IMG/VR virus record: IMGVR_UViG_3300032241_002621
Location: 1 to 36,755 of that record
DNA length: 36,755 bases
From: a virus
Strand: one strand, 5' to 3'
The notes under the pieces are model-generated. The model was not told where the DNA came from. It saw only the letters and a program-made list of their open reading frames with translations, and searched no databases. The translations under genes were made by a program, and so were the position numbers. Of this stretch, positions 1 to 36,755 are shown one piece after another; within the stretch, counting starts at the first letter, position 1, and every line of letters begins with the position of its first letter.

Positions 1-131
1 AATATAATTTAAAATTAAGAGGATATACGAATGTTCCTGTCAATTTAAATCCTGAATTTAGTAGTGCCAATACAATCTCAGCAAGTGTTTCAAGTTTGCC
101 ACAAAGAAAAACAATGGTAAGAAAGATTTAA
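1..131 (+). CDS. 3' end of a plus-strand gene, 5' part outside the window
   Basis: Reading from base 3, one frame stays open to a TAA at 129-131 and gives about 42 residues rich in Ser, Asn and Pro (it contains RGYTNVPVNLNPEF and ends QRKTMVRKI). Its codon use matches the other genes here, with A/T at third positions. Its stop codon overlaps the TAA of the convergent minus-strand gene. No family can be assigned from so short a tail. It may be a structural protein, but that is only inferred from the surroundings. Confidence 0.5.
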   Translation, partial: YNLKLRGYTNVPVNLNPEFSSANTISASVSSLPQRKTMVRKI

Positions 132-433
132 TCTTGGTTTTTTGAAACATACATTTTATGAATGATGAAAGTTCCATTTTCAACTTCTACTAAAACTTTA
201 TTCCCATCAGCTTCTGTTATGGTTCCACCATTTTTTTTAAAATCCCGTGCCACTTCTTCTGTTACTCCATATTCAACTTCCATTTTAGAAATGAGTTTTT
301 TTAATGTCACTTTAGATTCAACATGAAAGCCAATTAAATCAGTTTCAATTTTAGAATCATTTTGTGTTTTCATCCATTTCTTAAAATCGCCCAAATCAAA
401 CAGTCCAAATGGATCTTTTTTTTCTTTATTCAT
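128..433 (-). CDS. small protein of unknown function (101 aa)
   Basis: I do not recognise this protein. It is charged and Lys/Glu-rich at the N-terminus. A C-terminal stretch (GGTITEADGNKVLVEVENGT) looks like a small beta hairpin domain. A TTG at 448 would extend the frame by five codons, but the ATG at 433 is preferred: it lies just after the TAA of the upstream gene (438-440), and a GGA sits about 10 bases before it. It is probably the last gene of the minus-strand block that begins near 7738. There is no signal peptide or membrane segment. It converges on the gene at the left edge. Confidence 0.65.
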   Translation of the reverse strand: MNKEKKDPFGLFDLGDFKKWMKTQNDSKIETDLIGFHVESKVTLKKLISKMEVEYGVTEEVARDFKKNGGTITEADGNKVLVEVENGTFIIHKMYVSKNQD

Positions 434-437
434 TAAA

Positions 438-1283
438 TTAAATTCCAAAGAAAGACATTACATTTTCCTTTTCTATGTATGAAGCATTTTTATACTTTGC
501 ACCACTTGAACAATCTTTAATTAAAATTTCTTTATAATTTTGATTTTTTAACCAATATAAATTTGCATCAATTAGTTCATGTGCTATCTCGTGTTGTGGA
601 TACATCCATAATTTATTTTCTGTTTGAATGGCTCCAGGTCTAGAATCACTGAATGAATCGTCGCAACACAATAAAAGTAATTTTTCAACACCAAACTTAT
701 AAGATAAACCTATTGCAGCACAAATCGGATTGCGATAATCATCTATTTGCCATTGTGTTTCTTTTTCTCCAAGAGTTTTATATCCTTTTTCATTTACAGG
801 ATAATACCTCATTTTGGTTCCTCTGTAATTATCTAAAAATTCATAATTTGTTCGAGGAGATGCTATACATTTTGGAAGAACTCCACCCTTTCTTGGTAAA
901 TATTTCATACATTCTTGATATGGATTATTCACTACATAATAATTCATGCTTCTTTTTTGTATTTCCCATTTAGATAAAGATCCATTAACGCCGATTATGG
1001 TTATATCCTTTCCTAAATTTTCAATAACTTTATGTTTTTCTTTGAAATTATAACCATCAGATACAATTACAATGTTTGGATGATAAAAGTTCTCGCCGTC
1101 TATCCATTGATATCTTTTAAAAGAATTTTTTGTTTCATTTTTTAAAAACAAAAAATGATCTTTTGGACTTATTGTGTTGTTAATGTCAATGTAATTCTTT
1201 GCATCCATTGTAAAATTTCTCACCCACATGTTTTGTAGGGTTGATAAATACTGGTTGCCATTTGTATGTTTTTTTATAATCAT
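438..1283 (-). CDS. DUF115/MptE-like Rossmann-fold protein, possible glycan-modifying enzyme
   Basis: 281 aa. A beta strand ending in IVIVSDGYNF (about residues 72-80), then ITIIGVNGS (94-102), then NPICAAIGLSYKFGVEKLLLLCCDDSF (about 185-211) give the pattern of the DUF115 (6-hydroxymethylpterin pyrophosphokinase MptE-like) superfamily. Relatives occur in surface-glycan and flagellin-glycosylation loci and in large phages. The gene lies 22 bases after the repeat-protein gene and four bases before the small gene at 433. No clear SD precedes the ATG at 1283, so translation may be coupled to the upstream gene. A role in modifying host or virion glycans is an inference; the fold assignment is by eye. 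Confidence 0.55.
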   Translation of the reverse strand: MIIKKHTNGNQYLSTLQNMWVRNFTMDAKNYIDINNTISPKDHFLFLKNETKNSFKRYQWIDGENFYHPNIVIVSDGYNFKEKHKVIENLGKDITIIGVNGSLSKWEIQKRSMNYYVVNNPYQECMKYLPRKGGVLPKCIASPRTNYEFLDNYRGTKMRYYPVNEKGYKTLGEKETQWQIDDYRNPICAAIGLSYKFGVEKLLLLCCDDSFSDSRPGAIQTENKLWMYPQHEIAHELIDANLYWLKNQNYKEILIKDCSSGAKYKNASYIEKENVMSFFGI

Positions 1284-1305
1284 GAAAAATTGTTTTTTTA
1301 TTGTT

Positions 1306-3633
1306 TTATTTTGGCGTACAAGGAACTATGGCCACGCATTGGGCGTTATCATTGTCGCCTGTCAATCTGCTAATATCCAAATTAATTTTTACATCAATTG
1401 GAGCACCTTTATAAACTAGTTCGATTTCTGGTTTTTCTGGCATTACTAATTTAATTTCACTAGGAGCACCAACCAATTCAATCGTTGATGGAATTCCAAC
1501 TACTTGAATTGTGGTTGGAATTCCAGTTGCATCAATTTTAATTGAAGGAAGATTTTCTGGAACTTCAAGCTTAATCGCTTTTGGAAGATCGCTTACATCT
1601 AATTTTATTGATGTTGGTAAATTATAAGAAACTAATTCAATAGTTGATGGTATATTGTTTGCAGTGACTCTAATTTCTTGAGGAATAGGTATTTCTGGTC
1701 CAATAATTTTTACATCTGGAATAGATGGAGCTTCAATCCTTATAATTTGTGGTATGTCATGAATAACACGAATGTCAGGAATTTCTGGGACAACAAGCAT
1801 GATCTCAGAAGGTATTCCCATATCATTAGATTGAATTTCAATTGGATCTAATCCATCAGTCAAAATATCAGAAGATGCTCTAAATGGCGTTGGACTTGCA
1901 CTAGGACAACTTACTGTAACAACACAAGAAACTGTGGGTGGAGATCCCCATGTTACATTTATTGTTGGAGCAGGACCAAATTCAATCTTTGTTGGTATAA
2001 ATGGAGCAGGACCAAATACTATTTCGGTTGGTATTGTTGGTGCAGGCCCAAACAAAATTTCAGTAGGTATAAATGGAGCGGGTCCAAAAGAAATTTTGGT
2101 TGGTATAAATGGAGCAGGACCGAATTCAATTTTTGTTGGTATAGATGGTGCAGGACCAAACACAATCTTTGTTGGAATAGATGGTGCAGGACCAAACACA
2201 ATCTTTGTTGGAATAGATGGTGCAGTACCAAACACAATCTTTGTTGGCAGTGTTGGAGCGGGACCAAATTCAATCTTTGTTGGTAATTTCGATACAGGAC
2301 CAAATTCAATCTTTGTTGGAACTGTCGGAGCAGGACCAAATGCAATTTTTGTTGGTATTGTTGGAGCGGGACCAAATTCAATCTTTGTTGGTATTTTTGG
2401 AGCAGGTCCAAAATTAATCTTAGTTGGTATAGTTGGAGCAGGTCCAAACACAATCCTAGATGGTATTGGATTGGGCATTGGATCAAAATAAATCTTAGTT
2501 GGTATATAAATTGGATCAAAATAAATTTTAGTTGGTAGTGGAATTGGGGGTAAAACAAAATAAATTTTAGAAGGAATTCCACCTCCTGGGATTGGCCCAA
2601 AATAAACCTTAGAAGGAATTGATGGCATTGGTCCAAAATTAATTAATGATGGTATATTTGGTAAAGGTCCAAATGTGATTATTGATGGTAAAGTGTTGAT
2701 CTCACTTATAACAACAGAAAGAATTGTTGAAGCAATAGAACTTATATCTAAACATGGAAAAACAATTGGAGGTATTTGAGGTAAATTTGAAGGAACACAA
2801 GGGTTTGGAAAATTACATTTTGGTATTTCGGGAACTGTAGGAACTGGTATTTCAAATGTTGGTGGAGTCGTTACTGCTACCGGCTCTGTTGCCAAAATGC
2901 GTTCAATAGGAGATTGTACAATAGTACACTTAGAATTAGATATTGTTAAAATTGGGTCAATTATTGAGTTTGGTGCATATCTATGTGTTCCACTTGTTGA
3001 GCTTGTAGTAAATTCGCCATCACCAAAATCAAGTCTATAATTTGTAAATGTACCATTAATGGTTACAAAATATTGTACTAATATTCCAGTTGCTGGATTA
3101 CTGCTTACTGTATAGAAATCAAAAGTTACGTCAGGACATGTAAAGTCATCAAATATAATCGGCAATTGTTGAAGATGACGGATTCTCCAATCCAATGTTG
3201 ATGTGTCTGTTGAAAAATTTTCTCCAACAAAATTTTCAACTTTTAAAATAGCATCGACAATTTGATTATGATGTTCTGCAATCACAAAGCCACGAACTTC
3301 TGACCCTGCTAAATTATGTTTAGTGTGAGTTCCACCTAAGTTCCTGGAACATCTTTTTAATTTGTTAATTCTTTTGCTTGTTTCATCAGATTGGTCATAA
3401 TAATGGTGTTCTACGTCATCATAATAAAATAATTCGCCTTCTATATTGGCAAATCCATTGGGAGCCCAAATTTCATTTTTATCTTTTGGAACAGGTTTAA
3501 TTGATATTTCATCAGCCCAAGGGAAATTTTCTTCTGTTGTAATTGTTTCGCTCGTGTTATAGACTAAAAAAAGCGTATAATCACTATCGTAACTTTTAGG
3601 GTAAACAGGTGTTGGCGGAAAATAATTTGCCAC
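1306..3633 (-). CDS. PKD-type virion protein with about 20 tandem 12-residue repeats (fibre-like)
   Basis: 775 aa, GTG start at 3633 with AAGGA five bases upstream. Residues 1-160 match the N-terminal domain of the next two upstream genes, with the signature AEHHNQIVDAILKVENFVG. Residues about 165-265 contain a PKD-like segment (YRLDFGDGEF). From about 314 to 561 there are some 20 repeats, the last 14 close to TKIxFGPAPxIP (12 aa, 36 bases each). A second, looser series of xIPxxIxL units fills about 601-744. The C-terminus carries Cys residues (CVAIVPC). The modular build suggests a long virion-attached fibre or decoration protein. A late-type promoter lies just upstream (3665-3674). No enzymatic motif is visible. 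Confidence 0.75.
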   Translation of the reverse strand: MANYFPPTPVYPKSYDSDYTLFLVYNTSETITTEENFPWADEISIKPVPKDKNEIWAPNGFANIEGELFYYDDVEHHYYDQSDETSKRINKLKRCSRNLGGTHTKHNLAGSEVRGFVIAEHHNQIVDAILKVENFVGENFSTDTSTLDWRIRHLQQLPIIFDDFTCPDVTFDFYTVSSNPATGILVQYFVTINGTFTNYRLDFGDGEFTTSSTSGTHRYAPNSIIDPILTISNSKCTIVQSPIERILATEPVAVTTPPTFEIPVPTVPEIPKCNFPNPCVPSNLPQIPPIVFPCLDISSIASTILSVVISEINTLPSIITFGPLPNIPSLINFGPMPSIPSKVYFGPIPGGGIPSKIYFVLPPIPLPTKIYFDPIYIPTKIYFDPMPNPIPSRIVFGPAPTIPTKINFGPAPKIPTKIEFGPAPTIPTKIAFGPAPTVPTKIEFGPVSKLPTKIEFGPAPTLPTKIVFGTAPSIPTKIVFGPAPSIPTKIVFGPAPSIPTKIEFGPAPFIPTKISFGPAPFIPTEILFGPAPTIPTEIVFGPAPFIPTKIEFGPAPTINVTWGSPPTVSCVVTVSCPSASPTPFRASSDILTDGLDPIEIQSNDMGIPSEIMLVVPEIPDIRVIHDIPQIIRIEAPSIPDVKIIGPEIPIPQEIRVTANNIPSTIELVSYNLPTSIKLDVSDLPKAIKLEVPENLPSIKIDATGIPTTIQVVGIPSTIELVGAPSEIKLVMPEKPEIELVYKGAPIDVKINLDISRLTGDNDNAQCVAIVPCTPK
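1950..2690 (-). repeat. 36-base tandem coding repeat array, about 20 units
   Basis: Direct tandem repeats encode units of the form TKIxFGPAPxIP. From about 1950 to 2470 the units are a regular 36 bases. From 2470 to 2690 they vary (11-14 residues, with GGG or NP insertions). Units near 2145-2230 are almost identical in DNA, which suggests recent duplication by slippage or recombination. Older units have diverged mainly at residue 4 of the unit and at the residue before I-P. Confidence 0.9.
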
Positions 3634-3664
3634 GTAAATCCTTAATCTTTAAAAAATTTTGTAA

Positions 3665-3674
3665 CTTATTTATG
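3665..3674 (-). promoter_or_regulatory. T4-late-type promoter (CATAAATAAG)
   Basis: On the minus strand, CATAAATAAG lies immediately after the stop of the upstream gene and about 32 bases before the GTG start at 3633. It fits the T4 late promoter core NATAAATA, which is recognised by a gp55-type sigma in T4. The same octamer recurs at other intergenic positions in this window. Confidence 0.5.
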
Positions 3675-3675
3675 C

Positions 3676-6009
3676 TTAAAAAATACACATTTGCCATTGA
3701 GCCCCTGAAGGTCTCGAAGAAACTGCACTAAATGTAGTATTTGATTCATTAAATTTTATAAATGTATTAGGACTATAATCAAAACTTAAATATGCAACTT
3801 GATTTCCATCGGATGCAACTAAAAGTGTTTGAGTTGCATCATCAAATCCTAAAATAGAAGTATCTTGCAATAATCTGAAAGATGCAGAGTTTGCAGCAAC
3901 ACCACTAGTCGCCCAAACACTACTTGTTGGACTATAAACATTTAATGCTCCAGAATTAGAAAAGAAATAAACTCCTTGGCTCAAAGATGTTAGTTGTCCT
4001 TCTAATCTTGCCGAGCCAATCATATCTGGTAATTTTCTAATGTCTATAAATGGCTCAGATATATTTCCGCTTGTTTTATAGAAGCTTTTTATTCTAAAAA
4101 ATGTAATTGCAGGAGATTGTGGGTCTCCTGCGCCTTGATTTCTTAGAAAATATCCTGCATCATTGTGCCAAGTAGAGCGATAAACGCTCATATTTCCCTG
4201 ATTTGAAAGTCCAGTTAAAGGATCATATGTGACTTCATTACTGGTTAATTCATTTGCACCATTTTTATAATTTGAATTTGCCAATTCCCCAGATCCAGTT
4301 GTTGAGAGATCAGTTAAATTTAGTTCATCTTTATGTTGGTTTGTTGGAGATGTATTGGGCAATGTAGAATTAACCCCTCCTAAAATAAAATATAATTTAG
4401 AAGATGAATTCATTCCAACCCAGTTCCATGGTCTTGTAATTTCTGTGGTTGTTGTGTATGTATCATGAAAGCCGTTGTAAGAAGATATAAGTATTTTTTC
4501 ATTGGAAATACTGTCAGATGATCCTCTTCCACTCGACCAATACAATAATCCAGAACCATTTGTTGATCCTGATGGTGTTGTTGTTACTTGAGAAAATCCA
4601 TTATTTCTATGAAACTCACGTTTTTGTTGGCATTCATTGTTTTGTCCAGTAAGAAATTGATCTTGGACATTTATTGTCAAAGGAGATCCTTGAGTTTTAA
4701 AAGTTTCGCTAATTAGTCCAAATTCTGAAGAAACAACATTTTGAGACCAATAATAACCGCCATCACAAAAATAATTTTTTAAAATTCCTTGATAGCTCCA
4801 AAGCCATAAATTGATTTGTTCTACAATATCAAAACTATTATGATAGTTTGTAATTCTGTAAGCACCATATTTGGTGTCCACACGTAAATTTAAATCATAA
4901 AAGCCACCAACGCTGAAAACTGCCTTTGCTATAGAAGAATTGTTATGGGTCAAATCATCTGAGAAAGACCAAGTGTAATTTGTAATTGGATCAATTGGAG
5001 TATTGGTTTCATCTACAATCTCTCCTCCATATGTTTTCCCAGTCGTGTTGTTTATTCCGTTTTCAATATAAACTTCAATAATACTGTTTATTCCTGCACG
5101 TATTTTTGGAGGTGTTGTATATAAATTTCCATCATTGGGAATTCCAGGAGTCAATATTTGTCCTTGATATTGAGCAAAATTAATCAATGCAAAATCTGGT
5201 GCTGGAAATCGTGCGTTAATTAAATTTTGAAATGTTACAACATCTGATCCAAAATCATTAGAAACAGTTAAACTAACAGTGTATAGCCCAGGCTTTGTGT
5301 AAGTTTTTTTAATTGTTCCACCGTCAGTGTCATTAATTAAAGAATTTGTTATATTTGATGGAACTTCAGTTGTTTCATCAGTTGTTATTAGCGATATGAT
5401 TGAAGGACTATTATCTCCAAAATTCCAAATTCTGCTCAATGTGTGTGAAGAACCATCATCTCCCAAACGGAAGCTTTGATCGGTAAATTCCACAGTTAAA
5501 GGTGCCAACCCAATTGTTTTATCAACGCTAAACCAAGCTTTTGGAGAAAGAGCTAAATTTCTTAAATAATTTATTCTTTGATCCATTGTTCCTTTGTAGG
5601 AAGGAGTATCATTGATTTTTCCGGCAAATTGTTCAATTGAAATTAATGCATTTTTTAAAGAATTGTGATGAATAGACATCACATTTTGAGTCACATCTGT
5701 TAAATTTTTTGGCTTTACTACGTCTGTAAATCCTGGCAACAATTCTAATTGATCAAATGTTGTTAATGTTTTTGATCCATAATAAAAAGAAATTGCTCGA
5801 TATTCGGGCTCATTGCATTGATCTGTAAGAGTAATTATTCCTGTAGAAGAAAAAGAATTCATCGTTGTTGCATCGCCCAACACAGTGATTGATGTATCTC
5901 CAGGATTATAATCTTCAACAAGTCTAACTCTTAAAGCATCGTGAACTTCATAGAGATTTTGATTTGTGTCGAATGATATAGGATATGTAGAAGAAATTGG
6001 TATTGTCAT
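3676..6009 (-). CDS. large PKD-domain virion structural protein
   Basis: 777 aa. Residues 1-155 are the domain shared with the neighbours on both sides (signature SIHHNSLKNALISIEQFAG). Residues about 155-275 are a PKD domain (PLTVEFTDQS, WNFGDNSP, KPGLYTVSLTVSNDFG) with an Asn/Thr-rich insertion. A second PKD-like domain follows at about 275-395 (YTWSFSDD, GGFYDLNLRVDTKYG). The C-terminal half is Ser/Thr/Gly-rich and predicted beta-rich with no motif I can name; a propeller or fibre head is possible. The ATG overlaps the previous stop (TAATG). PKD domains usually mediate carbohydrate or protein contact outside the cell, so a role in tail tip or host binding is inferred. Confidence 0.72.
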   Translation of the reverse strand: MTIPISSTYPISFDTNQNLYEVHDALRVRLVEDYNPGDTSITVLGDATTMNSFSSTGIITLTDQCNEPEYRAISFYYGSKTLTTFDQLELLPGFTDVVKPKNLTDVTQNVMSIHHNSLKNALISIEQFAGKINDTPSYKGTMDQRINYLRNLALSPKAWFSVDKTIGLAPLTVEFTDQSFRLGDDGSSHTLSRIWNFGDNSPSIISLITTDETTEVPSNITNSLINDTDGGTIKKTYTKPGLYTVSLTVSNDFGSDVVTFQNLINARFPAPDFALINFAQYQGQILTPGIPNDGNLYTTPPKIRAGINSIIEVYIENGINNTTGKTYGGEIVDETNTPIDPITNYTWSFSDDLTHNNSSIAKAVFSVGGFYDLNLRVDTKYGAYRITNYHNSFDIVEQINLWLWSYQGILKNYFCDGGYYWSQNVVSSEFGLISETFKTQGSPLTINVQDQFLTGQNNECQQKREFHRNNGFSQVTTTPSGSTNGSGLLYWSSGRGSSDSISNEKILISSYNGFHDTYTTTTEITRPWNWVGMNSSSKLYFILGGVNSTLPNTSPTNQHKDELNLTDLSTTGSGELANSNYKNGANELTSNEVTYDPLTGLSNQGNMSVYRSTWHNDAGYFLRNQGAGDPQSPAITFFRIKSFYKTSGNISEPFIDIRKLPDMIGSARLEGQLTSLSQGVYFFSNSGALNVYSPTSSVWATSGVAANSASFRLLQDTSILGFDDATQTLLVASDGNQVAYLSFDYSPNTFIKFNESNTTFSAVSSRPSGAQWQMCIF

Positions 6010-7037
6010 TATAGCACCGTAATGGAACCTCTTAAAAAAGCCCTTTTTAAAGTTTGATTTTCAAATAAAATTAATAGTGTTGGATTTTTAACTCCAGGTT
6101 TTTTATAAACATAACTAATTGTATGTTTATTGGGATTTAATTCTGTAATTGAATCAGAATCATCAAAAACCCAATATCTTTGAATTATATCTCCATCTGT
6201 TTGATCTACAAAATTAAATGTTGTTGGATCAATCCCTTTTTTATCCGCTGTTTCTTGCGAATAAAAAACACCATTGCTGGGTTCTACATAAAAAAATGGC
6301 TGTTTTTCCTCTTGAGCCACATTAATATAATTAGATTTTGTTGCTATTCCTTGAGCACCTAAAGAACTAATAATATTTAATTTTATAGAATATATTCCTT
6401 CTTTTTGGAATGTGTGTGTTGGTGATTTTTCTACAGATGTTGTTCCATCTCCAAAATCCCATAAGTATCTAACTAATGGTCCCGTGCTAAAATTTTGAAA
6501 TGTCACAGTTAATGGAGGAGGACCACTTAAAGGATAAGCTCGAAACAATGCTCTTGGTGCAAGAAATCGAGTTTCTTGTGCCTTTAAAATTCCATTTAAA
6601 GATGAAGAATTTGGTAAATCTTGTGTTCCTAAATTTGTTTCAATTTGAATTATTGCATCTTTTATAGAATTGTGATGTTCTGCAAAAACAGCATTTGAAA
6701 CATGGCTTCCAATTGGCCAAGGATTCTGTCTGGACCCAGCAAAACCTCTTACAAGATTTTGAAATGTATTGTTGACAATGCTGTCGTAATATATCATTTC
6801 AGCAGCTCCAGAAGCTCCAGGAGGAGGTCCAATTCTTATAATTCCATTGCTGGGAAACCCAGTGGCGTCTGCAACAATTACATATTTACCATTATATGTA
6901 AGACTTTGAGTTAAAACTGTTTGAGAATTATTTGTGGCTTCATACAATTGATATTTTGAATCTTTGGCTTCTGGGTAAACTGACAAAGATCCAGTGGTAT
7001 ATCCTACATCAGTAGATGCTATTCTTGTAACTGCCAT
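6009..7037 (-). CDS. PKD-domain virion protein, shortest member of the trio
   Basis: 342 aa. It has the shared N-terminal domain (about 1-150, with IYYDSIVNNTFQNLVRGF and AEHHNSIKDAIIQIETNLG). A typical PKD domain follows at about 160-245 (PLTVTFQNFS, YLWDFGDGTTSVEKSPTHTF, GIYSIKLNIIS). A second, degenerate PKD-like domain spans about 248-342 (RYWVFDDSDS, YVYKKPG). The ATG at 7037 overlaps the upstream stop as TAATG and has a clear GGAGA. It is probably the ancestral, simplest form of the three paralogues, since it lacks their long C-terminal extensions. Location on the virion is inferred. Confidence 0.75.
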   Translation of the reverse strand: MAVTRIASTDVGYTTGSLSVYPEAKDSKYQLYEATNNSQTVLTQSLTYNGKYVIVADATGFPSNGIIRIGPPPGASGAAEMIYYDSIVNNTFQNLVRGFAGSRQNPWPIGSHVSNAVFAEHHNSIKDAIIQIETNLGTQDLPNSSSLNGILKAQETRFLAPRALFRAYPLSGPPPLTVTFQNFSTGPLVRYLWDFGDGTTSVEKSPTHTFQKEGIYSIKLNIISSLGAQGIATKSNYINVAQEEKQPFFYVEPSNGVFYSQETADKKGIDPTTFNFVDQTDGDIIQRYWVFDDSDSITELNPNKHTISYVYKKPGVKNPTLLILFENQTLKRAFLRGSITVL

Positions 7038-7738
7038 TAATTCTCCTTAATCACTTTCTCTTCAATTGCTTCGTTTTTCATTGCATCTTTTAATTGACGA
7101 ACCATATTTATATGTCTCAAATTTAATGTTCCAAGAATTTGCTGTTTTATTGGCATATCATCAGGAAGTGCAACAATAGTTTCTATTAATTCTGTATCTA
7201 GTTGATTTTGAGATAACATTTTAAGATTAATTTTTTGAGATAATTTTTCTCCCCAATATTGCTTTTGAGATTCTAAATCATCATAATTTTTTAAAGGTTC
7301 TACTTTTTCTATGTTCTTAAATGTCTCTAAAAAGAATCTACATTCTTCTTCTAACCATTTTTTTCTTTCTTCTAATTGTTTTATGTTGCATTGGGCGGCT
7401 TTTTTTTGCCTTTCTTTTTGTCTAATTTTAATTTCAATTTCTTTTTTTGTAAATTCTTGATGTTCATATGTATTTAATTCTAGGCCCAATTTATGGATAT
7501 TTATATCCATTAATTCTAAATTGTCTTTTGTTTCTTCTATTTCCAATTCTAGAGCTTCTAAAGAATCTTTTCTATTTTTTAATTCTCGGATACATTGCCA
7601 CATTTTTGCTTGCAATGTTGGCTCTTTGCCAATTAAAAAATATTTAAGTTGAAAATAGCTGTGTCTTTGAGCAATTTCGTGCTGTAAAACATCTTGTATT
7701 TCTTTCTGGAATGGATTATTCTGTAGTTCTAAAGACAT
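7037..7738 (-). CDS. coiled-coil protein of unknown function, first gene of the PKD block
   Basis: 233 aa if started at the ATG at 7738, which has AAAGGA six bases upstream. A TTG at 7753 would add five codons but lacks such a site. Residues about 55-150 are strongly heptad-like and charged (ELKNRKDSLEALELEIEETK and onward, then KKEIEIKIRQKERQKKA), so a long alpha-helical coiled coil is likely. The ends are helical too. There is no catalytic motif, signal peptide or membrane segment. Its position at the head of the operon before the PKD proteins suggests a structural or assembly role such as a fibre chaperone; that is inference only. Confidence 0.65.
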   Translation of the reverse strand: MSLELQNNPFQKEIQDVLQHEIAQRHSYFQLKYFLIGKEPTLQAKMWQCIRELKNRKDSLEALELEIEETKDNLELMDINIHKLGLELNTYEHQEFTKKEIEIKIRQKERQKKAAQCNIKQLEERKKWLEEECRFFLETFKNIEKVEPLKNYDDLESQKQYWGEKLSQKINLKMLSQNQLDTELIETIVALPDDMPIKQQILGTLNLRHINMVRQLKDAMKNEAIEEKVIKEN

Positions 7739-7798
7739 AACATTTCCTTTCAATTGTTATGTTATTAGAGTTTTACTTTTTTAGATTTAAGAGAACCC

Positions 7799-8320
7799 AT
7801 GAAAAACTTTCCACTTCAAGATACCAACGCCTATTTGAGCGGCCCGATTGAATTTGGATCAGGTGAAAATTGGAGAATAGAACCAATTAAAAAATTAAAA
7901 GAAAAATTTGGAATTGATGTTTTTGATCCATTTTCCGACCCTAAACAACAATGGGTAGGACCATTAAATGAAGCTAAAAAAAATAAGGACTATCAAGAAC
8001 TTTCTAGAATTGCCAGATTATTTGTTAGAAAAGATCTTTCAATTGTAGATAAGAGTGATTTTTTGATTGCTTATCTTCCACATAAAGTTCCCACTACAGG
8101 AACGGTTCATGAAATTATCAATAAAAGTAATTCAAAAAAACCCACACTTCTAGTTACCGATATGAATGATATGAGATGCATTCCTGCATGGTATTTTGGA
8201 TTTATACCATTAGAATTTATTTTTCCCAATTGGGAAGAATTATTTGAATATCTTGATAAAGTGAACGATATGTCAGTTTCGGTTCATAACCGATGGGATT
8301 TAATTCGTGGATACCTTTAA
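7799..8320 (+). CDS. nucleoside 2-deoxyribosyltransferase-like protein
   Basis: 173 aa. YLSGPI (12-17), VFDPF (41-45), a DxxIVDKSDFLIAYLP segment (79-94) and TTGTVHEI (99-106) match the order of motifs in the nucleoside 2-deoxyribosyltransferase family (PF05014). Glu105 in GTVHEI sits where that family has its nucleophile. Such enzymes swap bases on deoxynucleosides and act in nucleotide salvage in the cytoplasm; phages carry them as auxiliary genes. It stands alone on the plus strand between two minus-strand late blocks and overlaps the convergent gene by four bases. The ATG is preceded by AAGAGA. Related DUF4406-type proteins without proven activity are an alternative. Confidence 0.72.
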   Translation: MKNFPLQDTNAYLSGPIEFGSGENWRIEPIKKLKEKFGIDVFDPFSDPKQQWVGPLNEAKKNKDYQELSRIARLFVRKDLSIVDKSDFLIAYLPHKVPTTGTVHEIINKSNSKKPTLLVTDMNDMRCIPAWYFGFIPLEFIFPNWEELFEYLDKVNDMSVSVHNRWDLIRGYL

Positions 8321-8853
8321 CAAATCTTTGTCCCAGATATTGCTTTAAATTTTACGCCCTTTTTTATAGCATCTAAGGCCCACATGAGTTTAACAACCTC
8401 TAATGGGCCTATATTTGCCATTTCTCCAACTTCATCCCAGGTTTCTTTATTTATAAATAATCCATTTAATGTTGCTTCTACAAAATTAGTTTTATTGTTT
8501 ACTATGGGAAACAATATATCTTTTTTACTTTCTAAAAAATAAGAAAATCTTTGATCTATTTTTGTTGGGATAAAAGATCCTGCACAAATTATAAAATTCC
8601 AATCTGATTTTGTATTATTCATTCCAGCATTTATAAGAGAAGAGAATGTTTCTTGGCCACGATATGTTGGACAAATTTCATTCATAAAATTAAAATTTTC
8701 ATCTTTTGCTGATTCTTCTGTTGCACAAATAACAGAGCATTCGGAATATCGAGATTTTATAGAATTTACAGTTCTTTTAAGTAGCCCAGAATTAGATTCG
8801 GGACAAAGAACTATAAATCCACAATTAATTGCTTTATATGTGTAAAGTTTCAA
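8317..8853 (-). CDS. GT-A-like (family 2-type) glycosyltransferase homologue lacking DxD
   Basis: 178 aa. GFIVLCPESNSGLLKRTVNSI (12-32) opens like a GT2 domain, TFSSLINAGMNNTKSDWNFII resembles its donor-binding helix and strand, and LNGLFINKETWDEVGEM (129-145) resembles the acceptor side. Where active enzymes carry DxD after the fourth strand, this one reads CAGSFIP (90-96), so metal binding looks lost. The protein may be a binding protein rather than a transferase. The start is TTG at 8853, eight bases after AAGAG; no ATG lies nearby. It is the last gene of the tail operon. Confidence 0.55.
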   Translation of the reverse strand: MKLYTYKAINCGFIVLCPESNSGLLKRTVNSIKSRYSECSVICATEESAKDENFNFMNEICPTYRGQETFSSLINAGMNNTKSDWNFIICAGSFIPTKIDQRFSYFLESKKDILFPIVNNKTNFVEATLNGLFINKETWDEVGEMANIGPLEVVKLMWALDAIKKGVKFKAISGTKIC

Positions 8854-8863
8854 AATTAAACTC

Positions 8864-9697
8864 TTATGTTAAAGATAAATCAAAATCAATTTTTATAACA
8901 TCGGATGTTGAAATTGATGTTTCCAAGCTAAAAGTTCCATTTAAGTTATTAGGCGTAAAACGATTTAATGTCCAAGTGATTGTATTGTTGTTTTGGCTAG
9001 GATAATAAACATCATCGGTTGCACTCAATCTTACACCATTTATATAAACACGAAGACTGTCTTGTATGTAATTTGTAGAAGATGATGTTACTTTATAATT
9101 TGCTCCTGAAACTAATACTGGATTAATGTCATAATAGTGTCTATGGGAAAAATCTGTTGAAATATTTAATACCGGAGTAACTACATTAGTATTGTGAATT
9201 TCCCACCCAATACTAGAAGAAGCTCCTAATTGAACTGTTCCTTGATCAAATACGATAATGTTTGATATTGTTTCTACTGCAACAGCCATATTTGTTGCTT
9301 CGCTTGCAATCATTTGTAATTTACTTCTTTCTTCTTGAAGCATTCTTACAAATGAAACTGGATTTGATATTGATGGAAAACCTAACGCAGAATAATCTGA
9401 CAACTCTTGGGTAGAGACTGTTACAGATCCATTTGTATGTTTTCCAATATTATGTAAAGAACTATCAACAGAAGATGTGATTAAAGAACCATCTGGATCA
9501 ATTGAATGTGCCAGACGGTTGGCTAAAGTTCCCTGTGTTCCATTGCAATCACTTAAAATTTTTGCGTGAATATCTACCTGACCATTAATTATTTCGTCTC
9601 TTTGGGCAAGAGCTTGCAATGGCACATTATCATATTCCCAATGATATGGTTGATCGGGACTATATTGTGGAACTGGAATTTGTCCTAAGTCTGGCAT
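8864..9697 (-). CDS. tail fibre-type virion protein
   Basis: 277 aa with a strong AAAGGAGA before the ATG. The N-terminus (PYHWEYDNVPLQALAQRDEI, then INGQVD and a GTLANRLAHSIDPDGSL stretch, then HNIGKHTNGS) has the look of fibre or neck-fibre proteins found next to baseplate genes in myophages. A helical middle (about 115-150) is followed by a beta-rich C-terminus (about 155-277) with VYINGVRL and YYPSQNNNTITWTL, typical of a receptor-contacting or trimerising domain. It lies between the fibre genes and the GT-like gene in the same operon. The precise fibre type cannot be told. Confidence 0.6.
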   Translation of the reverse strand: MPDLGQIPVPQYSPDQPYHWEYDNVPLQALAQRDEIINGQVDIHAKILSDCNGTQGTLANRLAHSIDPDGSLITSSVDSSLHNIGKHTNGSVTVSTQELSDYSALGFPSISNPVSFVRMLQEERSKLQMIASEATNMAVAVETISNIIVFDQGTVQLGASSSIGWEIHNTNVVTPVLNISTDFSHRHYYDINPVLVSGANYKVTSSSTNYIQDSLRVYINGVRLSATDDVYYPSQNNNTITWTLNRFTPNNLNGTFSLETSISTSDVIKIDFDLSLT

Positions 9698-9711
9698 ATT
9701 TCTCCTTTATC

Positions 9712-9981
9712 TTATATATCTGTTGTGCTAATAGTAATATTATATTGATCGTTTTGAGGTGCATTTACTATTGTTTCGTGACTTTTTAATTCATTCTTTT
9801 CTTCTTTTTCATGAAATAATAAATTTTCACGAGACGCACAATAAGCTATATTTAAATTTTGCATTATATTAAATTGATGAAATATGCTGTAGTTTCTAGC
9901 TAAAATACTTTCTCCAAAATAATTTTGCCAATTTCCAAACGCTTTTCTGTGATTAATTTTTTCTAACCAAAAGTTTTTCAT
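9712..9981 (-). CDS. small protein of unknown function in tail operon
   Basis: 89 aa with AAAGGA upstream of the ATG. The protein is aromatic and Asn-rich (NWQNYFGESILARNYSIFHQF), with a charged middle (HEKEEKNELKSHE) and a Thr/Ile tail. I do not recognise a family. Tight spacing on both sides (14 and 12 bases) places it in the tail operon among fibre genes. It could be a small fibre connector or chaperone, but nothing in the sequence proves this. Confidence 0.6.
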   Translation of the reverse strand: MKNFWLEKINHRKAFGNWQNYFGESILARNYSIFHQFNIMQNLNIAYCASRENLLFHEKEEKNELKSHETIVNAPQNDQYNITISTTDI

Positions 9982-9993
9982 TTTTTTCCTTTC

Positions 9994-10479
9994 TTATACG
10001 AATGACAATCGCCAGTTAAATGTTATTTGCATTTGTGCAGTTTTTGTTAGGTCTGGGAAAGTTACCATACTGTAAAGATCACCAGTAGCTAATTGAAGTG
10101 CCATCTCGTTCAATGTTGATCCAACAGCCTCAGAATAAGAAATTACAGATGTAAAAATAACTTGAGATGGTATGTTTGGATCTATAGAAGAAACGACAGG
10201 TTTGCTTGCTTGTGTGACTCCAAAAAGACCATTTCTGCTGGATGATACATATTTAGTGGTTCCATTAGAAGTTCCTCCATTGCCAAATAACATTCTATTA
10301 ATGTAAAAATTAAAACCATCGCCAATATTTCGAGCCAAACAAGAAGCTAGTGCTTCTCTTCCTTTAGTTAAAACTGTATTAGGGAATTCAATAATTTCTT
10401 TTTTTCCGCAATCATAATCAATTAAACATGTAACAAAGCCACACGGTTTTAAGCCATTATAAATTTCATTGTTTATCAT
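9994..10479 (-). CDS. fibre/baseplate-associated protein (phage tail-collar-like family)
   Basis: 161 aa. The pattern NTVLTKGREALASCLA followed by a MLFGNGGTSNGT loop, and a C-terminal TKTAQMQITFNWRLSF strand pair, is common in a family of small phage tail proteins that follow the baseplate genes. It has a very good SD (AAGGAGA) and its ATG overlaps the previous stop (TAATG). No enzymatic residues are seen. A role at the baseplate rim or as a fibre attachment base is inferred from position. Confidence 0.55.
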   Translation of the reverse strand: MINNEIYNGLKPCGFVTCLIDYDCGKKEIIEFPNTVLTKGREALASCLARNIGDGFNFYINRMLFGNGGTSNGTTKYVSSSRNGLFGVTQASKPVVSSIDPNIPSQVIFTSVISYSEAVGSTLNEMALQLATGDLYSMVTFPDLTKTAQMQITFNWRLSFV

Positions 10480-13400
10480 TATAAATCTCCTTCTTCTACA
10501 GTTCCATCTGAATATTCAATTTTTATGTTAATATTTTCTTTTTGATTTACCAATTCATTTATTTCATCTGGAGAGCTTAATTGGGTCACTGTTTGATCTT
10601 GATCCACATAATCAATTACAGATCTTCCAGCACGATCTAAAGTGCGGAAAGTATGTTCTGGCAAATCGTATTGTTGTCCCATTATTGTTGCTCCATTTTT
10701 TAAAAATTGATAAAAAGTGGCATCAACATAAGTACCACCAGCCAAATAAGTTTTCCAATAGTGATCAGGCCCAGACAAAGTAATTGTGGTGTAATTGTCT
10801 TCATGTGGTCCCACCTCTGTCCCAGAAATTTCTGAAATAAAGTAATAATCTGATCCAATTTGAATAATAAAATTTTCTTTAAATCCATTATTTTCAATTC
10901 CACCATCAATTGTATAAGAGTTATCTCCATTTTGAATTCCTAAAGAACTTTCTAAATTTCCTAAAGCTTGTAATTTAATTCCACGATGAGTAAAATAACC
11001 AATTTCTCCAGAAACTACTTTTTGTTTTACCGTTAAATCAACGCCATTTGAGTCGCCATCGGTGTAATTCCCAATATAAAATTGGTTATTGCTATAAAAT
11101 TCAATTATTGGATATTCAAAGCTTCCTTTTACAAAATAAAAATTTTTCAAACTTATAATATTTTGAATAGGAATAAAAGAACTGTTTAACACAGTTACAC
11201 GACCACGATTCGTTGTTTCTAAATTTCCAAGTGCGCCTGTTTTAATTAGTGAATTTGATCCATCTAATAAAGACCAACTAATTCCAGATGAATTTCCTGA
11301 TAATCCACCATTATTAGTCAGATTTAATTTTCCATCAGGTAAAACATTTTGAATAACATAAGGAGTTGCACTAAAAGATGGAATGAGAAGCTTCCAAGCA
11401 TGTGTGGCTGTTCCTTGTTCAACATCAAATGTAGATTGAATCGGTAATGTTCCAAAATTTTGAGAAGAATCATAAAATTCAAAAATATTATCTTGGGAAA
11501 TGTTACAAAGGCTTCCATCTAACACCAAATTATTTATGTCAAATGTAAAAGCACAACTGTTTATTGTATCGTCATTTGCAAATATATTGTTGCAATTGTT
11601 TATTGGTTCATCTAAAATTGGCAGGCTAATTTTTACAACATTTCCATCTGGATTGCTTATATTGTATGTGCCAGCCAAAGGAGATGGTGCCAAAATTGTA
11701 ATTTTTGCATTTCCTTCTAAAGATATTCCTACGTTATCTAATTTTTTATTAGGACAGAAAACAACAATTTCATCATTAAACATTTTTACGCTTATTGTCG
11801 CAATCGGAGTGGTAATATCTGCTAATTGATTTCTAGTTATTCCTTGAGTTTCTACTAACTTCATAAGTCTATTAAACCACATTTGACCCTCTCCAGATAT
11901 TACAGACTCTGTTCCATTCACAGAAACTAGCATTGAAACATTTTCAACAGGAGACTCCACAAACTCATTAATGCCTCCTAGAAAATTTAAAGTATGGAGA
12001 ACGGCATGAAAGGGCATGGTTTCTGTTAATATTTCTTGAGCTTCAATTATTCTATCATTAGATAAATCTTCAATTTCAAGATCTATATTGTAACTACTGC
12101 TTATACATGCTGTACAAGGGTCAATAAAATCTTTGTCAATGTCACATGGAACCTTAGAATTTCTTATGCTTCCATTATATTCTTCCATGTTATAAATATT
12201 TTCACTATAAGGGAATTCTGTTCGTATTTTTCCATATACAAGAAAATCATTATAAGGATTTCTTGTATTCACAATAATATCAAACATTGGATCATTGTTT
12301 GATATGACACGAACATTCCAGTTTTTTAAAGGATATATTTGGTTTCTTTCATCACGTTGATCCATCAAAGGCAATGATCTTATATAATTTTCTATAGATT
12401 GATCTGTCGGACTATTAATTTCATAATATTTATATAATATTCTAATCTCGTCTCCCTCCACAAGATCAATTGGGTCTATAGATAAAGTATCGCCAACCCA
12501 AGTTACCGTTGTTAATCCTTGATCGGTATTAAAATCTATATAATCTAAACTAAGAGAAACCCAATCCGAATCTGGTGGTCGTAACCACAACTCAAAATTA
12601 TCATAATCAACCGGCAATGCTACTTTTTCAAGTTCAAATTGTGTGTTTGTACCATCAAATACAAATGATTCTTGCCAAGTATGAGAAGATATTACTTGCC
12701 AAAGCTGATGAATTCCCAAAACCCTAATCCCTGCATGTTCCATTGACTCATATACGGATGATTTTGTTCCTTTCATTTTGAATAATGGAATAGCACGCTT
12801 AATTTGTCCTCTCCATCTTGTTGGATCATGGGTTTTTAATTTTAAATCAAATAAATTAGATAAATAATTTATCATTGATTCATGTATTGAGTTTGCATCT
12901 TGAAGATCAACAATTTGATTTGTTAAATCTTCTAAAACATTAAATCCAGAAGCAATTGCTCCATTTAATTTGTTCAAAACATCAGGAGTTCTGTCGTCAT
13001 TTGAAATAATTAATTTAAACATTTCTGGTAAATAACGATCTAAAAGAGTTGGATATTTATCTGGATTTGTATAATGTGTTGGAATGCTAGTCGTAACTTG
13101 AGTATCACCATTAAGATGAAATGTTAAATGAGAAGAAAGACTAGATCCAGCAGGTAAAGAATTCCACGACCAACATAAAAAATAATCTCCTTCACGCATT
13201 CCTTCAGGTTGCCAAGTATAAGTAAATTGACAAGGAATAGGACTTCCAAGACTGTCTGTGTCTTGTTCTATAAATGCATTCGAAGTATCTGTGGATAGCC
13301 AAGCTGGATAAATATCGTCTCCAACAATTTGAACCGGAACAGCTTCATTAAAATAAAAAGAACTTACTGAAGCACTAGAATTTGCTTCAGTTCTTAACTT

Positions 13401-13667
13401 TTGGGCATTTTTTATATTTTCTTCAGTTGGATTAGAACAAGCAAGAGCTTCTGCTTCATCTGCTGCTTGAGTTTTTTTAGAATCATAAACCAAATCATCA
13501 TATTGATTTGCGTTTTCACTGGCAAAATTTCTTTCAACAAAATAAATTGTTAATTTATTTACAACATAAGGATTTGATAATAAACATCCATTTAAATCAG
13601 GAGTTTGAATTGTAAAAACAATTGTATCTGTAACAGATGGATTATCATTGATAGTTAATACTGCCAT
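10479..13667 (-). CDS. giant baseplate protein with P2 gpI-like domain
   Basis: 1062 aa. Residues about 205-320 match the P2 gpI/tail protein I pattern: YPTLLDRYLPEMFKLI, then a helix pair, then RWRGQIKRAIPLFKMKGTKSSVYESMEHAGIRV. This is placed inside a much longer protein. Residues 1-200 are beta-rich with a helical insertion (KKTQAADEAEALACSNPTEE). After 330 come beta-rich modules of unknown type with WxxxxFVFDGTNTQFEL and YIDF elements. GpI-like proteins are wedge parts that hold the tail fibres. The gene follows gp6/gpJ directly, as in P2 and Mu. The extra 700 residues suggest fibre or receptor-binding parts fused on. Confidence 0.7.
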   Translation of the reverse strand: MAVLTINDNPSVTDTIVFTIQTPDLNGCLLSNPYVVNKLTIYFVERNFASENANQYDDLVYDSKKTQAADEAEALACSNPTEENIKNAQKLRTEANSSASVSSFYFNEAVPVQIVGDDIYPAWLSTDTSNAFIEQDTDSLGSPIPCQFTYTWQPEGMREGDYFLCWSWNSLPAGSSLSSHLTFHLNGDTQVTTSIPTHYTNPDKYPTLLDRYLPEMFKLIISNDDRTPDVLNKLNGAIASGFNVLEDLTNQIVDLQDANSIHESMINYLSNLFDLKLKTHDPTRWRGQIKRAIPLFKMKGTKSSVYESMEHAGIRVLGIHQLWQVISSHTWQESFVFDGTNTQFELEKVALPVDYDNFELWLRPPDSDWVSLSLDYIDFNTDQGLTTVTWVGDTLSIDPIDLVEGDEIRILYKYYEINSPTDQSIENYIRSLPLMDQRDERNQIYPLKNWNVRVISNNDPMFDIIVNTRNPYNDFLVYGKIRTEFPYSENIYNMEEYNGSIRNSKVPCDIDKDFIDPCTACISSSYNIDLEIEDLSNDRIIEAQEILTETMPFHAVLHTLNFLGGINEFVESPVENVSMLVSVNGTESVISGEGQMWFNRLMKLVETQGITRNQLADITTPIATISVKMFNDEIVVFCPNKKLDNVGISLEGNAKITILAPSPLAGTYNISNPDGNVVKISLPILDEPINNCNNIFANDDTINSCAFTFDINNLVLDGSLCNISQDNIFEFYDSSQNFGTLPIQSTFDVEQGTATHAWKLLIPSFSATPYVIQNVLPDGKLNLTNNGGLSGNSSGISWSLLDGSNSLIKTGALGNLETTNRGRVTVLNSSFIPIQNIISLKNFYFVKGSFEYPIIEFYSNNQFYIGNYTDGDSNGVDLTVKQKVVSGEIGYFTHRGIKLQALGNLESSLGIQNGDNSYTIDGGIENNGFKENFIIQIGSDYYFISEISGTEVGPHEDNYTTITLSGPDHYWKTYLAGGTYVDATFYQFLKNGATIMGQQYDLPEHTFRTLDRAGRSVIDYVDQDQTVTQLSSPDEINELVNQKENINIKIEYSDGTVEEGDL

Positions 13668-13676
13668 GTTGATTCC

Positions 13677-15236
13677 TTATTCATATGTAAATATAATATT
13701 TGTTATATCTGGTCTGATAATCTCGTAAAAATTCGTGACAACTCTAGTTCCACCATTATTTGGATTGTTAGTGGTAAAATGTATATCATAACTATTTACT
13801 TGTTTTAAATCGGAAAAAGCTTGAATTAAATCTGAGCTAAGTAATGTCTCTCCATATTCCCAATTTGATAAATTAAAAAAAGAATTTATTCTATTTTGAA
13901 TCTGGCCTCTTATTTGATCTTCAAACTTTCTATAGATTCTATTTAACATTACATCTATGGTAGTATCAACCAAAACAACTTGACCATTTCTAATGCATAT
14001 AAAATCTGTTACCATTTTTACAGAATCAAGATAACTATTTAATTCTGACTTTAAAACATCACTCGCTTCTTGTAAATCATTTGGTGCATTTAAAGCCAAA
14101 ACATAAATATCTATAATATTTCCAGAACATCCATGATTTCTTAAAACTGCCGTGGATTTTCCAATTTTACCTTGATATGGCGTTGCAAATTGATCTGTTA
14201 AAGTTTTATAGTCAAGACCAGTAACCGCACGATTTTGTGTTCTTAAATAAGCAGGAAGTTTGGTTCTGATATCATCAATTGTATCACCATCATATCCAAA
14301 TTGTCCTGGAGTGTAATTTCTCAAAGAAACAGGCACCCCATAATTTAAACCCGGAACATTTACTATGGTTTGCTGTTGAATAGATCCACTAATGAAATTT
14401 CCAATTGATCCGCCACCTTGCCTGTAACTTACAGAAATTTGACTGCCTTGAGATGGTATTAAACCAGCACGATTATTTCCAAATATTACATAAGCATTAT
14501 AACTCGAATCAAATTCAACTCTATATTCACGACGTGGTTGAGAATCTGTAAAATAATCCACTTGTTGCCATAAAACCCCATCTACTTGAACCTGAATCGA
14601 ATCATAAATTACAGGAGATTGATTCAAAGTTATCGTTTGTGCAATTGCACCTGTTCCATTTGATGTTGAATTTATTGTTCGTCCTTGTAATCCAACTATA
14701 CTTGCGTTCACTGAACTACTGGCAGGAATAACAATATCTTGATTAAATATTGGATTGTTGTCTGCATCTGCTGGGAATAGTTCAATATTTATATTTGAAT
14801 TTCCCGCAGTAGTTTGAACATCAAAGGGTGCTGGTATTGTAACATCAACCGATAAAATATTGTTTAATGTCGCAGTCCACAAAGAACTAGATGCAATCGG
14901 CGGTTGTGGCTGAAAACCAACAAGTTTTGCCAATCTGAATGCATTATCTAACTCTGTTACAGTATCAATAAAAATTTCATTTGCAATTTGATCCATTTTA
15001 AATGATAAGGTATCAGCTAAAAATGCCCAATTCTCGATAAGCATAATTGCTAAAGACGATTCAACAAAGTCAGAAAATTCTGATCCAAATTTTTGATTGA
15101 TAAAATCAATAAGCCTGGACTTCATAGACCAAAAATCTTGATTTGTATAATTTAGATTAAATATATTAGGAGTTGTTATAACTTGTGATTGTGTATATGG
15201 TGTTATATCAAAAGGACAATTATTGTTTGTTGCCAT
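13677..15236 (-). CDS. baseplate wedge protein, gp6/gpJ family
   Basis: 519 aa. The N-terminal helix-rich part (NYTNQDFWSMKSRLIDFI, then MLIENWAFLADTLSFKMDQIANEIFIDTVTELDNAFRLA split over about 65-103), the VIFGNNRAG loop (250-258), SYRQGGGSIGN (270-280) and RAVTGLDY (336-343) are standard features of the baseplate J/T4 gp6 family. It forms the inner ring of the wedge and binds gp25 and gpI-like proteins. The ATG overlaps the gp25 stop (TAATG) and has CAGGAG upstream. Length is close to that of T4-like and SPO1-like members. Confidence 0.85.
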   Translation of the reverse strand: MATNNNCPFDITPYTQSQVITTPNIFNLNYTNQDFWSMKSRLIDFINQKFGSEFSDFVESSLAIMLIENWAFLADTLSFKMDQIANEIFIDTVTELDNAFRLAKLVGFQPQPPIASSSLWTATLNNILSVDVTIPAPFDVQTTAGNSNINIELFPADADNNPIFNQDIVIPASSSVNASIVGLQGRTINSTSNGTGAIAQTITLNQSPVIYDSIQVQVDGVLWQQVDYFTDSQPRREYRVEFDSSYNAYVIFGNNRAGLIPSQGSQISVSYRQGGGSIGNFISGSIQQQTIVNVPGLNYGVPVSLRNYTPGQFGYDGDTIDDIRTKLPAYLRTQNRAVTGLDYKTLTDQFATPYQGKIGKSTAVLRNHGCSGNIIDIYVLALNAPNDLQEASDVLKSELNSYLDSVKMVTDFICIRNGQVVLVDTTIDVMLNRIYRKFEDQIRGQIQNRINSFFNLSNWEYGETLLSSDLIQAFSDLKQVNSYDIHFTTNNPNNGGTRVVTNFYEIIRPDITNIIFTYE

Positions 15237-15661
15237 TATGCTGCTCCTGATAGCGGTAATTCTAATGTTAAGGCTTGAACTTCTTTAATATTTTGAGGAT
15301 CTACATAAACTATTTGAATAGATAAAATATTTTCTAAATCTTGTTTTAAATCATTGCTGTTTAATTGACTTTCATCAATTGAAGAGCTTATATCTATACT
15401 TTGAACAGAAATTCTTGGTTCCCATAAGTTCATTGCTTTTATTATAGCGTTTTTAGCTTTTAATTGTAATTCAGAGTCGTTAGGATCGAACAATAATTCT
15501 CTTAATGCAGTCCCAAAATTTAAGTTCATGACTCTTTCTCCAGGATTTGTCAGCAACAAAACAAGCAAATCTGACTTAATTTGTTCAGAACCTCCTTGAG
15601 AATAAAAAAATCCTAAAGGAGATTTTACAATTGGATATGGAATTCCTAAAAAACTACTCAT
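15236..15661 (-). CDS. baseplate wedge protein, gp25/gpW family
   Basis: 141 aa from the ATG at 15661, which has GAGG six bases upstream; a GTG at 15673 would add four codons overlapping the previous gene. PGERVMNLNFGTALRELLFDP (40-60) and NLWEPRISV (about 78-86) are the hallmarks of the gp25/GPW lysozyme-like wedge family. The conserved EPR core binds gp6 and triggers sheath assembly. Gene order hub-spike-gp25-gp6 supports the call. Confidence 0.88.
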   Translation of the reverse strand: MSSFLGIPYPIVKSPLGFFYSQGGSEQIKSDLLVLLLTNPGERVMNLNFGTALRELLFDPNDSELQLKAKNAIIKAMNLWEPRISVQSIDISSSIDESQLNSNDLKQDLENILSIQIVYVDPQNIKEVQALTLELPLSGAA

Positions 15662-15669
15662 TGTTAACC

Positions 15670-17829
15670 TCACAAATTAGATAAGCCTGTGCCTTGAGAT
15701 TTTGCAAAAGGCAATAAATTAAACATAGAAAGCTGAGAAGCATTTGCAGAAGTGCTGGCAAATACACGATCACTAATTCTTACAGTTCCTGTGCAATAAT
15801 CATAAACAATTACTGCTCCAAAACATGGATCTGTTCCTCCATAACCACTACAATCAGCAGGAGGAGGATTGCAATCCTGTCCAGCAAGTAAGAATATTTG
15901 TTCTTTAGCTATAAAGAAGTGCCTCTGTGCTGTATTTATATACTCTTTCTTTGTGCTTACAATGTTATTTTTACTTACAACTTCTATTAAATTAGAAGGA
16001 TATGAAACTTCATCTCCAACCATGGTAATATGATCATCATTAGTTGAAACAATATAATTTCCTCCAACTCTCAACAAAACCAGACCAGGGCCAGAAGGAG
16101 ATTCTTGAAATCTATGAATATGAGGTCCACGAGTTGTATTGTCTTTTTGAGGGCAATAAATTTGAATGTTCTGCTGTTGGGTTTCTTCTTGGCTAAAATC
16201 GTCATTAAAAGACATTTGTAAACCATAACCAGTTCTAATTTTAACAAAAGCTTTTTTAGCTTTTGCTACTGGAATTCCACCTTCCATTCTACATCCTGAA
16301 CATTGTGCGTTTTCTTCGTCAACCATATCAAAAGTGTGATTACTTGTGCTTTGCAAGTGAATTCCACGACGAGATCCGGCAATATTAGGAGGACATCCAG
16401 GACAGCCAGCTTGTGATTGTGTGTGATCATTTAATTCAATTTTATTGCCAGTAGCAGTCAAAATTCTGATATAATTATCTTCTCCACGTAAATTTGAACC
16501 ATCATCACCTTGTGGCCCTTCTACATCACTCATCTCAATAAGATGGCCCGTGGCTGATTTCCAATATGTATGACCAACGTAATGGTTATTACAGCCAAAA
16601 TTAAACTCTTGATCCCATGTTGGATCTCCAGATGGCTCTTCAACAGAATCGTCCATAACAAATGTATGGCCCGAAATAGACATTATCTGAATGCCAGTTT
16701 GGGGTAAATCACAAGAATTGTTCTGAGGTGTAGGAGCACCACTGTATGGGCGACATTCTTGTTTATGTTTAAAAAATGGATTTGTTCCAACTTGAGATTC
16801 ATAATATTTAGTTGTTTTGCCGCCTGTAGATGGGTGCCCACCTATAATTTTAGAATTACTTGTTGTTCCATCACATTCAGTATCTTCAGTTTTATTTCCA
16901 ACACCTGGAGTAGAATTTGTATTGTTTGCATTAGAATTAATTCCTGTGCTATTAAATCCTCCAGCTAAAGTGTCAATTTGAGAATTTGCAGATGCTCCTT
17001 CTACACAACTTACTTCTCCTTCTCTTAATTTTCCTCCGCATTGTGGATTTGCCCATTGTCCAGCATAATGAAGGTGATCATCTTTCATCATAATCCAGTT
17101 TCCACGACTGGACATAATCTCAAATCTTTTCCACTTTCTGTTACATCTTGGGTCTCCATCTACCATTTTAATGTAATGTTTTTCTGGGGTTTTAAGACCA
17201 TGTATATTTGGATATGTAATTAACTTTTGTGCCTGTGGATTATTGTCAAAGTCTACTTCTGATGATAAATCAAAACCGTTATAATTTTCTGTATTCCACG
17301 GAGGAAAAACCTGAGAACCATCATTTGGTCCTACCAAATAGCCGTCTCTATTACCTTCCCAAACATCATAAAATTCTTTTATATTAAATCCAAAATTTCT
17401 TTGACCTTCTGGACCACGGTTTCTATGCCATGTTGTTCCGATGTAAAATGGTGATCCTAAATTTCCATTTTCAAAAATTAGACATACAGTCGATCCGGCA
17501 GGAGGAACCCACGATAGTCCAGAATCATCAAAACCACCCAATGATGATATAACATGAGCCCAAGGTAATTGTGACACTGTTAAAGTTGGATCGTGAAAAA
17601 TTGGAGAATACCATCTTATTCTATTTTGTTTCCAAATATCTATAGTGTCTATACATAAGGCTGTATACATGCCATAAAGCATTTGAGATTGATCAATTTT
17701 TACAGAACTAGCAGCAATTTCAGACTGTAAAGTTTTTTTAATTTCTGAATCTATATTGTTTAATTTGTTTTCTAAAACACTAATTTTAAGACGAAGATGA
17801 TCAATTTCTTCTTTTTTTGCTATTGACAT
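15670..17829 (-). CDS. baseplate spike protein with OB-fold (gp5/gpV type, no lysozyme)
   Basis: 719 aa. A short coiled coil (5-45) is followed by a gp5/gpV OB-fold at about 52-140 (CIDTIDIWKQNRIRWYSP, LPWAHVISSLGGFDDSG, WVPPAGSTVCLIFENGN, SPFYIGTTW). The rest lacks a lysozyme domain. It holds a series of G-H/N-x-hydrophobic-x-M/L-x-D units (HTFVMDD, HLIEMSD, NKIELND, HTFDMVD) spaced as in intertwined beta-helix spikes. Several Cys pairs (CPGCPP, CSGC) could bind metal. AAGGA precedes the ATG. It would form the membrane-piercing tip below the hub. Confidence 0.8.
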   Translation of the reverse strand: MSIAKKEEIDHLRLKISVLENKLNNIDSEIKKTLQSEIAASSVKIDQSQMLYGMYTALCIDTIDIWKQNRIRWYSPIFHDPTLTVSQLPWAHVISSLGGFDDSGLSWVPPAGSTVCLIFENGNLGSPFYIGTTWHRNRGPEGQRNFGFNIKEFYDVWEGNRDGYLVGPNDGSQVFPPWNTENYNGFDLSSEVDFDNNPQAQKLITYPNIHGLKTPEKHYIKMVDGDPRCNRKWKRFEIMSSRGNWIMMKDDHLHYAGQWANPQCGGKLREGEVSCVEGASANSQIDTLAGGFNSTGINSNANNTNSTPGVGNKTEDTECDGTTSNSKIIGGHPSTGGKTTKYYESQVGTNPFFKHKQECRPYSGAPTPQNNSCDLPQTGIQIMSISGHTFVMDDSVEEPSGDPTWDQEFNFGCNNHYVGHTYWKSATGHLIEMSDVEGPQGDDGSNLRGEDNYIRILTATGNKIELNDHTQSQAGCPGCPPNIAGSRRGIHLQSTSNHTFDMVDEENAQCSGCRMEGGIPVAKAKKAFVKIRTGYGLQMSFNDDFSQEETQQQNIQIYCPQKDNTTRGPHIHRFQESPSGPGLVLLRVGGNYIVSTNDDHITMVGDEVSYPSNLIEVVSKNNIVSTKKEYINTAQRHFFIAKEQIFLLAGQDCNPPPADCSGYGGTDPCFGAVIVYDYCTGTVRISDRVFASTSANASQLSMFNLLPFAKSQGTGLSNL

Positions 17830-17845
17830 TTAATTCCTTAAATTT

Positions 17846-19366
17846 TTATTGAGAAGTTGCAGGATCAGAACCAGGAAGTTTGGGACCATCAGAATTATCA
17901 CCACCTAAATTGGCACGGGCATCCAGGTCGATATTTGGAGTTGCAAGTGATAAATTAAGTGTGGTAACGAATGTGCCTCCACTTATTTGATGGCTAATTT
18001 CCTCTACAAACCAATTTTTATTAGTTAAAAGAAGATTACAATTTGAAGTAGTAATCCATTGATAATTTCCAGCATTTCCATTTATATAAAAAGGATTAAT
18101 TACAAATAAACATAAGCTTGCACCTAAACAATGATCTTTTAAACTATAAAAGAAAGGATCTCCTACAACTTTTAATTCTGCTGTAAGTCCTGATTTTACT
18201 ATTGCTCCAATTCCTTTTCTAGTATTTGCTTCGCTATGCTTTGATAGTCCATTTGATGCTTTTTGGGGAATTTGATCGGGACTTCGCCATTGAAAATCAT
18301 GCTCTTGTCCCGAACAATACACAGTATGTCCTACTTTTTTCTCCACCTCATCAGAAGGTTTTATTGTACGAGAATTATCGCCCGATGCTGCTCCTCCTGC
18401 TGTTGCACCACTTCCATCTTGTAGTCCTTTAGCCCAATTTATTTTTGGGCTAAAACTTAGTACAGGCCCACAGTTTCCTCCATTTACAATATATGTTGCA
18501 ATGTTTCTGCCAATAACACTCTTTTCATTGAAATTATCTTCTAAAAATAAAACAAGATTGTTTATATTGTCATAAGCAATTACTATTCCTTTATCGGCAT
18601 CTGTTGTTATGTTTTGAAGCCAAGAACATGCTGTTGCATATGGATTTGATTCATTCATTGGCCAAGTTCCTTTAGGTCCATCAGGCCCTTGGTCGCTGGT
18701 TTTGAAATTCCATTCTTTGTTGTCATAATCTCCCTTATCATTTGTTCTTAAAAACTTTACACCAGCAAATTTAGGATCATGTTCGGTAAATAATTTTCTT
18801 AATGCCTCTTTTAGTGAACCTTTGGCATCTTCTGAAAAAATTGATCTGTTGTGTTTGACCATCATTGTTTTACACCAAGCGGCACCAATTTTAATGGTAA
18901 TTTTCATGTTGCCGCCTTCGTATGTTTGATCTATATCGTTTATTATTCCTCCGATTTTATATCCTGTCAAACTATTGACAGTATATCGAAATGTTGCATC
19001 ATCAGTTCCTCTTAAAATCCATCCAAAGTCAATTAAAACATTTGATCCACTAGAATTTACATTTGGATCAATTTCATCAATAGTTTTATTTGCCAAGTCA
19101 ACTATTTGAGGGTATAGGGTGGCACCGTGGTCAATTATTTCTATTTCAATTCCATGATTTGTTGCTTTTCCAAACCCATAAGTAAACGATGTTATTGCTG
19201 CCATGTTGTTTCCAGCAGCAGAGTGGTTGCCAACTGTAAGTTTTGCATTTCCACTAAACTGCATTTCTACAAAAGGAGTGTATATAGCACCATCTCCAAC
19301 TATTACTTCTGGACTTTTACATGCGCTTGGGCTTGCACTTAAACAAGAAAAACTTTTACAATTCAT
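17846..19366 (-). CDS. baseplate hub protein (gp27/gpD-like)
   Basis: 506 aa. An N-terminal beta domain (EVIVGDGAIYTPFVEMQFSG) and a C-terminal domain with AELKVVGDPFFYSLKDHCLG, NKNWFVEEISHQISGGTFVTTLNLSLATPN fit the gp27/gpD/late control D hub family, which forms the ring between tail tube and spike. AGGA lies seven bases before the ATG. It sits immediately upstream of the spike gene, as in P2, Mu and PBSX. The N-terminus carries a Cys cluster (CKSFSCLSASPSACKS) that is unusual for hubs and might bind metal or form crosslinks. Confidence 0.75.
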   Translation of the reverse strand: MNCKSFSCLSASPSACKSPEVIVGDGAIYTPFVEMQFSGNAKLTVGNHSAAGNNMAAITSFTYGFGKATNHGIEIEIIDHGATLYPQIVDLANKTIDEIDPNVNSSGSNVLIDFGWILRGTDDATFRYTVNSLTGYKIGGIINDIDQTYEGGNMKITIKIGAAWCKTMMVKHNRSIFSEDAKGSLKEALRKLFTEHDPKFAGVKFLRTNDKGDYDNKEWNFKTSDQGPDGPKGTWPMNESNPYATACSWLQNITTDADKGIVIAYDNINNLVLFLEDNFNEKSVIGRNIATYIVNGGNCGPVLSFSPKINWAKGLQDGSGATAGGAASGDNSRTIKPSDEVEKKVGHTVYCSGQEHDFQWRSPDQIPQKASNGLSKHSEANTRKGIGAIVKSGLTAELKVVGDPFFYSLKDHCLGASLCLFVINPFYINGNAGNYQWITTSNCNLLLTNKNWFVEEISHQISGGTFVTTLNLSLATPNIDLDARANLGGDNSDGPKLPGSDPATSQ

Positions 19367-19370
19367 AGAT

Positions 19371-19697
19371 TTATCCTAAAATAGAATTTGGTATTCTTAT
19401 GTTAATTCCAGATTTAAAATCAAATATGTCAGATATTCCATTTGCTTCCATAATTTTCCACCAGAAATCGGGTGTTCCATAAGCTTTTTGAGAAACAATG
19501 TCAGGTCTATATTCAGATCCGGGACTTACTATTGCATAAACATCTTTTTGGCTCGTAGGTATTGTAGTTTTTTTGTATATTGTAAATGTTAAAATATTGT
19601 TCTCTGTATAATAAATCACATTAGAATTCATATATCTGCTGCTAGGAACAACAAATTTTTTTGCATTTATATTAGTTGTTTTTGTGTAGTTCGCCAT
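19371..19697 (-). CDS. gp53/LysM-like baseplate protein (P2 gpX type)
   Basis: 108 aa. The C-terminal half (VSPGSEYRPDIVSQKAYGTP, then FWWKIMEANGISDIFDFKSG and a final RIPNSIL) matches the gp53/LysM-like family that links hub and wedge. GGAGGAATATA precedes the ATG, which overlaps the previous stop (TAATG). In P2-like tails the corresponding gene (X) lies between the tape measure and the hub gene, as here. Confidence 0.8.
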   Translation of the reverse strand: MANYTKTTNINAKKFVVPSSRYMNSNVIYYTENNILTFTIYKKTTIPTSQKDVYAIVSPGSEYRPDIVSQKAYGTPDFWWKIMEANGISDIFDFKSGINIRIPNSILG

Positions 19698-20242
19698 TAT
19701 ATTCCTCCCACATAAATTTTTTCGGCACCAGGAAGAGCGGATTGATTATAAACAACATCAAATTGTAAATCTAAATCTATTTTGTATGGAACTAGCGTAG
19801 TTTGATCCCACGGAACAGAAGTGTCAAATTTTACAGAATAGCTTTTTAATACAGCCGAGATATCATCCGAATTGCTTGAAGAAAGAAGTTCGCCACATCT
19901 TAATTTACAAATTGGAGGAGGTGTAAAAGGAACACTTGCTACATTAGTAAAAGGATATGTGCATGCTTCCATTATTCTTAAATATACCATAAAATCTTCA
20001 AAATCAGATGGTCCCGAAGCTATAAAGTGAGCGGTCCAAGAAATGCTTCTATTTTCTGAGCTATTGTAAGTTTTAAAAGGCATGGATCTGCCAATCGCAG
20101 CTTCATCATTATAGCTAACACTTTTTGAGTCTGATATATCAGGAAGAGTATACATATAAATTTTTGATTTGAATTTTGGTATTTCAATGTAACAATTTTT
20201 TATTTTTTCTAAACTTCCAAAAACAATACTAGTTGCTTTCAT
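19697..20242 (-). CDS. probable tail-tube/baseplate junction protein
   Basis: 181 aa. The conserved look of SYNDEAAIGRSMPFKTYNSS, RSISWTAHFIAS, MEACTYPF with PFTPPPICKLRCGELL, and YKIDLDLQFDVVYN is that of proteins encoded between tape measure and LysM-like genes in many myophages, thought to start the tail tube on the baseplate (T4 gp48/gp54-like role). That role is inferred from position. GAGG precedes the ATG, eight bases after the tape measure stop. Confidence 0.6.
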   Translation of the reverse strand: MKATSIVFGSLEKIKNCYIEIPKFKSKIYMYTLPDISDSKSVSYNDEAAIGRSMPFKTYNSSENRSISWTAHFIASGPSDFEDFMVYLRIMEACTYPFTNVASVPFTPPPICKLRCGELLSSSNSDDISAVLKSYSVKFDTSVPWDQTTLVPYKIDLDLQFDVVYNQSALPGAEKIYVGGI

Positions 20243-20250
20243 TTGACCTC

Positions 20251-25764
<5,514 letters not shown>

Positions 25765-25794
25765 TTTTACCTACGTTGTTTTAATAATTTAATA

Positions 25795-25806
25795 GAGTAT
25801 TTATGA
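25795..25806 (-). promoter_or_regulatory. T4-late-type promoter of the tape measure and baseplate operon
   Basis: TCATAAATACTC on the minus strand overlaps the stop codon of the upstream gene and lies about 30 bases before the tape measure ATG. It is the closest match here to the T4 late consensus with its downstream ACT. Confidence 0.55.
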
Positions 25807-26310
25807 AGGATTTTGATTAAAAGGCATCTCCCCAGTAGGAGCAGCTTGAGGGTTGGTCATTCTTCTGATTTGTTCTCGAACAGATTTTCTGATCGCATCT
25901 ATTTCATTGGGATCAAATGATCTAGATATGGAAAGAGCATTTACAATAAAATTGCAATTGAGTTTCTTTAATGAATCAATTCCATTCTTTTTGTACTGCC
26001 TGAATGACGAAACTATATATTGATTTCCTTTAATATATTGATAGGTAAACTGAGGACTTTCACAAATAGATTGTCCAGGAGCAGGAAACATTAATTTTTT
26101 AATTACGGGGAAAGTAAGGTAATGCAGATTGATTCCTCGAATATATTGGTCCCAAATATCTGTTATCAAAACCAAAGGTGCAGGATCATGACCGGGTTTA
26201 TGAAACAAATAATTAAAAGTAACCAAGCTACCTCTTCCGACAATTGAAGTTGTTGTCTTTGGCCTAATTAAACCACCAGGAATCACTGCGTCTTGAAAAG
26301 GGATTGGCAT
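25801..26310 (-). CDS. small tail/baseplate-associated protein with GINLHYL motif
   Basis: 169 aa. The core VTFNYLFHKPGHDPAPLVLI then RGINLHYLTFPVIKKLMF (about residues 30-92) resembles a motif I recall from small proteins near tape measure genes in myophages, where a P-L-V-L strand is followed by G-I-N-L-H-Y-L. Function is not known. A C-terminal helix (DPNEIDAIRKSVREQIRRM) precedes a Pro/Gln tail. No SD is visible. The ATG at 26310 lies only six bases after a GATAAATA octamer, so a very short leader is possible. It lies just upstream of the tape measure, where many phages encode the tape measure chaperone. Confidence 0.55.
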   Translation of the reverse strand: MPIPFQDAVIPGGLIRPKTTTSIVGRGSLVTFNYLFHKPGHDPAPLVLITDIWDQYIRGINLHYLTFPVIKKLMFPAPGQSICESPQFTYQYIKGNQYIVSSFRQYKKNGIDSLKKLNCNFIVNALSISRSFDPNEIDAIRKSVREQIRRMTNPQAAPTGEMPFNQNPS

Positions 26311-26324
26311 AATAAATATTTATC
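26311..26324. promoter_or_regulatory. palindromic double late-promoter-like element
   Basis: The 12-base palindrome ATAAATATTTAT at 26312-26323 gives GATAAATA on the minus strand and AATAAATA on the plus strand, between divergent genes at 26310 (minus) and 26404 (plus). The minus copy is very close to the ATG, and the plus copy is about 85 bases from its gene. Confidence 0.35.
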
Positions 26325-26403
26325 TTTACAACCAATCATTTTGATGCTACATTTAATTTTGTTGGGATAAAACTAATTAAATTCTTTTACAAAGGAAAAT
26401 AAA

Positions 26404-26739
26404 ATGCACCTTAATTGTCCATATTGTGATGCTACAAAAAATATTGGGGATATCGGGAGATTTTATATTTTCAAATGTGATAATTGTCACAAAAGGTTTC
26501 GTGGGATTCATGCCGACATTAATTGGAATCGTCACATTTTTAGCTGTTTAAACCCTTTTTCTGTTGATACATTTCATGCTTACAATATGGATTGTTGTCC
26601 TTATTGTGGGCTTATGATTAGTATGGGTGTTCCTATTCACATTAAAGGATATAAAGCCCCTGAAAATTGTGTCCATTGCTTGCGAAGGTTGCCAACATGG
26701 CTAGCAAAGCAAGATTCTAATGATCCTCTGGATGATTAA
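26404..26739 (+). CDS. small zinc-ribbon protein, four CxxC pairs
   Basis: 111 aa. Cys pairs at C5/C8, C25/C28, C65/C68 and C89/C92, with added Cys48 and Cys64, predict two zinc ribbons (first at 5-28, second at 65-92). The family is not recognised. AAAGGA lies eight bases before the ATG. It is transcribed alone, away from the tail operon, and ends at a strong bidirectional terminator. Such small proteins often bind nucleic acid or a host RNA polymerase, but there is no direct sign of the target. Confidence 0.7.
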   Translation: MHLNCPYCDATKNIGDIGRFYIFKCDNCHKRFRGIHADINWNRHIFSCLNPFSVDTFHAYNMDCCPYCGLMISMGVPIHIKGYKAPENCVHCLRRLPTWLAKQDSNDPLDD

Positions 26740-26770
26740 AAAAAGCCCTGGAGAGATCCAGGGCTTTTTT
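26738..26770. terminator. bidirectional Rho-independent terminator
   Basis: The stem GCCCTGG/CCAGGGC (26745-26751 and 26758-26764) has a 6-base loop and is flanked by A-run and T-run, so it can stop transcripts from both sides. It separates the zinc-ribbon gene (plus) from the Pmp3-like gene (minus), whose stop is at 26772. It is the only canonical terminator that I see in the window. Confidence 0.9.
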
Positions 26771-26771
26771 A

Positions 26772-26966
26772 TTACGAATCTTTTTTCAAAATTACGTATA
26801 GTGCGTGAATAATTCCTGGAACAAATCCAAGAAGTGTTAAAAAAATGTTAATTATAAAACTCCAGCCAAATCCGTCTTTTGCTAAAACTCCTAAAGGTGG
26901 AAAAAAGAATGCCAAAATAAGAGAAATAACACTGACTTCATTAAAATCTTGTTTTTGAACTTTCAT
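26772..26966 (-). CDS. Pmp3/UPF0057 family small membrane protein
   Basis: 64 aa. Two hydrophobic helices (about 11-34 and 36-60) carry the family signatures FFPPLGV (21-27) and LLGFVPGIIHALYVI (45-59), with INI before them; family members usually have 50-60 residues. In bacteria (YqaE) and yeast (Pmp3) these proteins sit in the cell membrane and affect membrane potential or salt and pH stress. TGGAGG gives a very strong SD. A perfect TATAAT on the minus strand at 26992-26997 suggests its own promoter. It is unusual phage cargo and may protect or modify the host membrane during infection. Confidence 0.85.
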   Translation of the reverse strand: MKVQKQDFNEVSVISLILAFFFPPLGVLAKDGFGWSFIINIFLTLLGFVPGIIHALYVILKKDS

Positions 26967-26991
26967 AATACCTCCATGATTGAACGTCCAT

Positions 26992-26997
26992 ATTATA
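26992..26997 (-). promoter_or_regulatory. possible sigma-70-type -10 box for the Pmp3-like gene
   Basis: TATAAT on the minus strand sits 26 bases before the ATG. No good -35 box is visible at the usual distance, so the call rests on the hexamer and its position. Confidence 0.3.
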
Positions 26998-27005
26998 TAT
27001 GAAAT

Positions 27006-27788
27006 TCAGAATCCAAGTTCGCAAAGAATTTCATGGTCTCTTTTGATGATTTCAAATCTTTCCTCATTGGGAACACCACAATAATGATTTATAAAGTTTC
27101 TTTTTAAATAATCTGAAGTTCTATATCCATAGAAACAATTGAAACACGAGGGCAATTCATAAACTGGAATGCTGTGCTTTCTGATTAATAAATTAAACAA
27201 AAGTTGATCAACTATTGGATATTTGTTTAAAATTTCATAATTTTTTGGCTTAATAAAAGATGAAAGTTTAAATTTTTTCATTAATGTGCTGCTGCAAACC
27301 ATTACTCCCATATTGTAATGATCATAAGGCTTGTTGTATGTTATTGTGAATTCGGCAGGTAAATCAATTCCTAAATTCATTTCTTTATTAAAGCTATTGT
27401 ATTCCAAATAAGCAACTTGAGGTGAATTTGCAAAAACATTTTCATGTCTAACTTGCATTTCATTCACTGAAACCATAACAGACCTTAGCCAGTTGCCGCC
27501 TTCATTGAACACTCCAAGTTTATTGTCAGGAACTAGATTAAAAAGATCTGGAGTATCGTTTCTTACCAAAGTGTCCATATCAATAAACAAGTATCTTCCA
27601 TCTTTGGCAATCATATTCATATGATTTAAACGATTTAATAGAAAATTATTGCCTTTATCAACATTCCAATCTTTTACAACAATAAGCTCTGCATCACATT
27701 TTTTAGAATAATTTTCCAATCTATTAAGAATTATATCTTTTATATCAGAAAAACTTTCATCATAAAATGTTACAATATGTTTTTTCAT
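27006..27788 (-). CDS. GT8-like glycosyltransferase
   Basis: 260 aa. The DxD motif is intact (YLFIDMDTLV, Asp70 and Asp72), followed by YNMGVMV (158-164), DQLLFN (194-199) and a C-terminal NHYCGVP (234-240). This is the motif order of GT-A enzymes near family 8, in which a late His in the NHY stretch binds the nucleotide-sugar/metal. It would act in the cytosol on host or phage glycans, or on phage DNA bases; the acceptor is unknown. The SD (AAGGG) is fair. Of the four GT-like genes in the window this one has the best-preserved catalytic residues. Confidence 0.72.
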   Translation of the reverse strand: MKKHIVTFYDESFSDIKDIILNRLENYSKKCDAELIVVKDWNVDKGNNFLLNRLNHMNMIAKDGRYLFIDMDTLVRNDTPDLFNLVPDNKLGVFNEGGNWLRSVMVSVNEMQVRHENVFANSPQVAYLEYNSFNKEMNLGIDLPAEFTITYNKPYDHYNMGVMVCSSTLMKKFKLSSFIKPKNYEILNKYPIVDQLLFNLLIRKHSIPVYELPSCFNCFYGYRTSDYLKRNFINHYCGVPNEERFEIIKRDHEILCELGF

Positions 27789-27800
27789 TTTTTTTACCCT

Positions 27801-28277
27801 TTAAGTTCTATTTAAAACAGTCGTAGAATAATCAGAACCTCCTGTTTTGACAATCAAACCTGTTCCATCTTGTCCTCTATCACGGATTTCTTGTTCTGCT
27901 TTGGCACTTCTTGAAAAGAATTTTTTTATTTCTTCTACTACACTTTCAATGACTTTTTTCCCAGCCTCATCTTCTTTAATATTCTCTGACATATAATCAT
28001 TAAACATGTTTTCTAAATCTAAAAGATAAGCTTTTCCAAAAGGATGTGTTTTTTCTTCTTTTTGGATTCTGTAAGCAATCATCTCCCCAATCTCATAAAT
28101 TCTGATGCCATCAAAACTTACTTTTTGATTTGGACTTTTAACAAAAATGTATGGCTCTTCTTCTTCAAGGTGCGAATAAACTTGAATTCCATTTTTATTG
28201 AGTAATCTTTCAATCAATTTCAAATGTTTTTTTGATTCACGTTGCTTTCTATCAACAAATTCCACAAATTGTTTCAT
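27801..28277 (-). CDS. phage protein of unknown function with candidate capsid-targeting start
   Basis: 158 aa with AAAAGGA before the ATG. The N-terminus MKQFVEFVDRKQRESKKHLK resembles the M-K-x-F-x-E-F/W start of other proteins here, and LIE at about 21-23 fits the L/I-x-E rule for T4-type prohead protease sites. A beta-rich middle (GIQVYSHLEEEEPYIFVKSP, DGIRIYEIGEMIAYRI) and a helical Lys/Glu-rich C-terminus follow. The family is not recognised. It is co-transcribed with the two upstream virion-like genes. Confidence 0.6.
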   Translation of the reverse strand: MKQFVEFVDRKQRESKKHLKLIERLLNKNGIQVYSHLEEEEPYIFVKSPNQKVSFDGIRIYEIGEMIAYRIQKEEKTHPFGKAYLLDLENMFNDYMSENIKEDEAGKKVIESVVEEIKKFFSRSAKAEQEIRDRGQDGTGLIVKTGGSDYSTTVLNRT

Positions 28278-28296
28278 AATTATCCTTTTTTCAAAA

Positions 28297-29607
28297 TTAA
28301 CATTGCCTCATGAGACATTCGGGTGCGCTTACAATACAACGCTGTAAAACTCTTAGATCCGAAGGGTTGCCAGAATAAGGAGTTTCTTTTAGTACAATTC
28401 CAGTAAAAGATGTGGAAGCTTCTTTGAGAATTTTAAAATCTGCTGTTAAAAACAACATTCCATCAATTCTTTCCATAAAGTCATGCTCTTCTTTGGCTGG
28501 TTTGCCGTCTTCATCAACACCGTTAGCATTGGTTACATATTTAATTTTTATGTCAATATAAGGGATAATTGCACCTTGATCATCAATCATGGCTTCACTA
28601 TTATCACTTTGAATTGTTTTAACTAAGAGTTTACCATCAGTATAGGCACCTCTTAAACTTCCCGATAAATCCCATCCCAAAGTATAGATTGTTCCATCTT
28701 GGCCTACAACATTGATGACAAAACCACGCCTTTTAAATTCTTCGGCTATACTTTCCATTACAACTCTACGACGAAGCACATCTTTTTCTTCGGGACTTCC
28801 ATCTTCTAGTCTACGTTGTTCAGGTTCTGTTAAATATCGCTCAGGATCGTCTTCTCGTAAACTCCATTTGCCTAAATCTACTCTTCCCCATTTATCATTA
28901 TACCGTGTTGATAGTCTTATCGAATAATCTCTTTCATTATAAATTACGTCTTCTGTGTTTCCACCCGATCCAACTTGTACGCCTCCAATGATACTTGCAA
29001 TAAATTTACGATGCAAATCACCTTTCATTCCCAACAAACCTTTCAGTTTAATGAAAATATTGTTTAGTTCTGGCATTGACTGTAATGTGTTAGTGATATG
29101 GTTGACCAAAGATACAGATGGATTATTTTGATCCAAATCATTTTTAATCATCTTTCTTATTTCTTTGGAAGCCTTGTCAATATTTGCATTTTGTCGTAAG
29201 AAGCATATTTGCAAATTATCTTCAACAAATTTGCGAGGATAAGAGTCTAAATCTAAATCACGAACTTGATGAATTAAATCAATTAAATTGCCAACTTCGC
29301 CTTTGGTGGTTTCTCTGAAAAAGTTATTTTTCCATTTTTCAAAGTCTTGATCATCTTTTTGATCTGGCATATCAGGTGCAGCAGGATCATTGCTCACATC
29401 TGGCATAGAATTTTGTTGTTGTTTTGGTGGTGGATCTGCTTGAGGAGGGGCTGGAGCCGCAACATTAGGATCATTTGGAGATCCCTGTCCGGGAATTCCA
29501 CTGTTTGGATCAACAGGAGCAGTTCCACCAGCCATTGGGGGTTGTTGTCCACCAGCAATATCGCCACTAGCTTCTTTTAGCCATTCTTCAAGTGCATGAT
29601 TATACAT
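28297..29607 (-). CDS. probable virion or prohead-associated protein, Pro-rich linker
   Basis: 436 aa from the ATG at 29607, which has AAGGA six bases upstream; an in-frame ATG at 29631 lies inside the previous gene and lacks an SD. The start MYNHALEEWLKEASGD carries LKE, a fit to T4 protease sites. Residues about 18-90 are a Pro/Gly/Gln linker. The rest is a mixed alpha/beta domain (IGGVQVGSGGNTEDVIYNER, LGWDLSGSLRGAYTDGKLLV) that I cannot place. It overlaps the upstream stop by eight bases. A packaged or capsid-linked protein is inferred. Confidence 0.6.
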   Translation of the reverse strand: MYNHALEEWLKEASGDIAGGQQPPMAGGTAPVDPNSGIPGQGSPNDPNVAAPAPPQADPPPKQQQNSMPDVSNDPAAPDMPDQKDDQDFEKWKNNFFRETTKGEVGNLIDLIHQVRDLDLDSYPRKFVEDNLQICFLRQNANIDKASKEIRKMIKNDLDQNNPSVSLVNHITNTLQSMPELNNIFIKLKGLLGMKGDLHRKFIASIIGGVQVGSGGNTEDVIYNERDYSIRLSTRYNDKWGRVDLGKWSLREDDPERYLTEPEQRRLEDGSPEEKDVLRRRVVMESIAEEFKRRGFVINVVGQDGTIYTLGWDLSGSLRGAYTDGKLLVKTIQSDNSEAMIDDQGAIIPYIDIKIKYVTNANGVDEDGKPAKEEHDFMERIDGMLFLTADFKILKEASTSFTGIVLKETPYSGNPSDLRVLQRCIVSAPECLMRQC

Positions 29608-30124
29608 TTTTTTCCTTTTTCTTTTTAGCATTATTAAAAGCTTTTATTATGTCTTTGCGATCCAATTCAGTATCGCTACCAATATTAAAGTTATTCTGTT
29701 GCATAGCATTTAAATGAGGACCAGAATAAGCATATGTATTTTTTACTTTTAATCTTGTCATTAATTCTGCCGTTTTTAACATTTTGTCTTGCAAATCAGT
29801 TTTTATTTTAAATAAATTGACCAAAGCTTCTTTGCTGGAAGTCGTTGCATCACCATCATTTATAACCATGTTTGCAATGTTATCTATGTATTCACTAACC
29901 TGTTGCCTGTCCTCACGAATATTTCCCATTATTTCATCTAAGAAATCTAAATATTTTGAGTCAGATATTAACGCTGAAACATCAGATGGAGGTTGGGCAG
30001 GAACACTTACATTCATTTGTGGTAATTCTAATTCTTCAAGATCACTTTTAACTAAATCAGTGATTTCAACATTATTTAAATGTATTATCTGTTCTTGCTC
30101 TTCTAATTCAATTTTATTTTCCAT
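29600..30124 (-). CDS. helical protein, possible small terminase subunit
   Basis: 174 aa. An acidic N-terminus (LEEQEQIIHLNNVEITDLVK) leads to a helical core (about 60-135: YLDFLDEIMGNIREDRQQVS, then ALVNLFKIKTDLQDKMLKTAEL) and a basic tail (NNAKKKKEKNV). Long helical cores with a basic C-terminus resemble small terminase subunits of T4-like phages, but no specific motif proves it. It starts the minus-strand block that includes the two genes above, and is divergent from the plus-strand coiled-coil gene. A helical scaffold or chaperone is an alternative. Confidence 0.45.
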   Translation of the reverse strand: MENKIELEEQEQIIHLNNVEITDLVKSDLEELELPQMNVSVPAQPPSDVSALISDSKYLDFLDEIMGNIREDRQQVSEYIDNIANMVINDGDATTSSKEALVNLFKIKTDLQDKMLKTAELMTRLKVKNTYAYSGPHLNAMQQNNFNIGSDTELDRKDIIKAFNNAKKKKEKNV

Positions 30125-30156
30125 GATTTAATATATATGTTTGAAAATGGAGAAAT

Positions 30157-30534
30157 ATGCCAGCAAATAACAATAACTCCCACAACGATGAACAATCTCA
30201 ACTTCTTCTTTCACGTATTGATGAACGTGTTAAAACTTTAGTTGAAAGACAAAAAGAAATTGATGACCAAATAGAGAAACTTTTGGAAATTCAAAAGGAT
30301 GTTTTACGTCTCAATGAAAAAGTTTCTGTTATCATTTCTGGTGATCCTCAAAAAGAATTAAATTTATTTAGAGATAAAATACACAATATAGAAGTTAAAA
30401 TGGAAAACTTTAACTTAAAAATAAGTGGATATGACGATAAATGGAGTAAAGTTTTTGACTCTTTTTGGAAAGTCGGATTAACTGTTGTTGCAGGATACAT
30501 TCTTTATAAGTTGGGAATCAGTGGACCTCCTTAA
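30157..30534 (+). CDS. coiled-coil protein with C-terminal membrane segment (XhlA-like)
   Basis: 125 aa with GGAGA before the ATG. Residues about 15-90 are charged heptad-type helices (ERVKTLVERQKEIDDQIEKL). A C-terminal segment at about 105-120 (FWKVGLTVVAGYILYKLGI) is hydrophobic. Coiled coil plus C-terminal anchor is the plan of XhlA-type haemolysin or lysis accessory proteins, which oligomerise at the inner membrane with holins. No holin or endolysin is seen nearby, so the lysis link is only a possibility. Confidence 0.5.
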   Translation: MPANNNNSHNDEQSQLLLSRIDERVKTLVERQKEIDDQIEKLLEIQKDVLRLNEKVSVIISGDPQKELNLFRDKIHNIEVKMENFNLKISGYDDKWSKVFDSFWKVGLTVVAGYILYKLGISGPP

Positions 30535-30553
30535 AAAAAATGAATCATTGTTA

Positions 30554-30561
30554 AATAAATA
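30554..30561 (+). promoter_or_regulatory. T4-late-type promoter (AATAAATACTAC)
   Basis: AATAAATA followed by CTAC lies 33 bases before the ATG of the nucleotidyltransferase-like gene at 30594. It matches the late core at seven of eight bases. Confidence 0.45.
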
Positions 30562-30593
30562 CTACATCGTCTAATTCATGGAATCATAAAAAT

Positions 30594-32006
30594 ATGAAAA
30601 ATCTATTTTCTGGCTATTTACAATTTAGAGAAGAATCTGAAAAACACCCAATTACTTCTCGTATTAAATTGCAAAAAAAAGAAGGTTCAAAAGAGTTTAG
30701 CCCTTTTACAGTTAGTAAAAGTATGCATTCTAATTTAAGATATCTAATCAAAGCATTCGAAGATTCTCCAAATGTTGGTGTTGGATATACAACAATTGAT
30801 AAATCGGGGGAAGTAGAGCCACAACTTAAAAAGAAAAAATTATATCTAACCGGAGGTGCTGTTCGAGACCACCTAAAAGGAAAAACTCCAAAAAATTACG
30901 ATTTAGTAACAGATGCAACTCCTAGCGAAATTCGAATGATCCTCACACAGTCAGAAGCAGGATTTGTTGAAATTAAACCAAAAAATCAAGAACACGAATC
31001 AAATTCTCGTTATGATAAACTACCCAATAATGGAAGAAACAAAGTGTTTTATGCTTCACATTGGGATAAAAGTGGCAAAGAATTAGAATTTACCGTGCAA
31101 ATCAATGGCGAAGAATTCAATTTGGCAACACTCTCTAAATCTCCTAAAAGTCGTCTAATTAAGCCAGAAAAAGGAGAATCTGCTGCATCTGTGGAAGAGG
31201 ATTCTCAAAATCGTGATTTTACAATTAATTCTCTTTATATTCCTCTCACAACTTCTGATGGTGAAAACAGCGATTTAATTGATCCTCATGGTGGTGCTCA
31301 TCACTTGAAAAATGGAGAAATTAAAGCTGTAGGAGATAATTTAGAAGCAAGAGTCGCAGAAGATCCATCTATACTATTGAAATATATGAAATTGTTGTCA
31401 AGATATGGCAATACAGATAAAATTCCTGAAAAATATGCCAAATTAATCGCAAATTTTAAAGATCTAAAAGGTGTTGATAAAGATATAATCAAAAAAGAAT
31501 TTTTAAGTGGATTGGAACACCCAGATAATAATGTTAGAAAATATATTAAAACATTTCATAACACAGGTCTTTTAGGTTCTATTTTTCCTAATTATGATTT
31601 TAATCCTGATGATATGCCGCACGATTTAAAAGGTGATCGTTGGATGACAACTGCATGGATTTTAAAAAATAGAGATCCAGAAGATGCAAAGTACATGTTG
31701 ATGAATAATGGTTGGACACCCAGAGAGGCACATGATATTGCTTATTTGATTAAAATGCATCAATGGGGAGCCAATAAATTTAATGTAAATAACTTTTATG
31801 ACATGAAAAATACCCATACAGGATTGACAAAAAGCAAAATCAATGATTGGATGAAAATGTCCAAAATGCACGGACCAGAGGTAAATGCTTTTTTAAATCA
31901 TGATGATTCAGATATTGCACACCATTCCGATGGATTTGATTATATGAAAAGAAATTTGTCGACAAAAAAATACCAAGACAGTCTTAATAAACTAAAAACA
32001 TATTGA
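30594..32006 (+). CDS. CCA-adding/poly(A) polymerase-like protein with altered catalytic motif
   Basis: 470 aa. The head-domain motif reads LYLTGGAVRDHLKG (83-96) then PKNYDLVTDATPSEI (99-113), close to class II tRNA nucleotidyltransferases and poly(A) polymerases. However, the first Asp of the catalytic D-x-D is Asn101 (N-Y-D). NRDFTINSLYIPL (206-218), LIDPHGG (228-234) and VAEDPSILLKYMKLLSRYG (254-272) continue the family pattern but lack the usual LRA-type arginines. A helical C-terminal region (about 280-470) follows. An N-terminal extension of 80 residues begins MKNLFSGYLQFREESEKHP, like the other putative capsid-targeted proteins. It may act on tRNA ends or be a catalytically changed relative. 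Confidence 0.7.
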   Translation: MKNLFSGYLQFREESEKHPITSRIKLQKKEGSKEFSPFTVSKSMHSNLRYLIKAFEDSPNVGVGYTTIDKSGEVEPQLKKKKLYLTGGAVRDHLKGKTPKNYDLVTDATPSEIRMILTQSEAGFVEIKPKNQEHESNSRYDKLPNNGRNKVFYASHWDKSGKELEFTVQINGEEFNLATLSKSPKSRLIKPEKGESAASVEEDSQNRDFTINSLYIPLTTSDGENSDLIDPHGGAHHLKNGEIKAVGDNLEARVAEDPSILLKYMKLLSRYGNTDKIPEKYAKLIANFKDLKGVDKDIIKKEFLSGLEHPDNNVRKYIKTFHNTGLLGSIFPNYDFNPDDMPHDLKGDRWMTTAWILKNRDPEDAKYMLMNNGWTPREAHDIAYLIKMHQWGANKFNVNNFYDMKNTHTGLTKSKINDWMKMSKMHGPEVNAFLNHDDSDIAHHSDGFDYMKRNLSTKKYQDSLNKLKTY

Positions 32007-32027
32007 TATAATTCAATCTATATAACC

Positions 32028-32054
32028 ATGAGTAATTTACTCACGGGGGAATGA
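32028..32054 (+). promoter_or_regulatory. 8-codon leader frame overlapping a 15-base palindrome
   Basis: ATG at 32028 opens a frame MSNLLTGE ending in TGA directly before the ATG at 32055. It holds the perfect dyad TGAGTAA-T-TTACTCA (32029-32043) and the SD-like GGGGGAA of the next gene. Either a short leader peptide coupled to the downstream start or an operator over the ribosome site would fit. Confidence 0.4.
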
Positions 32055-32393
32055 ATGGACTATCAAGCCTACAAGAAAATTGTTTCTATACTAAAGGAAA
32101 AATGTCCTTTAGCGTTTCCTGTAAGTGTGCGTAGAGTAAAACTGAATAAATTGGACGGGGATTGTTTGCTTCATGAAAAAAAATTCTTTATTCGTATCAA
32201 CATTGAATTATCAGAACAATCATCCATTGATACACTATTACACGAATGGGCTCATGCCCGAGCTTGGAATCATTTGCACGATTCATTGAGTTGTGAACAA
32301 TTTAAACAATCTTGTCATGATGCTTCATGGGGAGTGGCATACAGTGAAGTTTATCGTATCTATGAACAGTTTTATATACTAAAAAATCAATAA
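32055..32393 (+). CDS. putative small zinc metalloprotease-like protein (HEWAH)
   Basis: 112 aa. DTLLHEWAHARAWN has the HExxH zinc site (His63, Glu64, His67). Downstream YSEVYRIYEQF offers Glu98 as a possible third ligand or partner, and HDASW (88-92) adds another His. This is the plan of gluzincin-like, SprT-like or ImmA-like domains in phages. SprT relatives act in DNA-protein crosslink repair or as regulators. The ATG follows the leader frame directly, with GGGGGAA overlapping it. The protein is short and lacks a second domain. Zinc peptidase activity is likely but not certain. Confidence 0.65.
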   Translation: MDYQAYKKIVSILKEKCPLAFPVSVRRVKLNKLDGDCLLHEKKFFIRINIELSEQSSIDTLLHEWAHARAWNHLHDSLSCEQFKQSCHDASWGVAYSEVYRIYEQFYILKNQ

Positions 32394-32410
32394 TTACACT
32401 CTATCAAAGA

Positions 32411-33286
32411 ATGGAATACTTAGTAAGTGCTGAAAATAAAATATATGATCATTGGCAGCTCGAATTATTGATCGAAAGTTTTAAACAAAATGGTTGCCAA
32501 AATGATTTATTATTATGTTTGGCAGATTATGACTCTTCAATAAATCCAGATTTTTGGAGAAATATATCAGAACATCAAAGAATATATGCACATCAAAATA
32601 TTGGACAAATTCGTGGATATCACCCACTTAATTCACTCTATTCCACTCTTTGGGCCAATCAATATAAATTAATCAATCAACCATTTGTTTCTATTCCAAC
32701 CGATGTGGTTTTAAGAGAACCATTAAATGTTGAATTTTTAAATAATGGATATCCAGAAGTTATTTTTTCGCCAAATCCATTTTTTACTTTCAATTTGGCA
32801 AAAGAACATGTTGGACCATTTTGGAAACAAAGTTTTAGAACTCAAGAATACTATAAAAACTCTTGGGTTCCAATCGGACCAATTGTGGTTTTCAATAATG
32901 TTCCCTCCACAATGTTTGAAAGAACAATTTTCTTGGCCGAAAGATTGGCATTGCAACAACTTTTAGATGGAAAAAATATTTGGGAACACACGATTCAATT
33001 GGCTTGGTCAATGAATTTGGCAGACCTTTTGGGAAAAGTGACAATTAAAGCAGATTATTCTTTAACAATGAATATGCTCAGTAATAATAATGCTGCATTT
33101 ATTCATTATGAGCATGGAATGCCTCCTATATTCAATAAATTAATGTTTCAATATGAACCGCCAAACTTTTTCGCAATGGGAGATCCAATGCAAATACTTT
33201 CAGATAATTTCCCAACCCCAAGTGCTTATTTTATGTCAGAATTGGCAAAAATCAGTCTAAATTCCAGAAAGAAAAAACACGAATAG
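32411..33286 (+). CDS. GT-A-like protein with degenerate metal motif
   Basis: 291 aa. It opens MEYLVSAENKIYDHWQLELL, then a Rossmann-like half with QPFVSIPTDVVL (90-101), where the DxD position reads IPTDVV, so only one Asp of the usual pair remains. VPIGPIVVFNN (153-163) and late aromatic repeats (YEHGMPPIFNKLMFQYEPPN) follow. The plan resembles GT-A or alpha-galactosyltransferase-like proteins, possibly inactive. No strong SD precedes the ATG at 32411. A -1 reading frame stays open beyond its stop (see findings). The sugar and acceptor are unknown. Confidence 0.5.
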   Translation: MEYLVSAENKIYDHWQLELLIESFKQNGCQNDLLLCLADYDSSINPDFWRNISEHQRIYAHQNIGQIRGYHPLNSLYSTLWANQYKLINQPFVSIPTDVVLREPLNVEFLNNGYPEVIFSPNPFFTFNLAKEHVGPFWKQSFRTQEYYKNSWVPIGPIVVFNNVPSTMFERTIFLAERLALQQLLDGKNIWEHTIQLAWSMNLADLLGKVTIKADYSLTMNMLSNNNAAFIHYEHGMPPIFNKLMFQYEPPNFFAMGDPMQILSDNFPTPSAYFMSELAKISLNSRKKKHE

Positions 33287-33366
33287 TTGCTCTTTCTGTA
33301 AATCATGATAAAATCATTCCTTTGAAGGGTTTTCAACTGCAACTTTATCCGAAAAAGGAATTTTCA

Positions 33367-33615
33367 ATGTCCGAATTGATTGATGCAACCCCAAGTAAAA
33401 ATGAAATTTTCGGTTTGGGAGAACCTGTATTTAAATTAAAAGATCGAGATCGAGATGAAGTGATTGCTTTCATCGGAATAAACAATCAAAGGATTGGAGT
33501 TCATTTCCCCAGAACAATCGAACCACATCAAGTTGTTGCCGTCAGTGAATTTTTAAAAAGACCAAATTTTATCGAAATTTTTCAAAAATGCGTGTCGGAA
33601 ATTCCAAGAATTTAA
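33367..33615 (+). CDS. small protein of unknown function
   Basis: 82 aa from the ATG at 33367, with AAAAAGGA seven bases upstream. A TTG at 33322 would add 15 codons, but the SD supports the ATG. The protein is mixed alpha/beta (EVIAFIGINNQRIGVHFPRT then PHQVVAVSEFLKRPNFIEIF). No family is recognised. It follows the GT-like gene by 80 bases, and the upstream part of its frame is open into that gene. Its function is not known; it is likely cytosolic. Confidence 0.6.
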   Translation: MSELIDATPSKNEIFGLGEPVFKLKDRDRDEVIAFIGINNQRIGVHFPRTIEPHQVVAVSEFLKRPNFIEIFQKCVSEIPRI

Positions 33616-33627
33616 ACATGAAATAAT

Positions 33628-33635
33628 CATAAATA
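33628..33635 (+). promoter_or_regulatory. T4-late-type promoter (CATAAATA)
   Basis: TCATAAATAATC lies about 29 bases before the ATG at 33664, itself preceded by CGGAG. Same octamer as at 3667-3674, 25806-25799 and 35157-35164. Confidence 0.45.
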
Positions 33636-33663
33636 ATCATGTAAAATTAATTCACGGAGTATC

Positions 33664-33924
33664 ATGAACAACTATTGGAAAAATGTTAAAACAAAAAAAC
33701 AAATTATCAGTAAAGTAAACGGCATGTTATCCAAATTTATAGGACGTAAAGCTCAACCATTAAAAGACTTGTTTGATTCTATGCAAAGAAATGTAATTAA
33801 ATATTTTAAAAATAACCCAGATGATCTCGATACAATCATGAAACAAGATAAAAATTTTAAATATAGTTTTGAAATAGAAGAAAAAAACGGACTTGTTACC
33901 AGAGTAGAATTAAAGTATGATTAA
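33664..33924 (+). CDS. small basic protein of unknown function
   Basis: 86 aa, ATG with CGGAGT upstream. Lys-rich N-terminus (NVKTKKQIISKVNGMLSKFI), helical middle (LKDLFDSMQRNVIKYFKN) and a beta-strand C-terminus (KYSFEIEEKNGLVTRVELKY). No family is recognised. It has its own late-type promoter and stands between unrelated small genes. A DNA- or protein-binding role is possible, but nothing proves it. Confidence 0.6.
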   Translation: MNNYWKNVKTKKQIISKVNGMLSKFIGRKAQPLKDLFDSMQRNVIKYFKNNPDDLDTIMKQDKNFKYSFEIEEKNGLVTRVELKYD

Positions 33925-33976
33925 GCGGTCCTCTATTAACTTTTTTCGCCAATTTAACAATATTTAAGGAACAAAT

Positions 33977-34183
33977 TTGAAAACCATGAGAACATGCCAA
34001 TTCCTTAATGCACGAACAATCATCAAGGAATATTTTCAAACAAATAATATAATTAATTTCCAAAATGTAAAAAAATTCATCGAAAATCGCCCAACCGATG
34101 GCATCATCCTGGATCGCTACGTTGCTATGATTATCAGTATAATGAAAGGTAATACAAATGATGAAGACGCAATGTGGAGGTGA
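33977..34183 (+). CDS. small protein of unknown function, TTG start
   Basis: 68 aa. The start is chosen as TTG at 33977 because AAGGA sits six to seven bases before it; an ATG at 33986 is too far from this site. It is helical with Arg/Asn/Ile (NARTIIKEYFQTNN, NVKKFIENRPTDG, RYVAMIISIMKG). A minus-strand frame over the same DNA (33896-34189) is judged a shadow. No known family. Confidence 0.5.
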   Translation: MKTMRTCQFLNARTIIKEYFQTNNIINFQNVKKFIENRPTDGIILDRYVAMIISIMKGNTNDEDAMWR

Positions 34184-34200
34184 AACCAAATACTAATTCA

Positions 34201-34228
34201 TTGCATCTAAAATTATATTCATTATAAT
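34201..34228 (+). promoter_or_regulatory. possible sigma-70-type promoter before the GC-rich island
   Basis: TTGCAT (34201-34206) is followed after 16 bases by a perfect TATAAT (34223-34228). A second TATAAT lies at 34251-34256. The region is AT-rich, so chance is possible, but it lies directly before an island of different composition and may be a host-type promoter. Confidence 0.4.
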
Positions 34229-34273
34229 ATTATTATTATATTCATTCTAATATAATCAGAAAGGCAATCAATT

Positions 34274-34528
34274 ATGTACTATCTCGTCACAGGACAAAAT
34301 AATCAAACATGGAGAGAACAACTCTGGACATCTTTGATTGCTGGCCGTAAAGAAGAGGAGGTTGAGAAGTTCATCATGCCCTGGCTATTGACAGAGACAG
34401 ATGACCAGCCTGCTTTAGTTACTGTAACCACAAAGGGTTATACCATTACTGAGGCGGGTCTGGCTGAACTGGACCGTCGTGGAATTAATCACCTTGGGCA
34501 GCGTGCTGTGCCCAAGGTGAACGACTAG
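34274..34528 (+). CDS. unknown protein, first gene of a higher-GC island
   Basis: 84 aa with AAAGG nine bases upstream of the ATG. It opens MYYLVTGQNNQTWREQLWTS, then LIAGRKEEEVEKFIMPWLL, then VTTKGYTITEAGLAELDRRG, a winged-helix-like strand and helix end. G+C looks close to 45-50% by eye, against about 30% nearby, and codons such as CTG, GGC and GCC are used, unlike its neighbours. A perfect 11-bp hairpin lies in its last codons. Origin by recent transfer is likely. The protein could be a small DNA-binding or regulator protein; that is a guess. Confidence 0.6.
   Translation: MYYLVTGQNNQTWREQLWTSLIAGRKEEEVEKFIMPWLLTETDDQPALVTVTTKGYTITEAGLAELDRRGINHLGQRAVPKVND
34490..34519 (+). other. perfect 11-bp hairpin in the 3' end of a gene
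   Basis: CACCTTGGGCA (34490-34500) and TGCCCAAGGTG (34509-34519) form an 11-bp stem with an 8-base loop, within the last codons of the 84-aa gene. No T-run follows, so it is not a normal terminator. It might protect mRNA or control expression between the two island genes. Confidence 0.75.
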
Positions 34529-34572
34529 GTTCTGTACCCGATCTATCATCAACACCTTACAAGGAGAGAGTT

Positions 34573-34794
34573 ATGAGGTTTGCGGATTGGTGCTGTACAG
34601 TGGTCGAGAGTTATGAAAAAGATGTACACACTTATACCTTTACAGGTAAGTGTGTGGTAACTTATCAGATTTACTCAGTGGTTGTGCCGGGCAAAGAGCT
34701 TTTTGCTTATAGGCAGGGGGAATTTATTCAAAAGGCCATGCCCTCTGTTTCGGCTGATGACCGGGATTTCTCCTTATGGCCGTTTAATAATTGA
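34573..34794 (+). CDS. unknown protein, second gene of the higher-GC island
   Basis: 73 aa with a very strong SD (AAGGAGAGAG) two bases before the ATG region. The sequence MRFADWCCTVVESYEKD, then YTFTGKCVVTYQIYSVVVPG and RQGEFIQKAMPSVSADDRDF looks like a small beta-barrel with a Cys pair near the N-terminus. No family is recognised. G+C and codons match the previous gene, not the rest of the window, which supports transfer as a pair. Its role is unknown. Confidence 0.6.
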   Translation: MRFADWCCTVVESYEKDVHTYTFTGKCVVTYQIYSVVVPGKELFAYRQGEFIQKAMPSVSADDRDFSLWPFNN

Positions 34795-34796
34795 TC

Positions 34797-34928
34797 ATGA
34801 ATAAAGAAAACATGACAGATGTATGCCTGATAATTACTCTAATTACCATAGCACTCATCTGTCATGCATCTATAATCTATTGTGTTATTAAATTTATATT
34901 CTTTTTTTTTTTTTTTTTTCTTAAATGA
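34797..34928 (+). CDS. possible 43-aa hydrophobic peptide ending in poly-Phe
   Basis: A frame from ATG at 34797 (a second ATG is at 34812) gives MNKENMTDVCLIITLITIAL and a further hydrophobic stretch, then IFFFFFFF from the 18-T tract and a short end LK. It is a single membrane segment in type. No SD is visible and the same DNA is open on the other strand, so it may be incidental. Confidence 0.25.
   Translation: MNKENMTDVCLIITLITIALICHASIIYCVIKFIFFFFFFFLK
34811..34866 (+). repeat. perfect 11-bp inverted repeat with 34-base loop
   Basis: CATGACAGATG (34811-34821) and CATCTGTCATG (34856-34866) are exact inverted copies. It lies just downstream of the GC-rich island and could be the border of a mobile or recombined unit, or an RNA hairpin. 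An 18-T run follows 35 bases later. Confidence 0.7.
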
Positions 34929-35083
34929 TAACAATTTGTAGAACAATATTTATTGCCTCCTATCCATTCACCACATCTTTTTGAAATAAATATTTTATTA
35001 CATAAAATACATTTATACTCTTTTTTGTATTGTATAGGATTGCAAATGGTTGGCCTTAATTGTTTATAAGATTGTTTGTCTCC
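34877..35083 (-). pseudogene. zinc-finger fragment, possible homing-endonuclease remnant
   Basis: On the minus strand, a frame without a start codon and bounded upstream by TGA gives about 68 residues. They include KCILCNKIF, then a 17-18-residue gap to YCSTNC and a Lys run (KKKKKK from the T18 tract). CxxC-x18-CxxxC with an aromatic before the third Cys is the treble-clef-type zinc ribbon seen in HNH-type and related homing endonucleases. No intact N-terminus is present. A different frame upstream (NSVCEHLWASITEETNN) resembles HNH endings but overlaps the same DNA, so no joining is claimed. Best seen as decayed coding DNA. Confidence 0.4.
34902..34919 (+). repeat. 18-T homopolymer
   Basis: Eighteen consecutive T in the plus strand. 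Prone to slippage, so lengths may vary between genomes and affect both overlapping frames. Confidence 0.9.
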
Positions 35084-35156
35084 TCAGTGATACTAGCCCA
35101 TAAATGTTCGCAAACTGAATTTTAATTTTTTTAAAAAATTAATTTTTTTTTATTTT

Positions 35157-35164
35157 CATAAATA
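35157..35164 (+). promoter_or_regulatory. T4-late-type promoter of the fibre-like gene
   Basis: TCATAAATATG lies 40 bases before the ATG at 35205, which has AAAGGA eight bases upstream. Same core as the others listed. Confidence 0.5.
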
Positions 35165-35204
35165 TGATACACATCACCTTTAACAATAAAAAAGGACAAC
35201 ATCT

Positions 35205-35396
35205 ATGGGTGCTAGTACAACAGAAGGAACAGGTCCAGGATCAGTTACAGCAGTTAAGCCGCCAATTTATAATGGCGTTGTAAAGCCAGAAAATATCGTA
35301 GTTGATGCTCTTAAAGATTATCGAATTGATATCGAAGCATCAGGCAAGATCACCGCTGATGGTGATTTAAAAACCAATGGAGCTTTGATCGTATAA
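35205..35396 (+). CDS. N-terminal part of an interrupted fibre-like protein
   Basis: 63 aa, with a good SD and late-type promoter. MGASTTEGTGPGSVTAVKPP, then NIVVDALKDYRIDIEASGKI and TADGDLKTNGALIV, where ALIV is followed by TAA (35394-35396) and then, in the same frame, GTTTLHDDVTVSSGNITADG. The repeated TADG-type pattern is that of beta-rich tail fibre stems. The stop looks like a CAA changed to TAA. It may be a broken gene, a readthrough product, or a truncated short form. The downstream part is listed separately. Confidence 0.6.
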   Translation: MGASTTEGTGPGSVTAVKPPIYNGVVKPENIVVDALKDYRIDIEASGKITADGDLKTNGALIV

Positions 35397-35552
35397 GGAA
35401 CAACAACCCTTCATGACGATGTAACCGTATCTTCGGGAAATATCACTGCTGATGGATATATTCGTAGCAATGCAGCAGGACAATTGCTTAATACACAATT
35501 TTAAGTAACCAGCGGCACTGCAACTGTAAACTCTAATACAGATACTGATATC

Positions 35553-35882
35553 ATGACTATCAGCTATACTCCAGTAAGCAATTCTTCAAAACTTTATATC
35601 GAATTTCATACAACCTATGCCATAAGCGGTAGTGGTGTTGATGATTTTCGTTCAAGTATAGTCGTTGGAAGCACAGAAATCACTTGGCGTGATCAAATTT
35701 GGACAAACGCTACTGGTGGTGGCACAAGAAGCGGAACTATTTTCCCAATCGTTGGTGTTTATGATAATGAAGTTACTACAGCACTAATCATTAAAATTAA
35801 AGCAAGACAGAATACCGCAAATGATACACTTGTAGTTGATTTAGGAAGTTGTGTTCTACGTGTTTCAGAATTTGCTCAATAA
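35553..35882 (+). CDS. C-terminal beta-rich domain of the interrupted fibre-like protein
   Basis: 109 aa from the ATG at 35553 in the same frame as 35205, after a second in-frame TAA at 35502-35504. The domain (ISYTPVSNSSKLYIEFHTTY, then DFRSSIVVGSTEITWRDQIW, GTRSGTIFPIVGVYDNEV and TLVVDLGSCVLRVSEFAQ) looks like a small jelly-roll or fibre tip with conserved Trp and Tyr positions. No good SD is seen before the ATG, which supports its being the tail of a longer gene rather than a separate one. Whether it is made is not clear. Confidence 0.5.
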   Translation: MTISYTPVSNSSKLYIEFHTTYAISGSGVDDFRSSIVVGSTEITWRDQIWTNATGGGTRSGTIFPIVGVYDNEVTTALIIKIKARQNTANDTLVVDLGSCVLRVSEFAQ

Positions 35883-35969
35883 TACTATTATAATTTATAA
35901 GACTTATTATGGTGAAACCATTGCTGGCAGAACCCCAGTATTGAACCTAGTTTGGCAGGTGAAATAACA

Positions 35970-35996
35970 CCAAAACGATGACGTTCTTTTGTCTTT
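35970..35996. terminator. weak hairpin between convergent genes, possible terminator
   Basis: CAAAACG and CGTTcTTTTG pair with one bulged C around a 4-base loop (about 35971-35990), followed by a short T-run toward the minus-strand gene end. The stem is AT-rich and therefore weak. The rest of 35883-35970 holds nothing I recognise. Confidence 0.3.
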
Positions 35997-36373
35997 TAAT
36001 TTAAAAATTCGTCCGCATCGTCGCTCGTAACAACTTTATCATCAATAGATTTATAATTCTTGGGACTTTGAGCCTTTCCATGAATAAATGTTCGTGACTC
36101 TCCACTCTTCAATCCTTGAGTCTTTCTAGTTAGTTCCTCTTTTTGTTTGCGAATTTCATCCCTCTTTAATTGCCAAGCATTCTTTGGCTTTGATGTTTTA
36201 GAAACAACAGCATTGTCTGGTGATGATTTTCCGCTTCCCATGCCGCCAATTCCCATGCCGCCAATTCCCATACCCGCTCCAAGCAATGCACCCCCTAAAG
36301 CAACATTCTTCATCCATCCTTCTTGAACAGATTCAGGATGGTTTTCTTCAATCCACTCTTCAAATGTTTTCAT
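35996..36373 (-). CDS. putative capsid-targeted protein with Gly-rich hydrophobic segment
   Basis: 125 aa. The start MKTFEEWIEENHPESVQEGW matches the M-K-T-F/Y-x-E-F/W-I type N-terminus recalled from T4 internal head proteins, and IEE (8-10) fits a prohead protease site. A hydrophobic Gly-rich segment with GxxxG spacing (about 23-46) follows. A charged helix (QLKRDEIRKQKEELTRK) and a C-terminal polar tail end the protein. A late-type promoter (TATAAATA) lies upstream. A packaged internal protein or a small membrane-active protein are both possible; the first fits the signal better. Confidence 0.55.
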   Translation of the reverse strand: MKTFEEWIEENHPESVQEGWMKNVALGGALLGAGMGIGGMGIGGMGSGKSSPDNAVVSKTSKPKNAWQLKRDEIRKQKEELTRKTQGLKSGESRTFIHGKAQSPKNYKSIDDKVVTSDDADEFLN

Positions 36374-36400
36374 ATATTAAAACTTTCATTTAATTGCTAA

Positions 36401-36408
36401 TATTTATA
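36401..36408 (-). promoter_or_regulatory. exact T4 late promoter core (TATAAATA)
   Basis: Perfect TATAAATA on the minus strand, 28 bases before the ATG at 36373, followed by TTAGC. It is the only exact match of the T4 octamer in an intergenic position of this window. Confidence 0.6.
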
Positions 36409-36415
36409 TTTACTA

Positions 36416-36470
36416 TTTTGTATTTATTTTTTTAAAAATCATTTTTGTATTTATTTTTTTAAAAATCATT
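36416..36470. repeat. 27-base tandem repeat, two copies
   Basis: Two adjacent exact copies of a 27-base AT-rich unit (TTTTGTATTTATT...ATCAT), at 36416-36442 and 36443-36469. It lies upstream of the late-type promoter of the minus-strand gene, in non-coding DNA. Confidence 0.85.
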
Positions 36471-36755
36471 CGATCCCTGACACGATAAAAAATTTTACCC
36501 CCCCGGATTTTTTTAGATTTGGCATTTTTAAGCATTTCAATAATTCATAGGGGTAAATAAAATTTTTCAATTAACAGCTTTGTAAAAAATGGGGCAGGAT
36601 TTTTTTGGATTCGAGTTTTTAAAACGCTTCAAGGTTTTAGGAAAAAATTTTTCTAATTGAATAAAAAAAGAGACAGTCATAGCGGGTGGGGTGGCCCCCC
36701 CCATCAAAATATTTTTAAACTTTTTTCATAATAATTTTTTAATTTTTAATTATGT
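36471..36755. other. non-coding AT-rich end region with C-runs and a diverged direct repeat
   Basis: No convincing gene. It contains a C7 run (36498-36504), two diverged copies of GGATTTTTTT...TTCAA about 92 bases apart (36505-36540 and 36597-36632), and a GGGTGGGGTGG-CCCCCCCC stretch near 36683-36702 that can fold. Such features could mark a packaging or terminus region, but nothing here proves that. Confidence 0.5.

What the first reader, a model, noticed from the sequence alone, without database searches (positions are those of the whole stretch)
35205..35882. Fibre-like reading frame with two in-frame TAA codons at Gln-like positions
Seen: from ATG 35205 to the TAA at 35880-35882, one frame is coherent for 225 codons and contains TAA only at codons 64 (35394-35396) and 100 (35502-35504). 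Both could come from CAA by one C-to-T change, and the flanks (ALIV/GTTTL and LLNTQF/VTSGT) read on smoothly as fibre-type sequence. Both are followed by G. Most genes nearby end in TAA, so a general recoding is unlikely. Possibilities are a newly inactivated gene, controlled readthrough giving short and long fibres, or a suppressor tRNA elsewhere in the genome.
Basis: partly seen in the sequence, partly recalled or inferred. Interest (0 to 1): 0.75.

Follow-up and report, generated by a model that had tools for sequence, protein, structure and literature searches.

The report
Phage fibre gene with two stops
A gene for a surface-binding fibre protein of a very large phage carries two premature stop codons where its relatives have ordinary amino acids, so it is most likely a recently broken gene (or a sequencing error) and not a new way of reading the genetic code.

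Summary
In detail: frame 35205-35879 is coherent for 225 codons with TAA only at codons 64 and 100. All three pieces score as coding in this frame, and two or fewer stops in such a stretch is a ~5e-5 event by chance. The Gln interpretation is not supported. Three independent homologues in other phage contigs are single intact ORFs of 225, 238 and 255 aa. At the second TAA all three have TAT (Tyr); at the first, the only clearly aligned homologue has GAA (Glu). TAA is a normal stop here: 29 of 36 window genes end in it, often where relatives end in TGA or TAG. No ochre (UUA) suppressor tRNA was found in the window or among 120 tRNAs of three large relatives, which carry only amber (CUA) and one opal (UCA) suppressor. 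Neither stop is followed by unusual RNA structure, and the second cuts into the first strands of the predicted head. The protein is an accessory fibre with a TNF/C1q-like, lectin-type head. Best explanation: recent nonsense inactivation of an accessory fibre gene. Consensus error in a metagenome contig is the main rival. Interest is low.

The parts
35205..35882 (+). Interrupted fibre gene (225 codons): N-terminal module, neck, TNF/C1q-like head
35190..35197 (+). Shine-Dalgarno-like AAAAGGAC upstream of ATG 35205
   Evidence: sequence shown
35205..35393 (+). 63-aa product expected under the standard code: conserved N-terminal module (about 30 aa, shared with tandem paralogues in relatives) and part of the neck
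35394..35396 (+). First premature TAA (codon 64); GAA (Glu) in L094
35502..35504 (+). Second premature TAA (codon 100); TAT (Tyr) in L002, L090 and L094; lies in predicted strand 93-100 of the head
35505..35879 (+). Most of the head domain (TNF/C1q-like jelly roll), cut off from the start; the only later in-frame ATG is 35553 and has no Shine-Dalgarno sequence
34880..35083 (-). Neighbouring remnant without a start codon, with a zinc-finger-like Cys pattern (YKCILCNKIFISKRCGEWIGGNKYCSTNCYH)

Best explanation
The stretch is an accessory fibre or adhesin gene of a huge myovirus-like phage that has recently been inactivated by two point mutations to TAA. Under the standard code, translation from ATG 35205 stops after 63 residues, giving the N-terminal module and part of the neck but no receptor-binding head. 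The head-coding part is not expressed at useful level because it lacks its own ribosome-binding site. Shown: two TAA in an otherwise intact frame; intact homologues; TAA used as a real stop in this phage; the head fold as a prediction. Inferred: that the stops are real in the phage population, that the loss is recent, and that the gene has no function left.
For: Intact single-ORF homologues of 225 aa (L094), 238 aa (L002) and 255 aa (L090 = L091 = L092), 46-49% identical over all 225 residues. Residues at the stop sites in homologues are Tyr (TAT, 3 of 3 lineages) and Glu (GAA, L094), each one base from TAA. TAA ends 29 of 36 window genes, and in 21 gene-by-relative comparisons of gene ends TAA in the window stands where a relative has TGA (17) or TAG (4). 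No UUA-anticodon tRNA in the window or among the 52, 55 and 13 tRNAs of three relatives. RNA after each stop folds no better than shuffles, z -0.45 and -0.27. The second stop falls in the first strand region of the head, so the pieces are not separate domains. ATG 35553 has no Shine-Dalgarno sequence, while the gene's own start has one. The gene looks accessory: none of the 39 records related by the baseplate protein held a full-length homologue, two held the N-terminal module only (many are fragments). A start-less zinc-finger-like remnant lies next to it.
Against: There are no frameshifts and coding bias is undiminished after the first stop, which requires a recent loss. No closely related strain was found to show an intact sister copy or to date the loss. 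Two nonsense changes with no other visible lesion in one short gene is somewhat odd for a very recent event, which keeps a sequence error open.
Confidence: 0.75

Rival explanations
1. One or both TAA are errors or minority variants in the consensus of a metagenome contig; the real gene is intact.
For: The record is a metagenome virus contig, the gene is otherwise undamaged and all homologues are intact. Both sites are one base from the homologues' codons.
Against: Two independent substitution errors in one gene are unlikely in a short-read consensus, and the other window genes compared with relatives read through to their ends.
Confidence: 0.13
2. The 63-aa truncated product is kept and used, for example as an N-terminal docking module without a head, and the downstream part is a relic.
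For: The N-terminal module is attached to many different bodies, some short (118 and 133 aa), in tandem paralogues of relatives.
Against: No homologue as short as 63 aa was found; the product ends in the middle of a poorly structured neck and not at a recognisable domain end.
Confidence: 0.07
3. Programmed readthrough or an ochre suppressor tRNA makes a full-length fibre as a minor product.
For: The frame stays coding after both stops. Relatives do carry amber and opal suppressor tRNAs.
Against: CUA and UCA anticodons do not read TAA; no UUA anticodon was found. TAA ends most genes. Two stops in series and no stimulatory structure. No homologue has a stop there. A survey of jumbo phages reports none that recode TAA (PMC13037316).
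Confidence: 0.04

Closest known systems
TNF/C1q-like lectin and phage fibre heads (PLTL of Photorhabdus laumondii 9ib9, BC2L-C N-terminal domain 2wq4, cyanophage A-1(L) short tail fibre domain 8ke9)
   Same: Predicted jelly-roll head of the C-terminal part; Foldseek E 3.3e-6, 3.2e-5 and 2.9e-4
   Different: Only 14-17% sequence identity, and the gene is interrupted by two stops
Homologous fibre genes in IMG/VR contigs 3300028393_004717 (L002), 3300046009_015179 (L090) and 3300022752_000113 (L094)
   Same: Same N-terminal module, neck and head, aligned over all 225 residues, 46-49% identity
   Different: All are single open frames; the neck of L002 and L090 is longer
Phages with reassigned stop codons (code 15, TAG to Gln)
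   Same: In-frame stop codons in a coherent frame; relatives of this phage carry CUA tRNAs
   Different: The codon here is TAA, confined to one gene, while TAA ends most other genes

Membership tests
Nonsense-inactivated phage gene (pseudogene) | Intact homologues exist with sense codons at the stop sites | tested here: met
   Tyr in 3 of 3 lineages at site 2; Glu in L094 at site 1
Nonsense-inactivated phage gene (pseudogene) | No full-length product | not testable with these tools
   Needs proteomics
Nonsense-inactivated phage gene (pseudogene) | Relaxed selection after the stops | tested here: inconclusive
   Codon bias still intact; no close relative for dN/dS
Phage with TAA reassigned to a sense codon | TAA inside many genes and avoided as terminator | tested here: not met
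   29 of 36 genes end in TAA; 21 TAA ends coincide with TGA or TAG ends in relatives
Phage with TAA reassigned to a sense codon | Suppressor tRNA with UUA anticodon | tested here: inconclusive
   None in the window or three relatives; the rest of this phage's genome is not held
Programmed readthrough | Conserved stop codon in homologues | tested here: not met
   No stop in any of the homologues
Programmed readthrough | Stimulatory downstream RNA structure | tested here: not met
   z -0.45 and -0.27
TNF/C1q-like phage fibre head | Jelly-roll head fold at the C-terminus | tested here: met
   AlphaFold2 model, residues 90-225 mostly pLDDT 70-90; Foldseek matches
TNF/C1q-like phage fibre head | Trimer and glycan binding | not testable with these tools
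   Needs expression and binding assays

The most novel reading that the evidence does not exclude
A huge phage makes a full-length accessory fibre by suppressing two TAA codons in one gene, with an unseen ochre-reading tRNA or condition-dependent readthrough, while TAA ends its other genes.
Probability: 0.03. Interest if true: 0.8.

Novelty: new member of a known kind. Interest (0 to 1): 0.15.

Why it matters
As a broken accessory adhesin it is one more example of turnover of receptor-binding genes in huge phages, with little wider weight. It would matter only if full-length protein were found, since the jumbo-phage survey read here found no phage that recodes TAA (PMC13037316).

Tried and rejected
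Gln at the stop sites: rejected, homologues have Tyr and Glu. General TAA recoding: rejected. Ochre suppressor tRNA: none found in the window or in three relatives, but the rest of this phage is not held. Separate 63-aa and 109-aa genes: rejected, since homologues are single ORFs, and ATG 35553 lacks a Shine-Dalgarno sequence and would drop the first head strands. Readthrough structure: none. Homologues in the annotated phage collection and in bacterial genome contigs: no match. Pfam and PHROGs gave nothing useful for the fibre (one weak PHROG match of unknown function, E 0.0015). A scan for TAG read-through in relatives gave mostly what look like antisense shadow frames and was not pursued.

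Full report
Observation. The frame 35205-35882 reads 225 codons with TAA only at codons 64 and 100 before its final TAA. Random sequence of this composition has on average 14.2 stops in 225 codons, and at most 2 in 5e-5 of trials; the other five frames hold 9 to 25. Codon-usage scores are by far highest in this frame for each of the three pieces.

What the phage is. The record is a 36,755-base virus contig and nothing more of that genome is held. It encodes a baseplate wedge protein and a tape measure protein. Its closest relatives by the baseplate protein are fragments and large contigs of up to 532,729 bases in IMG/VR, at up to 76% identity, and among deposited phages an uncultured 595-kb phage at 47%. 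It is a fragment of a huge, myovirus-like phage.

What the gene is. Homologues were found in five IMG/VR contigs, three independent lineages: L002, L090 (same protein in L091 and L092) and L094. Each is one open frame, of 238, 255 and 225 aa, and aligns over the full 225 residues of the window frame. None was found in annotated phages or in bacterial genome contigs. In L002 and L090 the gene sits in a tandem set of ORFs that share about 30 N-terminal residues and differ in the rest. An AlphaFold2 model made with four sequences is weak for residues 1-90 and fair for 90-225, a beta sandwich (mean pLDDT 65.9 overall; blocks mostly 70-90 in the head). Foldseek matches TNF-like lectins (PLTL, BC2L-C) and phage fibre domains, among them the cyanophage A-1(L) short tail fibre domain, and many phage proteins. 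So 'fibre-like' is right: an N-terminal, probably docking, module, a neck and a lectin-type head. Glycan binding itself is inferred.

The stop sites. At the second site all three homologue lineages have TAT, Tyr. At the first site the neck varies in length, and only L094 aligns plainly: TTG ACA GTA GAA against TTG ATC GTA TAA, so Glu. Both are one base away from TAA. Gln is found at neither.

Recoding. TAA ends 29 of 36 window genes, TGA 5, TAG 2. In comparisons of gene ends with three relatives, TAA in the window stands for TGA 17 times and TAG 4 times. TAA is a working stop in this phage. A survey of jumbo phages found none that recode TAA (PMC13037316). ARAGORN finds no tRNA in the window and 52, 55 and 13 tRNAs in the relatives G007 (all but its last 341 bases), G027 and G035; five have a CUA anticodon and one a UCA, none UUA. 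Suppressors of the amber and opal type would not read TAA.

Readthrough or split gene. The 80 bases from each stop fold no better than shuffles. No homologue has a stop at either place. The second stop lies in predicted strand 93-100 of the head, so the pieces do not match domains. The only later in-frame ATG, 35553, is not preceded by a Shine-Dalgarno sequence, unlike ATG 35205.

Conclusion. The simplest account is an accessory fibre gene inactivated by two nonsense changes, recently, since no frameshift and no loss of codon bias is seen. Confidence 0.75. A consensus error in a metagenome contig cannot be excluded (0.13), because no reads and no close sister strain were at hand. A used 63-aa product (0.07) and suppression or readthrough (0.04) are less likely. 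Next to the gene lies a start-less zinc-finger-like remnant, and in two relatives a LAGLIDADG endonuclease gene lies beside the fibre set, so this looks like a place of gene turnover.

Noticed in passing
L129:2011-2084 and 2708-2778 (G007); L161:1393-1540 and L179:11736-11826 (G027); L159:837-930 (G027): Huge-phage relatives carry two and three tRNA genes with CUA (amber) anticodon and one with UCA, although TAG is still used as a gene end there. Possible partial amber suppression.
   Followed up: partly
L002:7518-10674, L090:5001-7962, L085:1501, L086:598-1623: Tandem ORFs share an N-terminal module of about 30 aa (M(G/A)A(T/S)..EG.G.GS....P.I.N) with different bodies, which looks like a common virion-docking tag for exchangeable fibres or decorations.
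   Followed up: partly
L002:6842-7408 (-) and L090:4326-4916 (-): LAGLIDADG endonuclease gene (PF03161, E 1e-28) directly beside the fibre gene set in two relatives.
   Followed up: no
window 34880-35083 (-): Start-less remnant with a zinc-finger-like Cys pattern next to the fibre gene, ending near a run of about 20 T.
   Followed up: partly
window 34274-34528 (+): Small ORF whose residues 20-80 are 75-78% identical to stretches at other places in G007 and G027; all three end in TAG.
   Followed up: no
window 1306-3633 (-): 775-aa protein with many repeats of the type PTKI.FGPAP; function unknown, no Pfam match.
   Followed up: no
L155:13184-13278 and L157:15504-15586 (G027): ARAGORN reports tRNAs with four-base anticodons (CTTG, AAGG) in a 532-kb relative; could be real or misread intron-bearing genes.
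   Followed up: no
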